56,714 bases of DNA from an uncultured Opitutales bacterium (lineage in GTDB: Bacteria; Verrucomicrobiota; Verrucomicrobiia; Opitutales; Intestinicryptomonadaceae), in NCBI GenBank assembly GCA_944389885.1, contig CALXNZ010000016.1, positions 1-56,714 on the forward strand, in the 5' to 3' direction. The stretch's first letter is position 1. Each line of letters starts with the position of its first letter. The notes beneath the pieces are model-generated. The model saw nothing but the letters and a program-made list of their open reading frames with translations, was not told the DNA's origin and made no database searches. This document shows, piece by piece, positions 1-56,714 of this stretch. Position numbers and translations under genes: made by a program.

Positions 1-422
1 CAATCGCAAAAGTTTATGCCCAAAGGATAGCAACTCTCCCTTCGCCATTTTCTTCCAAATTAAGGGGCTATTTGAGGCAAATTGGCGCTCTTTGGCACAG
101 ATAGAGGGTGATTGTATAACACCCATTAAAAAAATGATCGAAAAGGCGGGTAAAAAGCGGCGTTTTTTAAGGCACTTTTTAGGCCTGTTTGGAAGCTAAA
201 AATGAAGGCTTTTTAAGGACAAAAATTGCCGGAAATTGTCTAACACATTTTCCCAAAATCGGCCTTTTTTAGAGAAAAGCTTGGGTTTTAAATTCAAAAA
301 AATGGGCATTTTTTGCTGCAATGGTGTTAGACAATAAAAAAGCCGCAATCGCTCATTTTTAGCGCATTGCAGCTTTCTGACTAAAACTGTCTAACACCCT
401 TGCAGTGTGTAAGTTATAAACG
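1..422. other. Non-coding left end with recurring TGTCTAACACC motifs
   Basis: No convincing gene is visible in this stretch. It is A/T-rich and carries four related copies of the motif TGTCTAACACC: a degenerate copy at 113-124, one at 237-246, an inverted copy ending at 333 and one at 388-398. The last two are the arms of a larger inverted repeat that encloses an imperfect hairpin. No integrase, transposase or pseudogene remnant was seen, so the origin of the motifs is unknown. Confidence 0.55.
317..404. repeat. Inverted repeat (17-bp arms) enclosing a hairpin
   Basis: The arm at 317-333 (TGCAATGGTGTTAGACA) matches the reverse complement of 388-404 with one mismatch. Between the arms, about 338-376 forms a second imperfect stem built from AAAGCCGCAAT and ATTGCAGCTTT. 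The structure lies about 20 bp beyond the 3' end of the minus-strand tRNA-Ser gene. It could act in termination or be part of a small dispersed repeat. This is read directly from the sequence and no function is proven. Confidence 0.6.
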
Positions 423-510
423 CGGAGAGGGGGGGATTCGAACCCCCGGTGGGCTTTTGACCCACACGCGATTTCCAATCGCGCACGTTCGGCCACTCCG
501 TCACCTCTCC
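423..510 (-). tRNA. tRNA-Ser (anticodon GGA)
   Basis: Read on the minus strand, the gene starts GGAGAGG at 510 and closes with CCTCTCC plus discriminator G at 423. This gives a perfect 7-bp acceptor stem. The anticodon loop is TTGGAAA, so the anticodon is GGA and it reads UCC/UCU serine codons. A long variable arm, typical of type II tRNAs, is present, and the T arm contains GGTTCGAATCC. The 88-nt length fits tRNA-Ser. The 3' CCA is not encoded (GCG follows the discriminator), so it must be added after transcription. Confidence 0.95.
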
Positions 511-676
511 TTCATGAAACCATATCGACAAATTACACGCCAATATGTCTCAAAAATGTAAAAATAATTTTTTAATTCTCTCTACATTCTTTTCCGCGTC
601 AAGAATTTTCGTCCGTATTTTTTTATCCCTTATCCCAAAAATTATAACAATCTCTCTTTTTATTTCTTATCCAATA

Positions 677-1966
677 TCACATTCCAAGCAATTCCGGAAT
701 GCCCTCAGATATCCACGGAACATAGGTTATCAATATCTGCGCTGCCAGCATCGCAAGAAAATAAGGAACCATTTTGGGAGCAAGAGTCGTCATCTTTGCA
801 TTACCAACTCCGCAGCCCACAAACAAACATGTTCCTACGGGCGGCGTGCAAAGCCCTATCGATAAATTCGCTATCATCATTATCCCAAAATGAATTTCAC
901 TCATTCCAAGCTCCTTTACTATCGGCAACAGTATTGGCGTAAATATCAAAACCGCAGGCGTCATGTCCATAAACATTCCCACAACCAACAACAAAAGATT
1001 TATCAACAACAATAATACAAACTCGTTCTCGCCGAAAAACATTAACGCCCGCGCTATTTCCTGCGGCGCGTTTGTTATTGTCATCACCCAGCTCATCGCT
1101 GTGGATGCCCCTATTATAAGCATCACTATCCCGGTTGTCTGCGCCGACTTCATCAGAAGTTCCGGAATCTCCGATAGCTTTATATCCCTATATATTATTA
1201 CCTCCAAAATAAATGCGTAGGCAACCGATATCACCGCCGACTCAGTCGCGGTAAAGACGCCGCACAGTATCCCTCCCAATACTATCACTACAAGCAGAAG
1301 GCTCAAAAATGCCCGCTTAAAGGCCCGCAAAAGCAGAATTACATCGAACTTCCCTTCCGCCCCCATCTTCTTTCGCCGTATTATAAACCAACTCGATAGC
1401 ATGAGAAACAATCCCACTAAAATCCCGGGCAAAATCCCGGCCATAAACAGGGCTCCTATTGATAATCCCCCTACTGCCACAGAATAGACTATCATTATAT
1501 TGCTCGGCGGAATTAACATTCCGGTAGTCGAGGAGCATATCGTCACGGCCACAGCGGTATCGTTGTCGTATCCGCGCTGCCGCATTTGCGGTATCATAAA
1601 AGAACCTATCGAACTCACCGCCGCAACTGCGCTGCCGGATATGGCCCCAAACAACATACAGGTCACCGTATTCACATACGCCAATCCCCCGGGGAGAAAA
1701 CGCACCAAAGCAAGCGCCAATTCTATGAGGCGACGCGCCATCGCTCCTTTACCCATTATCATTCCGGAAAGTATGAAGAACGGTATCGCCAAAAGCGCGA
1801 AGCTGTCCACGCCTTGAGCCATAGACGTCGCTATAATCTCAAGCGGTTCCCGCCCAGTCGCCAAAATTGCAAGAGCCGAAGCCAGAGCTATTACAACTGC
1901 AATCGGCGCCGATAAAAACAGCATAGAAAAGAATGCCGCCCAAAGTATAATCAACGCAAAATTCAT
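677..1966 (-). CDS. dctM: TRAP transporter large permease DctM
   Basis: This 429-residue, very hydrophobic protein has the length and layout of DctM, the 12-helix subunit that moves substrate across the inner membrane by sodium- or proton-driven TRAP transport. Family hallmarks visible are the N-terminal run of alternating helices, the GAISGSAVAAVSSIG segment around residues 107-121 and the late block with GMFMDMTPAVLIFTPILLP. Its ATG overlaps the dctQ stop codon (ATGA), the usual coupling of the two membrane subunits. It is the last gene of the minus-strand unit that starts near 5015. The substrate cannot be read from the permease. Confidence 0.93.
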   Translation of the reverse strand: MNFALIILWAAFFSMLFLSAPIAVVIALASALAILATGREPLEIIATSMAQGVDSFALLAIPFFILSGMIMGKGAMARRLIELALALVRFLPGGLAYVNTVTCMLFGAISGSAVAAVSSIGSFMIPQMRQRGYDNDTAVAVTICSSTTGMLIPPSNIMIVYSVAVGGLSIGALFMAGILPGILVGLFLMLSSWFIIRRKKMGAEGKFDVILLLRAFKRAFLSLLLVVIVLGGILCGVFTATESAVISVAYAFILEVIIYRDIKLSEIPELLMKSAQTTGIVMLIIGASTAMSWVMTITNAPQEIARALMFFGENEFVLLLLINLLLLVVGMFMDMTPAVLIFTPILLPIVKELGMSEIHFGIMMIANLSIGLCTPPVGTCLFVGCGVGNAKMTTLAPKMVPYFLAMLAAQILITYVPWISEGIPELLGM

Positions 1967-2475
1967 TTTATTTCCCCTTCTACATTCTTTTCAAACACAA
2001 GCTTTGCAATCTCCTCCACGATAAACGACGTCGCAAAAATCCCGCTCAAAGGAACGCACATATAAATGTGATACATGTATATCGAAGGCAGGCATACAAG
2101 CGAATTTGCCGACTTTATCGACGTGCCAACAAACCATATGCCCCCTACCACCAGTATCGCTATCGAGAACGCTAAAGCCAGCAAGAGCGATACTATCGCG
2201 CAAAGCTTGGCCGCTGTTGGAGTAAAGCGGGACGATAGGAAATCCAAGCCCATATGGGCTTTTTCGGCAAACGCATATGCCCCTCCGAAGAACGTAAGAC
2301 ATATTAGAACCATGCGCGCGAGCTCCTCCGTAAATGACGCCTGCCCTCCCGTGAGATAACGCGTTATGACGCCCCAGAGGACATCGAGCACCAATATCCC
2401 CATGGCAACGGCGCAAATTATACCCAATAACTTTTTCAATACCCTGTTTAGCGATGTAAGAATTTTTAGAATCAT
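1963..2475 (-). CDS. dctQ: TRAP transporter small permease DctQ
   Basis: This 170-residue protein has four predicted membrane helices and the DctQ-type core: an early helix ending in VLWGVITRYL, then FTEELARMVLICLTFFGGAYAF and HMGLDF. DctQ is the small subunit that pairs with DctM in the inner membrane and docks the substrate-binding protein. It sits 17 bp after dctP and overlaps dctM by 4 nt. The assignment rests on these motifs and on the complete P-Q-M gene order. Confidence 0.9.
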   Translation of the reverse strand: MILKILTSLNRVLKKLLGIICAVAMGILVLDVLWGVITRYLTGGQASFTEELARMVLICLTFFGGAYAFAEKAHMGLDFLSSRFTPTAAKLCAIVSLLLALAFSIAILVVGGIWFVGTSIKSANSLVCLPSIYMYHIYMCVPLSGIFATSFIVEEIAKLVFEKNVEGEIK

Positions 2476-2492
2476 GCCTTACCCTTTTATCC

Positions 2493-3500
2493 TCATTTAA
2501 CGGATTTAATTTCCCTGACTAATTCTCCGATTTCAGTCCCTTCAATTTCTTTGTAAAGTTTTGAAAGGCGTTCGGCGAATTCCATTCTATCGGGCTCCAT
2601 AAATTTCACGCCCTTCCCCTCGAGAATTTTACGGGCTTCCGCCTCTTTCTCGGCCCACAACTTGCGCTGAAACTGCGAAGATTCCTCCGCGGCCTGTTTA
2701 AGGATAGCGCGCTGTTCCTGGGTGAGGGAATCCCAGACTTTTGCGCTCATATAAAGTATGTCGGGAATACGGGTGTGTTCGCTGCATGAATAATACGGCG
2801 CAACCTCGCAATGGGCGGAAGTAAGATATGTTGACAGATTATTTTCGGCTCCGTCAACCACGCCTTGAGACAATGCTGTATAAGTTTCGCCCATCGATAT
2901 TATGGTCGGGAACGCCCCGTACATTTCCATAATGGCAATTTCCAAACGAGCGTTTAAAACGCGTATCTTCATGCCTTTCAAATCGTCGGGGTGAGACACC
3001 GGACGTTTGGTTGTATAAAACGAACGCGCGCCGGCGTCGTAATAGCAGAGCCCCACAAAACCCTTATCCCTCATCTTATCGAGTATTTTCTTGCCCACTT
3101 CCGAATTGAGCACTCTCCAAAAGTGTTCGGAATCCCTATAAATATAAGGGAAGCCCAAAGCCTGCAACTGGGGTATAAAAACGCTCATGGGGGAGCTCGA
3201 ATTTTTCCCCATATCAAGCGACGCGTTCTGAATTTGCTCCATACACTTAGGTTCGGAGCCAAGCGAGCCGCCTCCGTATATATCGATTGAGAGTTTTCCC
3301 GAGCTCAACTCCTCGACGCGCTTTTTCATAAACTCCATGCCCTTGTGCACGGGGTGGCTTGCGTCGAGGCCGTGTGCAAGTTTAAGAACGCGGACATCTC
3401 CGCCACCATGCGATCCGAATAAAAATGCCGACGCCACCCCGGAACAAACGAGTATTAGGCATAGGCCCCCTAAAAGCGTATACGAAAGTTTTTCTCCCAT
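2493..3500 (-). CDS. dctP: TRAP transporter solute-binding protein DctP
   Basis: This 335-residue protein has an N-terminal hydrophobic segment at about residues 7-28 (signal peptide or anchor) and then a DctP fold. The motif KGMKIRVLNA carries the arginine that in this family pairs with the substrate carboxylate, and GVVDGAENN is the conserved block seen in binders of C4-dicarboxylates and sugar acids. The protein captures an acidic substrate in the periplasm and hands it to DctQM. An AAAGGA ribosome-binding site lies 7-8 nt before the ATG and overlaps the end of the U32 gene, so the two genes are probably cotranscribed. A sugar acid such as a uronate is possible in this sugar-rich context, but that is inference. 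Confidence 0.92.
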   Translation of the reverse strand: MGEKLSYTLLGGLCLILVCSGVASAFLFGSHGGGDVRVLKLAHGLDASHPVHKGMEFMKKRVEELSSGKLSIDIYGGGSLGSEPKCMEQIQNASLDMGKNSSSPMSVFIPQLQALGFPYIYRDSEHFWRVLNSEVGKKILDKMRDKGFVGLCYYDAGARSFYTTKRPVSHPDDLKGMKIRVLNARLEIAIMEMYGAFPTIISMGETYTALSQGVVDGAENNLSTYLTSAHCEVAPYYSCSEHTRIPDILYMSAKVWDSLTQEQRAILKQAAEESSQFQRKLWAEKEAEARKILEGKGVKFMEPDRMEFAERLSKLYKEIEGTEIGELVREIKSVK

Positions 3501-3504
3501 ATTT

Positions 3505-4815
3505 TTATCCTTTTGCCTTCAAATTATTGGCGGCATTTTGAGTTCCATGAGCGCAAACAAGTTTATACACTCTATCCCCGCGCCTAACTTTTCGCGGAAC
3601 TTCCAAAGTTATCAAATCTCCCTTGCCGCATTTTTCCACTGCCAAACCCCTATTCATTATTTTTTCCGGAAAACACTCTACAAAGCCCGTAGAGTTTCCT
3701 TCAATTTGTATGCGTTCTCCCGTACGGATGCCCTCTACGTCAATAGCGACCTCCGCAACCGAAGGTTTAGCGTAGAAATTTGTTATATGCCCAACTATAA
3801 CCTTGCGCATAGTCGCTGAATTTCCCCCAGACGTCCATTCTGATATTGGAATTCCCATGTAGAATCCGTCTGAAAATCCCCTATTAAAGACTTTTTCCAA
3901 ATCGCGCAAGAGGGTCTTTTTTAAGGTTGAAAACTCCGCGGAAAAATTTGCGCGCCTATGGTTTTCCACCCAGAAATTGCGGGCCTTCACATATGCCCCA
4001 ACCACGGTCGACACATACTCGGCATTGCGGTTCCGCCCTTCTATCTTTAAGGAATCCACTCCGGCTCCAAGCAGCTTTTCCAAGAAACCGAGCGTGCACA
4101 GGTCTTTCGGGCTCATCACGAATCCCTTTCCCAAGACGAATTCACCGCCCTCTCCATTCGCGTCCGAGATGAGATACTCCCTGCGGCACGGCTGGCGGCA
4201 TTCACCCCTGTTTGCACTTTTTCCGCAAAGGAACTCCGACATAAAGCATCTTCCGCTTAAAGAAACGCACATTGCCCCGTGGGCAAAGGCCTCAAATTTA
4301 ATTTTTGCCGCATCGGCCCCCAATTTGCGTTTTAATCCCAGTCTGATTTTGCGTATGGATTCTATCGAACATTCTCGAGCCAACACGAAATGCCCTATCC
4401 CGAAATTTTTCCAATATGCCGCAATAGAGTCAGAATTGGAGACGCTCGCCTGGGTGGATAGATAGACCGGAATGCCGCGTTCACGGGCCGCCGATACAAC
4501 GGCAAAATCCCAAGCGATTACCGCGCTGACTCCCGCGCGTTTTGCCGCATCCAATATTTTACATATTCCTTTTAATTCGTTTTCGTAATATATTGTGTTC
4601 AATGTAAGGCACGCGGCGGCGCCAAATTCCCTGCACTTCGCAACGATTTTACGCAAATCTCCAACGGAAAAATTCTCAGCTCCCGCCCGCATATTCGAGC
4701 CTTTTAGCCCGAAGTAAACAGAGTCCGCCCCCGCCCTCAACGCCGCGTCGAGACAGATAAAATCGCCGGCAGGGGCCATTATTTCAGGAAAATGCGAAGT
4801 AGCTGAACCAAGCAT
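3505..4815 (-). CDS. U32 family peptidase-like protein (TrhP/YegQ-type tRNA hydroxylase family)
   Basis: This 436-residue protein belongs to peptidase family U32. It opens with EIMAPAGDFICLDAALRAGADSVYFG as the family does, and contains the signature region with HGAMC, SGRCFMS and RGECRQPCR. Four cysteines there match the iron-sulfur ligands of TrhP and RlhA, which hydroxylate tRNA wobble uridine or 23S rRNA using prephenate. The length is closer to TrhP (about 450) than to RlhA (about 650), so tRNA hydroxylation is the better guess; proteolysis is not established for most family members. The start overlaps the upstream stop in a TAATG arrangement, and dctP begins 4 nt after its stop. Confidence 0.85.
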   Translation of the reverse strand: MLGSATSHFPEIMAPAGDFICLDAALRAGADSVYFGLKGSNMRAGAENFSVGDLRKIVAKCREFGAAACLTLNTIYYENELKGICKILDAAKRAGVSAVIAWDFAVVSAARERGIPVYLSTQASVSNSDSIAAYWKNFGIGHFVLARECSIESIRKIRLGLKRKLGADAAKIKFEAFAHGAMCVSLSGRCFMSEFLCGKSANRGECRQPCRREYLISDANGEGGEFVLGKGFVMSPKDLCTLGFLEKLLGAGVDSLKIEGRNRNAEYVSTVVGAYVKARNFWVENHRRANFSAEFSTLKKTLLRDLEKVFNRGFSDGFYMGIPISEWTSGGNSATMRKVIVGHITNFYAKPSVAEVAIDVEGIRTGERIQIEGNSTGFVECFPEKIMNRGLAVEKCGKGDLITLEVPRKVRRGDRVYKLVCAHGTQNAANNLKAKG

Positions 4816-5015
4816 TAAATTTTTCCCTCGCCGACGAGCTTCACAAAATGTTCAAATGAGCGGTCGTATGTTTTCTCGGCCTCTTTCGTGAAGAAACAGG
4901 CGGGCAGCTGACGACGCTCCCTATGGTATCTGACGCACTCGCAACATATTCCCGATTTCGGGCACCCGTAGGAACAAGCGCACGTCTTCTTGTTATGCAA
5001 CACTTTACATTCCAT
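4815..5015 (-). CDS. DUF6485-like cysteine-rich small protein
   Basis: This small protein begins [10 protein letters not shown] and carries the cysteine pattern [16 protein letters not shown] followed by VRYH, LPACFF and AEKTYDRS. These are the features of the uncharacterised DUF6485 family. The cysteines suggest metal or Fe-S binding, but no function is known. Two longer starts are open in the same frame: an ATG at 5066 preceded by AGGAGG with only one base of spacing, and an ATG at 5129. The MEC start at 5015 was chosen because family members normally begin there, although no good ribosome-binding site precedes it. It is coupled by TAATG overlap to the U32 gene, so the two may work together. 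Confidence 0.75.
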
Positions 5016-5156
5016 AAGATGCAAAGATAAGCCAATCGATACCCTCTTCAACAAAAAAATTTTCATGCCTCCTATAATCTTCAAATAATTCGGACGCTTA
5101 GACTTTAAAGTAAAATCCGCTTCCGGCATGTATTTTATTGATTAAATACTAAATTT

Positions 5157-5162
5157 TATAAT
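5157..5162 (+). promoter_or_regulatory. Possible -10 element (TATAAT) close to the 5172 start
   Basis: An exact TATAAT lies 9 nt before the ATG at 5172. No good -35 match at 16-18 bp was found. If used, it would give a leaderless or nearly leaderless mRNA. This is only a sequence match. Confidence 0.25.
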
Positions 5163-5171
5163 ACTTTACGC

Positions 5172-5669
5172 ATGGATTCAATATCGTATCGCAAGCGGGA
5201 TTTTTCGCTATTTTTGTTGCTTACTGCGCTTTCGATTGCCGTATTAGGGTATCAGTTGTTTTTTTATTACTTTCCTGTTTGGGAAGAAAAAGTTCCGACC
5301 CATTGGAGCAATAAGCCAATGGCCGACGATTGGATGGCGGCTTCGGATTGGTATTTTTTTATCATTGTCTTCTATGCGGCAATTTCCGGAGGAATTTTGG
5401 CAATAGGCTATGTACTGAGCAAATTTTTTATTATGGGAACGGGAAAATTTAGATATACGCCTTTCACGATGTCGCTCTCCATAGCTTTTGCGCTTTTCTT
5501 CTTTGCCGCCGGAATAAACGAATCTGTGTACGCTTCTTATTTAAAGAATGGAATCATCTCAAATACATCAATAGGCACAATTTATTTTGCAATTTCCGGA
5601 ATTGGATTCATTGCCGTATTACTTCTTGCTCTGCTGGCAAATATCGGGCTTCAAAAAAAGGCTAAATAA
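5172..5669 (+). CDS. Small four-helix membrane protein, DUF1648-like
   Basis: This 165-residue protein is predicted to have four transmembrane helices, at about residues 11-33, 60-84, 99-117 and 133-158. Between the first two is VPTHWSNKPMADDWMAASDW, which resembles the short VPxHW/F...G motif of DUF1648 domains found in SdpI-like immunity and signalling membrane proteins. The full SdpI architecture is not present and function is unknown. It is transcribed away from the DUF6485 gene and appears to be a single-gene unit. Confidence 0.6.
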   Translation: MDSISYRKRDFSLFLLLTALSIAVLGYQLFFYYFPVWEEKVPTHWSNKPMADDWMAASDWYFFIIVFYAAISGGILAIGYVLSKFFIMGTGKFRYTPFTMSLSIAFALFFFAAGINESVYASYLKNGIISNTSIGTIYFAISGIGFIAVLLLALLANIGLQKKAK

Positions 5670-5814
5670 TAAATCCTCCATATGGGAAAAATTCTCCAAG
5701 CCAGAGACGATAAAATAGCTAAATGTATCTTTCAAAAAATTACTTTATATATTTTCCGATAAAAAAGCGCAATTAGAGAGAGCAAATAGCCCCCAATAAA
5801 ACATAAAATTTTCT

Positions 5815-5848
5815 AAAAAAACGGCTATGGAATACATTTCCATAGCCG
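5815..5848 (-). terminator. Rho-independent terminator for the lipoprotein isomerase gene
   Basis: A perfect 11-bp stem (CGGCTATGGAA at 5822-5832 with TTCCATAGCCG at 5838-5848) is followed on the minus strand by seven T residues. It lies 20 bp past the stop of the minus-strand gene at 5869. Confidence 0.85.
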
Positions 5849-5868
5849 CAATCTCATTATAGAAAAGA

Positions 5869-6699
5869 CTAATTATTGCGCAAATATTTTACGCATTTTA
5901 ATATTGAGGGAGTCGGATTGTCCCATTCGGCTTCGTATTCTATGACATAGAATCCGTCGTATCCCTGCGAGTCGAGTTCTTCAAGCATGCCTTTAACGTC
6001 CATTGCGCCCTCCCCAAAAGGAACGGGCTGGCTCTCATGGTTGCCGAATTCTTTTTGGTCTTTAAAGTGAACCGAGCCTATAGTGCCGCGCAGAGTGTGC
6101 AGGGCCTTTACCGGATCAATTCCGCAACGCGCCCAATGCCCCACGTCCGGATTGGACTTCACATTATCATGTCCTTTCACAAATTTACACAGGACTTCTG
6201 GATCAAAATATTGGTTGGAACTGCTGAAGGTGTGATGATGGACGGCCATTTTCACCCCGTACTTCTTGCCAAATTTCTCCCAAGCTGCAAAACGGATTAC
6301 CGGATCTTCGGTAAGAACCGTTTTTATGCCCATATCCTTGGCGAACTCGCACACCTTTTCAACCTCCGCATCGTTTTTGGTGTGGGTGACGCCAAAACTC
6401 ACGGCCTTCAGATTTGCGTCGGCCAAGAGTTTTTTAAGATACGCCCTCTGCTCGGCATTCATTGTATAGTTTACTTTTACTCCGGGATACTTATTGCTTA
6501 AGCGCTGATTCGGATAAAGCTCTATGCCGTCAAGACCCATGTCCTTTATTTTATTTATGGTTTCCTCGGCTGTAAAGCGGTTGTATGAATAAGCCTGAAC
6601 GGCGACTTTGCGATGCTTTGGAGCCGAAGACGTATCCGGCGATGCGCACCCAAATGTCAAAACAGAAACTGTTGCAAGTAATAAGATTAGCTTTTTCAT
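5869..6699 (-). CDS. Sugar phosphate isomerase/epimerase-like TIM-barrel lipoprotein
   Basis: This 276-residue protein starts with a lipoprotein signal (lysines, a hydrophobic run, then a lipobox LTFGC with the cysteine at about residue 18). It should therefore be exported and lipid-anchored. The rest is an AP-endonuclease-2/xylose-isomerase-like TIM barrel: MGLDGIELYP, VHHHTF, NPDVGHWARCGIDP, GSVHFKD and FYVIEYEAEWD supply the metal-binding His, Asp and Glu residues of the fold. The substrate cannot be told from sequence. It is divergent from another exported isomerase-like gene at 6823. An isomerase outside the cytoplasm implies non-phosphorylated sugar substrates. Confidence 0.82.
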   Translation of the reverse strand: MKKLILLLATVSVLTFGCASPDTSSAPKHRKVAVQAYSYNRFTAEETINKIKDMGLDGIELYPNQRLSNKYPGVKVNYTMNAEQRAYLKKLLADANLKAVSFGVTHTKNDAEVEKVCEFAKDMGIKTVLTEDPVIRFAAWEKFGKKYGVKMAVHHHTFSSSNQYFDPEVLCKFVKGHDNVKSNPDVGHWARCGIDPVKALHTLRGTIGSVHFKDQKEFGNHESQPVPFGEGAMDVKGMLEELDSQGYDGFYVIEYEAEWDNPTPSILKCVKYLRNN

Positions 6700-6822
6700 G
6701 CACTTTTACTACAATTAAAAAAAGTCTCCTTCAAGTTTTTTGTTGCCAAAATAGATGGAGCAAACAAACTTTTACAAGTTTCAATCTTGTACGTTTTTTC
6801 AAACAACGGAGGAAGTATTATT

Positions 6823-7779
6823 ATGCAAAGAAGACAATTCGCTAAAATAGCCGCGACTGCCGGAGCCGCCGCAATAACAATGGGCTCACGAGCATTCGGG
6901 GCGGAGGCTAAAGATTTATCCGACGGCAAACCGTTCAAAGCAAAATTTTATCCGAATTTCGGCCAATTCAGGGCGAGTACTAAGGGTATGAGCCTCGTTG
7001 ACAAAATAAAATTCTTTTACGACTGCGGATTCAGGGGCATAGAAGACAACGGCATGGCGGGTCGTCCGGTTGAAGAGCAAGTTGCCATAGGTAAACAACT
7101 TGAAAAGCTGGGCATGGAAATGGGCGTATTCTGCGCGAGCATAGACTGGAACTGCGCGAGATTGCCGGGAAATAGAATGGAAGCCGACATTAGAAAATTC
7201 CCGCCCGATCCCAAAGCGGTAAGGGAAGTCATTAAGCAGAGAATGGAAGCCGCCCTTGAAATAGCAAAGCGCGTCAACGCAAAATGGTGCACGGTTGTAC
7301 CCGGACTTGAAGATCCAACCCTCGAAACTGAATACCAATTCGCAAACGTGGTGGACAACCTGCGCTACGCCTCCGAAATATGCGAGCGCACCGGGCTAAT
7401 TATGGTGCTTGAGCCGCTGAATATAAAGAACCACCCGAACCTGTACCTCAAGCGCGTTCCGCAAGCATACGCAATATGCCGCGCAGTCAACAGCCCATGC
7501 TGCAAAATATTGGACGACCTCTACCACCAGCAGGTCACCGAAGGCAACCTCATTCCAAATATCGACGCAGCATGGAGCGAAATCGCATACATACAAGTCG
7601 GCGACGTTCCCGGCCGCAAAGAGCCAACAACCGGCGAAATCAATTATAAAAAGATATTCCAACACCTCTGGGACAAGGGATATCGCGGCGTAATCGGAAT
7701 GGAGCACGGACAGTCTGACACCACCGTAGAAGGCGATAAAAAGCTCATAGAGGCCTATCGTTCCGTTGACGTGGCATAA
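6823..7779 (+). CDS. Exported hydroxypyruvate isomerase-family TIM-barrel protein (Tat-type signal)
   Basis: The ATG at 6823 is preceded by GGAGGA with 9 nt spacing, so it is preferred over an in-frame codon at 6787. The 318-residue product begins MQRRQFAKIAATAGAAAITM, a twin-arginine-type signal. The mature part follows the hydroxypyruvate isomerase family: CGFRGIEDNGMAG, VVPGLED, VLEPLN, KILDDLYHQQ, IQVGDVPGRKEPTTGEINY and GMEHG. Glu and Asp/His positions of the metal site are kept. Hydroxypyruvate isomerase itself is cytoplasmic, so an exported member more likely acts on a free sugar or keto-sugar. A strong terminator follows. Confidence 0.82.
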   Translation: MQRRQFAKIAATAGAAAITMGSRAFGAEAKDLSDGKPFKAKFYPNFGQFRASTKGMSLVDKIKFFYDCGFRGIEDNGMAGRPVEEQVAIGKQLEKLGMEMGVFCASIDWNCARLPGNRMEADIRKFPPDPKAVREVIKQRMEAALEIAKRVNAKWCTVVPGLEDPTLETEYQFANVVDNLRYASEICERTGLIMVLEPLNIKNHPNLYLKRVPQAYAICRAVNSPCCKILDDLYHQQVTEGNLIPNIDAAWSEIAYIQVGDVPGRKEPTTGEINYKKIFQHLWDKGYRGVIGMEHGQSDTTVEGDKKLIEAYRSVDVA

Positions 7780-7800
7780 TTGACAGAACGCAGTTTAAAC

Positions 7801-7831
7801 AAAAAAAGTCCCGCAAACGCGGGACTTTTTT
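7801..7831 (+). terminator. Rho-independent terminator, probably bidirectional
   Basis: The stem GTCCCGC (7808-7814) and GCGGGAC (7819-7825) has a 4-nt loop and is flanked by A7 and T6. It lies just after the gene at 6823. On the other strand it could also end the mrp transcript, whose stop is at 7907. Confidence 0.85.
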
Positions 7832-7906
7832 GTTTTAGAAGATTACGCCTCACCTCATCGGGAAAAACCCGCGCACACCGTGTCCCTTTCCAAGATAAGT
7901 ATCCTC

Positions 7907-8926
7907 CTATTCTCCAAGCTCTTTCAGTATAGAGTCCGCGAGCGCGTCGAAAATCTTTTCGGCGTCCGGCGACGGGGTATCCGTCTGAAGAGACTTGTCT
8001 ATCGGGATTTCTGCCAATAGAGGAGCGTCAAGATGGGCCGCAAAATTTTCGGAATTAGGCTCTCCAAAGATGTATTCTTTGTTTCCGTCGGGCATGGGAA
8101 AATACGCCATATTTTCAATCACGCCGATAATTTTAACCCCGCTTTTCCCGAAAAGCATCGCCCCTCTCGCCGCAGTTGTCGAAGCCAGATGCCCGGGAGT
8201 GGTCACCACCACGGCCCCACTCAATGGGATAGTCTGGACAACGCTCAAAACGGCGTCTCCTGTTCCGGGAGGGAGATCGAAAACCATTACGTCCAAATCA
8301 CCCCACTTGACTTCGTCTGAAAACTGCTTCAGCGCGCTGGCGGCCATAGGGCCGCGCCATATGAGAGGCTGGTCGTCTGAGACCAACATTCCCATTGATA
8401 TGGCCTTTATGCCGCCTATTTCAGGCGGCAGTATTTTCTGGTCTGAATCCACGCTCGGATAAGGTTTGTCTCCAAATAGAATGGTGGCGCTTGGCCCGTG
8501 GACATCGCAATCCATCAGCCCGACCCGCGCTTCTCCCCCAGAGGAAAATTTTCTGGCGAATGCGCGGGCTATATTAACCGCGATAGTACTCTTGCCCACT
8601 CCCCCCTTACCTGAGGCGATAGCTATCTTTAATCTGACGGATTTAAGGGTTTCCTTTGACGGAGAGGGAGCCGCGGATTTTGACGGATCTTCTTTTAAGA
8701 GATTTATAGTGAACTTGCAGCCTTTGAATTTTGCGTGAAGGACTTCGGAGGCCGTCTTGATTATGCCGAGGGCGGCATCTTCCTTTCCTCCGGTAAATAT
8801 GCGTATTTCCGCGGTATCGCCGTCGATTTTAACATACTTTACCATTCCAAACGCAACAATATCCTTATCGTAAGGGGGATATTTGACGTCGCGCAGGGCG
8901 TTTATAATATCTTCTTTTGATAACAT
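7907..8926 (-). CDS. mrp: Mrp/ApbC family iron-sulfur carrier ATPase (variant without CxxC)
   Basis: This 339-residue protein has an N-terminal DUF59/MIP18-like domain (about residues 1-80) and a Mrp P-loop ATPase domain. The deviant Walker A GKGGVGKS is at residues 106-113, followed by MDCDVHGPS, FDLPPGTGD and TTPGHLASTTAARGAMLF. Mrp proteins dimerise and carry a 4Fe-4S cluster to apo-proteins. The segment ENMAYFPMPDGNKEYIFG near residue 275 lacks the Cys-x-x-Cys found there in E. coli-type Mrp (ENMSYF-C-x-x-C). Such cysteine-less forms are known in some Bacteroidota-type Mrp, so cluster binding must differ. It ends the dapA-dapB-ruvA-mrp unit. Confidence 0.9.
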   Translation of the reverse strand: MLSKEDIINALRDVKYPPYDKDIVAFGMVKYVKIDGDTAEIRIFTGGKEDAALGIIKTASEVLHAKFKGCKFTINLLKEDPSKSAAPSPSKETLKSVRLKIAIASGKGGVGKSTIAVNIARAFARKFSSGGEARVGLMDCDVHGPSATILFGDKPYPSVDSDQKILPPEIGGIKAISMGMLVSDDQPLIWRGPMAASALKQFSDEVKWGDLDVMVFDLPPGTGDAVLSVVQTIPLSGAVVVTTPGHLASTTAARGAMLFGKSGVKIIGVIENMAYFPMPDGNKEYIFGEPNSENFAAHLDAPLLAEIPIDKSLQTDTPSPDAEKIFDALADSILKELGE

Positions 8927-8969
8927 TGGAGTCTTTAGGTTAAATTTTTAAAGGCTGGGAATCAGAAAA

Positions 8970-9569
8970 CTAACGGGCGAGAGCTTTTTTGACAATAGCC
9001 TCTGTGGAGGCGTCCGGGCCGAGGGAATCCGATGCTATCCTAACCGCTTTATCGGCGTCGGCGAGTTTGAATCCGAGAGCCACGAGAGCCGCCACGGCAT
9101 CAGACGAAGGCGACGCCATAGCCGGCTGGGCGCCAGATGAATCCACAAACGATGATATCCCCGATGCGGCCACTACATCTTTGAGTTCCACTACAAGTCT
9201 CTGAGCAGTCTTTTTCCCAATGCCCGGACATTTCGCCAACAAAGACAAATCTCCGGAAGCTATTGCGTTCTTAAGAGTTCCCACGCTCATTCCGCTCATC
9301 ATATTCAAGGCTATTTTAGGGCCTATTCCCGAAACCTTTTCGACGAGAGTTTTAAAGAAATCCCTGTCAGCGGAGTCGGCAAAGCCGTACAATGATTGCG
9401 AATCTTCCCGATATACGGCGAGTGTATGCAGCATCACCTCTTCGCCGCGGCGCGGCAATTTTTCGGCGGTAGTGACCGGAATGTTGACTTCGTAAAAAAT
9501 GCCTCCGGCTTCCACGACAGCCATAATCGGAGTCGAACTGACAAGCCTGCCTTTTATTCCGACTATCAT
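8970..9569 (-). CDS. ruvA: Holliday junction branch migration protein RuvA
   Basis: This 199-residue protein fits RuvA throughout: the N-terminal OB fold starts MIVGIKGRLV, two helix-hairpin-helix motifs follow (VSGIGPKIALNMM and CPGIGKKTAQRLVVEL), and the C-terminal domain III (DAVAALVALGF to AIVKKAL) binds RuvB. RuvA tetramers hold the four-way junction and load the RuvB motor during recombination. The gene starts 6 bp after the dapB stop. No ruvB or ruvC is present nearby. Confidence 0.95.
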   Translation of the reverse strand: MIVGIKGRLVSSTPIMAVVEAGGIFYEVNIPVTTAEKLPRRGEEVMLHTLAVYREDSQSLYGFADSADRDFFKTLVEKVSGIGPKIALNMMSGMSVGTLKNAIASGDLSLLAKCPGIGKKTAQRLVVELKDVVAASGISSFVDSSGAQPAMASPSSDAVAALVALGFKLADADKAVRIASDSLGPDASTEAIVKKALAR

Positions 9570-9575
9570 ATATAG

Positions 9576-10310
9576 CTATTTTAAATTCAGCACGTCTTCC
9601 ATACCGTAGAGACCCGGTTCTGCCGCAGACACCCATTTTGCTGCGCGCAAAGCCCCAACCGCGAATATTTTTCTGTCGGCAGCTTTGTGCACGAGTTCCA
9701 GACGCTCCCCGTCCGAAGCAAAAATTACGGTATGGTCTCCTACTACACCTCCGCCGCGCAAGGCGTGGACGCCGACTTCCCCGACAGGGCGTTCCCCGAC
9801 CTGCCCATGCCTTCCATAGCACACCATATTCTCGCCGACGTTTCTGGCTTTACATACGATTTCTTTGAGTTTTTCAGCTGTACCGCTTGGAGCGTCTTTC
9901 TTAAATTTATGATGCATTTCAACTATCTCGACATCGTAGGAATCGCCGAGCACGCTTGCGGCAATTTTCGTAAGATAGTTCAGCAGGTTTACTCCAACAG
10001 AATAATTGCCGGCCCAAACTATGGGTATAGTTTTTGCGCATTTTAATATGGAATCGCGCTGTTCCGCGGAATGGCCGGTTGTGCCTATCACAAGAGGCTT
10101 TGATGTTTTAGCACACAGGTCAGCCAACTTGGGGGTGGCGTCTCTAAAAGAGAAGTCCACCACAACGTCGGCATTTCCTATGAGAGACTCGGGATTATCG
10201 CCCATATCGCAAAGGGCGCATATATCGCAATCTGCGTCGTCTTTGGCGGCCGACATTATCGCCTGCCCCATTCTGCCCTTATATCCGTTAAGTAAAATTT
10301 TTACAGGCAT
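9576..10310 (-). CDS. dapB: 4-hydroxy-tetrahydrodipicolinate reductase DapB
   Basis: This 244-residue protein catalyses the NAD(P)H-dependent reduction step of the diaminopimelate/lysine pathway. The N-terminal nucleotide-binding loop reads GYKGRMG at residues 9-15. The catalytic and substrate motif EMHHKFKKDAPSGTA lies near residue 132, and GVHALRGGGVVGDHTV is the conserved C-terminal block. It sits 22 bp downstream of dapA, so two consecutive steps are encoded together. Confidence 0.95.
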   Translation of the reverse strand: MPVKILLNGYKGRMGQAIMSAAKDDADCDICALCDMGDNPESLIGNADVVVDFSFRDATPKLADLCAKTSKPLVIGTTGHSAEQRDSILKCAKTIPIVWAGNYSVGVNLLNYLTKIAASVLGDSYDVEIVEMHHKFKKDAPSGTAEKLKEIVCKARNVGENMVCYGRHGQVGERPVGEVGVHALRGGGVVGDHTVIFASDGERLELVHKAADRKIFAVGALRAAKWVSAAEPGLYGMEDVLNLK

Positions 10311-10332
10311 ATTGATATCGCTTAAAATTTAA

Positions 10333-11220
10333 TTATTTCAAAAGTCCGCATGCCGCGAGTTCCGCTTGCAATTTTTGATAATTGGAAGGGTTCATACGGC
10401 ACAGCGGAAGCCGCACAAAATCGTCCGATATAATCCCCAACATTTTCATTGCCGCCTTTACGGGAACAGGATTGGGCTCTATAAATAGGGCCTTAAAAAG
10501 CCCCGCAAACTTTGAGTTTATTTGGCGGGCGATTTCCATTTTTCCAGATAAGGCCGCATTAACCATCGCCGACATCTCCGCCGGTATTATATTTGACGCC
10601 ACGCTGACAACTCCGCATGCGCCCTTTTCCATAAAATCGAGAGTCAAGGCGTCGTCTCCGCTCAATATGCAGATTGAATCGCCGGCCCGCCCGTGCAAAT
10701 CGGCAACTTTTTCCGATTTTCCGCCGGCTTCCTTCATAACGCATACGTTGTCGAATTTTTCGCGCAGGCGCATGGCGCAGTCATTAGAGATCTCTATGCC
10801 GCAACGGCCGGGAATGGAATAGAGCACAATGGGTTTGGAGGTACATTTTGCGATTTCACTCATGTGAAGAAATACGCCCTCTTGAGTGGGTTTATTATAA
10901 TAAGGGGCCACCACGAGAAATCCGTCGGCGCCGGCTTCGTCGGCCTCGCGCGTGAGGTGGACCGCCTCTTTTGTGCAATTTGAGCCCGTGCCGGCATAAA
11001 CGGGAATCCGCCCATGGGCAAAATCAATTATTTTGCGCACCACTTCTATATGCTCCACGGGATCCAATGTAGGCGACTCTCCCGTAGTGCCCACCGATAT
11101 GAGACCCTTTACGCCGCCGGCGATTTGAGCCTCAACAATTCCTTCCAATGCGTCGTAATCGACGCCGCGCTCTGTCATTGGAGTGACGAGCGCCGTCCAT
11201 ACTCCGGAGAAGTTTTCCAT
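10333..11220 (-). CDS. dapA: 4-hydroxy-tetrahydrodipicolinate synthase DapA
   Basis: The ATG at 11220 gives 295 residues, the normal DapA length; an in-frame start at 11346 would add 42 residues that do not look like the family. The protein is a TIM-barrel aldolase that condenses pyruvate with aspartate semialdehyde. Family motifs are ALVTPM, VGTTGESPTL, PVYAGTGSN, VAPYYNKPTQEG, the catalytic tyrosine in VLYSIPGR and the Schiff-base lysine in VCVMKEAGG. It is the first gene of dapA-dapB-ruvA-mrp. Confidence 0.95.
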   Translation of the reverse strand: MENFSGVWTALVTPMTERGVDYDALEGIVEAQIAGGVKGLISVGTTGESPTLDPVEHIEVVRKIIDFAHGRIPVYAGTGSNCTKEAVHLTREADEAGADGFLVVAPYYNKPTQEGVFLHMSEIAKCTSKPIVLYSIPGRCGIEISNDCAMRLREKFDNVCVMKEAGGKSEKVADLHGRAGDSICILSGDDALTLDFMEKGACGVVSVASNIIPAEMSAMVNAALSGKMEIARQINSKFAGLFKALFIEPNPVPVKAAMKMLGIISDDFVRLPLCRMNPSNYQKLQAELAACGLLK

Positions 11221-11393
11221 AATTGTTTGTCCATTACATTTATTGCCGGGTTTCTTGCAATATTTTATTATCGTCTTTTTTATCTGTTGCCACAATTCAA
11301 AGCATGCCCGCGCGCCGGCGGCAAATCCCTTGAATTTCCGCAGCAAGACAATATGTGCTACTGTTTGAATCCTACCTACTTAAGGCTCTTCAA

Positions 11394-13142
11394 TCACTTT
11401 CCGCCATTGGCGAATTTAATTTCCGCGTCAGTAGGCTCGCGCCCGTCGGGGTGGCGAACTCCCACAGATCTGCCTTTTTTCCAGAATGGAACACCGTCGG
11501 AATCCAGCTGGTATTGGCGCAAATAATAGCGCGGAGCACTCGCACCGAAAAGGGCGTCGTAATACCTGTCAAACTCAGTCGAATAGCAATACGTTAGTCT
11601 ATCCGTGCGGAAAGGTTTGTCGGTTATGGGTTCAGGAGGTTCCAAGGTCATTATAGTTTCGGCGCCCGATTTAGCCTCTGCAACCACTTTGCCGGGTTTT
11701 GTGGGAACTTTAAACATTGAGACCTTGCGTGGCTTAACCTTGCCCACACGTTCTCCGTTAATATACATAGTTGCCGACTTGCGAAAATAAGCAAAAAGAT
11801 TTATAAAATCGTCGTCTTGAGGTTTTGCCACTAAATCGAGATCCGGGTGCATTTGCAGATAGCGCACAAAATGGGGTTCTGGAATGACGTCGCTGCGATA
11901 CTTTTTGTATGCCAGAACCATCCATTCTCTTTTGTTTTTCTCCGGAGTCCCCAACCATATATTCTTAAAATGATTCAACAATACCCAAAACCCGAAATTG
12001 TGGTTTATTTCCGGAGCCATGTGATGCCCCTCCGGATAATCGTTCCAAGTTGTGACATTTACAATCTGAGGATCAAACTTTGATATTTCGGAAAGTTGTT
12101 GAAAATACAATTCCGCCACTCCAAGGTACTGCATATCGCGCTGGAGATCCGATGCCTTGAGGGGAATTACGTCCTTGCGGAAATGGTACATATTAAATCT
12201 TCTGGTATTTATGGGATACACTTTTGAACAATAGAAATCGCAGTAAACAGTGTGTGTGTATGTGCGCCCTTTTTCCTGGCATATTTTCTTATAAATATCC
12301 CTGCTTTCCGGACGCCTTTTGTTGGCGGCAAAATCCCAATACGCCGGAAACCACTCAAGGCGTTCGCGAATGGCTTCCGGACTCGTAGTGTCTCCAGTTG
12401 GAATGAAGGCGGCAGGAGCTCCGGAACGTTCGGCAAGCTTTTCGTAGGCGTACGCTACATATTTCATTTTTGGTTCTTTCTCGCCGGGCTGAACCGTATG
12501 GAGAGTGTCGCCCGACCATGTATAATGAATATGCCTGCCGTCGGGTGTCCTCAACCACAAAGGGTTGTCGATTCCAACCGTCACATAGAGATCGCGCATA
12601 GCTTCCGCTATCATGTCTATTTTTTGGTCCTCGGGCATCTTCGCGGGAGGATGCGAAACGCAAATGCAAAATTTCATTCCCGTGCCGTATTTTTCCGCCG
12701 CCTTAAAGTGGGCCGCAATAAACTTGTTAAGATTCAGCATTCCAGAAACGCTGTTACCCACGGGATAATAAAACTGGAATCCGTCTATGCCGGCCAGAAG
12801 AGCCGCCTTCTGGTGAAAGGCCGCAGCTTCGACAATGTCTTTGTCGGCGTTAAAATATATGTCGTAGGCTATGGTCTGAACCTCCCCGCCCATATTCTTG
12901 GTTTCGCCAAAAGGATCGAATTCGTCGAAATTTAGGAAACGCACGGTATCGCTCCTGCCGTTCTCGGCTTTGTGATAGATTATATACGGCATATTGTGGG
13001 CGATTACCATTTTTCTATCGAGGAGCGGCAAAGAGAGTTCTGGCCTGTCAGGCTTAAAGTCCTCGAACTTGGGTACGCTGAAAGCTGCCGTAGAACATAT
13101 AAGAACAACAACGAAAAAAGCATTTCTCATTAAAGATAACAT
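11394..13142 (-). CDS. Secreted GH71-like glycoside hydrolase (alpha-1,3-glucanase family)
   Basis: This 582-residue protein has an N-terminal signal peptide (about residues 1-22). Its catalytic region resembles glycoside hydrolase family 71: VIAHNMPYII (residues 47-56), LLAGIDGFQFYYP (116-127), AEKYGTGMKFCICVS and TWNDYPEGHH (365-374), the last matching the conserved WND...E motif of that family. Family GH71 enzymes mostly cleave alpha-1,3-glucan, but bacterial members are little studied. A C-terminal region beyond residue 430 may be a beta-domain. The assignment is by motif recognition and could be a related GH99-like fold instead. An alternative ATG lies 4 codons downstream. It is followed by dapA after 173 bp. 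Confidence 0.6.
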   Translation of the reverse strand: MLSLMRNAFFVVVLICSTAAFSVPKFEDFKPDRPELSLPLLDRKMVIAHNMPYIIYHKAENGRSDTVRFLNFDEFDPFGETKNMGGEVQTIAYDIYFNADKDIVEAAAFHQKAALLAGIDGFQFYYPVGNSVSGMLNLNKFIAAHFKAAEKYGTGMKFCICVSHPPAKMPEDQKIDMIAEAMRDLYVTVGIDNPLWLRTPDGRHIHYTWSGDTLHTVQPGEKEPKMKYVAYAYEKLAERSGAPAAFIPTGDTTSPEAIRERLEWFPAYWDFAANKRRPESRDIYKKICQEKGRTYTHTVYCDFYCSKVYPINTRRFNMYHFRKDVIPLKASDLQRDMQYLGVAELYFQQLSEISKFDPQIVNVTTWNDYPEGHHMAPEINHNFGFWVLLNHFKNIWLGTPEKNKREWMVLAYKKYRSDVIPEPHFVRYLQMHPDLDLVAKPQDDDFINLFAYFRKSATMYINGERVGKVKPRKVSMFKVPTKPGKVVAEAKSGAETIMTLEPPEPITDKPFRTDRLTYCYSTEFDRYYDALFGASAPRYYLRQYQLDSDGVPFWKKGRSVGVRHPDGREPTDAEIKFANGGK

Positions 13143-13373
13143 ATTCCAAAAATAATATTAGATAAGCGCGATGTCGAGAAAAAGTGTATTTTAGCCTACT
13201 TTCCCAACATCATACCTTGCGACAAACACGCCTGAAAACATCTGTCCATAAAACATCGCCATTGAAAAAGGGATTAAAAAATATATGCAGATAGAGTCAA
13301 AAAGCTTGTTATAGCAAAATGTTTCCGCTTAAATAGACGGGATTACATACTTTTAAATTACAATATAAAGCCA

Positions 13374-14591
13374 ATGCAAGGAGAAAAAGTAAGCATACAA
13401 AACGGCAAACTGCGAGTGCCAAACACGCCAATACTTCCATTTATAGAGGGAGACGGAATAGGCCCGGATATATGGAAAGCCTCAAAAAAGGTGTTCGACG
13501 CCGCGGTGGAAAAAGCCTACGGGGCGGAACGCAAAATAGAATGGCTCGAAGTTTTGGCGGGCGAAAAAGCCTTTAAGCTCACAGGGAGTTGGTTGCCCGA
13601 TGAAACGCTCGCGGCATTTAGGGAATATCTCGTCGGAATAAAAGGGCCGCTCACAACCCCGATAGGCGGCGGAATACGCTCTCTAAACGTCGCCTTGAGG
13701 CAGGAACTCGACCTCTATGTTTGCCAGAGGCCCGTGCGATACTTCAAGGGTGTGGACAGCCCCGTAAAAAGGCCCGAACTTGTGGACATGGTAATTTTCC
13801 GCGAAAATACCGAAGACATTTATGCGGGAATTGAATTTGAGCGCGGCTCGGAAGGCGCGGAGAAAATCAAGGCATATCTCAAGGCGGAATTTCCCGAAAA
13901 ATTTGCCAAGATACGATTCCCAAATTCGTGCGGAATAGGAATAAAGCCCGTCTCCGAAGAAGGCACGGCCCGCCTCGTGCGCTCGGCGATAGAATACGCC
14001 ATATCACAGAACCGCAAGAGCGTGACCCTCGTGCACAAGGGCAATATAATGAAATTTACCGAAGGGGCTTTCCGCGATTGGGGATACAAAGTGGCCCGCG
14101 AAGAATTCGGGGCGCAGCCCATAGACAACGGCCCATGGTGTAAATTGCCCAATGGAATTGTAGTAAAAGACATCATAGCCGACGCCTTCCTGCAACAAAT
14201 TCTCACTCGCCCCGCCGAATACGATGTCGTTGCGACTCTCAATCTCAACGGAGATTACATATCCGACGCCCTCGCCGCCCAAGTTGGAGGCATAGGCATA
14301 GCCCCCGGAGGAAATATCAATTATTCCACGGGACACGCGATTTTTGAAGCCACCCACGGCACTGCGCCAAAATACGCAGGACTGGACAAAGTAAATCCGG
14401 GATCCATGATACTGTCCGGAGAAATGATGTTCCGCTATATGGGTTGGAACGAAGCCGCCGACCTTGTGATAAAAGGCCTTGAGGGGGCGATAGGAGCAAA
14501 GACCGTGACATACGACTTAGCCCGGCTTATCGATGGTTCAAAAGAGGTAAAATGCTCCGAATTTGCCGACGCAATGATTGGAAAGATGTAA
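13374..14591 (+). CDS. icd: NADP-dependent isocitrate dehydrogenase
   Basis: This 405-residue protein closely follows the E. coli Icd type. The substrate loop [25 protein letters not shown] includes the regulatory serine. [11 protein letters not shown] and [14 protein letters not shown] are conserved. HGTAPKYAG holds the Lys-Tyr pair, and TYDLARL the Tyr and Arg, that select NADP over NAD in E. coli. It converts isocitrate to 2-oxoglutarate in the TCA cycle. A 231-bp upstream gap presumably holds its promoter. Its TAA overlaps the ATG of the next gene (TAATG). Confidence 0.95.
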
Positions 14592-15505
14592 TGGAAAAAA
14601 AGAATAAGCTTCTTGTGACAGGATCCGTGGCGTACGACACAATCGAAACTCCAATGGATTCGGAGGAATTTATACTGGGCGGTTCCGCGAGCTACGCTGC
14701 GCTTGCGGCGTCGTTTTTCTGCCCCGTTATGATTGAAGGCGTGGTGGGTTCCGATTTCAAGGAGTCCGACATATCAAGATTGCGCGAGCGCGGAATAGAT
14801 ACGGAAGGGCTGAGAGTGGATCCCCAAGGCAAGACGATGTTCTGGCGCGGGAAATACCACGACAACTTCAACTCGCGCGAAACTCTCGACATACAGTTGA
14901 ATGCCTACGCCGATTATGTTCCAAATCTTGTTGAAGCCTCAAAGGAGGCGCGTTTCGTATTGCTTGGAAACATTTCGCCTTTTGTCCAAAAGACTGTGCT
15001 TGAATCTGTAAGGGATCCCGATTTCGTCATACTCGACACAATGGACCTGTGGATTAACACAACAAATGCGGAGCTAAAAGAGATAATAAACAGGGTCGAT
15101 CTTGTAATAATGAACGATTCCGAGGCGAAACTGCTTGCAGAAGACTCTAATCTTATAAGGGCTGCCGATAAAATCAGGAATATGGGGGCGAAAACATTAG
15201 TCGTAAAACTTGGAGAATACGGCTCGATGCTATTTCACGAAGACGGATTTTTTACTACGCCCGCATACCCGGTAAGGGAGGTGCGCGATCCCACAGGAGC
15301 CGGGGACTCGTTCGCCGGCACTTTGGCAGGCTGCATATGCGCGTCGGGAAACGCAGATTTCACAAGCCTTAAGAAGGCTATGGTGACAAGCTCCGCAACA
15401 GCTTCAATAACTGTCGAATCTTTTTCCTGCAGGAAGCTTGAAGAAGCCGGTATGGAGGAAATAGAGCGCCGCGCCAAATACATACTCAACAGTTGCAAAT
15501 TATAA
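14591..15505 (+). CDS. PfkB family carbohydrate kinase
   Basis: The ATG at 14591 overlaps the icd stop; a start at 14552 would lie inside icd and is not favoured. The 304-residue protein has the ribokinase/PfkB signatures GGSASYAALAASFF near the N-terminus and DPTGAGDSFAGTLAG near the C-terminus, with the catalytic aspartate in GAGD. VILDTMDLWI and LVIMNDSEAKLL are typical of a PfkB subgroup next to nucleoside and sugar kinases. The exact substrate is not evident. It is translationally coupled to both icd and proA. Confidence 0.88.
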   Translation: MEKKNKLLVTGSVAYDTIETPMDSEEFILGGSASYAALAASFFCPVMIEGVVGSDFKESDISRLRERGIDTEGLRVDPQGKTMFWRGKYHDNFNSRETLDIQLNAYADYVPNLVEASKEARFVLLGNISPFVQKTVLESVRDPDFVILDTMDLWINTTNAELKEIINRVDLVIMNDSEAKLLAEDSNLIRAADKIRNMGAKTLVVKLGEYGSMLFHEDGFFTTPAYPVREVRDPTGAGDSFAGTLAGCICASGNADFTSLKKAMVTSSATASITVESFSCRKLEEAGMEEIERRAKYILNSCKL

Positions 15506-16779
15506 TGAAATCCGTTCTGGAAATAGCCGAATGCGCCCGCACGGCGGCCCTGTCTCTTGCGGAGGCCCCGTCCGAGCGGAAGAACTCCGCCCTAAAGAAG
15601 ATAGCCGCGGCACTCCGCGCCGAATCTTCCGCCATAATCGCTGCAAACGCAAAAGACATGGCAAAGGCAGAAGAATCCGGACTCTCAAAAGCCATGCTTG
15701 AGAGATTGTCCCTAAACGCCGCAAAAATAGAGGCTATGGCCAAGGGAGTGGAACAAGTCGCGGAACTTCCCGACCCCGTGGGAGAAATCCTCGGAGAATG
15801 GACGCGCCCGAACGGTCTAAACATACAAAAAGTCAGAGTGCCGATAGGGGTGATAGGAATAATCTATGAAAGCCGCCCCAATGTCACAATAGACTGCGCC
15901 GCCCTATGCTTAAAGAGCGGAAACGCGGCAATACTCAGGGGCGGAAGCGAATCGTTCCTTTCAAACAAGGCGCTGGCAGAAGTAATTTCAAAGTCTCTCG
16001 GCGAGTCGGGATTGAATCCCGATTGCGTCCAAATGATTCCCACTTCCGACCGCTCAGCCCTCGGAGAGCTGCTAAAGCTCGACAAATATGTGAACTGCAT
16101 AATACCCAGAGGCGGCGAGGGCCTGATACGCTATGTTGTGGCAAACTCCACAATACCCGTAATAAAGCACTACAAGGGCGTTTGCACCGTATATGTTGAC
16201 AAAGACGCCGACTTTAGAAAGGCGGACATACTTGCCATAGATTCCAAATGCCAGCGTCCGGGGGTCTGCAACGCCGCGGAAAATTTGATAGTTCACCGCG
16301 ATATTGCAGAATCCTACCTTCCCGAAATAGGAAAGCTGCTTTCGGAACGCGGAGTTGAATTGTGCGCCGCAGAAAATGCCAAGAAAATACTCGACGCCGC
16401 TGGAATACCCTGCGCGGCCGCAGCAGATGAGGATTTCTACGCTGAATATCTCGACTTGAAAATCTCCGTCGATATAGCGGATTCCGCAGAAGCGGCGGCA
16501 GCCTTCATAAACAAATACGGCTCTGGTCACTCCGACTTGATAGTGACTGAAAATTCCGAAACGGCGGAAAGCTTTATGCGGGCGGTGGATTCTTCGACAG
16601 TATATTGGAATGCCTCAACCCGCTTTACCGACGGATTTGAATTTGGAATGGGAGCGGAGATAGGAATCTCGACGGATAAGCTCCATGCGCGCGGCCCTAT
16701 GGGGCTTGCGGAATTGTGTTCCTATAAGTACAAGGTGCGCGGCGACGGCCAAACCCGCGGGAAGCCCGCGTTCGATTAA
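15505..16779 (+). CDS. proA: Glutamate-5-semialdehyde dehydrogenase (gamma-glutamyl phosphate reductase) ProA
   Basis: The ATG at 15505 overlaps the preceding TAA. The 424-residue protein reduces gamma-glutamyl phosphate to glutamate semialdehyde in proline synthesis. Motifs seen are PIGVIGIIYESRPNVTIDCAALCLKSGNAAILRGG, the catalytic cysteine in QRPGVCNAAEN, and STVYWNASTRFTDGFEFGMGAEIGIST near the end, all standard for ProA. No proB or proC is nearby. A 59-bp gap separates it from the next gene. Confidence 0.95.
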   Translation: MKSVLEIAECARTAALSLAEAPSERKNSALKKIAAALRAESSAIIAANAKDMAKAEESGLSKAMLERLSLNAAKIEAMAKGVEQVAELPDPVGEILGEWTRPNGLNIQKVRVPIGVIGIIYESRPNVTIDCAALCLKSGNAAILRGGSESFLSNKALAEVISKSLGESGLNPDCVQMIPTSDRSALGELLKLDKYVNCIIPRGGEGLIRYVVANSTIPVIKHYKGVCTVYVDKDADFRKADILAIDSKCQRPGVCNAAENLIVHRDIAESYLPEIGKLLSERGVELCAAENAKKILDAAGIPCAAAADEDFYAEYLDLKISVDIADSAEAAAAFINKYGSGHSDLIVTENSETAESFMRAVDSSTVYWNASTRFTDGFEFGMGAEIGISTDKLHARGPMGLAELCSYKYKVRGDGQTRGKPAFD

Positions 16780-16838
16780 TTCAGATTCCAAAAAGTCTTG
16801 CCCTAAAAATATTTTTACAAATACTCAAACCATTGCCA

Positions 16839-17894
16839 ATGGATACTAAAAAGAAAATTCTAATACTCGGGGCAAACGGATTCATAGGATCCTCTCTGGC
16901 CTTGAGAATCCTAACCGATACAAACTGGGAAGTAATCGCCGCAGACATACGCGACAACAAGCTTTCCAACTGCTTCAATTACGATAAATTCAAGTTCTTT
17001 AATAAGAACGTTCTGGAAGACTCCGAATGGATTGAAAGCGCCGTAAAAGACTGCGATGTAGTCCTGCCGCTTGTAGCCATAGCCACGCCATCGACCTATG
17101 TAAAAGATCCCCTGCGCGTTTACAGGCTGGATTACGAATCGAACATGGAAATTGTAAAATTATGCGCCAAATACGGCAAGCGCATAGTATTTCCATCTAC
17201 TTCGGAGGTTTACGGATTATGCCCCGACAGGGAATTCGACGAATACGAATCCCCTCTCGTTCTCGGCCCGATACGCAAAGAGCGCTGGATATATTCATGC
17301 ATAAAGCAAATGCTCGACCGCGTGATATGGGCGTACGGAAATCATGAAGGTCTAAAGTTTACGCTTTTCCGCCCATTTAATTTCATAGGCCCGAAGCTCG
17401 ACGATATCACGGCCGCAAAAGAGGGTTCTTCGCGGGTTCTCACACAGTTTTCACACAACATAATCCACGAAAAGCCGATAATGCTCGTTGACGGAGGTTC
17501 GCAAAAGCGCAGTTTTACGTTTATAGACGACGGAATAGACTGCTTAATGAAAATACTCGAAAACAAGGATTCATGCGCAGACGGCAAGATTTTCAATATA
17601 GGCAATCCGTATATGGAGTTCTCCATTAGGCAGCTTGCGGAAATGCTGATAGAGCTGTTCGGCGAGTATCCGGAATACGCAGAACGCGCAAAGAATGCAA
17701 AGTTGCAAAATATATCCGCAAAAGATTACTACGGAGAGGGCTATCAGGACGTACCGCGGCGCGTTCCGTCAATAAGGCAGGCCCAAGAAATACTCGGGTG
17801 GACTCCGAAAACAGATCTGAAGACGGCGTTAAAACTGACATTAGATTATCACCTACTAAAGAAAGATTATGAGCTTGAACGCATAAAGCGTTGA
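16839..17894 (+). CDS. ArnA C-terminal-type UDP-glucuronate oxidative decarboxylase, free-standing
   Basis: This 351-residue SDR-family protein matches the dehydrogenase/decarboxylase half of ArnA. Visible are GANGFIG (NAD loop), STSEVYG with the Ser-Glu pair, RWIYSCIKQMLDR with the Tyr-x3-Lys dyad, FTLFRPFNFIGP, GGSQKRSFT, and RRVPSIRQA with the arginine needed for decarboxylation. It should oxidise UDP-glucuronate to UDP-4-keto-pentose, the first committed step toward L-Ara4N. The formyltransferase half of ArnA (about 300 residues) is absent. The ATG at 16839 is preferred to a TTG 6 nt earlier. It lies 9 bp before arnD. An ordinary UDP-xylose synthase is less likely given that neighbour. 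Confidence 0.85.
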   Translation: MDTKKKILILGANGFIGSSLALRILTDTNWEVIAADIRDNKLSNCFNYDKFKFFNKNVLEDSEWIESAVKDCDVVLPLVAIATPSTYVKDPLRVYRLDYESNMEIVKLCAKYGKRIVFPSTSEVYGLCPDREFDEYESPLVLGPIRKERWIYSCIKQMLDRVIWAYGNHEGLKFTLFRPFNFIGPKLDDITAAKEGSSRVLTQFSHNIIHEKPIMLVDGGSQKRSFTFIDDGIDCLMKILENKDSCADGKIFNIGNPYMEFSIRQLAEMLIELFGEYPEYAERAKNAKLQNISAKDYYGEGYQDVPRRVPSIRQAQEILGWTPKTDLKTALKLTLDYHLLKKDYELERIKR

Positions 17895-17903
17895 GCCGAA
17901 GCA

Positions 17904-18803
17904 ATGAAACTGGCAATAAAGGTAGATGTTGACACATATAGGGGCACGCGCGAAGGCGTTCCCTGCCTTTGCAAGATACTAAAATCTCGCAAAGTTCCGG
18001 CGACCTTTCTGTTCTCTCTGGGTCCCGACAATACTGGGAAATCTCTGTGCAGAATATTTCAAAAAGGCTTTTTGAAAAAATGCCTGCGCAGCAATGTTGC
18101 GTCTAATTACGGCGTATCCACGCTTCTCTACGGCACGCTTTTACCGGCTCCGAAAATATCTGCAAAATGCGCAAGACAAATGCGGGACTGCTCCGAGCTG
18201 GGATTTGAATGCGGGATACACTCTTGGGACCACTTTAAATGGCAAAACCATGTGGCCTCCATGAGGCCGACCGAAATAGACGCGGAATTCACAAGGGCGA
18301 GAGCCGAATTTGAAAAGGTTTTCGGATACGAGGCGAAATGTTGTGGGGCTCCCGGTTGGCAGACGTGCCCCGACGCCCTGAGCGTGCAGGATAAAGCCGG
18401 GCTGTTATACGCTTCCGATGTGCGCAACGGAGACCCATTCTTCCCAAAAATGGGCGGAGAAATATTTAAAACCCTACAAATTCCCTCGACGCTGCCAACT
18501 CTCGACGAACTGCTTGGACGCATAACGCAGGACGAGCTCGCGCAGAATTATTTTTCAAATATGCAAAAGAGGGAATTCTCCGTTATGACAATACACGCCG
18601 AACTGGAAGGAATGGCCTACGCCGAATGGTTCGACTCATTTCTGGGACTATGCAAGACAAACGGGGTAGAATTTTTCAGTCTTTCGGAATATGCAAAGAA
18701 TCTATTAAAGGATTCAGACGCCATACCTGTTAAGGAAATACGCATGGCTCCGTTTAGCGGAAGGAGCGGACTTCTCGCAGTTCAAGAACCCGCCGAAAAT
18801 TGA
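17904..18803 (+). CDS. arnD: 4-deoxy-4-formamido-L-arabinose-phosphoundecaprenol deformylase ArnD
   Basis: This 299-residue polysaccharide-deacetylase-fold protein matches E. coli ArnD along its length. It has KVDVDTYRGTREGVP with the catalytic and metal aspartates, FSLGPDNTGKSL, LRSNVASNYG, CGIHSWDHFKWQ with the metal histidines, and MTIHAELEGMAYAEWF. The enzyme removes the formyl group from Ara4FN on undecaprenyl phosphate before transfer to lipid A, a modification that lowers cell-surface charge and confers polymyxin tolerance. It is 9 bp after the ArnA-like gene and 16 bp before the Sel1 gene. ArnB, ArnC, ArnT and the formyltransferase are not in this window. Confidence 0.93.
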   Translation: MKLAIKVDVDTYRGTREGVPCLCKILKSRKVPATFLFSLGPDNTGKSLCRIFQKGFLKKCLRSNVASNYGVSTLLYGTLLPAPKISAKCARQMRDCSELGFECGIHSWDHFKWQNHVASMRPTEIDAEFTRARAEFEKVFGYEAKCCGAPGWQTCPDALSVQDKAGLLYASDVRNGDPFFPKMGGEIFKTLQIPSTLPTLDELLGRITQDELAQNYFSNMQKREFSVMTIHAELEGMAYAEWFDSFLGLCKTNGVEFFSLSEYAKNLLKDSDAIPVKEIRMAPFSGRSGLLAVQEPAEN

Positions 18804-18819
18804 TATTCCTAAAAAGCCG

Positions 18820-19926
18820 ATGAGAAAACTAAGCATGCTATTTTCCCTTATTGCGGCCCTATCATTACCGGCCGAAGAAGTCGATTTAGAGTCGCTATTG
18901 AAAAAGGCGGACGCTGGCGATCCGAACGCGCAACTGGCAATAGGTTCATATTATGCAAAGGGAGAACATTCCCTTAAAGCCGACGGGCAAATGGCTTTGA
19001 AATACCTAAATGCCGCTGCGAATCAAGGGTTGCCGTCTGCAATGACATTTTTAGGGGTAATTTATGCGGAGGGGAAAATAGTCCCTCGAGATATGAAGAG
19101 CGCAGTACACTGGCGCGAGCTCGGAGCCGAAAAAGGAACTCCCAACGACAAGTGGGTGCTGGGGAATGCTTACTTTTTCGGATTCATGATGCCAAAAGAT
19201 CCCGCCAGGGCGCTATACTGGTTTGAAAAAGCCGCAGAGGAAAACGACCCAAACTCGATAGCAAAACTGGTCGAGATTTACGAGAAAATAGGCGACGCAA
19301 AGAAACTCGCCGACATAAAAAAGAAATTTTCTAATCTCGAAGTTTTAGCCGCCGAAAAGGGAAACGTTGCCGCCATGACGGCTATCGCCAAAAAGTACAT
19401 GACCGGTAAAGACGGATTGCCCCGGGATAGGATAAAGGGCATATACTGGTTTAGGCAGGCTTCCGACAAGGGGGATCCCGAGGCTACCGAAAAATTGGCG
19501 CAGATGTACGCCCGCGGAAAATTTCTCTCGCAGAATACCGAAAAAGCCCAAGAGCTTTTTTTAAAGCTTGCCGCCTTAGACAACGCTTACTGCTTTAAAA
19601 TATCAAAATTCTACGCCGAAGGAGAAAGCACTTTTCCCCGCGACGAGGAAAAAGCCCTCGAATGGTTTGAGCGCGGAGCCGCGAGTTCGGACGCCACTAC
19701 AAAACTTTACGTGGCTTGGCGCTTTTGGAAAGGCGACGACACCATAAAGCCGAATCCCGATAAAGCCGTATATTGGTGCGAACAATGCCTTCCAAAAGAC
19801 GGCGGAGTCGACAGAAAAAAAGACAAGACCGAACTTGCCGCGCTAAAGATGCTTAAGGATATAACGCAAGGCAAGCCGGCTCCCGATTCCTTAAAAGATA
19901 TTCTCGATACGGGCCCTGTAATGTAG
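18820..19926 (+). CDS. Secreted Sel1-repeat protein
   Basis: This 368-residue protein has a short signal peptide (MRKLSMLFSLIAALSLPA) and about eight Sel1-like helical repeats of 36-40 residues, for example AQLAIGSYYAKGEH, AMTFLGVIYAEGKI, DKWVLGNAYFFGFM and ATEKLAQMYARGKF. These alternate with the A-x-x-W-F/Y-x-x-A-A type helices. Sel1 proteins act as protein-protein scaffolds. Its role is unknown. It ends the run icd to arnD and is followed by a strong bidirectional terminator. Confidence 0.85.
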   Translation: MRKLSMLFSLIAALSLPAEEVDLESLLKKADAGDPNAQLAIGSYYAKGEHSLKADGQMALKYLNAAANQGLPSAMTFLGVIYAEGKIVPRDMKSAVHWRELGAEKGTPNDKWVLGNAYFFGFMMPKDPARALYWFEKAAEENDPNSIAKLVEIYEKIGDAKKLADIKKKFSNLEVLAAEKGNVAAMTAIAKKYMTGKDGLPRDRIKGIYWFRQASDKGDPEATEKLAQMYARGKFLSQNTEKAQELFLKLAALDNAYCFKISKFYAEGESTFPRDEEKALEWFERGAASSDATTKLYVAWRFWKGDDTIKPNPDKAVYWCEQCLPKDGGVDRKKDKTELAALKMLKDITQGKPAPDSLKDILDTGPVM

Positions 19927-20013
19927 CGTAAATATTCGACGTTTTCTTCGCCGCAATGCGCGGCTGCCATTTCTAAGGCATGCGGAGATTGCGGAACAAA
20001 TGTCATAAAGCAC

Positions 20014-20047
20014 AAAAATTGCGGCGTTGAGATGCGCCGCAATTTTT
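20014..20047 (+). terminator. Bidirectional rho-independent terminator
   Basis: A 13-bp perfect stem (AAAAATTGCGGCG at 20014-20026, CGCCGCAATTTTT at 20035-20047) with an 8-nt loop lies between the converging Sel1 gene and sialidase-like gene. Each strand shows a T tract. Confidence 0.85.
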
Positions 20048-20060
20048 ATATGCTCTCTGA

Positions 20061-21332
20061 TTATCGCTTCTTCACAGGTCCGTATTTTTTCAAAAGTTCC
20101 TTATAAATTTTTTCCTCTTTAAACGGTTCGTTGTCAAATTTCACACCGCCTCCGTAAGGCGCAAGTTTTGATATTGAATTTTGCAGGGAACTCGACTGGT
20201 TGACTAATTTCCCTGCCTTTATATCGGCCTCGGTAATCTTTGCGAAGAGGATTTCCTGGGCGTCTAAAAGATAACGGCCGTTGTCGTAGATAATGTATAT
20301 GAATCCGTCGTCTGAAAGGGCCACATCGGGATATGTGAGGTTTTTTCGGCCGTCCAATAGCAACTTATAGGGGAAAGTCTTTCCTTCGTCTTCCGAAAGA
20401 TAGGCTGTCATTCTATCGCGCTGGCGATTTGGGGAATCGTTGGCGACCAATAAAATGTTTCCGCTCTTTAGGCGCGTAAGATTAAAGCGTGTGCGTATTC
20501 CGAAATCTTTTGTAAAAGGCTTAAAATTTTTCCAAGTTTTACCGTTATCGAAAGATTCCATGCTGCCTATGCAATCCCACATTCTGATAAACATAAGCAG
20601 AGAGCCGTCGGAACGTTGGACGGCCATATGTTCGCAGGCTATCTCCCCCAAATCTTTGCGATTATAATCGCCTTCCGCGCAAGAATAGTATTCAAAGGTT
20701 TTGCCGCCGTCCCTGCTTATAGTCCAAAAAAGGCTCGGTTTGTCGAGGCCATGGTTATCCACTAATGGTTGTATTATCGAACCGTCCGACAATACTGTAG
20801 GTTTATTAAGGGAAACCCCGCAACCATTGAACACGGGCTCAGACCATTCAGTTCGCGGATTTTCGGGGTCGAGGGCCTTAAATTTCCATGATGTCACCCA
20901 TTTGCCTTCTTTTGATTTCATACTGCGCGTGACGGTGAGGTATAGGGCGCCGTCCGGAGCTTTCCACAAGCGCGGATCCCAAGAGTTTGCATCTCCGCTT
21001 ACGGTTGCGTCATATACGGCGACAAGCTCCCATGTTTTACCGTCGTCACCACTCGTATAAACTACGATATAATTGCCGCGGTCCGAAAATCCTTCCCATA
21101 CGCTGCCGGCATACCAGGCCGCCCACAATCGCCCTCCGGAAGTCCTCTCTATGCTTGGAACCCCCTGCCATTTGCGATTCCTCTCCCAATATCTGGGAGA
21201 CGGAATAAGTTTCAACTCCGGCATTTCCATGCACGAGGGCAAGCCCATTTTCTTAGGTTCCGGCAAGTCCCAAAAGCCAAAGAGCGGACAAGAAAGCAAA
21301 GCTAATGCAAATATACAAAACGATTTCCCCAT
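20061..21332 (-). CDS. Secreted sialidase-like (BNR/Asp-box) protein
   Basis: The ATG at 21332 is preceded by GGAGGA with 7 nt spacing and starts a signal peptide (MGKSFCIFALALLSCPLFGF); an ATG 7 codons upstream lacks these features. The 423-residue product carries four Asp-box motifs of the S-x-D-x-G-K-T-W/F type (SGDDGKTW, SRDGGKTF, SFDNGKTW, SEDEGKTF), the mark of a six-bladed beta-propeller. Early motifs QGVPSIERTSGGRLWAAWY and DPRLWKAPDG fit exo-alpha-sialidase-like hydrolases of Bacteroidota and Verrucomicrobiota. A classic RIP arginine motif is not obvious, so the true glycan substrate is uncertain. Confidence 0.8.
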   Translation of the reverse strand: MGKSFCIFALALLSCPLFGFWDLPEPKKMGLPSCMEMPELKLIPSPRYWERNRKWQGVPSIERTSGGRLWAAWYAGSVWEGFSDRGNYIVVYTSGDDGKTWELVAVYDATVSGDANSWDPRLWKAPDGALYLTVTRSMKSKEGKWVTSWKFKALDPENPRTEWSEPVFNGCGVSLNKPTVLSDGSIIQPLVDNHGLDKPSLFWTISRDGGKTFEYYSCAEGDYNRKDLGEIACEHMAVQRSDGSLLMFIRMWDCIGSMESFDNGKTWKNFKPFTKDFGIRTRFNLTRLKSGNILLVANDSPNRQRDRMTAYLSEDEGKTFPYKLLLDGRKNLTYPDVALSDDGFIYIIYDNGRYLLDAQEILFAKITEADIKAGKLVNQSSSLQNSISKLAPYGGGVKFDNEPFKEEKIYKELLKKYGPVKKR

Positions 21333-21397
21333 AAAAAAATCCTCCAACTTCAAACAAGTTTAAATTGGGTAAAAAATATGTAAAGCAAATTGGGAAA

Positions 21398-22036
21398 TCA
21401 AAGTCCACCCAATGCAAAGGCAAAAAGCTCCAAAGCCGTAGCCGCAGCCGCCCTCATATTGAATGCTCTGGGCGCCGAAACGTTAAGTTTTATTTCGGCG
21501 CAGATTTTAAAGAATCCCCCTGATTCTTCAGAATGGCGCGGCATTACAGACACGCCTGTCTTCGCCCCGCAAAGAAAGTCGGAATTCTTAATATGGCAAA
21601 CAGGTAGATTCGCAAAATCCTTGAGGCTTGAATCCGCGAGAGAAAGCCTCAATGCCGTTCCTATAAAGACGGAGCCTCCCAGCGACTTCGGCTTACTTCC
21701 CGTGGAAGAATCCAAGAAGCCCGTAGTGGCAATGGCGGCGTCAGCATTTGGAAATATTCTTAGAGCCCCGTCGAGCATGGCCGCGCAAGTTTCTGAACTT
21801 TCCGCATAAAATTTGTCCAAAATTTCTTTTGGCACTCCGAGTATGCCGTTTTTTGCCTCATCGCAATAACAAACCGCCGATCCCAAGAAAAACGAACTTG
21901 CCCCGGGAATGGACACCAAAGAATCGGCCAAAAAACCTCCGGTGCACGACTCCGCCGCCGCAAGTTTTATTCCGCGCGTGGAACATAAGTTCCAAACATT
22001 TCTCGCGGATTTCTCCAATATCCCAGAATTGTCCAT
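21398..22036 (-). CDS. CinA C-terminal-domain amidase (PncC-like)
   Basis: This 212-residue protein contains the CinA C-terminal domain: AAAESCTGGFLADSLVSIPGASSFFLGSAVCY, the region around KNGILGVPKEIL, ATTGFLDSSTG, GGSVFIG and a closing MRAAAATALELF. PncC enzymes deamidate nicotinamide mononucleotide in pyridine nucleotide recycling. Between GGSVFIG and the last helix there are roughly 35 extra residues, longer than in typical PncC, which may be a lineage-specific loop. It sits 29 bp after the glycerate kinase gene on the same strand. Confidence 0.8.
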   Translation of the reverse strand: MDNSGILEKSARNVWNLCSTRGIKLAAAESCTGGFLADSLVSIPGASSFFLGSAVCYCDEAKNGILGVPKEILDKFYAESSETCAAMLDGALRIFPNADAAIATTGFLDSSTGSKPKSLGGSVFIGTALRLSLADSSLKDFANLPVCHIKNSDFLCGAKTGVSVMPRHSEESGGFFKICAEIKLNVSAPRAFNMRAAAATALELFAFALGGL

Positions 22037-22065
22037 ATAATGGCGCGATGCGCGCCGATTGCGTG

Positions 22066-23208
22066 CTACATTGCCGACACGAAATCTTTTGTAAGCTGGG
22101 CCAGATATTTCGGGGCGCGATTCAAAGCCTCAAGCTGATTTGCCGCCAGGGGAGCCAACCTGCCTATTTTGACATTCGACAATCCCATCTTGGCCAATCC
22201 CGATTCGTCAATATCCGAATTTCCGCAAAAGATCCAAACCGGCTTTTTGTACTTTGCGGCGAGCTTTGCGAGGGCGTAAGGACCCTTGCCATCAGCGGAA
22301 GTCTCGTCAAAAATGCCCTCGCCGGTGACGACTACATCGGCGGCTTTTATGCGGGCGTCGAGATTTGTATGTTTTGCGAACAGGTCGAATCCGCTTACTC
22401 TCTTTGCGTCCAAGAAATTAATCATAGCGTAGCCGCAGCCGCCTGCCGACCCCGCGCCCTGAGCGTCGTGGGCGGAAGTTCCGAAGCACTTTTTAGAGAC
22501 TTGGGCGAGTTTGCGGAGATTTGCGTCGAGCAATGGCAGATCTTCTTTTTTAGCCCCTTTTTGGAGGGCGAATTTATAAGCGGCGCCATTTTCTCCGAAC
22601 AGCGGATTTTCAACGTCAGTGGCTACGATAAATTTGGTGGAAATCTTATTTTGGGGGGGCAATATTTTATCAAGCTTTGCCAACCCTTCCCCGTTGGGTT
22701 CTATATCCTTGCCTTCGGCGTCTAAAAAGCGAAACCCGAGCGGGATTAGGAGTCCTATGCCGCCGTCGTTTGTGGCTGAACCGCCAACGCCAACTATAAT
22801 TGTCTTATAACCGCGTTCCACAAGCTTGGCCAATATTTGGCCGGTGCCTATGTTAGTGAGTTTCATTGGATTGCGGTCCGGATCGGAAACGAGGTTCAAT
22901 CCGGACGCTTCGCTGAGTCCAACCAAAGCGCAGTCGTCATTTAAGAGGGCGCATTTTGCGGTGAGTGTCTGCCCCGTGGGATCTATTGTTTTCAGCCTTA
23001 TAATTTTGGCGTTCTTTTCCGCCTTTGCGATGGTATCCACAAATCCGTCGCCGCCGTCGGTCATGGTTACTTCATCTATAAGAGCGTCTTTATCAACCGC
23101 CAAAATTCCCATTTTTATGGCATGTGCGGCCTGCGCGGCAGAAAGAGAACCGCGAAATTTGTCTGGCGATACGAGAAACTTTTTGATTTTGTTAACAGCT
23201 TTTGCCAT
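22066..23208 (-). CDS. Glycerate kinase (GarK/GlxK type)
   Basis: The ATG at 23208 was chosen over a GTG six codons upstream. The 380-residue protein is a type I glycerate kinase: SPDKFRGSLSAAQAAHAI, MTDGGDGFVD, LSEASGL, TGQILAKLVERG, GVGGSATNDGG and DVENPLFGENGAA are the family motifs. It phosphorylates D-glycerate, usually to 2-phosphoglycerate, feeding glycerate or sugar-acid breakdown into glycolysis. It begins a probable unit with the CinA-like and sialidase-like genes and is divergent from rhaA. Glycerate is a plausible end product of the sugar-acid metabolism suggested by the TRAP system, but that link is inference. Confidence 0.9.
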   Translation of the reverse strand: MAKAVNKIKKFLVSPDKFRGSLSAAQAAHAIKMGILAVDKDALIDEVTMTDGGDGFVDTIAKAEKNAKIIRLKTIDPTGQTLTAKCALLNDDCALVGLSEASGLNLVSDPDRNPMKLTNIGTGQILAKLVERGYKTIIVGVGGSATNDGGIGLLIPLGFRFLDAEGKDIEPNGEGLAKLDKILPPQNKISTKFIVATDVENPLFGENGAAYKFALQKGAKKEDLPLLDANLRKLAQVSKKCFGTSAHDAQGAGSAGGCGYAMINFLDAKRVSGFDLFAKHTNLDARIKAADVVVTGEGIFDETSADGKGPYALAKLAAKYKKPVWIFCGNSDIDESGLAKMGLSNVKIGRLAPLAANQLEALNRAPKYLAQLTKDFVSAM

Positions 23209-23513
23209 GAGTAAAATCCCACCCACGTTGATTATTCTATAATGTTATAATACAAGTCCGCGCGTCATGGCAATAACTTTTTACATTCTTCGACGCTTTT
23301 TAAAAATCCAATTAAAAAAACGCCAAAGAGTTAAAAAAAAACTGCTCAAAACAGACTGATTTTGCATATTAAAGACAAGCCATTTAACAAATTGTTCCAC
23401 CATATGCCCTTAAACCATACAAATACGCAATCATAATAAAAAACCTTACGAAATCCAAATAAAGCAACAAAAGACTTGCAAGAATTAATAAATCACGTCA
23501 AAGTTTTAGTTGT
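23209..23513. promoter_or_regulatory. Divergent intergenic region between glycerate kinase and rhaA
   Basis: This A/T-rich gap should contain the promoters of both divergent genes. No strong palindrome, riboswitch-like structure or clear -35/-10 pair was recognised. The rhaA start has no Shine-Dalgarno sequence. Confidence 0.5.
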
Positions 23514-24767
23514 ATGAACAACACATATAGAAACGCAAAAGAACAGTACGCAAAATTCGGTGTCGATACCGAAAAGGCCATAGAAATTTTAGACGCAATC
23601 CCCCTTTCAATGCATTGTTGGCAGGGAGACGATGTCGGAGGATTTGAAACTCCCGACGCAATTTTATCGGGAGGCGGAATCCAAACCACCGGAAACTATC
23701 CGGGAAAGGCCCGCAACCCTCAAGAGCTCCGAGCCGATATAGAGGAAGCAATAAAGTATATTCCGGGGAAAACCCGTTTAAATCTCCATGCCATATACGG
23801 AGAATTCGGGGGCAAGAAAGTCGATAGGAACGAGATTGAATACAAACACTTCAAAGGTTGGGTCGATTGGTGCAAGGCAAACAATATGGGCATGGACTTC
23901 AATCCCACCTATTTCTCCCACCCAAAAGCTGCCGACGGATTCACCTTGTCGAGCCCGGACAAGGGCATACGCGACTTCTGGATTGAGCACGGAATAGCTT
24001 GCCGCAAGATAGCTGAAAAAATCGGGAAAGAGCTCGGGGCTACCGTGATAACAAACTTCTGGATGCCAGACGGCATGAAGGACTTCCCCGCCGACAGGCT
24101 CGCCCCGCGCGAACGCATGGCCGATTCGCTCGACAAGATAATGAAGGTAAAAATCAATAAGAAGTACGATCGCGACGCCGTAGAGTGCAAGCTTTTCGGA
24201 ATAGGTTCCGAAAGCTATGTTGTAGGCTCCCATGAATTCTTTATGGGATACGCCGTAAAGAATCAAATGCTTTTGACTCTCGACTCCGGACACTTCCACC
24301 CGACCGAACAGATAGCCGACAAGATATCGTCATGCTTGATGTTCGTGCCCGAACTTCTATTGCATGTTTCAAGAGGGGTGCGTTGGGACAGCGACCATGT
24401 CGTAATTTCCGACGACGCCACAAAGGCAATAATGCAGGAAGTTGTGCGCTGCGGGGCAATAGACCGCGTACATATAGGCATGGACTTCTTCGACGCGAGC
24501 ATAAACCGCATATTTGCATGGGTTGTCGGAATGAGGGCCGCCAGAAAATGTCTGTTGGCCGCCCTCTTGGATCCCGTAAAGAAAATGCGCGAAGCCGAGG
24601 ACGCCTTTGATTTCGGAAGCAGACTTACGCTCATGGAGGAAACTTCAAACCTGCCGTTGGCGGACGTCTGGAGCGAATACTGCAACAGAGCTTCTAAGCC
24701 CTGCGGCATAAAGCTCATAGAAGGAATCAAGAAGTACGAAGCCAAGGTGCTTTCTAAGAGAGCCTAA
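23514..24767 (+). CDS. rhaA: L-rhamnose isomerase RhaA
   Basis: This 417-residue protein matches L-rhamnose isomerase: MHCWQGDDVGGFE near residue 34, GGGIQTTGNYPGKARN, LNLHAIYGEF, FNPTYFSHPKA, ITNFWMPDGMKD, LDSGHFHPTEQIADKISS and VRWDSDHVV. The His, Asp and Glu metal ligands of the TIM barrel are kept. It converts L-rhamnose to L-rhamnulose. No rhamnulokinase or aldolase is adjacent, so the rest of the pathway must lie elsewhere. Translation apparently starts without a Shine-Dalgarno sequence. A terminator follows about 20 bp after the stop. Confidence 0.93.
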   Translation: MNNTYRNAKEQYAKFGVDTEKAIEILDAIPLSMHCWQGDDVGGFETPDAILSGGGIQTTGNYPGKARNPQELRADIEEAIKYIPGKTRLNLHAIYGEFGGKKVDRNEIEYKHFKGWVDWCKANNMGMDFNPTYFSHPKAADGFTLSSPDKGIRDFWIEHGIACRKIAEKIGKELGATVITNFWMPDGMKDFPADRLAPRERMADSLDKIMKVKINKKYDRDAVECKLFGIGSESYVVGSHEFFMGYAVKNQMLLTLDSGHFHPTEQIADKISSCLMFVPELLLHVSRGVRWDSDHVVISDDATKAIMQEVVRCGAIDRVHIGMDFFDASINRIFAWVVGMRAARKCLLAALLDPVKKMREAEDAFDFGSRLTLMEETSNLPLADVWSEYCNRASKPCGIKLIEGIKKYEAKVLSKRA

Positions 24768-24787
24768 GAACTATTCATTTAAGATAG

Positions 24788-24824
24788 AAAAGCGTCCTGC
24801 GAATATTTCGAGGACGCTTTTTTT
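24788..24824 (+). terminator. Rho-independent terminator after rhaA (probably bidirectional)
   Basis: The stem AAAGCGTCCT (24788-24797) and AGGACGCTTT (24811-24820) has a 13-nt loop and is followed by further T residues. It lies between rhaA and the converging PEP-CTERM gene and could serve both. Confidence 0.8.
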
Positions 24825-24867
24825 ATGGATTAGACTCCAAGTAAAAAATCTCAATAATACAAAAGAC

Positions 24868-25953
24868 TTAGCTTCTGCGTCTGCGGCATACAAATATTAG
24901 AGACAAAGCTCCTAATATTGCAGCTATATGGGCGGGTTCGGGTATATTGACATAATATTGGGTCCAGCCGGCGTATTCGCCCTCCGTAATCTCTTTCGAC
25001 ACAAATTCAAATCCGGCGTACTCCCCTCCTATTATACTTAACGGATTATCATTCTCGGGGATATCTTTCATGTATATGAAATCGGTGGTGGGATCGTAAT
25101 CGGTAAATTCGTATCTTACATTATTATATCTTTCAATGTAAGAATCGTTCGATGTCACCTGATTCCCCTTCACCGCAAAAGTTGAAGTATCCCCCGCTTC
25201 AGTGCCAAATGTCACTGTTATTACCCTGTCAGCAACGCTTCCCTCTACATTTAGACCGCTCTTGCTATAAAAATCATTTCCGTTGAGATTTATTGCAAAG
25301 TTGGCAGTCACATAAAGAATTTCAGCATTGAGATCTGCCCCCATGTTCAAGACAGAATGTTCATTCATTTTGAAGGATTTTACTGTCAAAACATTCTCGT
25401 TGCGGAATTCTATATTTGTTAAGTATATCATTCCCCTGAGATTATTTATTTTCTTGGCTTCGTCGTCGGGATTGCTGCCGTCGCTTCCCACATAGGTAAT
25501 TTTGGACTTTTCTCCGCCCAAATCGTTGACGAACATTATATAGTTATCCACGCTATCATTGTCCGGAACCAACTCGAGCGAATTTATCTTCAGATGCGAA
25601 GCATTCCTTATATTAAACTGTAGATTGTTTGTATTCGGATATGATGCGGAATCAAGGTTCACCACTATATTGTTCTTTATTTCAAAATCCGAATTCCCTT
25701 GATAGGCCACAAAAGACTCTTTGGCAGTTGTAGTTGTATTCAGATTATAAGTAATATCTACGCCTTCAATACCAGCATAAGCTGTCCCGGAAGTTCCAGT
25801 GACGTCTATTAAAGTGTTATCCGATACAGGTTCCGTAATATTTAAGAAATCATCGCCTCCTCCTGTTATTACCGTGGGAAGCGTATCCGCATATGAAGAC
25901 AACGACAATAGACTAAGTATTGACAAATAAGAAGATATAGATGGCAATTTCAT
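24868..25953 (-). CDS. PEP-CTERM sorting-signal surface protein
   Basis: This 361-residue protein has a signal peptide (about residues 1-22) and ends with IPEPAHIAAILGALSLIFVCRRRRS. That tail is a Pro-Glu-Pro motif, a single hydrophobic helix and an Arg cluster, the PEP-CTERM signal processed by exosortase in many Gram-negative biofilm formers and very common in Verrucomicrobiota. The body is rich in Asn, Thr, Ser and beta-branched residues with regularly spaced hydrophobic strands (VTGTSGTAYAGIEG, NIVVNLDSAS, LKINSLELV), suggesting a beta-helix adhesin-like fold. No exosortase gene is in this window. Confidence 0.85.
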   Translation of the reverse strand: MKLPSISSYLSILSLLSLSSYADTLPTVITGGGDDFLNITEPVSDNTLIDVTGTSGTAYAGIEGVDITYNLNTTTTAKESFVAYQGNSDFEIKNNIVVNLDSASYPNTNNLQFNIRNASHLKINSLELVPDNDSVDNYIMFVNDLGGEKSKITYVGSDGSNPDDEAKKINNLRGMIYLTNIEFRNENVLTVKSFKMNEHSVLNMGADLNAEILYVTANFAINLNGNDFYSKSGLNVEGSVADRVITVTFGTEAGDTSTFAVKGNQVTSNDSYIERYNNVRYEFTDYDPTTDFIYMKDIPENDNPLSIIGGEYAGFEFVSKEITEGEYAGWTQYYVNIPEPAHIAAILGALSLIFVCRRRRS

Positions 25954-26035
25954 AATAACTTAATCTAAATGTAGCTTTGTAAAAGTCAATATCTTTTAAA
26001 CACAATAATCTTTTCTGAAAAAAACAAGATGCTAT

Positions 26036-26052
26036 AAGCAAAATTATTGCTT
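26036..26052. repeat. Inverted repeat AAGCAA-N5-TTGCTT
   Basis: Perfect 6-bp arms around AATTA lie in the divergent gap between the PEP-CTERM and isomerase genes. It could be an operator half-site pair, but no regulator is known. Confidence 0.35.
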
Positions 26053-26088
26053 GAATTTACAGTAACCAGATTTTAATAATCAATTTGT

Positions 26089-26101
26089 AACGCTTTGCGT
26101 T
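26089..26101. promoter_or_regulatory. Palindrome AACGC-TTT-GCGTT, possible operator
   Basis: A perfect 5-bp inverted repeat lies about 38 bp upstream of the ATG at 26140. The spacing suits repressor binding near a promoter. This is inferred from position and symmetry only. Confidence 0.35.
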
Positions 26102-26139
26102 TTCTATTTCAACAACTCAAACACATAAGGAAATAAACT

Positions 26140-27180
26140 ATGCCAAGACCAATAACCCTGTTTACGGGACAATGGGCAGACATGAAGCTTGAAGAGCTTG
26201 CGCCCTTAGCGAAAAAAATGGGATACGAAGGGCTCGAAATAGCTCTCACGCAAAACCATATAGACATGGCTAAAGCCGACGACGAATCCTATCTTAAAAG
26301 TCGTTGGGAAATCCTCGAAAAGAACGGCCTCAACTGTTTTGCGCTGTCGAACCATTTGACGGGCCAATGCGTATGCGACGAAATAGATGTTCGCCATAAA
26401 GCGATGATGCCCGACTCAATCTGGGGCGACGGAGATCCCGAAGGAGTCCGTCAGCGTGCCGCCGCCGAAATGGTGCGCACTGCAAAAATCTGCAAAAAGT
26501 TTATGTCAATGCGTCCATCGGGCCTGTCGGAATCGCCGATTCCTCCGACTGTGACGGGTTTCACGGGATCTTCTATTTGGAAATATCTCTATTCTTTCCC
26601 GCCCGTATCGAAAGAAATGATACAAGCCGGATTTGACGACTTCGCAAAGCGTTGGACACCAATTCTCGACGCATTCGACGCAGAAGGCGTAAACTTCGCC
26701 CTCGAAGTACACCCCACCGAAATAGCGTTCGACATAGCCAGCGCAGAGCGCGCTCTGTGCGCGATAGGCGGCCACAAGAGATTCGGATTTAATTTTGACC
26801 CGTCGCACTTTGGCTATCAAGGTGTGGATTACGTCAAGTTTATCCGCAAGTTCCACGACCGCATTTTCCACGCCCACATGAAAGACGTATGGTGGGGGCA
26901 TGGGAACGGAGAAGCCGGCGTATTTGGCGGGCACACCGATTTCTGCGATCCTCGCAGATACTGGGACTTCCGCTCAATCGGACACGGCGACATAAACTTT
27001 GAAGAAATAATAGTCGCCCTAAACGACATAGATTACAAGGGCCCTCTCTCCGTAGAATGGGAAGACGGACGCATGGACAGAATACACGGAGCCACCGAAT
27101 CCGCACAAAAAGTCAAGTCATTCGACTTTCCGCGCTCTGCCATAGCTTTCGACTCCGCCTTCGACACTTCAAATCAATAA
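26140..27180 (+). CDS. Cytoplasmic sugar phosphate isomerase/epimerase (TIM barrel)
   Basis: This 346-residue protein has no signal peptide. It begins with [31 protein letters not shown], the usual opening of AP-endonuclease-2-like TIM-barrel isomerases. Later motifs [48 protein letters not shown] and [12 protein letters not shown] provide the Glu, Asp, His and Glu metal ligands. Long insertions make it larger than the two exported homologues in this window. The substrate is unknown. AAGGAAAT lies about 8 nt before the ATG, and a strong terminator follows. Proximity to rhaA suggests sugar catabolism. Confidence 0.85.
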
Positions 27181-27201
27181 GATTAAAGAGTTTCGGAATT
27201 C

Positions 27202-27240
27202 AAAACTCTCGGGGTGAACCATCTCCCCTGAGAGTTTTTT
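27202..27240 (+). terminator. Rho-independent terminator
   Basis: The stem AAAACTCTCGGGG with CCCCTGAGAGTTTT, containing one bulge, is followed by a T6 run. It lies 22 bp after the isomerase stop at 27180. Confidence 0.85.
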
Positions 27241-27550
27241 GATAATTTTAATAAGATAGAAACATAGAGATAAAAATCTTCGACAATCGATTGAGGATTT
27301 TCGGCTTAAAAAAAATTTTTTTTAGAAAAACAGCAAAATTTTCAAAGTTTGGAAAGACAAGAATTTTCGATAGAGAATTGCGGCTAAGTCTTTGAATAAA
27401 GGAATTTGGAACTAATTCTGGCAGGCGATGTCGCATATAAAAGTTGTGCTATGCAAACAAATAAAATGCTTTACAGCACTGCGAATTTTGTTAGTCTATT
27501 TAATGAAAATTTTTTTTAATTTTCATTTTATCTAAGATAGAAAATAAATT
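27241..27550 (+). promoter_or_regulatory. A/T-rich intergenic region upstream of the DoxX-like operon
   Basis: No gene is supported in these 310 bases. They contain an A8T8-like tract near 27308-27325 and a perfect inverted repeat at 27502-27527 (arms AATGAAAATT and AATTTTCATT, T6 loop). The region presumably holds the promoter of the three-gene unit starting at 27551. Clear -35 and -10 boxes could not be chosen with confidence. Confidence 0.45.
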
Positions 27551-28162
27551 ATGAAAAATCTGACATACACTATGGCATTCTGGTTGCTTCGCTTTTGGCT
27601 GGCAGCAAGAGCGATAGGTACGGGGCTAACCAAATTCCAAACAAAAGTTAACGCGGAAGTTCCGAACCTCGAAAAGGCCAAAGAAATAAAAGAAATGATG
27701 GCGGCTGGAATGGACAAACAATCTGCTATAGATAGCGTCGCCGACATGCCCGATACCGTAGAAAAAGTAGTGGATACCCTAAGTTTCTCCGCTTATCACG
27801 GACTTCCGGAAAAAGGCCCGATGACAGTGGAAACCTTCAGCGAAAGCCCACTTATGCCCGCATTTATGGTAGAACCCTACGCTATGGTTTTGGGATTCGC
27901 CCTAATAGGGCTCGGAGTGACCCTCGCGCTGGGTATCTGCACGCGAGTGACCCTGTTCCTTATGGGACTGCTCTACATTTCTCTAACATGGGGATTTATA
28001 GTGCTCGAACCTTCAATGGGGCCGAGCGCCGCCGCAGGCATAGCCTATCTTGGCGTACATATGATAATGATAGTCGGAGCGCTCCTCCTTGCCGATTACA
28101 ACAAGTTTGAGCTTGTAAAATGCGGCAAATTCGGATGCTGCCCCTGCACCAAAAAAGACTAA
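27551..28162 (+). CDS. DoxX-like inner-membrane protein with Cys-rich C-terminus
   Basis: This 203-residue protein has a first hydrophobic segment with FWLLRFWLAARAIGTGLTKF, then a charged segment at about residues 33-95, then three helices: MVLGFALIGLGVTLALGI, VTLFLMGLLYISLTWGFIVL and GIAYLGVHMIMIVGALLLADY. This resembles DoxX/DoxD membrane proteins, some of which pass electrons to quinone. The tail KCGKFGCCPCTKKD has four cysteines and may bind metal. It is 11 bp before a Tat-exported oxidoreductase, with which it probably works. The DoxX assignment is tentative. Confidence 0.65.
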   Translation: MKNLTYTMAFWLLRFWLAARAIGTGLTKFQTKVNAEVPNLEKAKEIKEMMAAGMDKQSAIDSVADMPDTVEKVVDTLSFSAYHGLPEKGPMTVETFSESPLMPAFMVEPYAMVLGFALIGLGVTLALGICTRVTLFLMGLLYISLTWGFIVLEPSMGPSAAAGIAYLGVHMIMIVGALLLADYNKFELVKCGKFGCCPCTKKD

Positions 28163-28173
28163 AAAATATTATT

Positions 28174-29535
28174 ATGAAAGAATATTCACGCAGAGATTTT
28201 ATAAAGACGGCGGGAATCGCCGCCGGAGGTCTGGTGATGGCTTCCAATATACTTCCGGCTCAAAGCAAAAAAGCCGGAGATAAACTGAATGTAGCCTTGG
28301 TGGGCATAGGAGCCGAGGGAGAAGTGTTGCTCAACAGCCTCCTCAAGCTTCCCAACCTAAACTTTGTGGCAGTTTGCGACATCTGGCCAATACGCCGTGC
28401 CTATGCATTCCGCCGCATATTCAAAGAGCTTAAACAAAAAGCCCAACAATACGAGGACTATAAGGAGCTGATAGCAAAACACGCAAAAGAACTCGACGCT
28501 GTGGTTATAGCCACGCCCGACTTCTGGCACGCCCCAATGACCGTTGACTTCCTAAACGCCGGGGTGAACGTCTATTGCGAAAAGATGATGTCCGATACCA
28601 TAGAAGGCGCAAAATCTATGGTAAGAGCTATGCGCAAATCAGGCAAGCTTCTCCAGATAGGCCATCAGCGCAAGAGCAATCCGCGCTACATATACGCCCG
28701 CGACGTTCTCCTCCGCAAGAACAAGATATGCGGCGATATCATGGCTTGCAACGGACAATGGAACAGGGCCGTCTCAAAAGATATCACATGGGCTAAGAAG
28801 CAGGAAATCCCCGCTGACACGCTGAAAAAATATGGCTATAATGACATGAACCAGTTCCGCAACTGGCGCTGGCATAAAGGTCTCGGAGGGGGCGCTATAT
28901 CAGACCTCGGAGCCCACCAAATAGACATATTCGGCTGGATGCTCGGAGCGCGCCCGTCGAGAGTGATGGCGTCGGGAAGCCGCGATTACTATAGGAAAGA
29001 AGACGGCTCGCCGGCCCACGACTGGGACGACAATGTGATGTGCATATTTGAATTCGATAAAACATTCCAAGGTCGCAAAGCCCAAGTATTTTATCAGGTT
29101 CTCACCACGACAAGTTCCGGCGGGGGATATTTCGAGTCTTTCATGGGAGATAACGGCACGCTCAAGATGTCGGAAAACCCGAGCATTACTCAACTCTTCC
29201 GCGAGACAAACGCCCCGGATTGGGAACCTCTAATAAAAGCCGGAGTCATAGGCAGCGGAAGCGCGCCAGCCGCAAGCAGCACTGCGGTTGTAGATACCCG
29301 TGAAACCAAAGCTCTCGTAGCCTACGCATTCCCGAGTGACATACCCGGATTCGACGATAAAAAGCCAATACACATGTACCATCTGGAGAACTTCTTCGGC
29401 GCGGTGCGCGGCGAGAACAAGCTCTCCTGCGATGCCGAACATGCCTTTGAAGCTGAAGCTGCGGTATTTAAAGCCCGTAGCGCAATAGAAAAAGGCCCCT
29501 TGGAATTTGAAGAATCCGACTTCGTTGTGGACTAA
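28174..29535 (+). CDS. Tat-exported Gfo/Idh/MocA family oxidoreductase
   Basis: The ATG at 28174 gives a 453-residue product starting MKEYSRRDFIKTAGIAAGG, a textbook twin-arginine signal; an upstream start at 28120 would lie inside the preceding gene and bury the signal. The mature protein has the nucleotide loop ALVGIGAEGE, ATPDFWHAPM, the conserved lysine in CEKMMSDT, and RNWRWHKGLGGGAISDLGAHQIDIFGWML. Such proteins keep a bound NAD(P) cofactor when exported and oxidise or isomerise sugars and glycosides. Its neighbours, a DoxX-like membrane protein and a discoidin-like secreted protein, suggest a periplasmic sugar oxidation unit. The substrate is unknown. Confidence 0.88.
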   Translation: MKEYSRRDFIKTAGIAAGGLVMASNILPAQSKKAGDKLNVALVGIGAEGEVLLNSLLKLPNLNFVAVCDIWPIRRAYAFRRIFKELKQKAQQYEDYKELIAKHAKELDAVVIATPDFWHAPMTVDFLNAGVNVYCEKMMSDTIEGAKSMVRAMRKSGKLLQIGHQRKSNPRYIYARDVLLRKNKICGDIMACNGQWNRAVSKDITWAKKQEIPADTLKKYGYNDMNQFRNWRWHKGLGGGAISDLGAHQIDIFGWMLGARPSRVMASGSRDYYRKEDGSPAHDWDDNVMCIFEFDKTFQGRKAQVFYQVLTTTSSGGGYFESFMGDNGTLKMSENPSITQLFRETNAPDWEPLIKAGVIGSGSAPAASSTAVVDTRETKALVAYAFPSDIPGFDDKKPIHMYHLENFFGAVRGENKLSCDAEHAFEAEAAVFKARSAIEKGPLEFEESDFVVD

Positions 29536-29556
29536 TTTAGAAAAAAGGAAAAAGAT

Positions 29557-30192
29557 ATGAAAAAGACATTGACTGCAATATTTGCTACGGCTTTTGCCAT
29601 AAGCGTTTCGGCCGTACCGCTAAAACTCGAAGTTCCGCCTGCGCAGCTCGTTGGAACTCCCGTGCCGATAAAAATAGAAAATCTTGAGCCCAAAACTCCG
29701 AATCCGGAACCCGACGTTCCAGCGGACGTCAAGAATATAGCCAAGGGCAAAGCTGTCACCAGTTCAGACGACTTTCCGCTCATAGGAGAGCTCTCGCTGA
29801 TAACCGACGGCGACAAAGAAGCGTCGGACGGCTGCTTTGTGGAAATTATGAACGGTTTCCAATGGGTGCAGATAGACCTCGGAAAGACTTCCGAAATATT
29901 TGCAATAGCAATCTGGCACTACCACAGCCAGGAGCGCGCCTACAAAGATGTCATAATTCAGATTTCCGACGATCCGGAGTTTGCCAAAGGCGTCACAACC
30001 GTGTTCAATAACGACCACGACAACTCCGCCAAAAAAGGCAAAGGCACAAATAAGGCTTACATAGAAACAAACCTCGGGAAACTGGTAGTAGTGAATCCTC
30101 CTGTCAAGGGACGTTATGTTCGCTTGTATTCCAACGGCAATACGTCCAACGACATGAACCACTATACTGAGGTCGAAGTATTCGGAAGATAA
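29557..30192 (+). CDS. Secreted discoidin (F5/8 type C)-like protein
   Basis: This 211-residue protein has a signal peptide (MKKTLTAIFATAFAISVSA), a Pro/Glu-rich linker (KTPNPEPDVPADV) and a C-terminal domain of about 145 residues with discoidin features: NIAKGKAVTSSDDF, LITDGDKEASDGCFVEI, WVQIDLGKTSEIFAIAIWHYH and GRYVRLYSNG. These domains bind carbohydrate. It is 21 bp after the oxidoreductase gene and is followed by a strong terminator, so it closes the three-gene unit. It may hold the substrate or tether the enzyme; that is inference. Confidence 0.78.
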   Translation: MKKTLTAIFATAFAISVSAVPLKLEVPPAQLVGTPVPIKIENLEPKTPNPEPDVPADVKNIAKGKAVTSSDDFPLIGELSLITDGDKEASDGCFVEIMNGFQWVQIDLGKTSEIFAIAIWHYHSQERAYKDVIIQISDDPEFAKGVTTVFNNDHDNSAKKGKGTNKAYIETNLGKLVVVNPPVKGRYVRLYSNGNTSNDMNHYTEVEVFGR

Positions 30193-30211
30193 TCGGTTTG
30201 CGGAAAACCTT

Positions 30212-30247
30212 AAAAAAGGAGGCTGCTAAATGCAGCCTCCTTTTTTT
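30212..30247 (+). terminator. Bidirectional rho-independent terminator
   Basis: The stem AAAAAAGGAGGCTGC and GCAGCCTCCTTTTTT, with a short loop at 30227-30231, lies between the discoidin-like gene and the converging metG. T tracts occur on both strands. Confidence 0.88.
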
Positions 30248-30285
30248 GGAATAAATAATATGCGCGTTGTAAACGGAGACAAAAA

Positions 30286-31812
30286 CTATTCGGGGCGCGG
30301 GAATAGAATGACTTTCTCGCCTATCGGGCGGTTTTCGAGAGTGGAGCCGAATTCCGTCAATCCTGAATAAAGTTCGGCTTTCTCAGCCCCCAAGAGGGAA
30401 AGTATGCGTTCCGATACGGACGGCATTACGGGAGTAAATAGGACGGCCGCGAGCCTCAAAGCCTCAGCCATATTCGCGAGCGTAGAATTGAGGATTTCAG
30501 AATCTTTCGTATCGGAACTTTTTGCCAATTTCCAAGGAGCGCGCTGTTCGGCATAACGATTCACGGAACGCACAAACGAGAAGATTTTATCAAGCCCCAA
30601 ATGGAACTGCATTCCGTCGAATAATTCCAGCGCAGAGGAAGAAGTTTCCGCAGCTTGATCTTTGAGAGATTTTTCAAAATCCTCCTCGCATGTGGCCGCG
30701 GGAATTTTTCCGGAGCAATAGCGATGCACCATATTCATAAGGCGGCTCAACAAATTACCCAAGTCATTTGCGAGATCGGAATTGTAGCGCGATAAGAACA
30801 GGTCGAAAGAGAAATCCGAATCCTGACCAACATTCATCTCGCGCATTAGGAAATACCTAAACGGATCCGCCCCGAATTTGTTTACAAGGTCGAGAGGATT
30901 TACAATATTGCCAAGGCTCTTGGACATTTTTTCTCCGGACGAAAGCCACCAACCGTGGACGAGCAGGGATTTTGGGAGTTCAAGGCCGATAGCATGCAGC
31001 ATAATGGGCCAATAAACCGAGTGCGGGGGAACGAGGATATCCTTGCCTATCACATGGAAATCTGCCGGCCAATAATCTGCAAAAGTATCCGTACCATAAC
31101 CCACGGCTGAGATATAGTTTACAAGGGCGTCGAACCAAACATACGTCACGTAATCGGTATCAAATGGCAACTCTATTCCCCAGGACAACCTCTCTTTTGG
31201 ACGAGATATGCAAAGATCGTTCAAAGGTTCTTTTAGAAATTCAATCACCTGTTTTGCGCGGAAACGCGGGAAGATAAAATATTCATGGGAACGAATATAA
31301 TCTATGAGCCAGGGTTGATATGCGCTGAGCTTAAAGAAATAGTTGCTCTCGGTTATTTGAGTCACTTCGCCGAAAATCTCGGGCCACTTGCCGTCAATCT
31401 TGTCTTTTTCCTGCAAGAATTGCTCCTGCCTTGCGGAATAAAAACCCTTGTATTCGGCCTTGTAAATTTCGCCGCGGTCGAAGAGGTCCTGCAAAATAGA
31501 CTGTACAACCTTGACATGGCGCGGTTGGGAAGTCCGTATATAATCGTCGTTTGAAATATCGAGAATTTTGCATAGCTCCTCGAACTTTGCAGCTTGGGTG
31601 TCGCAAAAATCCAAGGGATTTATCCCCGCTGTTTTGGCGCTTTGCTGAACTTTCTGTCCGTGTTCGTCAAGCCCTGTCAGGAAGTGGCATTTGCGGCCCT
31701 TCATGCGCATGTGCCGGACTATAACGTCGCTCAAAACCTTCTCGTAGGCGTGCCCGAGATGGGGGGAGCCGTTGGCGTAGTCTATGGCGGTCGTCAGATA
31801 AAAATTCTTCAT
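30286..31812 (-). CDS. metG: Methionyl-tRNA synthetase
   Basis: The 508-residue product from the ATG at 31812 begins MKNFYLTTAIDYANGSPHLGHAY, with HLGH as the HIGH motif; an ATG six codons upstream (31830) is also possible. It has FLTGLDEHGQKVQQSA, YVTYVWFDALVNYISAVGY, HVIGKDILVPPHSVYWP and the KMSKS loop in SSGEKMSKSLGN. The knuckle region reads YKGFYSARQEQFLQE and lacks zinc-binding cysteines, so it is a zinc-free form. The C-terminal EMAP-like dimerisation domain is absent. It charges tRNA-Met. It is divergent from leuB. Confidence 0.94.
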   Translation of the reverse strand: MKNFYLTTAIDYANGSPHLGHAYEKVLSDVIVRHMRMKGRKCHFLTGLDEHGQKVQQSAKTAGINPLDFCDTQAAKFEELCKILDISNDDYIRTSQPRHVKVVQSILQDLFDRGEIYKAEYKGFYSARQEQFLQEKDKIDGKWPEIFGEVTQITESNYFFKLSAYQPWLIDYIRSHEYFIFPRFRAKQVIEFLKEPLNDLCISRPKERLSWGIELPFDTDYVTYVWFDALVNYISAVGYGTDTFADYWPADFHVIGKDILVPPHSVYWPIMLHAIGLELPKSLLVHGWWLSSGEKMSKSLGNIVNPLDLVNKFGADPFRYFLMREMNVGQDSDFSFDLFLSRYNSDLANDLGNLLSRLMNMVHRYCSGKIPAATCEEDFEKSLKDQAAETSSSALELFDGMQFHLGLDKIFSFVRSVNRYAEQRAPWKLAKSSDTKDSEILNSTLANMAEALRLAAVLFTPVMPSVSERILSLLGAEKAELYSGLTEFGSTLENRPIGEKVILFPRPE

Positions 31813-31922
31813 TCTGCCTTGATAAGGCATCTTCAGCCTTTATAAAAGCTTTTTTTGGTTAAAATTTTGTGGCAAAACGCAGTCGAAAGTGTTCAACTAT
31901 ATGAAAATATTTTTCTAAGACG

Positions 31923-31945
31923 AAATCCCACAAGGGATTTTGTGG
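31923..31945 (+). promoter_or_regulatory. Two overlapping alternative hairpins in the leuB leader
   Basis: Stem A pairs AAATCCC (31923-31929) with GGGATTT (31934-31940). Stem B pairs CCACAA (31928-31933) with TTGTGG (31940-31945). They share bases, so only one can form at a time, and they end 18 nt before the leuB ATG. This arrangement could control translation or act as a DNA operator. It is read from the sequence; regulation is inferred. Confidence 0.4.
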
Positions 31946-31963
31946 TATTGAATTGTTAAAATT

Positions 31964-33061
31964 ATGGCTACATTCAAGTTTTCAGTTCTGCCCGGAGACT
32001 ATATAGGTCCCGAAGTAATGGAAGTCGCCCTCGACGTCCTCAAAACAGCCTGCGGCAAGGAAGGCCACAAGCTCGATTACACTGTGTGCGCGGTAGGCGG
32101 GGCGGGAATAGATAAATTCGGCAAGGCCCTTCCCGACCAAACCGTGGAAACATGCAGAAATTCCGACGCAATACTTTTCGGTTCTGTAGGCGGGCCAAAA
32201 TGGGAACACCTCCCCTCCAACGAACAACCCGAGCGGGCCGCCTTACTGCCGCTCCGCAAAATATTTAAGCTCTTTGCAAACATAAGGCCCGGGCTTCTCT
32301 ATCCGCAGCTCGCAGACGCTTCGCCGCTAAAGACGGAACGAATCCCAAATGGCATAGACATAGTATGCATACGCGAACTTACCGGAGGAATATATTTCGG
32401 GGAGAAAAAGACGTTTACAAATCCCGACGGAGAAACCGCCGCTTCCGATACGATGTCGTATAAAGTTAGCGAAATAGAAAGAATAGCGGAAGTGGCCGCG
32501 AAAACGGCCATGGCGCGCGGCAAAAAGGTGTGCTCCATAGACAAGGCCAATGTTCTGGAAACATCGGTGCTGTGGAGAAAGACAGTATCGGAATATTTCC
32601 GCAAGAACTTTCCCGAAATAGAATTGTCGCACTTATACGTCGACAACGCAGCAATGCAGCTTGCCCGCGACCCGAACCAATTCGACGTATTCTTTACTGA
32701 AAATATGTTTGGAGACATTCTCTCAGACGAGATGGCCGTAATATGCGGCTCCCTCGGAATGCTCTGCAGCGCATCTTTGGGGATAGGCAAAAATTCCATA
32801 GGGCTTAAGTTCGGCCTCTACGAACCGGCCGGCGGGACTGCTCCAGACATCGCGGGAAAGGGAATAGCAAATCCGTGCGCGCAAATATTGTCTTCGGCCT
32901 TGATGCTGCGCTATTCTTTTGGAGAGGACGCTCTGGCGTCGAGAATAGAGAAGGCAGTAAGAGATACTGTATGCAGCGGCATAAGAACCGCTGACATAGC
33001 CTTCGGCATGAAAGCCGTTTCTACAAAAGAAATGGGTGAAGCAATTAAATCCCGACTTTGA
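31964..33061 (+). CDS. leuB: 3-isopropylmalate dehydrogenase LeuB
   Basis: This 365-residue protein catalyses the oxidative decarboxylation of 3-isopropylmalate in leucine synthesis. The family blocks are present: FGSVGGPKWEHLPSNEQPERAALLPLRK, RELTGGIYFGEKK, SIDKANVLETSVLWRK, YVDNAAMQLARDPNQFDV, TENMFGDILSDEMAVICGSLGML and GTAPDIAGKGIANP. Two small departures are seen: the first loop reads LPGDYIGPEV instead of GDGIGPEV, and EPAGGTAPD replaces EPVHGSAPD. The Asp that selects NAD in isopropylmalate dehydrogenases is not contradicted. leuA, leuC and leuD are not nearby. alaS follows after 70 bp. Confidence 0.93.
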   Translation: MATFKFSVLPGDYIGPEVMEVALDVLKTACGKEGHKLDYTVCAVGGAGIDKFGKALPDQTVETCRNSDAILFGSVGGPKWEHLPSNEQPERAALLPLRKIFKLFANIRPGLLYPQLADASPLKTERIPNGIDIVCIRELTGGIYFGEKKTFTNPDGETAASDTMSYKVSEIERIAEVAAKTAMARGKKVCSIDKANVLETSVLWRKTVSEYFRKNFPEIELSHLYVDNAAMQLARDPNQFDVFFTENMFGDILSDEMAVICGSLGMLCSASLGIGKNSIGLKFGLYEPAGGTAPDIAGKGIANPCAQILSSALMLRYSFGEDALASRIEKAVRDTVCSGIRTADIAFGMKAVSTKEMGEAIKSRL

Positions 33062-33069
33062 TAGAATTC

Positions 33070-33092
33070 GGGCAAAAAAAATGCTTTTGCCC
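33070..33092 (+). terminator. Hairpin between leuB and alaS, weak terminator candidate
   Basis: GGGCAAAA and TTTTGCCC form a perfect 8-bp stem with a 7-nt loop right after leuB. There is no T tract, so it may be a processing or pausing structure rather than a true terminator. Confidence 0.35.
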
Positions 33093-33131
33093 AAACACGC
33101 AATAAAGCGTTCGTAAAACAAGCACTACGCC

Positions 33132-35801
33132 ATGACATCAGCCGAAATTAGAAAAAGTTTTTTGGAATTCTTCGCCGGGAAGTCGCACACGATAGTTCCG
33201 TCGGCCTCTCTAATGCCAACTTCTCCGAACCTGCTGTTCACAAACGCGGGAATGAACCAGTTTGTGCCGTATTTTCTCGGCCAGGAAAAGAGTCCATTCC
33301 TACGCGCAGCCGACACTCAAAAATGCATACGAGCCGGGGGCAAGCACAACGACCTTGAGGACGTTGGATTCGACACATACCACCACACATTTTTCGAGAT
33401 GCTTGGAAATTGGTCCTTTGGCGACTATTTTAAGAAAGAGGCCATAGAGTGGGCGTGGGAACTTCTCACGGACGTGTGGAAATTTCCGAAAGAAAGGCTC
33501 TACGCGACAGTGTATAATCCCGGAGACGGAGATCCCTCGGAATTCGACGCCGAAGCGTATTCGCACTGGGAAAAGATTTTTAAGGATTGCGGACTCGATC
33601 CCGAAACGCACATAAAGAAGTGCGGCAAGAAAGACAACTTCTGGATGATGGGAGAAACAGGACCTTGCGGCCCCTGCTCGGAAATACATATAGATCTAAC
33701 CCCCGCGGGCGACTCGAACGGGACTCTTGTAAATGCCGGTTCGCCATATTGCATAGAGATATGGAATCTTGTATTTATGCAGTTCAACGCGGAGCCAAAC
33801 GGCTCCTATGTTCCCCTGAAGCACAGGAATATAGACACCGGCATGGGGCTTGAACGCGTAGCCGGAATAATGGCCACCACAAAGAACTTTACCGATTTCA
33901 CAAAACTGCCATCTAATTACGACAGCGATCTATTTTCGGATATATTCAAGACTATAACGCACATGTCGGCAAAGACTTATAATGGCACGATTCCCGCGAA
34001 TCCGGCGGATATGTCGGCCCAGGAGCTGACCGACTGCGTGTTCAGAGTGCTCGCCGACCACATAAGGACCCTTTCATTCTCGATAGCCGACGGCATAATG
34101 CCGGGAAACGAAGGTAGAAACTATGTATTGCGCCGCATACTGCGCCGCGCGGTAATGTACGGCAAACGGCTCGGATTAGAATACGGATTTTTTGCGAAGT
34201 TGGCCGCACCACTCATAGAAAAAATGAGCCCGTTCTTCCCGGAGCTCGCAGAACAAAAGAAAGTAATCCTGAAAGTAATAGAGAACGAAGAAAATAGTTT
34301 TGCAAAAACTCTCGACAGGGGCCTGCAAGTTCTCGACGACATCACCGTAAACGAGGGCAGAATTTCCGGAGAACAGGCTTTTATTCTCTACGACACTTAC
34401 GGATTCCCGCTCGATCTGACCCAGTTGATAGCCAGAGAGCGAAATATGCCCGTGGACGTAAAGGGCTTTGAGGTGGAAATGGAGCGCCAGAGGGAGCGCG
34501 CGCGCAACGCCCATAAGAGCGAGATAATAAGCGTCACCGACATAAGCGAAGTGGAGCGTTCAACGCAATTTGTGGGATACCTTCCGGAAAACCTGCGCGA
34601 CTTTAAGACCACAATAAGCGCAATAATAGTCGGCGACGGATACGATTACCTGATATTTCCCCAGACGCCATTCTACGCGGAAAAGGGGGGACAAGTAGGG
34701 GACACGGGATTTGTGGAGATAAACGGGGTGGCCAGGGAGATATTCGACACCAAGATGGATACAGCCGGACATATTCTCCACAAGGTCCGCAAAAATGTAT
34801 TCAAGCCCGACTGCATAAATGCGGAAGTGACATTAAACGTAGATGTGTCGCGCCGCAAAGCCATACAGCGCCACCACTCGGCGACCCATATATTGCATTG
34901 GGCAATGCGCCAAGTTTTAGGCTTCCATGTAAAACAGGCGGGTTCATATGTGGATGCAGAGAGAATGAGATTCGACTTCACGCACTTTGAGGCGCCGTCA
35001 AAAGAACAGCTGCGGGAAATAGAATCGCTCGCAAACAAGAAGATTTTGGAAAATCTGCCCATAAAATGGAGAGAGCTGCCATATCGGGAGGTGCCAAAGA
35101 ACTGCCTGGCGTTCTTCGATGAAAAATATGGAGCGGTAGTTAGAATGGTGGAAATGGGAGATTTCAGCCGTGAACTCTGCGGAGGCACGCACGCCGAAGC
35201 CACCGGAGAGCTCGGCTTGATAAAGATAGTTGCCGAAGGCGCAATTTCAAGCGGGACAAGACGCATAGAGGCAGTGGCCGGAACGGCGGCGCTCGAGAGA
35301 ATCGACGAAGCCCAAAACACCCTGTCCGAAATCGCGCATGCGTTGTCCTGCAAACCTGAGGACACAAAGGCAAGAGTTGAGAAACTCATCTGCGCAAAGT
35401 CCGATATGGAAAAAGAGCTAAAATCATTCAAGCGCCGCGAGGCGGAAAAATCCGCAAAATCCATATCCGACGAGGCAATAATAAAAGACGGGATACCGTG
35501 GATGGTAAAAATAGTCGACGTCGAGAATCCCAATATGATGAGGGAGCTCGCCGTGGGAATAGACCGCGAACGCCCCGGAGGGGTTGTAGTGCTCGGCGGT
35601 AAATTTGCGGAGAAGGCTTCGATTGTGGCGCTGGCAAGCAAGAACGCAATAGACAATGGAATAAGCGCGGGAAATATAATAAAATCCCTTGCCGAAAAGA
35701 TTGGCGGCCGCGGAGGCGGAAAACCGGATTTTGCCCAGGGAGGCGGAAATCCGGAAAACCTAAAAAGGGCCTTTGAGGAGTTCTCTAATTCTTTAAAATA
35801 G
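33132..35801 (+). CDS. alaS: Alanyl-tRNA synthetase
   Basis: This 889-residue protein has all AlaRS parts. The catalytic domain includes FTNAGMNQFVPYFLG, RAADTQKCIRAGGKHNDLEDVG, HHTFFEMLGNWSFGDYFK and ETGPCGPCSEIHID. The editing domain has RHHSATHILHWAM and FSRELCGGTHAEATGELG, providing the His/Cys zinc site. The C-terminal Ala domain ends with a Gly-rich stretch GGRGGGKPDFAQGGG. It charges tRNA-Ala and corrects mischarged Ser/Gly. The start lacks a clear Shine-Dalgarno sequence. smc follows after 24 bp, so cotranscription is likely. Confidence 0.96.
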   Translation: MTSAEIRKSFLEFFAGKSHTIVPSASLMPTSPNLLFTNAGMNQFVPYFLGQEKSPFLRAADTQKCIRAGGKHNDLEDVGFDTYHHTFFEMLGNWSFGDYFKKEAIEWAWELLTDVWKFPKERLYATVYNPGDGDPSEFDAEAYSHWEKIFKDCGLDPETHIKKCGKKDNFWMMGETGPCGPCSEIHIDLTPAGDSNGTLVNAGSPYCIEIWNLVFMQFNAEPNGSYVPLKHRNIDTGMGLERVAGIMATTKNFTDFTKLPSNYDSDLFSDIFKTITHMSAKTYNGTIPANPADMSAQELTDCVFRVLADHIRTLSFSIADGIMPGNEGRNYVLRRILRRAVMYGKRLGLEYGFFAKLAAPLIEKMSPFFPELAEQKKVILKVIENEENSFAKTLDRGLQVLDDITVNEGRISGEQAFILYDTYGFPLDLTQLIARERNMPVDVKGFEVEMERQRERARNAHKSEIISVTDISEVERSTQFVGYLPENLRDFKTTISAIIVGDGYDYLIFPQTPFYAEKGGQVGDTGFVEINGVAREIFDTKMDTAGHILHKVRKNVFKPDCINAEVTLNVDVSRRKAIQRHHSATHILHWAMRQVLGFHVKQAGSYVDAERMRFDFTHFEAPSKEQLREIESLANKKILENLPIKWRELPYREVPKNCLAFFDEKYGAVVRMVEMGDFSRELCGGTHAEATGELGLIKIVAEGAISSGTRRIEAVAGTAALERIDEAQNTLSEIAHALSCKPEDTKARVEKLICAKSDMEKELKSFKRREAEKSAKSISDEAIIKDGIPWMVKIVDVENPNMMRELAVGIDRERPGGVVVLGGKFAEKASIVALASKNAIDNGISAGNIIKSLAEKIGGRGGGKPDFAQGGGNPENLKRAFEEFSNSLK

Positions 35802-35825
35802 CGTTGAACCGCCGGAGAATCGCAG

Positions 35826-38800
35826 ATGTATTTAAAGCAGGTTGTCATAAACGGTTTTAAGAGCTTCGCCGACAGAACTGCCATAGATCTGACGCGGGGA
35901 ATAACCTGTATAGTCGGCCCCAACGGATGCGGCAAAAGCAATATAGTTGACTCGATACGCTGGGTGCTGGGCGAGCAGAGCGCAAAAGCCCTGCGCGGCG
36001 GCAAGATGCAAGACGTAATATTCCAGGGTACAGAGACGAGAAAACCCCTCCAATTCTGCGAAGTGTCCCTGCTCTTTTCCGATTGCGAAGCCCAACTTGG
36101 AACAAATTTTAACGAAGTCGAGATTTCCCGCAAAGTATCTAAAGACGGAGGCAGCGACTACTTTATAAACGGCAAGGCGGCCCGCCTAAAGGATATACAA
36201 AACCTGTTCATGGACACCGGCGTGGGCAGAGTATCCTATTCGTTCATGGTACAAGGGCAGATAGACCAAATACTGTCCTCGAATCCCGGAGAGCGCCGCT
36301 CCATTTTCGAAGAAGCCGCCGGAATAACAAAATACAAGACCCAACGCCGCGAAGCCCTAAACAAGCTCGCATTAGTCGAGCAAAATCTCGCCCGCGCGAC
36401 AGACCGCATGGAGGAGATAGGCAGACAAATAGGCTCCCTCAAGAGGCAGGCCTCAAAGGCGTTGCGCTACAAACGCTTAAGCCATAGGCTGCGCCATCTG
36501 GATCTCTCTCTAAACGCAAAAAACTTCTCTGAGCAAAACTCGGCCCTGCAAAACGACGAGGCAAAATTGCGCGAAATAGAAGGCGAACTTCTCACGCTCT
36601 CCCAAAATCTGGCAAAAGAAGAGGAATCTCTCTCGAGAGTCCGCGGAGAAAGAGGGCGATTGATGGAAGAGCTTGAAAATAAGCGCACGTCGATATCGGA
36701 AATACGCTCCGCGAAAGAACAGGCTGAAAGGAATTCGGAATTCGCCGTTCTAAGGGGAAAAGATCTCGAGGAAAGGCGGGAACAAATTTCAAGAGAACTT
36801 GAATCGCTCTCCGAACAGCTCGCAGCTCTGGAGGGAAAGGCGAAAGGCGACGCCGAAGTAAGGCGCATGCAGGAAGCCCTCGTAGGAGAATCCGACGAGA
36901 TATTTAAGCAGCGAAGCGGAGTTCTGCAAAACATAGAGTCCGATTTGAGGGACGCGGAATCCGCTCTGTCAAGGGCCAGACAGGATACCCTTGTAAACGA
37001 AGGAACCATTACGCGCCTGCGTTCAAATTGCACGACTCTTGAGCTGGAACTTAAGTCGTACCAGGTAAAGCATGCGGCTCTATCGGACTCAATATTCCAG
37101 TTAAAAGAGGAGATGGGGAGCCTTGAAGCGAGGGCATCGGAGTTTACATCGGCGCTTGAATCCGCAAACGAGAGACTCGGCGAGGCGGAAGCGGACGCAT
37201 CGGAAGCTTTGCGCAAAGCGGACGAACTCCGCGCCATGTACCGCAACCAACAAGTTGAAATCCAGCAGATGGACAGGCAGCTTGCAAGCAAGAGCGCAAG
37301 ATTAAGTTTGCTCAACGACTTTCAAACCAGGCTTGAAGGATTTTCAGAAGGCGTTAAGGCGATACTCGGAGGGAAGCTCTCCGAATGCATATCCCCAAAC
37401 ACAGTAAAGATAGTCAGCCAAAATGTTGACGTGGCGGAAGGCTGGACATCCGCGTTTGAAACACTATTGGGTTCCGGCCTGGATGCCATAACTTTAGAAG
37501 ATTCATCAAAACTTTCCTCGGTGGTTGATGGATTGAGGAGCAAAGTGCTCGGCAACGCGTGTTTCCAACTAAAGAGCTCAAACTTCTCGAGCGACACAAG
37601 CGCACAAATCCCCGAAGGCGTTTACAGAGGAAGCGATATAGTAAAAACCGAAATTGCAGAGCTCGAGGAATTCGCCTCAAATCTCGTCGCGGGCTGCTAC
37701 TTTTGCGAAGACATAACCGTTTTTGCGCGTTTTGCATCGGAAAATCCAAGTTTCAGGTTTGTCGCCGCCGTGGACAAGAACGGATGCATGATGGATCCGC
37801 GCGGGCTGGTGTTCGTATCGGACTCGCAGAAGCGGGACACGGAGTCGAGTTTTATTCTTCGGGGCCGCGAAATAAAACGGCTCAAGGAGGAAATAGAGAA
37901 GGACAACGACACTCTCACATCGCTCAACGAACGCGCAATGCAGATTCAGTCCGATCTGGATTCTGCGGAGGGCGAGATTGAAAACCGTAAAAATACCGCC
38001 GCCGAAATCAAGCGGGAAATAGCCTCAATAAACGCCCAAAGCGCGGCGGCAAATTCGGTATTGGGAGAGAAACGCTCCGACCTCGAAAAGAAATCGGCGT
38101 CCATGTCGGAAATGGAAAATTCGCGTTTTGAAGCGCAGGACAAACTCGATTCCGCCCAGAACGAGTTAAAATCCGCCGAGGAAACGGTTGCCGAATCGCG
38201 CAAGATTTCCGAAGAAAAAGAGAGGCTAATCTCCGAATTGCGCGAGGCAAAAGATAGAGAATACGCCCAGCTGTCGGAGGCCAGGCTCGACCTTGCGGAA
38301 AAGAGAGCCAGACTCGAGAGCCTGGAGCGCGGACTCGGCGCTATAATGGAACAGCAGCAGGAAACGCGCACCCTCATAGAGCGCCGCACGATAGAAAGAG
38401 CCTCAATAGCCGAACAAACCAGCAAGCTCGCCGAAGAAAACAAGTCGGAACTCGACAGGGCGGCCTCGCTATCGAAAGAAATGGACGAGGCAATAGCGTC
38501 CGCCGATGAAATCAAAGCAAAGCTGGCGGAAGCGGACGAACTTGTGGAGCGTTCGGAGCAAGCGATGTCATCCGTGCGCGAGGCCCACATGCGGCAAAAC
38601 TCAATAAAAAATTCCTACGATATAAACATAGCCAAAATACGCTCCAAGTTGGATTACATATCGGAGAGAGTGCTCGCCGAATACGAGACGCAAATTTCCG
38701 ACGTGGACTGGAAGAGGGAAATGTGGAGCGCCGACGAAAAGTTTGAAGTCAAAGTGAAGCTCGACGACCTTGAGGACGGAGAGCCCGAAGTGAGAGCAAA

Positions 38801-39551
38801 ACACGACAGGGGCGAACCCACCGACGAGGATTTTGCCGCGATGGATTCTATAGATTTTGGAGCAATCGCCGAAGAAATAAAAGACTTGCGCGACAGAATA
38901 AACGCAATGGGAGCCGTAAATCTCGTAGCCATAGAGGAGTATTCTGAACTGAAAGAGCGCTACGATTTTCTAAAATCCCAAACCGACGACCTTTGGAATT
39001 CAAAGAACGCGCTTGTAGCGGATATAGACGAGATAAATTTGACCTCGCAAAAATTATTTGCCGAAACCTTTGAGCAGATACGCAAGAACTTTGCGTTTAC
39101 ATTCCAAAAGATTTTCGGAGGAGGCACGGCGGATCTCAAATTGGTGGAGGCCGAAGACGTGCTCGACAGCGGCGTGGAAATAGTGGCGCGTCCTCCGGGA
39201 ACCGTTCTGAAGAGCCTGTCGCTTCTATCCGGCGGGCAAAGGACTATGACGGCGGTGTCGCTGCTGTTTGCAATATACATGGTAAAGCCGAGCCCATTCT
39301 GCGTGCTCGACGAGCTCGACGCTCCGCTCGACGACGCGAACATAGGCCGCTATACAGACATGTTGAAGGAATTTACGCGGTACTCGCAATTTCTGGTAAT
39401 ATCGCACAACAAGCGCACGGTGTCCGCGGCGCAGACGATTTACGGGGTGACCATGCAGGAGCGCGGAGTGACGCGCCTGATATCAATGCGGTTTAACAAT
39501 AAGAACACGCCGGATATCGCGTCGGATTACGACACTCCCCCGGCGTCTTAA
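35826..39551 (+). CDS. smc: Chromosome segregation protein SMC
   Basis: This 1241-residue protein has the SMC layout: Walker A GPNGCGKS at residues 31-38, a long coiled coil rich in Glu, Lys, Ala and Ser (about 170-500), a globular hinge (about 510-660, with GKLSECI and FETLLGSGLDAITLED), a second coiled coil, and a C-terminal head with the signature LSLLSGGQRTM and Walker B FCVLDELDAPLDD. SMC forms ring dimers with ScpAB that compact and separate chromosomes. GGAG lies 8-10 nt before the ATG. No scpA or scpB is nearby. The high Ser/Glu/Arg content generates long antisense frames that are not genes. Confidence 0.96.
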   Translation: MYLKQVVINGFKSFADRTAIDLTRGITCIVGPNGCGKSNIVDSIRWVLGEQSAKALRGGKMQDVIFQGTETRKPLQFCEVSLLFSDCEAQLGTNFNEVEISRKVSKDGGSDYFINGKAARLKDIQNLFMDTGVGRVSYSFMVQGQIDQILSSNPGERRSIFEEAAGITKYKTQRREALNKLALVEQNLARATDRMEEIGRQIGSLKRQASKALRYKRLSHRLRHLDLSLNAKNFSEQNSALQNDEAKLREIEGELLTLSQNLAKEEESLSRVRGERGRLMEELENKRTSISEIRSAKEQAERNSEFAVLRGKDLEERREQISRELESLSEQLAALEGKAKGDAEVRRMQEALVGESDEIFKQRSGVLQNIESDLRDAESALSRARQDTLVNEGTITRLRSNCTTLELELKSYQVKHAALSDSIFQLKEEMGSLEARASEFTSALESANERLGEAEADASEALRKADELRAMYRNQQVEIQQMDRQLASKSARLSLLNDFQTRLEGFSEGVKAILGGKLSECISPNTVKIVSQNVDVAEGWTSAFETLLGSGLDAITLEDSSKLSSVVDGLRSKVLGNACFQLKSSNFSSDTSAQIPEGVYRGSDIVKTEIAELEEFASNLVAGCYFCEDITVFARFASENPSFRFVAAVDKNGCMMDPRGLVFVSDSQKRDTESSFILRGREIKRLKEEIEKDNDTLTSLNERAMQIQSDLDSAEGEIENRKNTAAEIKREIASINAQSAAANSVLGEKRSDLEKKSASMSEMENSRFEAQDKLDSAQNELKSAEETVAESRKISEEKERLISELREAKDREYAQLSEARLDLAEKRARLESLERGLGAIMEQQQETRTLIERRTIERASIAEQTSKLAEENKSELDRAASLSKEMDEAIASADEIKAKLAEADELVERSEQAMSSVREAHMRQNSIKNSYDINIAKIRSKLDYISERVLAEYETQISDVDWKREMWSADEKFEVKVKLDDLEDGEPEVRAKHDRGEPTDEDFAAMDSIDFGAIAEEIKDLRDRINAMGAVNLVAIEEYSELKERYDFLKSQTDDLWNSKNALVADIDEINLTSQKLFAETFEQIRKNFAFTFQKIFGGGTADLKLVEAEDVLDSGVEIVARPPGTVLKSLSLLSGGQRTMTAVSLLFAIYMVKPSPFCVLDELDAPLDDANIGRYTDMLKEFTRYSQFLVISHNKRTVSAAQTIYGVTMQERGVTRLISMRFNNKNTPDIASDYDTPPAS

Positions 39552-39559
39552 GCGGCGCA

Positions 39560-40234
39560 TTATTTTTTTACAATTCCGTTTTTGACAAGCCAATCCGCGA
39601 GGAATTCAGCCATAAGCTTTGCTCCCTGCACATTTGGGTGCACGCAATCCGGCAGAAGCGTCTGCTTGTCTATAAACAGGCTGTAGAAATCTATTGTGCG
39701 CAACTTGCGTTTTTTGGCTATTTTTTCAATTATAGGAGTGACTTCCTTGCGGAGTATATTCCCGTCTATACTTTTTGGATCATCGACCCTAAAGCACGGC
39801 AGGGGAATTCCGAGTATTATTTCTGGCTTGGAATCCAGCGAGGCGAAAGAGTCGATAATCGCATTGTAATCGCGCTCAAAGTCCTCTTTATATACCCAAT
39901 TCCTCGGATTTCCATCATTGGCGCCAAGCAAGATAATAACCACGTCCGGCTTAAAATCCAAAGCTTGGGCATAACACTTCTGCTTCATATAGGGGCGGAA
40001 CCCCTTATTGGTGACATTTGAGCCGCGCAAACTGCAATTTTTTATTGTGCAAGAATCGCCCAAAATATCCGCCAGTTGAGCAGGATAGCAGAGCTTTTCC
40101 CTCTGCTTTTCGGGAATCCCTATCCCCTGGCTTATGCTGTCTCCGACAATCGCTATCTTAGGGGAGTCGGCAAAGACAATATTGCAGAATAGCGCCGCAA
40201 CAAGCGCGTATAAAACATATAAATTCTTTTTCAT
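39560..40234 (-). CDS. Secreted GDSL/SGNH-family esterase (copy 1)
   Basis: This 224-residue protein has a signal peptide (about residues 1-22) and SGNH-hydrolase blocks: IAIVGDSISQGIGI (block I serine), the block II glycine in LRGSN, LLGANDGNPRNW (block III Asn) and DCVHPNVQGAKLMAE (block V Asp-x-x-His). Such enzymes deacetylate or de-esterify polysaccharides or lipids outside the cytoplasm. It starts 2 bp after the stop of a homologous gene on the same strand, so the two form a tandem pair. Its stop is 8 bp from the converging smc stop. Confidence 0.87.
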   Translation of the reverse strand: MKKNLYVLYALVAALFCNIVFADSPKIAIVGDSISQGIGIPEKQREKLCYPAQLADILGDSCTIKNCSLRGSNVTNKGFRPYMKQKCYAQALDFKPDVVIILLGANDGNPRNWVYKEDFERDYNAIIDSFASLDSKPEIILGIPLPCFRVDDPKSIDGNILRKEVTPIIEKIAKKRKLRTIDFYSLFIDKQTLLPDCVHPNVQGAKLMAEFLADWLVKNGIVKK

Positions 40235-40236
40235 AT

Positions 40237-40899
40237 TTATTTCTTATTCTTGGTTATGGCGGCGGCCACTGCTTCAGCTATAATTTTGGCTCCGGCCTCG
40301 TTGGGATGAATCTTATCGGGGAAAAGCTGGGGTTTATCGGCGAGGGCGGAAAACAAGTCTATAACGACCAAGCCGTTATCCGCGGCGATTTTATCTATAA
40401 TGGGCAGGACGCCCTCTTTCACGATCTCCCCGCGTATGGAATTGCCGCCCGACTGGTACGCCGGAACTGGCCGGCACAGGAATACTCGCGGATGCGAAGG
40501 AAGACCTTGAAAGCTTTTTATGATAGAGGAAAGATCGCGTTCAAAATCCTCCTTAAAGCGCCAATTAAAGGGTTTAGTGTCGTTGGTCCCGAGTTTTATA
40601 ATTACTATATCTGGATTAAACGCCAGCGCCGACTTGTATGCTGGGGTAGATACATATGGGTAATCGCCTTTTGACAAGGCGGTGGTTCCGTTTACACCGA
40701 AATTTCTGACCTCAAAAGTCTTGCCGAGAATTTTTCCGAGCTGCGCAGGATATGAGTCAGCATCTCTATTTACGATTCTTGCGCCGTAGGTTATGCTGTC
40801 TCCCACACAGGCAACCCTGACCGCTTCAGCCGCAAAAGACGCCGAACATATAAACGCCGCAGCAACAGCGCAAATTGCAAAAAATTTTGAACTAACCAT
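40237..40899 (-). CDS. Secreted GDSL/SGNH-family esterase (copy 2)
   Basis: This 220-residue protein has a signal peptide ending near SASFAAEA and the SGNH blocks VACVGDSITYGARI, FGVNGTTAL, IKLGTNDTKPFNW and DKIHPNEAGAKIIAEA. It shares order and spacing of motifs, including RFKEDFERD, with the gene at 39560, and most likely arose with it by tandem duplication. It is the first gene of the pair. A sialate O-acetylesterase or acetylxylan-esterase role is possible but cannot be fixed from sequence. Confidence 0.87.
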   Translation of the reverse strand: MVSSKFFAICAVAAAFICSASFAAEAVRVACVGDSITYGARIVNRDADSYPAQLGKILGKTFEVRNFGVNGTTALSKGDYPYVSTPAYKSALAFNPDIVIIKLGTNDTKPFNWRFKEDFERDLSSIIKSFQGLPSHPRVFLCRPVPAYQSGGNSIRGEIVKEGVLPIIDKIAADNGLVVIDLFSALADKPQLFPDKIHPNEAGAKIIAEAVAAAITKNKK

Positions 40900-41030
40900 A
40901 CATCAAAAAAATACCTCCATTTACATTTACATTCAACAAAAAAAATTGCATTTAAATTATTGCATTTATATTGGCCAGAGAGAGATTCTTTATTGCCCAA
41001 AAAAGAAAAAAATGTTTAATTTGCCAAATT

Positions 41031-41786
41031 ATGAGAGCCGACGAACTCCTTGTATTAAGAGGCATGGCCGAGAGCCGCTCAAAAGCCAGAGCAATCATAG
41101 AGGAGCGAAAACTGATATGCGACGGCAAGATTGTGGACAAGCCCTCCCGCAAACTTGACGAAAACTCAAAATTGGAAATCGCCGCGGATGCCGCAGCCTT
41201 AAAGTATGTATCAAGAGCCGGCCTAAAGCTCGAGGGATTCCTAAAGAAGTTCCCGGTCAATCTCTGCGGAGCGCACATTCTGGACGCCGGAGCATCAACC
41301 GGTGGTTTTACCGATTGCGCGCTTAGCTTTGGGGCGGCAAGCGCATGCTGCGTTGACGTAGGCAGAGGGCAGCTTCACGAAAAAATAGCGTCGAATCCCC
41401 GCGTTAAAAACATGGAAAAAACCGATGTCAGATCCCTATCTCCCGAAACCTTCGACGGAAATCTCTTCGATTTCATATGCGCGGATTTGTCGTTTATCTC
41501 GCTCGAGAAAGTATTTGATAAGCTTTGGAGCCTCTTAAAATGCGGCGGGCAAATCGTCTGCCTTGTAAAGCCGCAGTTTGAGAGTTCGCCTGAGCAAATG
41601 CGCAAATCAGGCGGCATAATAAAGGACGAAAAGCTCAGGCTGGCGGCTCTTGAAAAGATAAAAACTTACGTCTCCAATTTCAGCGACGCCGAACCGATAG
41701 GAGAAATGGAATCTCCAATATCTGGCCAAGACGGAAACGTCGAATTTTTAATAGGATTCCTCAAAAATCCAGGCGGCAAAAAATAG
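41031..41786 (+). CDS. tlyA: TlyA family rRNA 2'-O-methyltransferase
   Basis: The ATG at 41031 gives a 251-residue protein and places the S4 RNA-binding domain (MRADELLVLRGMAESRSKARAIIEERKLICDGKIV) at the very start, as in TlyA; a TTG 60 nt upstream is less likely. The FtsJ-like Rossmann domain follows with ILDAGASTGGFTDCAL (SAM loop), FDFICADLSFISLEKV and LVKPQFE. TlyA proteins methylate ribose in 16S and 23S rRNA; those from several bacteria are also called hemolysins. Convergent with queC, 5 bp apart. Confidence 0.88.
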   Translation: MRADELLVLRGMAESRSKARAIIEERKLICDGKIVDKPSRKLDENSKLEIAADAAALKYVSRAGLKLEGFLKKFPVNLCGAHILDAGASTGGFTDCALSFGAASACCVDVGRGQLHEKIASNPRVKNMEKTDVRSLSPETFDGNLFDFICADLSFISLEKVFDKLWSLLKCGGQIVCLVKPQFESSPEQMRKSGGIIKDEKLRLAALEKIKTYVSNFSDAEPIGEMESPISGQDGNVEFLIGFLKNPGGKK

Positions 41787-41791
41787 CGGAG

Positions 41792-42445
41792 CTAAATTTC
41801 ATATTCGGTTGGATCGCATACTCCAGCCGAGGCAAAAGCCTGCCTTCTTTCGACGCATGTACCGCACTTGCCGCAGTGGATATCCCCTCCTTTATAACAC
41901 GACCAGGTCTTTGAGAAATCGACTCCCAAACGAGCCCCTTCAAGCACAATGTCGGCCTTTGAAAAATTCAGGAACGGCGCCTCGAGGCGGATCGGCGAAT
42001 AGTCGCAAATCTTGAGGACCTCCGCCAAGGCTTTGACAAAATCCGGGCGGCAATCCGGATATATTGCATGATCGCCGCCATGGGCGGCATAGGCGACAGA
42101 ATCGCAGCCAAGAGATATAGCGCGGGCGGCGGCCACCGCAATCATAATCATATTGCGATTCGGCACAACCGTAGCCTTCATTCCCGCCTCATTGTAAGAG
42201 CCCTCGGGCATGCTCGACGATTTCGACATTAGAGAGCTGTCTCCGAAAATCCCCGAAATAGAAGACAGGTCAACATCGAAGAAAGGAATATTGAGCTTAG
42301 AGCAGTTCCAACGGGCCATTTCGAGCTCCTTAATGTGCCTTTGTCCGTAATTTATGCCAACAGCCGCGTCCGCGCGACTCTCCGCCGCATATTTGTACAA
42401 CATGACGGTGGAATCCAATCCTCCGGAATAAACTAAGAGCGCCAT
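41792..42445 (-). CDS. queC: 7-cyano-7-deazaguanine synthase QueC
   Basis: This 217-residue protein converts 7-carboxy-7-deazaguanine to preQ0 in queuosine synthesis. The PP-loop SGGLDST is at residues 7-13, followed by INYGQRHIKE, VVPNRNMIMIAVAAARA, AAHGGDHAIYPDCRPDF and the zinc site CYKGGDIHCGKCGTCVERRQAF. No other que genes and no preQ1 riboswitch were recognised around it. Confidence 0.94.
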   Translation of the reverse strand: MALLVYSGGLDSTVMLYKYAAESRADAAVGINYGQRHIKELEMARWNCSKLNIPFFDVDLSSISGIFGDSSLMSKSSSMPEGSYNEAGMKATVVPNRNMIMIAVAAARAISLGCDSVAYAAHGGDHAIYPDCRPDFVKALAEVLKICDYSPIRLEAPFLNFSKADIVLEGARLGVDFSKTWSCYKGGDIHCGKCGTCVERRQAFASAGVCDPTEYEI

Positions 42446-42513
42446 ATAATTTTTATAATTTATATTTGCATTAGAGCTCTATTTTTGACAGTTTCAACGC
42501 CAAATTTATATTT

Positions 42514-44271
42514 ATGAGTACCGCCTTGCAGATATTAGGTAGTTTGGGTCTTTTCTTATTCGGAATGAAACTGATGAGCGAAGGCCTGCAAAAGCTCTCC
42601 GGAGAGCGGTTGCGCGCGATTATGCGCTCAATGACGGGAAATAGAATTAAGGGCGTGCTCTGCGGGCTATTCGTCACCGGCGCGATACAATCGTCGTCGG
42701 CGACAACCGTAATGGTGGTAAGTTTTGTCAATGCCAGCCTCCTCACCTTGCGCGAAGCTATAGGCGTAATCATGGGGGCGAACCTCGGCACTACCGTCAC
42801 AGCGTGGATAATAGCCATATTGGGGTTTAAATTTTCCCTTTCAAATTTGGCTCTCCCAATAGTTGGGATAGGCGTAATCTTCAACTTCTTAAAAAAACCG
42901 GAATGGAAAAATACCGGCGAGTTTCTCGTCGGATTCGGCCTGCTCTTTATGGGATTGGACTTCTTAAAAAACTCCGTCCCAGATATAAATTCAAATTCGG
43001 CGGCTCTCGAATGGGTAAAGTATTACTCGGATATGGGATATTTCTCCGTACTGATATTTCTGGCAGGGGGAATATTGCTGACTCTTGTGGTACAATCGTC
43101 GTCTGTTGCCATGGCAATAACAATCACAATGGCGGCAAAAGGCTGGATAAACTTTGAATGCGCGGCCGCAATAGTGCTCGGAGAAAACATAGGCACTACC
43201 GTCACAGCGAATATAGCCGCCATAACCGCCAGCCTAAATGCAAAACGAGCGGCTGTGGCGCACCTAATATTCAATGTAATAGGCGTGTGCTGGATGCTGG
43301 TGATATTCTACGGATTTTTAAAACTCATATTTTGGATGATACCCGAACCGTCCACCATTCCGCTCTCAATGGCTTCGGAATTCGGCATAGATCCCGCAAA
43401 TATCACTCCCGAAACTAAAGAACTGCTGTTATACAGGGCGGCAATTCCCGATAGGTTGGCGATGTTTCATTCGATGTTCAATTTCGTAAACATATTGTTT
43501 TTGATTTCCTTCGTTCCGCAAATAGAAAGGCTATGCTGCTGGCTGCTTAAGGGGAGTCCACAACGCCAGCGCAGAACTTCCGAACAAAGGCTCGACTACC
43601 TCAGCAACAACCTCGCCGAAATGGGAGAATTGGCCCTTTTTGAAGGGCAAAAAGAGCTTGTAAGGCTCGCGGAATTATCCGGAGAAATGTTCAACGGATT
43701 CGTGTATGTGATACAAAATCCCGACAAGGATTTGAGCGACGAGGTCGCCCGGCTACGCGACCTTGAAGAAGAATCCGACAAACTCGCCATGGCCCTTACG
43801 AACTTTTTTGTGCAGTGCTCTTCGCACGAACTCAGCCAGAATAGCATAAGAATGGTGACAAAAAATATGCTTATAGTTCCCGAACTTGAAGAGCTCTGCG
43901 ACTCCTGTTATCGCCTTATAACGCTCGCGCGGAAAAGATATAGGCGCCAATTTTTCGAGCAGATATGGAAGTCATCGGCCTTTGAAGAATTCTGCTCGGA
44001 AATGAATAAATTCGTGGATTTTGCCGACAAGAGCTTAAACAACCAGTCGCTACCGAAATCGGTAATAGAAAGCTCCTCGAAAATTCGCCAGAAGCTCGAC
44101 CACGTTCGCAAAGCCTTGCGCAGAGAGGCAATAGCCCAAATGGAGTCGGGGGGCGTGACGCGCGGCGGAATACTATTTATAGAAATACTCTCGGCATGCG
44201 AACGCGTCAATTCGCACGCTATGAACATACTTGAAGCCTTGAACCCGCACAGCGTGGACATGGCGGAATAG
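42514..44271 (+). CDS. Na+/phosphate symporter with PhoU-like C-terminal domain
   Basis: This 585-residue protein has the two inverted repeats of the NptA/SLC34 family, each with a QSSS motif (GAIQSSSATTVMVVSFV and LLTLVVQSSSVAMAITITMA) and GANLGTTVTA or GENIGTTVTA. About nine transmembrane helices end near residue 345. The last 220 residues are helical and charged, like the PhoU domain fused to many bacterial members. It imports phosphate or a similar anion with sodium. Convergent neighbour queC lies upstream on the other strand, and the GspL/PilN-like gene follows 49 bp downstream. Confidence 0.92.
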   Translation: MSTALQILGSLGLFLFGMKLMSEGLQKLSGERLRAIMRSMTGNRIKGVLCGLFVTGAIQSSSATTVMVVSFVNASLLTLREAIGVIMGANLGTTVTAWIIAILGFKFSLSNLALPIVGIGVIFNFLKKPEWKNTGEFLVGFGLLFMGLDFLKNSVPDINSNSAALEWVKYYSDMGYFSVLIFLAGGILLTLVVQSSSVAMAITITMAAKGWINFECAAAIVLGENIGTTVTANIAAITASLNAKRAAVAHLIFNVIGVCWMLVIFYGFLKLIFWMIPEPSTIPLSMASEFGIDPANITPETKELLLYRAAIPDRLAMFHSMFNFVNILFLISFVPQIERLCCWLLKGSPQRQRRTSEQRLDYLSNNLAEMGELALFEGQKELVRLAELSGEMFNGFVYVIQNPDKDLSDEVARLRDLEEESDKLAMALTNFFVQCSSHELSQNSIRMVTKNMLIVPELEELCDSCYRLITLARKRYRRQFFEQIWKSSAFEEFCSEMNKFVDFADKSLNNQSLPKSVIESSSKIRQKLDHVRKALRREAIAQMESGGVTRGGILFIEILSACERVNSHAMNILEALNPHSVDMAE

Positions 44272-44320
44272 ATTTTTGAAACTCCGAACGCGCGGCGGCG
44301 TTTATAAAAAGACATACCCA

Positions 44321-45382
44321 ATGCCAATTCCAAACAATGTAATCCTGCTTTCGGACTGTCTCTTTTACACGGAAACGGTCGATGCCCCGTCTGCACTCGG
44401 AGCAAAGGATATGCAGGAATATGTAAACACTGTTTGCGAAGACTCAGCCCCCATACCGCCCGAATTTTTGCGCAGGGGATTTTTTAGAAAATCCAATAAA
44501 GCCACAATATTTGCGTGCTCATCGGAAACCGTTTTCCGCGGAATTCCCGATAACACATTGCGCGATGCAAAGTTAGTGATTCCGCGCTCTGGGCTTTTGT
44601 CGAAATTCGACCTTCCCGACGCCTCCTACATTCTTGAATCGGAAGACTGCCTGACCCTCATAGAGATAGAAAACGGAGCTTGGAAGGAAATCTACTCCGA
44701 AAGGATTGCAGATGAACCCGGAAAGACAAAAGAACTGATTCTGTCCGACACCGGCCGAAAAGACGCCCTTATTCCCATCAAGATTTTGGATTTCGCGGAA
44801 ACCCGCAGGGGAAGATACAATATAAAGATATCGGTCGGAGGGGAAGAAATGAACAGCGGAGAAATATCCCTAAAATCCTTCGCCGATTTGGAGCTCCGCC
44901 CGCAATCGGAACTTTCAAAGCAATTAAAAGCCCGCCGCAAGTCAACCTATCTGCTCTGGGGAATAAAAATAGTTCCAATAGTATTTCTGCTCTTGTTTGT
45001 CTGGCAAATATGCCTCTGGACAAAATCGGCAAAAATAAATTCCCTGAACGGGGAGATATCCATGCTTGAGCCGCAGGCGAATGCCGTCTCAAAAGAGAGC
45101 GAAGAAGCCGCAAGCCTACGCTCATTTACTGGGCTTAAGCTCCACCCCACAATATCGCTTGCCATAATAAACGCCGCAAGGCCCGACACCGTAAGCTTTG
45201 TGAAAGTCCAATGGAATTCTCCGACTGAAGTGGAAATAAACGGCAGAGCTCCAAGCATACGCGACGCCGACACTTTCGCGAAAAATCTTGAGGCGGACAA
45301 ACGGATAGAATCGGCTATTCCCAAGACCGAATCTTCAAAATCCGAAGCCCGCTTTACAATGACGATAAATTTCAAAAAATAA
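44321..45382 (+). CDS. GspL/PilN-like pilus or secretion assembly protein
   Basis: The 353-residue product from the ATG at 44321 (a TTG at 44276 is also open) has about 215 cytoplasmic residues, one helix (IKIVPIVFLLLFVWQICLW), a coiled segment, and a C-terminal periplasmic domain with ISLAIINAARPDTVSFVKVQWNSPTEVEINGRA and closing ARFTMTINFKK. That is the architecture of GspL or PilN, where a ferredoxin-like domain supports pilus or pseudopilus assembly. The N-terminal part may be a degenerate actin-like (PilM/GspL) domain. Its stop overlaps the next ATG (TAATG). Recognition is structural and weak in sequence. Confidence 0.55.
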   Translation: MPIPNNVILLSDCLFYTETVDAPSALGAKDMQEYVNTVCEDSAPIPPEFLRRGFFRKSNKATIFACSSETVFRGIPDNTLRDAKLVIPRSGLLSKFDLPDASYILESEDCLTLIEIENGAWKEIYSERIADEPGKTKELILSDTGRKDALIPIKILDFAETRRGRYNIKISVGGEEMNSGEISLKSFADLELRPQSELSKQLKARRKSTYLLWGIKIVPIVFLLLFVWQICLWTKSAKINSLNGEISMLEPQANAVSKESEEAASLRSFTGLKLHPTISLAIINAARPDTVSFVKVQWNSPTEVEINGRAPSIRDADTFAKNLEADKRIESAIPKTESSKSEARFTMTINFKK

Positions 45383-45909
45383 TGTTTAAACGGATAGCGA
45401 AATTCTACATGTCCAAGAATCGCCGCGAGCGCGTCATGATAGCGGTGATAATTTGGGCCATTGCGCTCATCTGGTTCTCGGAGCTATCCGATAACAACGC
45501 CGACTTGAACACTCAAATCCTGGCTCTCGAATCGCGCAGAGATTCCTATAAAAACGTCATAGCCCAGGCCGACAACATACATAAAATCTTGGAAAAAATA
45601 AGGTCCGTATTCGACCCGCAAAAAACTATAAAATCTGCGGACCTCCAGCTCATTGTGGAAAGTTGCGCCAAAAGCGCGGGTTTGACCTACTCAATGTCGG
45701 CGGCAAACACTAAGCCTGCCGATAAATTCGACTTGCACACGATAAACCTTTACGCCCAAAACGCCGCAATCTCCCATCTGGCCAACTTTGAGAGAGAATT
45801 GCGCAAGCGCGAGCCATATATAACTTTGCAAAGAGTGTCGTTTGACGGCTCAAAAGACGGCACCATAGACGCAAGATATTCCGTTGCGTCATTTTCATCA
45901 AAAGAGTAA
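45382..45909 (+). CDS. GspM/PilO-like inner-membrane assembly protein
   Basis: This 175-residue protein has one N-terminal helix (RVMIAVIIWAIALIWFSEL), a coiled coil at about residues 38-70 and a small C-terminal alpha/beta domain with LQLIVESCAKSAGLTYS and ISHLANFERELRKREPYITLQRVSFDGS. This matches the GspM/PilO layout and the typical wording of those domains. It is translationally coupled to the GspL/PilN-like gene, so the pair should form one complex. Convergent with rsmG. Confidence 0.55.
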   Translation: MFKRIAKFYMSKNRRERVMIAVIIWAIALIWFSELSDNNADLNTQILALESRRDSYKNVIAQADNIHKILEKIRSVFDPQKTIKSADLQLIVESCAKSAGLTYSMSAANTKPADKFDLHTINLYAQNAAISHLANFERELRKREPYITLQRVSFDGSKDGTIDARYSVASFSSKE

Positions 45910-45955
45910 AAGCCGCATCTGCGATTCCGCGCATTATACGACTCCCTCTCGGATT

Positions 45956-46612
45956 CTAAAAGCTTCTCAAGTCGGAAACGGGAAAGTGGACTATCTTTTT
46001 TCCCTCGAATCTCAAGTCGCCGAAATAATCCATTAAATCCATTTCCGCATCCGGAAATATGCCAGCCGATACAAGCTCCGGCTCAAGGTCCCCGCCCTTA
46101 AAATATATGACGCCGTTAGACAGATTGCCGCGCGCTCCCGCGCGCAATTTGCGTTTTACAAATTTGAAGAACTGGGGCAGCGCGCACACGCTGCGCCCGA
46201 CCGCATAGTCGAATTCCCCTTTAAATTCCTCTATTCTGGCATGGTGGGCGCGGGCGTTGTCGAGGCTCAGCTCTTTTATGAAGGAATCAACCATAGCCAT
46301 TTTTTTACCTACGCCGTCGAACATATCAATTTTTGCCTGTGGATAGAGAATCGCCATTACGATCCCAGGAAGTCCGCCCCCGGAACCGACATCGGCAATA
46401 CGAGCACCTTTACGCGGCTCAAAAAAGTCTCCCAAAGCCGCGCAGAATGCGATATGCCGATACTCGACATCGTCCATATCCTTTCTTGACAGGAGATTTA
46501 CGGCCAAATTTGCCTCGCGTAAGAGCCCGCCGTATTTTGCGAGTTTCCGCACTGTCTCCTCCCGCCCGTCAAGGCATTTTACGCGGGAAAAAGCCTCCCG
46601 TATGGGGTCCAT
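45956..46612 (-). CDS. rsmG: 16S rRNA (guanine-527-N7)-methyltransferase RsmG
   Basis: This 218-residue protein follows RsmG (GidB): NLAVNLLSRKDMDDVEYRHIA, then the SAM site IADVGSGGGLPGIVMAILYP, DGVGKKMAMVDSFIKELSLDNARAHHARIEEF, AVGRSVCALPQFFKFVKR and YFKGGDLEPEL. It methylates G527 of 16S rRNA. It lies 2 bp after ndk on the same strand. Confidence 0.92.
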   Translation of the reverse strand: MDPIREAFSRVKCLDGREETVRKLAKYGGLLREANLAVNLLSRKDMDDVEYRHIAFCAALGDFFEPRKGARIADVGSGGGLPGIVMAILYPQAKIDMFDGVGKKMAMVDSFIKELSLDNARAHHARIEEFKGEFDYAVGRSVCALPQFFKFVKRKLRAGARGNLSNGVIYFKGGDLEPELVSAGIFPDAEMDLMDYFGDLRFEGKKIVHFPVSDLRSF

Positions 46613-46614
46613 AT

Positions 46615-47031
46615 TCAGAAGATTTCCTCCGGTTTAAAGAAGCGCTTTATCTCTATCTCCGCGTTCTCCAAAGAATCCGACGCATGCACGATATTTTCCC
46701 TAACGCTATCGGCGAAATCACCCCTTATAGTGCCCTTCTCCGCATTTTCAGGATTTGTGGGGCCTATGAGAGCCCTTACCTTTGATACGGCATTTTCCGC
46801 TTCCAATACGCATAATACGACGCTGCGCCTGCTCATAAAATCCACCAAAGGCTGGTAATATGGCTTGCCGAAAATATGCGCGTAATGTTCGCGCAATACG
46901 GGTTCTTCAAGTTTTGCCATTTTTAAGGCCGCAATATCCGCTCCTGCGTCTTGAAAGCGTCTCAAAAGTTCCGGGAGGAGCTTTTTCTCCAAAGAATCGG
47001 GCTTAAATATTACAAGTGTTCTTTCTTTCAT
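46615..47031 (-). CDS. ndk: Nucleoside diphosphate kinase
   Basis: The ATG at 47031 gives 138 residues starting MKERTLVIFKPDSLEKKL, the normal Ndk start; an upstream ATG at 47067 would add 12 atypical residues. Motifs AHIFGKPYYQPLVDFMSRRSVV, LIGPTNPENAEKGTIRGDFA and NIVHASDS, with the phospho-accepting histidine, are conserved. The enzyme balances nucleoside triphosphates. It precedes rsmG in a two-gene unit. Confidence 0.95.
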   Translation of the reverse strand: MKERTLVIFKPDSLEKKLLPELLRRFQDAGADIAALKMAKLEEPVLREHYAHIFGKPYYQPLVDFMSRRSVVLCVLEAENAVSKVRALIGPTNPENAEKGTIRGDFADSVRENIVHASDSLENAEIEIKRFFKPEEIF

Positions 47032-47235
47032 CTTTGTAAAAATGCTTATAGCGCATAGGCGCTTCAATCATTTTTTTTAATTTTGCCGAAAAAATTCCGG
47101 GGCAATCCACAGAATTTACTTTCCCAAGGCAATAGAGCCCGCATAAATAATGGAATATATACAGAGCAGCGCGTTAATTTGACAAAAAATATATGGCTTG
47201 ATTGTTCCGAGAAAATTGGAATACTCTAACAAGCA

Positions 47236-47580
47236 ATGAAAAATTCCAAAAAAGCCTTTTCCCTCCTTGAGATAATTCTTCTCATCGCAATGTTTGGATT
47301 TCTCGCGGCAGTGTTTATCCCGGCGGCCGTCGCCACGCGCCAAAAGGTCCGCAACGACATTATAGAGCGACAACTGTCAAGCATCGTTGAGAGCGGGAAA
47401 AAATATTTAGAGGAAAAGGGCATAGCGTCCGTATCATACAAGACCCTTGTAGATGAAAAGCGCATCAAGCCTCTGGAATCGGTGGCGGGAGAAAATTACG
47501 ACGACGTCACTATATTTAATTCCGGAGGCAAAGCTTCGGTAAAAACCTCGTACGGCAGCGAAATTAACAACGAATATTAA
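47236..47580 (+). CDS. Type IV pilin-like/pseudopilin protein
   Basis: This 114-residue protein begins MKNSKKAFSLLEIILLIAMFGFLAAVFIP. It has a short basic leader, a prepilin peptidase site before FSLLE with Glu at position +5, and the long hydrophobic N-terminal helix of class III pilins. The residue before the cleavage point is alanine rather than the usual glycine. The C-terminal domain is very short. It probably belongs with the GspL/GspM-like pair 1.3 kb upstream, although rsmG and ndk intervene on the other strand. Confidence 0.82.
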   Translation: MKNSKKAFSLLEIILLIAMFGFLAAVFIPAAVATRQKVRNDIIERQLSSIVESGKKYLEEKGIASVSYKTLVDEKRIKPLESVAGENYDDVTIFNSGGKASVKTSYGSEINNEY

Positions 47581-47616
47581 AAAAAAGCCTCAACAAATCT
47601 TTGTTGAGGCTTTTTT
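47581..47616 (+). terminator. Bidirectional rho-independent terminator
   Basis: The perfect stem AAAAAAGCCTCAACAAA and TTTGTTGAGGCTTTTTT, with a 2-nt loop, follows the pseudopilin stop and faces the converging PpiD-like gene. Confidence 0.88.
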
Positions 47617-47650
47617 ATTCTTCGAGCCTGCGGATAGGCAGGCCATTAAA

Positions 47651-49273
47651 TTATTGTTCTTTGGGGGCGGAAATCTTTGATGTTATTATTGAATTCCTCA
47701 AGAATAACGCGAAAGATTTTTCCACATTTTTCTCGAGATCCTTGTACTCCTTAGAGTTTTTATCCACTACCGGCGCAACATGCTTTTTTAGATATACTAT
47801 ATAGCCGTTGCCGCCTAATGTCTGCATTTTGGAAACTTCCCCAATTTTCAGGCCAAGCAGCTCCGCGCGAACTATGTTATAGAATGGAATGATGTTCTGG
47901 GAAGGTTCCCTCAAAGAGAAATTATTGGCGGTTTCCACAGACGCGCCCCCCGCCTTTGCCGCAGCCTCAAAAGACTTGCCGTCTTTTACGGCCTTTTGGA
48001 GAGCCGCCGAAAGCGTGGAGCCGCGTTCGGCAAAAAGCTTGGCTCTTTGAACGCTCTGAAAATCCTCCTCGACACGAGCCTTGACCTCGTCGAATTTCGG
48101 CAGATAAGATGGCAATTTCTTTACAAGGAATCCCAACCACACGCCGTCGCGCACCACAACGGGATCCGTATAGAACAGTTTTTCGTCGAGATTCATAGCT
48201 GGCTTGAACAACTCGGCGGGGAAGCCTTCCGGGACGCCGACGTCCGTAGAACGTATTGCAGGAAGCTTCTTTATGGCAAGTTTCTCGGAGGATATAAAAT
48301 CTCTAAACTCTTTTGAATTTGCCTTCATTCCGGAGTCGTAAACTTTTGCCGATACGTCTTCGGCGCGTGTGGCGGCATTGCGCAAAGCTGTATCGGAAAG
48401 ATAGTCGGCTTTTACCTTATCCTTGATTTCGGCGAGCAAAGGTATGGACTTTTTGCCGTCTTTTATAGTGGCATATTTATCCAGATTAGAGCCGTAATAT
48501 GCGGATATTTCAGTTTCGGAGGGGGCGGGAACATTTTTTACGAACTCGTCAGCGGCAAAAAACACGGCTTCAATCTCGCATCCTTCACCGATTCTGTAGG
48601 CTTCGATATTATCCTTAAAATATTTTTCCAAATCCGCCGCGGAGGCGTTGGGAACTTTTATGGCATCTTCCGAAAGAATGGCTACGTCAAAATCCCATGT
48701 CCCAAAATAACGCTTATAGTCGGTTTCTATTTCCGACGGAACCACATACCCAGGCCCTCCGAGCAAATTGGATATTTTATTGACAAGGGCGTTTTGAGCT
48801 AAAACTGAGGTGAGCCCGCTTTCGGATATCGAATTCGTGGAAATTCGTTCAGATTTGAATTTTTCCCAGATAGCGGGGTCGAATTTTCCGTCGGCTCCGG
48901 CGAATGCCGGGCGGCTTTCTATATAGCTTTTCAATTCAGATTCTGACACCTGCCGCATTCCGAGATCGCGCGCCACCGACATCATATACACTTGACTCAG
49001 CATAAGAATTTCAAACTGTTCGCGCGTGCGTATCGGCATATTGTTAAGTATTGCGTCGTAAAACGCGCATGTTTGGAATTGTCCGGCCGTATTCGGGTTG
49101 GAAAGGTCGTATCCGCAGAACATGCTGTCATTCTCGGACGAGCCCCGATATCTGTCGCCGAGAAACGGCACCGAACCTATCGTGAATACGAAGGCGATGA
49201 TTATTGCCACGAGCAGAATCGAGAAAACGATTTTATGGTGTTTTTGAAGAACTGTCTGAATCCAAGTAATCAT
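47651..49273 (-). CDS. PpiD/SurA-like periplasmic chaperone
   Basis: This 540-residue protein has one membrane helix near residues 15-34 (HKIVFSILLVAIIIAFVFTIG) and a large periplasmic part. The region REQFEILMLSQVYMMSVARDLGMRQVSESELKSYIESRPAF, then GKFDPAIWEKF, is the SurA/PpiD N-terminal chaperone domain. A parvulin domain is not convincing, but the segment IIPFYNIVRAELLGLKIGEVSKMQTLGGNGYIVYLKKH resembles the end of one. It should help fold outer-membrane or secreted proteins. It is divergent from the MurU-AmgK fusion gene. Confidence 0.8.
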   Translation of the reverse strand: MITWIQTVLQKHHKIVFSILLVAIIIAFVFTIGSVPFLGDRYRGSSENDSMFCGYDLSNPNTAGQFQTCAFYDAILNNMPIRTREQFEILMLSQVYMMSVARDLGMRQVSESELKSYIESRPAFAGADGKFDPAIWEKFKSERISTNSISESGLTSVLAQNALVNKISNLLGGPGYVVPSEIETDYKRYFGTWDFDVAILSEDAIKVPNASAADLEKYFKDNIEAYRIGEGCEIEAVFFAADEFVKNVPAPSETEISAYYGSNLDKYATIKDGKKSIPLLAEIKDKVKADYLSDTALRNAATRAEDVSAKVYDSGMKANSKEFRDFISSEKLAIKKLPAIRSTDVGVPEGFPAELFKPAMNLDEKLFYTDPVVVRDGVWLGFLVKKLPSYLPKFDEVKARVEEDFQSVQRAKLFAERGSTLSAALQKAVKDGKSFEAAAKAGGASVETANNFSLREPSQNIIPFYNIVRAELLGLKIGEVSKMQTLGGNGYIVYLKKHVAPVVDKNSKEYKDLEKNVEKSFALFLRNSIITSKISAPKEQ

Positions 49274-49407
49274 ATAGAGAAAATTTAATTTGGCGAGAGT
49301 AGCACATGAGTTGCGATTGTCAACAATCGAAACTTGAAGCGCAAATTTTTACGAAATATGATGATTCGCGTTGACGGGGCGCCGAAAAAGTCGAATATTC
49401 GCCGCCG

Positions 49408-51120
49408 ATGTCGAAAATCCGCACAGCTTTGATATTGGGCGCAGGGTTTGGAACGCGCCTCCGCCCGCTCACCTCGATTTTGCCGAAGCCGCTGTTGGAG
49501 GTTCGCGGGAGGCCGCTGATTCTTTCGATTTTCGATTCCCTCGTCGATGCCGGAATAAAAAGGCTTATAGTCAACACGCACCACCTCGCAGGAAGATACC
49601 TTGAATTCTTTGAAAAGTTCCGCGACGGCGACGGCCGCATAATATACCGCGGCGTTCCAGTATCGATTTCCCACGAGCCTGAGATTCTCGACACCGGGGG
49701 CGCCATAAAAAACATACTTCCCATCATTGGCGATGAAGATTCAATCCTCGTTTACAACGGGGACATAATTTCCCAAACGGACATACCCGCCCTGCTCCGC
49801 TCCGCGGAATCTTCAACAGCCTCCGCGATACTCTGCCTGCGCGAAAGCGGCGCCATAAAGAACGTATCCGTAGAAGGGACTAAGGTGCGCGATATGCGTT
49901 TTATCCTGCGGGCCAGTTTCGAGAAATCCGCCCAATTTACGGGAATATTTGCCGCAAAGAAAAGTTTTCTGGAAGCCGTTAAATCTCGCAGCGGGAAAGT
50001 ATTTTCCACAATAGACGTCTTAATAGACTTACTTAAGAAAAACCCCGATTCGATAGACGCCCATTTCGACGGCTCCCCATGGGAGGACATTGGGACGCTT
50101 GACTCTTACAAAGAATTAAACCGCGGCTTTGACACAAATATACAACTCATTGACGCGCTTGCAAGAGACGCCGATATGCGCATAGACAACCCCATTCCCA
50201 TAAAGAAGGGGGCGTCGGACCGCTTTTTTTATACGGCGAAGGCAAAAGGCGGAGAAGACGTCGTAGCATGCGTATATTCTCTACAAAAGGCCGAAAATTC
50301 GCTTTATGTTCCCCTGGCAAATTTTCTTATTTCAGAGGGATTCCCCGTTCCAAAGATTTACGCCCACAACGCAGACGCCGGCATAATTTTAATGCAGGGG
50401 CTCGGCTCCAAAGACCTGCTTTCAATAAGCTCCAAAGAACGCCTTGTCTATTATAAGAAAGCCGCCAAATGCATAAGGCTTTTGCACGGACAAATTACGG
50501 ACTCTTTTAAATCCCTGAAAAACCCGGTTAGACTTTCGGAACCGTTCGGGACAAATCTCTACGACTGGGAACACCGCTACTTTTTCGAGGAATGCGTCCG
50601 CGATAAGTTCTCGCTAAAAGTCTCACCGCCCGCTGACGAGCTAAAATTCATTAAAGACACCCTTAGCGCCACCCCGCAATGCCTCCTCCACCGCGACTTG
50701 CAATCGCAAAATATAATGGTGGTGGGAAACGACGTATATTTTATAGATTTCCAGGGAATGCGCTTCGGGTGCCCGTTCTATGATTTGGCGTCTCTGCTTT
50801 TTGACCCCTACGCCCGATTGTCTTCCACGGAAAGAAAATCGGTATTGGACGCATATTTCGGCGATTCCACCGCCTCTGAAAAACAAATGGAGGAAAACAC
50901 ATTTCTCCTCAACATTGGGGCGGCCCAAAGGCTTATGCAGGCTCTCGGAGCCTACGGATTTCTCTCTCTAAAAAAGGGCAAGAAAGAATATTCACAATAT
51001 TTTTATCCGGCCCTAATGTCCCTATCGGAATGCGCCCATTCCGCGGGGCTCAGATGCATCGCAAACACGGCAGACGCCTGCATCGAAATATTATCGCGTG
51101 GCGAAAGCAGACAAATTTAG
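49408..51120 (+). CDS. Bifunctional MurU-AmgK fusion: sugar-1-phosphate nucleotidyltransferase plus amino-sugar kinase
   Basis: This 570-residue protein joins two enzymes. Residues 1 to about 245 form a MurU-like nucleotidyltransferase: ALILGAGFGTRLRPLTSILPKPLLEV, INTHHL-type VNTHHLAGRY, EPEILDTGGAIKNILP, VYNGDI and PWEDIGTLDSYKEL. Residues about 265-570 form an AmgK-like aminoglycoside-phosphotransferase-fold kinase: LLHRDLQSQNIMV (catalytic HxD...N) and YFIDFQGMRFGCPFYDLASLLFDPY. In Pseudomonas, AmgK phosphorylates MurNAc or GlcNAc at C1 and MurU makes UDP-MurNAc, a cell-wall recycling shortcut. A LicCA-type choline kinase/cytidylyltransferase fusion is an alternative but the motifs fit less well. 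Its stop overlaps the converging gene by 4 nt. Confidence 0.82.
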   Translation: MSKIRTALILGAGFGTRLRPLTSILPKPLLEVRGRPLILSIFDSLVDAGIKRLIVNTHHLAGRYLEFFEKFRDGDGRIIYRGVPVSISHEPEILDTGGAIKNILPIIGDEDSILVYNGDIISQTDIPALLRSAESSTASAILCLRESGAIKNVSVEGTKVRDMRFILRASFEKSAQFTGIFAAKKSFLEAVKSRSGKVFSTIDVLIDLLKKNPDSIDAHFDGSPWEDIGTLDSYKELNRGFDTNIQLIDALARDADMRIDNPIPIKKGASDRFFYTAKAKGGEDVVACVYSLQKAENSLYVPLANFLISEGFPVPKIYAHNADAGIILMQGLGSKDLLSISSKERLVYYKKAAKCIRLLHGQITDSFKSLKNPVRLSEPFGTNLYDWEHRYFFEECVRDKFSLKVSPPADELKFIKDTLSATPQCLLHRDLQSQNIMVVGNDVYFIDFQGMRFGCPFYDLASLLFDPYARLSSTERKSVLDAYFGDSTASEKQMEENTFLLNIGAAQRLMQALGAYGFLSLKKGKKEYSQYFYPALMSLSECAHSAGLRCIANTADACIEILSRGESRQI

Positions 51121-51695
51121 ATTTTCTCGTAAACGTCAACTCGAGCCGGCGGAATATTAAGCAATACGATATTGCTCGACACCTTGCGGAGCGACTTAAA
51201 ACGAACATTTTTATTTTTTCCTATTATTTTGTATGTGTACTGGACGTAATGTCCTCCCTTAGGCAGCACCGCCTCAATTTCCGACACAATATTTTCTACG
51301 CAATCCTTAGGCAGGCTGACGAGGGGGAGGCTCGACACCACCGCGCATACGCGCTCCGATTCCAATCCCAATACTTCTCTCAAATGTTCGGCATTTGCCC
51401 TCATTACTTTCACGTTTGGGAACCTATCGGATAGGATATCAAACAGCGATGAATCGAACTCTATGGACCTCAAAATATCCGCATATCCCGAATCTACGAG
51501 AGCCTGCGTCACCGCTCCCGTACCCGCTCCAAGCTCCACCACAACCTTATTTTCGGAATGAGCCTCCGTCGCCCCAATGCCAACTCCCTGGGCCATCTTG
51601 CGGGACAAAAAACGGGAACTTGGGCAAACCGCTCCTGTACGCCTCGGCGCGCATATATATTTTACAAAAAACTTTATTGCTTCCAAAGGTCTCAT
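51117..51695 (-). CDS. PmtA-like SAM-dependent methyltransferase (phospholipid N-methyltransferase family)
   Basis: This 192-residue protein begins with a segment typical of the PmtA/rRNA-dimethylase-like group (GAVCPSSRFLSRKMAQ). It then has the SAM loop VVVELGAGTGAVTQALVDSG, IEFDSSLFDILSDRFPNVKVMRANAEHL, VVSSLPLVSLP and GGHYVQYTYKI. Members methylate phosphatidylethanolamine toward phosphatidylcholine, and some are antibiotic-resistance-like rRNA methylases; the LPLxSLP block favours PmtA. It is the last gene of the kds unit, 15 bp after kdsD, so a role on an envelope lipid or sugar is plausible. Confidence 0.75.
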   Translation of the reverse strand: MRPLEAIKFFVKYICAPRRTGAVCPSSRFLSRKMAQGVGIGATEAHSENKVVVELGAGTGAVTQALVDSGYADILRSIEFDSSLFDILSDRFPNVKVMRANAEHLREVLGLESERVCAVVSSLPLVSLPKDCVENIVSEIEAVLPKGGHYVQYTYKIIGKNKNVRFKSLRKVSSNIVLLNIPPARVDVYEKI

Positions 51696-51710
51696 ATCAG
51701 AACAAGAGGT

Positions 51711-52682
51711 TCACTGGGGTTGATAAATATCGTGTATCCGAATAATGCCCAAACATTTATTATCGCCGTCAACTACGGGCAAAACTGACAATCTCGACTT
51801 GCGGGCTTCCATAAGGTGCACGGCGTCCCCCAGGGAAGCTTCCGGAGAAATACACACGGGAGATTTTGTCATTATATCCGAACATTTTAGGGAATCCAAG
51901 TTCACCACTGTCTGCAACATGCGCCTTATGTCGCCGTCTGTCACTATCCCCCTCAATCTACCGGCTTCGTCCACAACACATGCGGCCCCGAGAGGATATT
52001 TTGTCATTTCAATTACAAGTTCCCTTACGGAAACGCCGGCTGGGACAAGCGCGCAATGTTGGGCTTTGTGGAAGACGTCTCCCACCGTTAAGGTCAGATT
52101 TCTGCCGAGTTGGCCGGCCGGATGAAAACGGGCAAAATCCTGCAAAGAAAAGCCCCTTGCCTTCATCAGGGCGCATGCGAGAGCGTCGCCTATGGCCAAA
52201 GTGAGAGTTGTGGAAGTGGTTGGCACTATCCCAAGCGGATCGGCCTCGCCGCCGGACGACGCGTCCAAAACTATATCGGCGTCCCGCGCCATAGGGGAAT
52301 CCGTTTTCCCCACGAGAGCAATAATGGTGGAGTTAAACTTGCGCAGCGTGGGAATTAGGCGCATACATTCAACAGTAGAACCGCTGTTGGAAATCATAAG
52401 GGTTGGATCTCCCGGCTCATAGACGCCAAGATCGCCGTGCACGGCGTCGCAAGCGTGAAGGAATAAAGCGGGAGTACCGGTACTCGAAAGCGTTGCGGCT
52501 ATTTTTTGCCCCACAAGTCCAGATTTTCCCACCCCGCTCACCATTAGCTTGCCCTTATGGGACAATATAACTCTTAAAGCCTGACAGAAATTTTCGTCGA
52601 GGCGCGAAACCGCGCCCGATATGGCGGCGGCTTCCGATTGCAATACCGCCTTCGCAGTGGAGAGTATTTCGGAATCGTTCAT
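51711..52682 (-). CDS. kdsD: Arabinose-5-phosphate isomerase KdsD (KpsF/GutQ)
   Basis: This 323-residue protein has a SIS domain (GKLMVSGVGKSGLVGQKIAATLSSTGTPALFLHACDAVHGDLG, ISNSGSTVEC) and two CBS domains (VRELVIEMTKYPLGAACVVDEAGRLRGIVTDGDIRRML and IMTKSPVCISPEASLGDAVHLM). It converts ribulose 5-phosphate to arabinose 5-phosphate, the precursor of Kdo in LPS. The start overlaps the kdsB stop (ATGA), which links two steps of the Kdo pathway. Confidence 0.94.
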   Translation of the reverse strand: MNDSEILSTAKAVLQSEAAAISGAVSRLDENFCQALRVILSHKGKLMVSGVGKSGLVGQKIAATLSSTGTPALFLHACDAVHGDLGVYEPGDPTLMISNSGSTVECMRLIPTLRKFNSTIIALVGKTDSPMARDADIVLDASSGGEADPLGIVPTTSTTLTLAIGDALACALMKARGFSLQDFARFHPAGQLGRNLTLTVGDVFHKAQHCALVPAGVSVRELVIEMTKYPLGAACVVDEAGRLRGIVTDGDIRRMLQTVVNLDSLKCSDIMTKSPVCISPEASLGDAVHLMEARKSRLSVLPVVDGDNKCLGIIRIHDIYQPQ

Positions 52683-53755
52683 GCCAGTGAATTCTTTTTG
52701 ATATAGTCTTCAGCCGCCTCGAGGTCCGCAGGAGTGTCTATGCCCACGGGCTCATACTCGGTTTCAACAATGTCGAAAGGGTATCCGGCCGCGATAAAGC
52801 GCAGTTGCTCAAGCATTTCGCAGGCTTCCATATCCGGCTGCGGCAAAGATGAGTAGCGAACCAAAGACTTTGCGGAATAGCCGTAAATCCCTATGTGGCG
52901 CCAATAAGAAGTCTTTGAAAGCCAATCCGAACAATTTTCCACTCCCCTCACATAAGGGAGGGGAGTCCTACTAAAATATACGGCCCTGCCGATATTGTCG
53001 CGCAACACTTTCACCACATTGGGATTTTTGAGAGAATCCGCGCTTGTAATACGGCTTGCCGCAGTCACCAGCTGCGAATTTGAATCTACCCCTGCGGATA
53101 TTATAGAATCAATCAGCCGCGGAGAAATAAAAGGTTCATCGCCTTGAACGTTTACTATGAATTCGGCGCCTATGGAGCCGAGGGCCTCTATAATGCGCTC
53201 AGTTCCGGATTTGCATTCCGGAGATGTCATTATGCATGGGGCGGATATGCCTTCGGCGAATCTTTGGATTTCAGGGCTGTCGGTAAGAATGAGGACTTTT
53301 TCGGCTCTTTCGCTTTTGAGACAGCTTTCATAAACGCGCAAGAGAACTTCTTTTCCTCCTAATTTTGCGAGGGGTTTTCCTGGGAACCTGCTTGATCCCA
53401 TGCGGGCGGGTATGGCTATTGCCGCTCCCAAAAGCATAGCTCCCTTTATCATAAAGCCGTCGAGTGACTTTTTCTCAACGTCCTCCCAGAATTCCTTATT
53501 TTCGGAATCCACAGGCATATCTTCGGCTATATAATTGTTCCAGAAGGCGAAAGCGGCAATTATAAAGCAGATAAATCCTATTATTCTAAACAGCAGGGCA
53601 TATTGAAATTTAGAGAACCCAGCAAATTTTAACTTTGAATTGTTGTAGCGCTCCTCGTAAGAGGCCCCGCTCCTAAAAAGGAATAGAACAGCCAGGAACA
53701 GAGGTACTATCACCACCGCTACTTCTAAAATTGTTATGGCAATTTTTACAAACAT
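52679..53755 (-). CDS. kdsB: CMP-Kdo synthetase KdsB with an N-terminal two-helix membrane extension
   Basis: Residues about 107-358 are KdsB: AIPARMGSSRFPGKPLAKLGGKEVL, CKSGTERIIEALGSI, VNVQGDEPFISPRLID, AVYFSRTPLPYVRG, RHIGIYGYSAKSLVRY and EPVGIDTPADLEAAE. It activates Kdo with CTP. Residues 1-106 are an unbroken in-frame extension with helices at about 5-27 and 54-74 and an acidic linker. Known KdsB proteins are soluble and about 250 residues. An internal ATG at codon 107 (53437) is preceded by AAAGGGAG but with only 2 nt spacing, so internal initiation is possible. It starts 18 bp after the DegT gene. Confidence 0.88.
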   Translation of the reverse strand: MFVKIAITILEVAVVIVPLFLAVLFLFRSGASYEERYNNSKLKFAGFSKFQYALLFRIIGFICFIIAAFAFWNNYIAEDMPVDSENKEFWEDVEKKSLDGFMIKGAMLLGAAIAIPARMGSSRFPGKPLAKLGGKEVLLRVYESCLKSERAEKVLILTDSPEIQRFAEGISAPCIMTSPECKSGTERIIEALGSIGAEFIVNVQGDEPFISPRLIDSIISAGVDSNSQLVTAASRITSADSLKNPNVVKVLRDNIGRAVYFSRTPLPYVRGVENCSDWLSKTSYWRHIGIYGYSAKSLVRYSSLPQPDMEACEMLEQLRFIAAGYPFDIVETEYEPVGIDTPADLEAAEDYIKKNSLA

Positions 53756-53773
53756 ATCGAACTCCTGATACTT

Positions 53774-54895
53774 TTAAGCGAACTCATTGACGCGCTTTGC
53801 CACGTAATCCAACTGTTCCCGTGTCAACTCCGGATATATAGGCAACGCCAAAGTGTGTTCCGCCGCATATTCGCTATTCGGGAAATCCCCACGGCGATAT
53901 CCCAAAGGCGCGAAACACTCTTGCAAGTGGAGCGGGAGAGGATAATATATTTCGCAGCCTATTCCGTTATTGCGCAAATGCTCCAAAAGCCCGTCGCGAT
54001 TCGGAACGCTAATTATGTATTGGTTGTAAATGGAGCGATTGGCCGGATCAATGTAAGGAATTTTTATATTTGGATTATCCGCGAATGCGGCGTTGTAAAA
54101 AGCCGCGTTATTGGAGCGCATATGGGCCCATTCATCGACATGCGGCAACTTTACCCTCAATCCTGCGGCTTGGAGGGCGTCGAGTCTGAAATTTCCCCCG
54201 ACAAATTTGTGGTAATATTTTGGGGCCATGCCGTGATTGCGCATTTGGCGCAATTTTTCCGCAAGAGCGGAATCGTTAGTGATTACCATGCCGCCGTCGC
54301 CAAGCCCCCCCAAATTCTTTGACGGAAAGAAGCTCAAGCAAGCGCAATTTCCAAATCCCCCAACTTTTACGCCGTTTCTCGAGGCTCCTATAGCCTGGGC
54401 GCCGTCCTCTATTACAGCCAAATTGTACTTCTTCGCGATATCGAGTATGGGCCCCATATCGGCGCATTGACCATATAGATGGACTGGCATAATAGCTTTT
54501 GTGCGCTCGGTAATTTTAGATTCTATTTGGGAAGAATCTATATTATAAGTCTTAGGATCTATATCCACAAATACGGGCTTTGCTCCTGCTCTCCAGACGC
54601 AACCGGCAGTCGCAAAAAACGTATAGGAAGGAATAATCACTTCAGCCGACGGCCCCTCGTCCAATGGAGACCTATTAACGCCCAGAGCCATTAGGGACGC
54701 CAACAGTGCGTCCGTTCCGCTGGAAACCCCGACAGCGTCCGACACGCCGGAATAATCCGCGATTTCCCTTTCAAGGGCATCAACATCTTCTCCCCCGATG
54801 AAGTGCTGGCTCTCGAGGATTTTATCCAAGGCCTTGTGCATTTGTTCGCGCAGGGGAGCGTATTGTTCTTTTAAATCTAAAAGAGGGATTTTCAT
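53774..54895 (-). CDS. DegT/DnrJ/EryC1/StrS family sugar aminotransferase
   Basis: This 373-residue PLP enzyme opens with IPLLDLKEQYAPLREQM and has SSGTDALLASLMALGV, EVIIPSYTFFATAGCVWRAGAKPVFVDID, MPVHLYGQCADM, VIEDGAQAIGA and the PLP-binding lysine in SFFPSKNLGGLGDGG. The FFPSKNLG form is that of WbpE/VioA-type enzymes that aminate nucleotide-linked keto-sugars. The amino sugar made is unknown. It begins the unit DegT, kdsB, kdsD, PmtA-like, which suggests surface polysaccharide or LPS sugars. A role as ArnB for the ArnA/ArnD pair is possible but unsupported by position. Confidence 0.9.
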   Translation of the reverse strand: MKIPLLDLKEQYAPLREQMHKALDKILESQHFIGGEDVDALEREIADYSGVSDAVGVSSGTDALLASLMALGVNRSPLDEGPSAEVIIPSYTFFATAGCVWRAGAKPVFVDIDPKTYNIDSSQIESKITERTKAIMPVHLYGQCADMGPILDIAKKYNLAVIEDGAQAIGASRNGVKVGGFGNCACLSFFPSKNLGGLGDGGMVITNDSALAEKLRQMRNHGMAPKYYHKFVGGNFRLDALQAAGLRVKLPHVDEWAHMRSNNAAFYNAAFADNPNIKIPYIDPANRSIYNQYIISVPNRDGLLEHLRNNGIGCEIYYPLPLHLQECFAPLGYRRGDFPNSEYAAEHTLALPIYPELTREQLDYVAKRVNEFA

Positions 54896-54910
54896 AATAT
54901 CTAAGATATT
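54896..54910. repeat. Palindrome at the start of the DegT gene
   Basis: AATATCTAAGATATT is a perfect inverted repeat with a single central base, immediately upstream of the minus-strand ATG at 54895. It could be a regulator site or block translation. Confidence 0.35.
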
Positions 54911-54933
54911 AGAGCAAACACCATTTTCCTAAA

Positions 54934-54999
54934 ATGACAACTTTATTTTGGGATGCCGCGTGTCCACCCTGCGGAAAGAGCGGCATTGTTGCAAAATAG
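54934..54999 (+). CDS. Possible 21-residue CPPC micro-protein
   Basis: A short frame starting at ATG 54934 encodes 21 residues with the core DAACPPCGKSG and a TAG stop. CPPC followed by GKSG looks like one zinc knuckle. There is no ribosome-binding site and it lies alone in the gap between divergent genes, so it may be chance or the remnant of a longer gene. Confidence 0.2.
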   Translation: MTTLFWDAACPPCGKSGIVAK

Positions 55000-55100
55000 G
55001 AGAGTAATTCCATTCCGATAAGACGCGAAATAAAACTTGAGGTCTCGGAATTTAAACTATAAGAAAATATCCGATAAATAACAATTAGCAGAAAAGAAAT

Positions 55101-55478
55101 ATGAAAAAGACCCCAAAAAAAGAACCGGCAAAAAAGGGCGCACCCAAAAGCGCTTCAAAAGCGAAGAAAACACCTGTAAAAAAAACCGCTGCAAAAGCGA
55201 AAGAAAAAACCTGCAAATGCCATGGGAATAAGGCCTCGCATTCTTGCGAATGCGACAATGGCAAATGCCAATGCACGCCCGCGCCTGATTCTTCATGCAA
55301 CTGCATGGAAAAGCTGATGAACGAAGTTTTTGCGGATTTCGACGCCGTGGAACTTGTAAAAGATTACTTCTACACGCAACTTATAAACAGGGGATTTACT
55401 GAAGACGCCGCATCAAAAATGACGGATATGCTCGATGTAAACATAGACGTCGAAGGCGAAATATCCATTCGCCAATAG
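55101..55478 (+). CDS. Lys/Ala-rich, CxC-rich small protein of unknown function
   Basis: This 125-residue protein has three parts. Residues 2-36 are a basic Lys/Ala/Pro-rich tail resembling histone H1-like proteins (KKTPKKEPAKKGAPKSAS). Residues 38-68 contain eight cysteines in four CxC pairs (38/40, 49/51, 56/58, 66/68) plus His 41 and 47, like a metallothionein. Residues 69-125 are an acidic helical domain (LMNEVFADFDAVELVKDYFYTQLINRGFTEDAASKMTDML). No family was recognised. DNA or RNA binding combined with metal storage or sensing is a guess. A terminator follows. Confidence 0.75.
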   Translation: MKKTPKKEPAKKGAPKSASKAKKTPVKKTAAKAKEKTCKCHGNKASHSCECDNGKCQCTPAPDSSCNCMEKLMNEVFADFDAVELVKDYFYTQLINRGFTEDAASKMTDMLDVNIDVEGEISIRQ

Positions 55479-55503
55479 TTTGAATATTTTAAAAAATGTG
55501 TGG

Positions 55504-55542
55504 CGGCAGTTGTCTCAATTCGCGAGGGCTGCCGTTTTTTTT
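55504..55542 (+). terminator. Rho-independent terminator after the Cys-rich gene
   Basis: The stem CGGCAG (55504-55509) and CTGCCG (55529-55534) with a larger loop is followed by eight T residues. Confidence 0.75.
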
Positions 55543-55572
55543 GGATTTACAATAGATATGGAGTAAATCGAT

Positions 55573-56355
55573 ATGAGAATCAAAGCGCCGGGGGGATCTT
55601 GGGATTTCATAATACTGGCATTGTCGGCATATGTGGTATTTGAAATCATATTTGAGCTTATTTACGGTTCGGACAACGAATTGTACTCCTTTCTGCAAAT
55701 AGGAGACACTATTGCATGCGTATTTTTCTTTATAGACGTAATGTGGAGATGGTGTGCCAGTCAAAACAAACTCGGATTTTGGAAATGGGGCTGGATAGAT
55801 TTGATAGCGAGCATACCTACACTTGACGGATTGCGCTGGGCGAGAATGTTTAGAGTTTTCAGAATATTTAGGATAGTGCGCGGAATGCGTTCCGCGGAGC
55901 GCGTAATAGAGTATTTTTTCAAGGACAGGGCGAAATCGACGGCAGCGGTTGCATTGACGATATTGTTTGGCAGCGTTCTCATTTCGGGGGTATTGGTGCT
56001 GCAAGCGGAGGCAGGAGTTGGAAATATACGCGACGCCTCCGACGCCTTTTGGTGGGCGATGGAAACCGTGACAACGGTTGGATACGGAGATAAATATCCC
56101 GTGACGGCAGCTGGAAGAATAGTTGGAGTATGCCTTATGGTAGTTGGCATAAGTCTATTTGGAGCCACCTCTGCGCTCTTGGCAAATTGGCTTTTGCACG
56201 GGCGCATGGACGATATGCAAAACAGCGGGAACGCCGACACAAAGCGCTTGGAAGAAGCTATATTACGCTTGGAGGAGCAAGTGAAAAATCTGAGGTTTGG
56301 CAGATGCGAGTCAAATAATACCCCAAACAATTCCTCCAGGGATATAAAAAAATAA
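55573..56355 (+). CDS. Voltage-gated potassium channel (Kv/KvAP-like)
   Basis: This 260-residue protein has four helices (S1-S4) and a pore module. The S4 helix reads RWARMFRVFRIFRIVRGMR, with arginines every third residue as in a voltage sensor. The selectivity filter TVGYGD is at residues 168-173 between two pore helices. The C-terminal tail (DTKRLEEAILRLEEQVKNL) is a short coiled coil that should aid tetramer assembly. It conducts potassium across the inner membrane. GGAG lies 9 nt before the ATG. Confidence 0.92.
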   Translation: MRIKAPGGSWDFIILALSAYVVFEIIFELIYGSDNELYSFLQIGDTIACVFFFIDVMWRWCASQNKLGFWKWGWIDLIASIPTLDGLRWARMFRVFRIFRIVRGMRSAERVIEYFFKDRAKSTAAVALTILFGSVLISGVLVLQAEAGVGNIRDASDAFWWAMETVTTVGYGDKYPVTAAGRIVGVCLMVVGISLFGATSALLANWLLHGRMDDMQNSGNADTKRLEEAILRLEEQVKNLRFGRCESNNTPNNSSRDIKK

Positions 56356-56411
56356 AAAAACGCATTGACAACATGAGATAGATTCGTAGGGTAAGGAACT
56401 TTCAAAAACAA

Positions 56412-56488
56412 GGGGTGGTAGTTCAGTTGGTTAGAACGCCTGCCTGTCACGCAGGAGGTCGCGAGTTCGAGTCTCGTCCATCCCGCCA
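56412..56488 (+). tRNA. tRNA-Asp (anticodon GTC)
   Basis: The acceptor stem GGGGTGG pairs with CCATCCC (one G-U pair). The anticodon stem-loop CTGCCTGTCACGCAG holds anticodon GTC for aspartate. The D arm (GTTCAGTTGGTTAGAAC) and T arm (GCGAGTTCGAGTCTCGT) are normal. Discriminator G is followed by an encoded CCA at 56486-56488, unlike the tRNA-Ser at the other end. Confidence 0.96.
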
Positions 56489-56495
56489 CTTTAAG

Positions 56496-56527
56496 ACGCC
56501 GCAATCCAAAAGCTTGCGGCGTTTTTT
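56496..56527 (+). terminator. Rho-independent terminator after tRNA-Asp
   Basis: The stem ACGCCGCAA (56496-56504) and TTGCGGCGT (56514-56522) is followed by a T6 run ending at 56527. Confidence 0.85.
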
Positions 56528-56528
56528 G

Positions 56529-56680
56529 GGGTCAACATCAAAGGTTGTGGAATAGGTTGGTTTTTTGGGTAAACCACAAAAATTGGGTCAACATCAAAGG
56601 TTGTGGAATAGGTTGGTTTTTTGGGTAAACCACAAAAATTGGGTCAACACCAAAGGTTGTGGAATAGGTTGATTTTTTAG
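56529..56680. repeat. Tandem 56-bp direct repeat (2.7 copies)
   Basis: Two identical 56-bp units (56529-56584 and 56585-56640) are followed by a partial third unit of 40 bp (from 56641) with a few changes. Each unit contains GGTTTTTTGGGTAAACC, a small inverted repeat with arms GGTTT and AAACC. The array starts directly after the tRNA-Asp terminator and continues into the window end, so its full size is unknown. No spacer variation is present, so it is not a CRISPR array. Confidence 0.9.
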
Positions 56681-56714
56681 ATTTGCCTTTCATAGATTCA
56701 CCCCGCATTCCACG

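Follow-up and report, generated by a model that had tools for sequence, protein, structure and literature searches.

We found that the KdsB (predicted CMP-Kdo synthase) encoded in a 56,714-nucleotide stretch of DNA from an uncultured Opitutales bacterium (contig CALXNZ010000016.1, positions 1 to 56,714; hereafter the window) carries a predicted two-helix membrane domain fused to its N terminus, and that this domain is in frame with KdsB in all 17 readable kdsB genes of the window's family, a group of gut Opitutales sampled across three genera. Judged from profile comparisons, the fused domain is homologous to stand-alone two-helix membrane proteins of the same order. On balance, we favor the view that it serves as a membrane tether that holds KdsB close to the membrane-bound Kdo transferase WaaA.

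The fusion gene and its parts, together with its immediate neighbors, are arranged as follows:

51711..52682, minus strand: kdsD, arabinose-5-phosphate isomerase with SIS and CBS domains (Pfam; sequence)
52679..53755, minus strand: the fusion gene, 358 aa, a single-ATG open frame kept in 17/17 readable relatives
52682..53425, minus strand: complete KdsB domain, residues 111-358 (TIGR00466, NF003952; PDB 1h7e_A)
53426..53527, minus strand: acidic linker, residues 77-110, with a helix at 84-98 that carries the conserved F89-W90 and, after it, a stretch of low confidence at 100-108 (AlphaFold2; charge pattern; alignment)
53435..53437, minus strand: ATG of Met107, a possible internal start
53528..53611, minus strand: helix 2, residues 49-76, with a hydrophobic core at 58-74, conserved R57 and invariant G60 (AlphaFold2; alignment)
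53612..53677, minus strand: K/R-rich inter-helix loop, residues 27-48, with short helices at 30-38 and 41-44 (AlphaFold2; alignment; charge count)
53678..53752, minus strand: hydrophobic helix 1, residues 2-26; P18 is invariant and E/Q11 conserved (AlphaFold2; alignment)
53762..53766, minus strand: AGGAG ribosome-binding site, 6 nt 5′ of the ATG at 53755 (sequence)
53774..54895, minus strand: DegT/DnrJ/EryC1 aminotransferase gene (Pfam)

The ATG at 53755 is the sole start codon of the open stretch before the hydrophobic domain, and at the GC content of the window 106 open codons would arise by chance with a probability of ~0.001; recurrence of the fusion across the family is much stronger evidence than this estimate. 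The stop codon of the fusion gene overlaps the kdsD start codon (ATGA), and the aminotransferase gene runs in the same direction 18 nt upstream. Elsewhere in the window (49408-51120, plus strand), another gene encodes a 570-aa protein in which a nucleotidyltransferase (PF00483) is joined to an aminoglycoside-phosphotransferase-like kinase (PF01636); it resembles MurU and AmgK in one chain, for the recycling of cell-wall sugars.

The KdsB portion scored above the curated thresholds of both family models (176.7 bits against a cut-off of 155.2 for TIGR00466, and 275.9 against 193 for NF003952), with matches covering residues 112-355. In the AlphaFold2 model of the whole fusion (mean pLDDT 92.2), the KdsB fold begins at residue ~111 and superimposes on 1h7e_A with a TMt of 0.94 and an rmsd of 1.4. 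The catalytic motifs PARxxSxRxPGKPL, NVQGDEP and GIDTP are kept, with nearly all of their positions either invariant or 90% conserved among 36 KdsBs. By these sequence and model criteria, residues 111-358 are an intact KdsB, predicted to act as a CMP-Kdo synthase.

The N-terminal domain was modeled with a pLDDT of 87-97, and both helices (residues 2-26 and 49-76) with high confidence. Seven of its alignment columns are invariant (P18, R28, Y33, S40, G46, G60 and F89), and these conserved positions include motifs in the loop and after the second helix. Neither Pfam nor NCBIfam contained a reliable family match to the domain, and a PDB fold search with a 98-aa model of it returned no match (best E 5.2). 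In two relatives, L016 (298-1485) and L017 (1078-2259), the linker between the anchor and KdsB is extended by ~40 residues and has a high content of charged residues. An earlier, sequence-only reading of the window had proposed that 106 residues precede a complete KdsB, in frame and without a stop, which the 358-aa open frame, the family scores and the fold match bear out; its division of those residues into two hydrophobic helices and a linker also held, although it left out the conserved loop and post-helix motifs.

That reading had further suggested inspecting the N termini of related KdsBs, and when we did so we found the same membrane domain in every readable gene. We searched 19 genomes of the family, of which 17 had a readable kdsB; one of the remaining two is a draft assembly that is 83% complete, and the other, G010, yielded zero candidates in every search, including those for KdsB and WaaA, and was treated as unreadable rather than as a case of loss. 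The carriers include an isolate genome, Marseille-Q1082. In the closest pair of sequences, dN/dS was ~0.09 for the N-terminal domain and 0.04 for the KdsB part, values that rest on few estimates, dS being saturated in most other pairs; they indicate that the N-terminal domain is under purifying selection. The fused KdsBs formed one clade with a support of 1.0, which points to a single origin of the fusion, and the other families of the order had a plain kdsB.

Very long kdsB open frames elsewhere in the phylum were considered as candidates for further fusions and rejected. Of 18 that we fetched, 13 were readable by the KdsB motif (five were not resolved), and none of the 13 extensions had a convincing membrane helix. 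In most of the 13, an ATG sits directly at the KdsB motif (L156 and L162 have only GTG or TTG starts nearby), and the extensions of all 13 resemble read-through of an overlapping gene. L051 and L110 also gave apparent N-terminal matches, which were set aside because they were not in one frame with KdsB. In one further genome, kdsB seemed to be split between two frames (G080:C5:192556-193258, with matches in frames of 154 and 147 aa).

A profile of the N-terminal domain gave weak matches to stand-alone genes in other families of the order, which encode proteins of 76-117 aa with two hydrophobic helices. In the reverse direction, a profile built from seven stand-alone members, with no fused sequence among them, retrieved the fused N-terminal domain in 11 genomes of the window's family with E values down to 1e-11, as well as many further stand-alone genes. 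Alignment of the N-terminal domain to the stand-alone groups by hhalign gave P values of 2.5e-9 (family f21), 1.6e-6 (f11) and 2.2e-4 (f20), compared with 0.05-0.5 for reversed controls. The domain also shares with these proteins the predicted architecture of two membrane helices and a charged loop; they differ from it in being separate proteins, of 76-100 aa in alignments A4 and A6, with no KdsB attached. The earlier reading had recognized a two-helix anchor, and the membrane domain is indeed conserved; what it missed is that the anchor appears to be a recruited stand-alone protein, one that neighbors kdsB in f20. No Pfam model matched the two-helix family (the N-terminal domain and two stand-alone proteins were tested), and among the 188 genomes of the class that we searched, no member turned up outside the order. 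Each genome of the window's family has one copy, the fused one only. Second, weaker members in G037, G055, G038 and G070 point to paralogues within the stand-alone family.

The stand-alone gene of f20 is the divergent neighbor of kdsB in 9/9 genomes where it was found, at a distance of ~150-160 bp in five (G083, G096, G106, G116 and G128) and 0.8-1.25 kb in four (G037, G055, G069 and G147, the last judged by coordinates alone). G106 also shares with the window the placement of kdsD after kdsB. The stand-alone gene lies away from kdsB in f11 and f21, and the KdsBs of these two families fall on a different branch of the tree, with moderate support. No convincing two-helix gene was found beside kdsB in f7, f10, f13, f16, f19, f23 and others. 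In four f20 loci (L186, L187, L188 and L189), the stand-alone gene runs convergently toward an AMP-forming ligase-like gene that by eye resembles MenE, overlapping or abutting it. That the two genes are fused in one family and adjacent in another is a Rosetta-stone type link, which suggests that the two-helix protein either works together with KdsB or was encoded near it in an ancestor; shared ancestral proximity could yield both arrangements without any common function. A tentative extension of the first possibility is that in Opitutales the two-helix proteins serve CMP-Kdo synthase as a dedicated partner at the membrane, docking KdsB in a Kdo-transfer assembly (metabolon) with WaaA.

In the tether model that we favor, a two-helix protein that remains separate in other Opitutales would have been fused once to the N terminus of KdsB, in an ancestor of the window's gut family. 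The fused domain would insert in the inner membrane, and the acidic linker would hold an active, probably dimeric KdsB at the cytoplasmic face, such that CMP-Kdo would be made where membrane-bound WaaA uses it, with a presumed benefit to Kdo transfer. CMP-Kdo is lost to hydrolysis on a scale of minutes to an hour. Its half-life is ~34 min at 25°C (PMC3149649), and because the compound is so short-lived, proximity of KdsB to WaaA could pay. In the same genome, WaaA has retained a hydrophobic anchor at its own N terminus, which makes co-location of the two enzymes at the membrane plausible; its gene is unlinked to kdsB, on another contig.

The alternative that fares best against the tether model, which we nevertheless consider unlikely, is that the two-helix protein has an unrelated role in the membrane and that its gene, a neighbor of kdsB, lost its stop codon and joined kdsB with no benefit to Kdo transfer. 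Ancestral proximity alone could explain both the f20 adjacency and the f1 fusion, the lack of linkage in f11 and f21 means that the function of the stand-alone protein need not concern Kdo, and the Pfam, NCBIfam and PDB searches gave no hint of what that function might be. However, the fusion has persisted in three genera and none of the 17 genes has split again, and even a fusion of this kind would leave KdsB bound to the membrane as a consequence.

Far less probable is that the long frame is not the functional form and that the working KdsB is a soluble product initiated near Met107, a possibility that the earlier reading had raised with its proposal of internal initiation at 53437. An ATG does encode residue 107 in the window, and most relatives have one at the aligned position, but Met is missing there in 5/17 (L008, L010, L012, L016 and L017). 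Among these, L010 lacks ATG, GTG and TTG codons from residue 79 up to an ATG inside the catalytic IPARM motif, and L017 offers only ATG 127 and TTG 137, which lie 15-25 residues before that motif. Because five relatives lack the Met and two of them lack a start adjoining the KdsB domain, internal initiation near residue 107 cannot be general. In the window itself, a GGGAG sequence lies 2 nt from the ATG at 53437, which is too near, and no Shine-Dalgarno sequence stands at normal spacing; the purifying selection on the N-terminal domain, in frame with KdsB, also argues against this form of expression, which is thereby largely excluded. Met107 is probably what remains, at the fusion joint, of the start codon of the ancestral kdsB.

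The tether model places KdsB in the cytosol, and topology is its weak point, for the charge distribution argues against the simplest arrangement of this kind. In 17/17 fused proteins, K and R outnumber D and E in the inter-helix loop and the tail after helix 2 is acidic, a pattern from which the positive-inside rule predicts a cytosolic loop with KdsB outside. CTP and Mg are required by KdsB, and CTP is absent outside. We looked for a second KdsB in the genome and found none. Because this sole KdsB needs CTP, either the hairpin is monotopic or re-entrant or the positive-inside rule is broken. Helix 1 has an invariant proline at its midpoint and positive residues at both ends, which suggests the former, and a monotopic or re-entrant hairpin is the geometry most consistent with the data, although speculative. 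The opposite arrangement, in which KdsB would lie at the outer face of the inner membrane or be freed by proteolysis in the acidic linker after insertion, seems to us very improbable: the charge pattern and the low-confidence stretch of linker at residues 100-108 are in its favor, but the enzyme depends on CTP and Mg, supplies WaaA on the cytosolic face and is the only KdsB found in the genome. In addition, the loop of the stand-alone f20 proteins is neutral and several members end in a basic C terminus, features compatible with both ends being inside. Topology may therefore differ within the two-helix family.

The earlier reading had also named a sequencing or assembly error that joined two genes as a way in which it could be wrong; this explanation is refuted, because 17 genomes that were assembled separately all have the fusion, at 50-66% identity.

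The lineage with the fusion and the f20 lineage with divergent neighbors together offer a direct test of spatially organized delivery of labile sugar nucleotides, and they give a first clue to the function of the undescribed two-helix membrane protein family.

Compared with known systems, the fusion shares its whole catalytic domain with KdsB and CMP-Kdo synthetases of solved structure (E. coli KpsU, 1h7e; E. coli KdsB, 3k8d; Aquifex, 2y6p), and the Mg-binding aspartates of the Aquifex enzyme, D95 and D219, correspond to D206 (NVQGDEP) and D340 (GIDTPADL) in the window. The PDB chains matched by profile align with the KdsB part only (from query residue 99 on) and have no membrane domain, whereas the fusion has 110 residues preceding its KdsB domain. 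Bacterial KdsB is usually regarded as a free cytosolic enzyme. WaaA/KdtA of the same genome resembles the fused KdsB in being a Kdo-pathway enzyme with a hydrophobic N-terminal anchor; it differs in having one helix rather than two and in being the transferase rather than the activating enzyme, and we claim no homology between the anchors. The plant CMP-Kdo synthetase CKS (At1g53000) has an N-terminal transmembrane segment. It too is a KdsB-type enzyme, and it is located in a membrane organelle, the mitochondria of plant cells (PMC12168206, PMC4404806); it is not known to share the two-helix domain. The earlier reading knew of no such anchored KdsB; for bacteria we found no membrane-anchored KdsB in the open-access literature either, but the mitochondrial plant enzyme calls for a qualification. 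A membrane-associated CMP-Kdo synthase is thus not without precedent, the precedent coming from plants, and it is the two-helix family providing the anchor in Opitutales that is undescribed.
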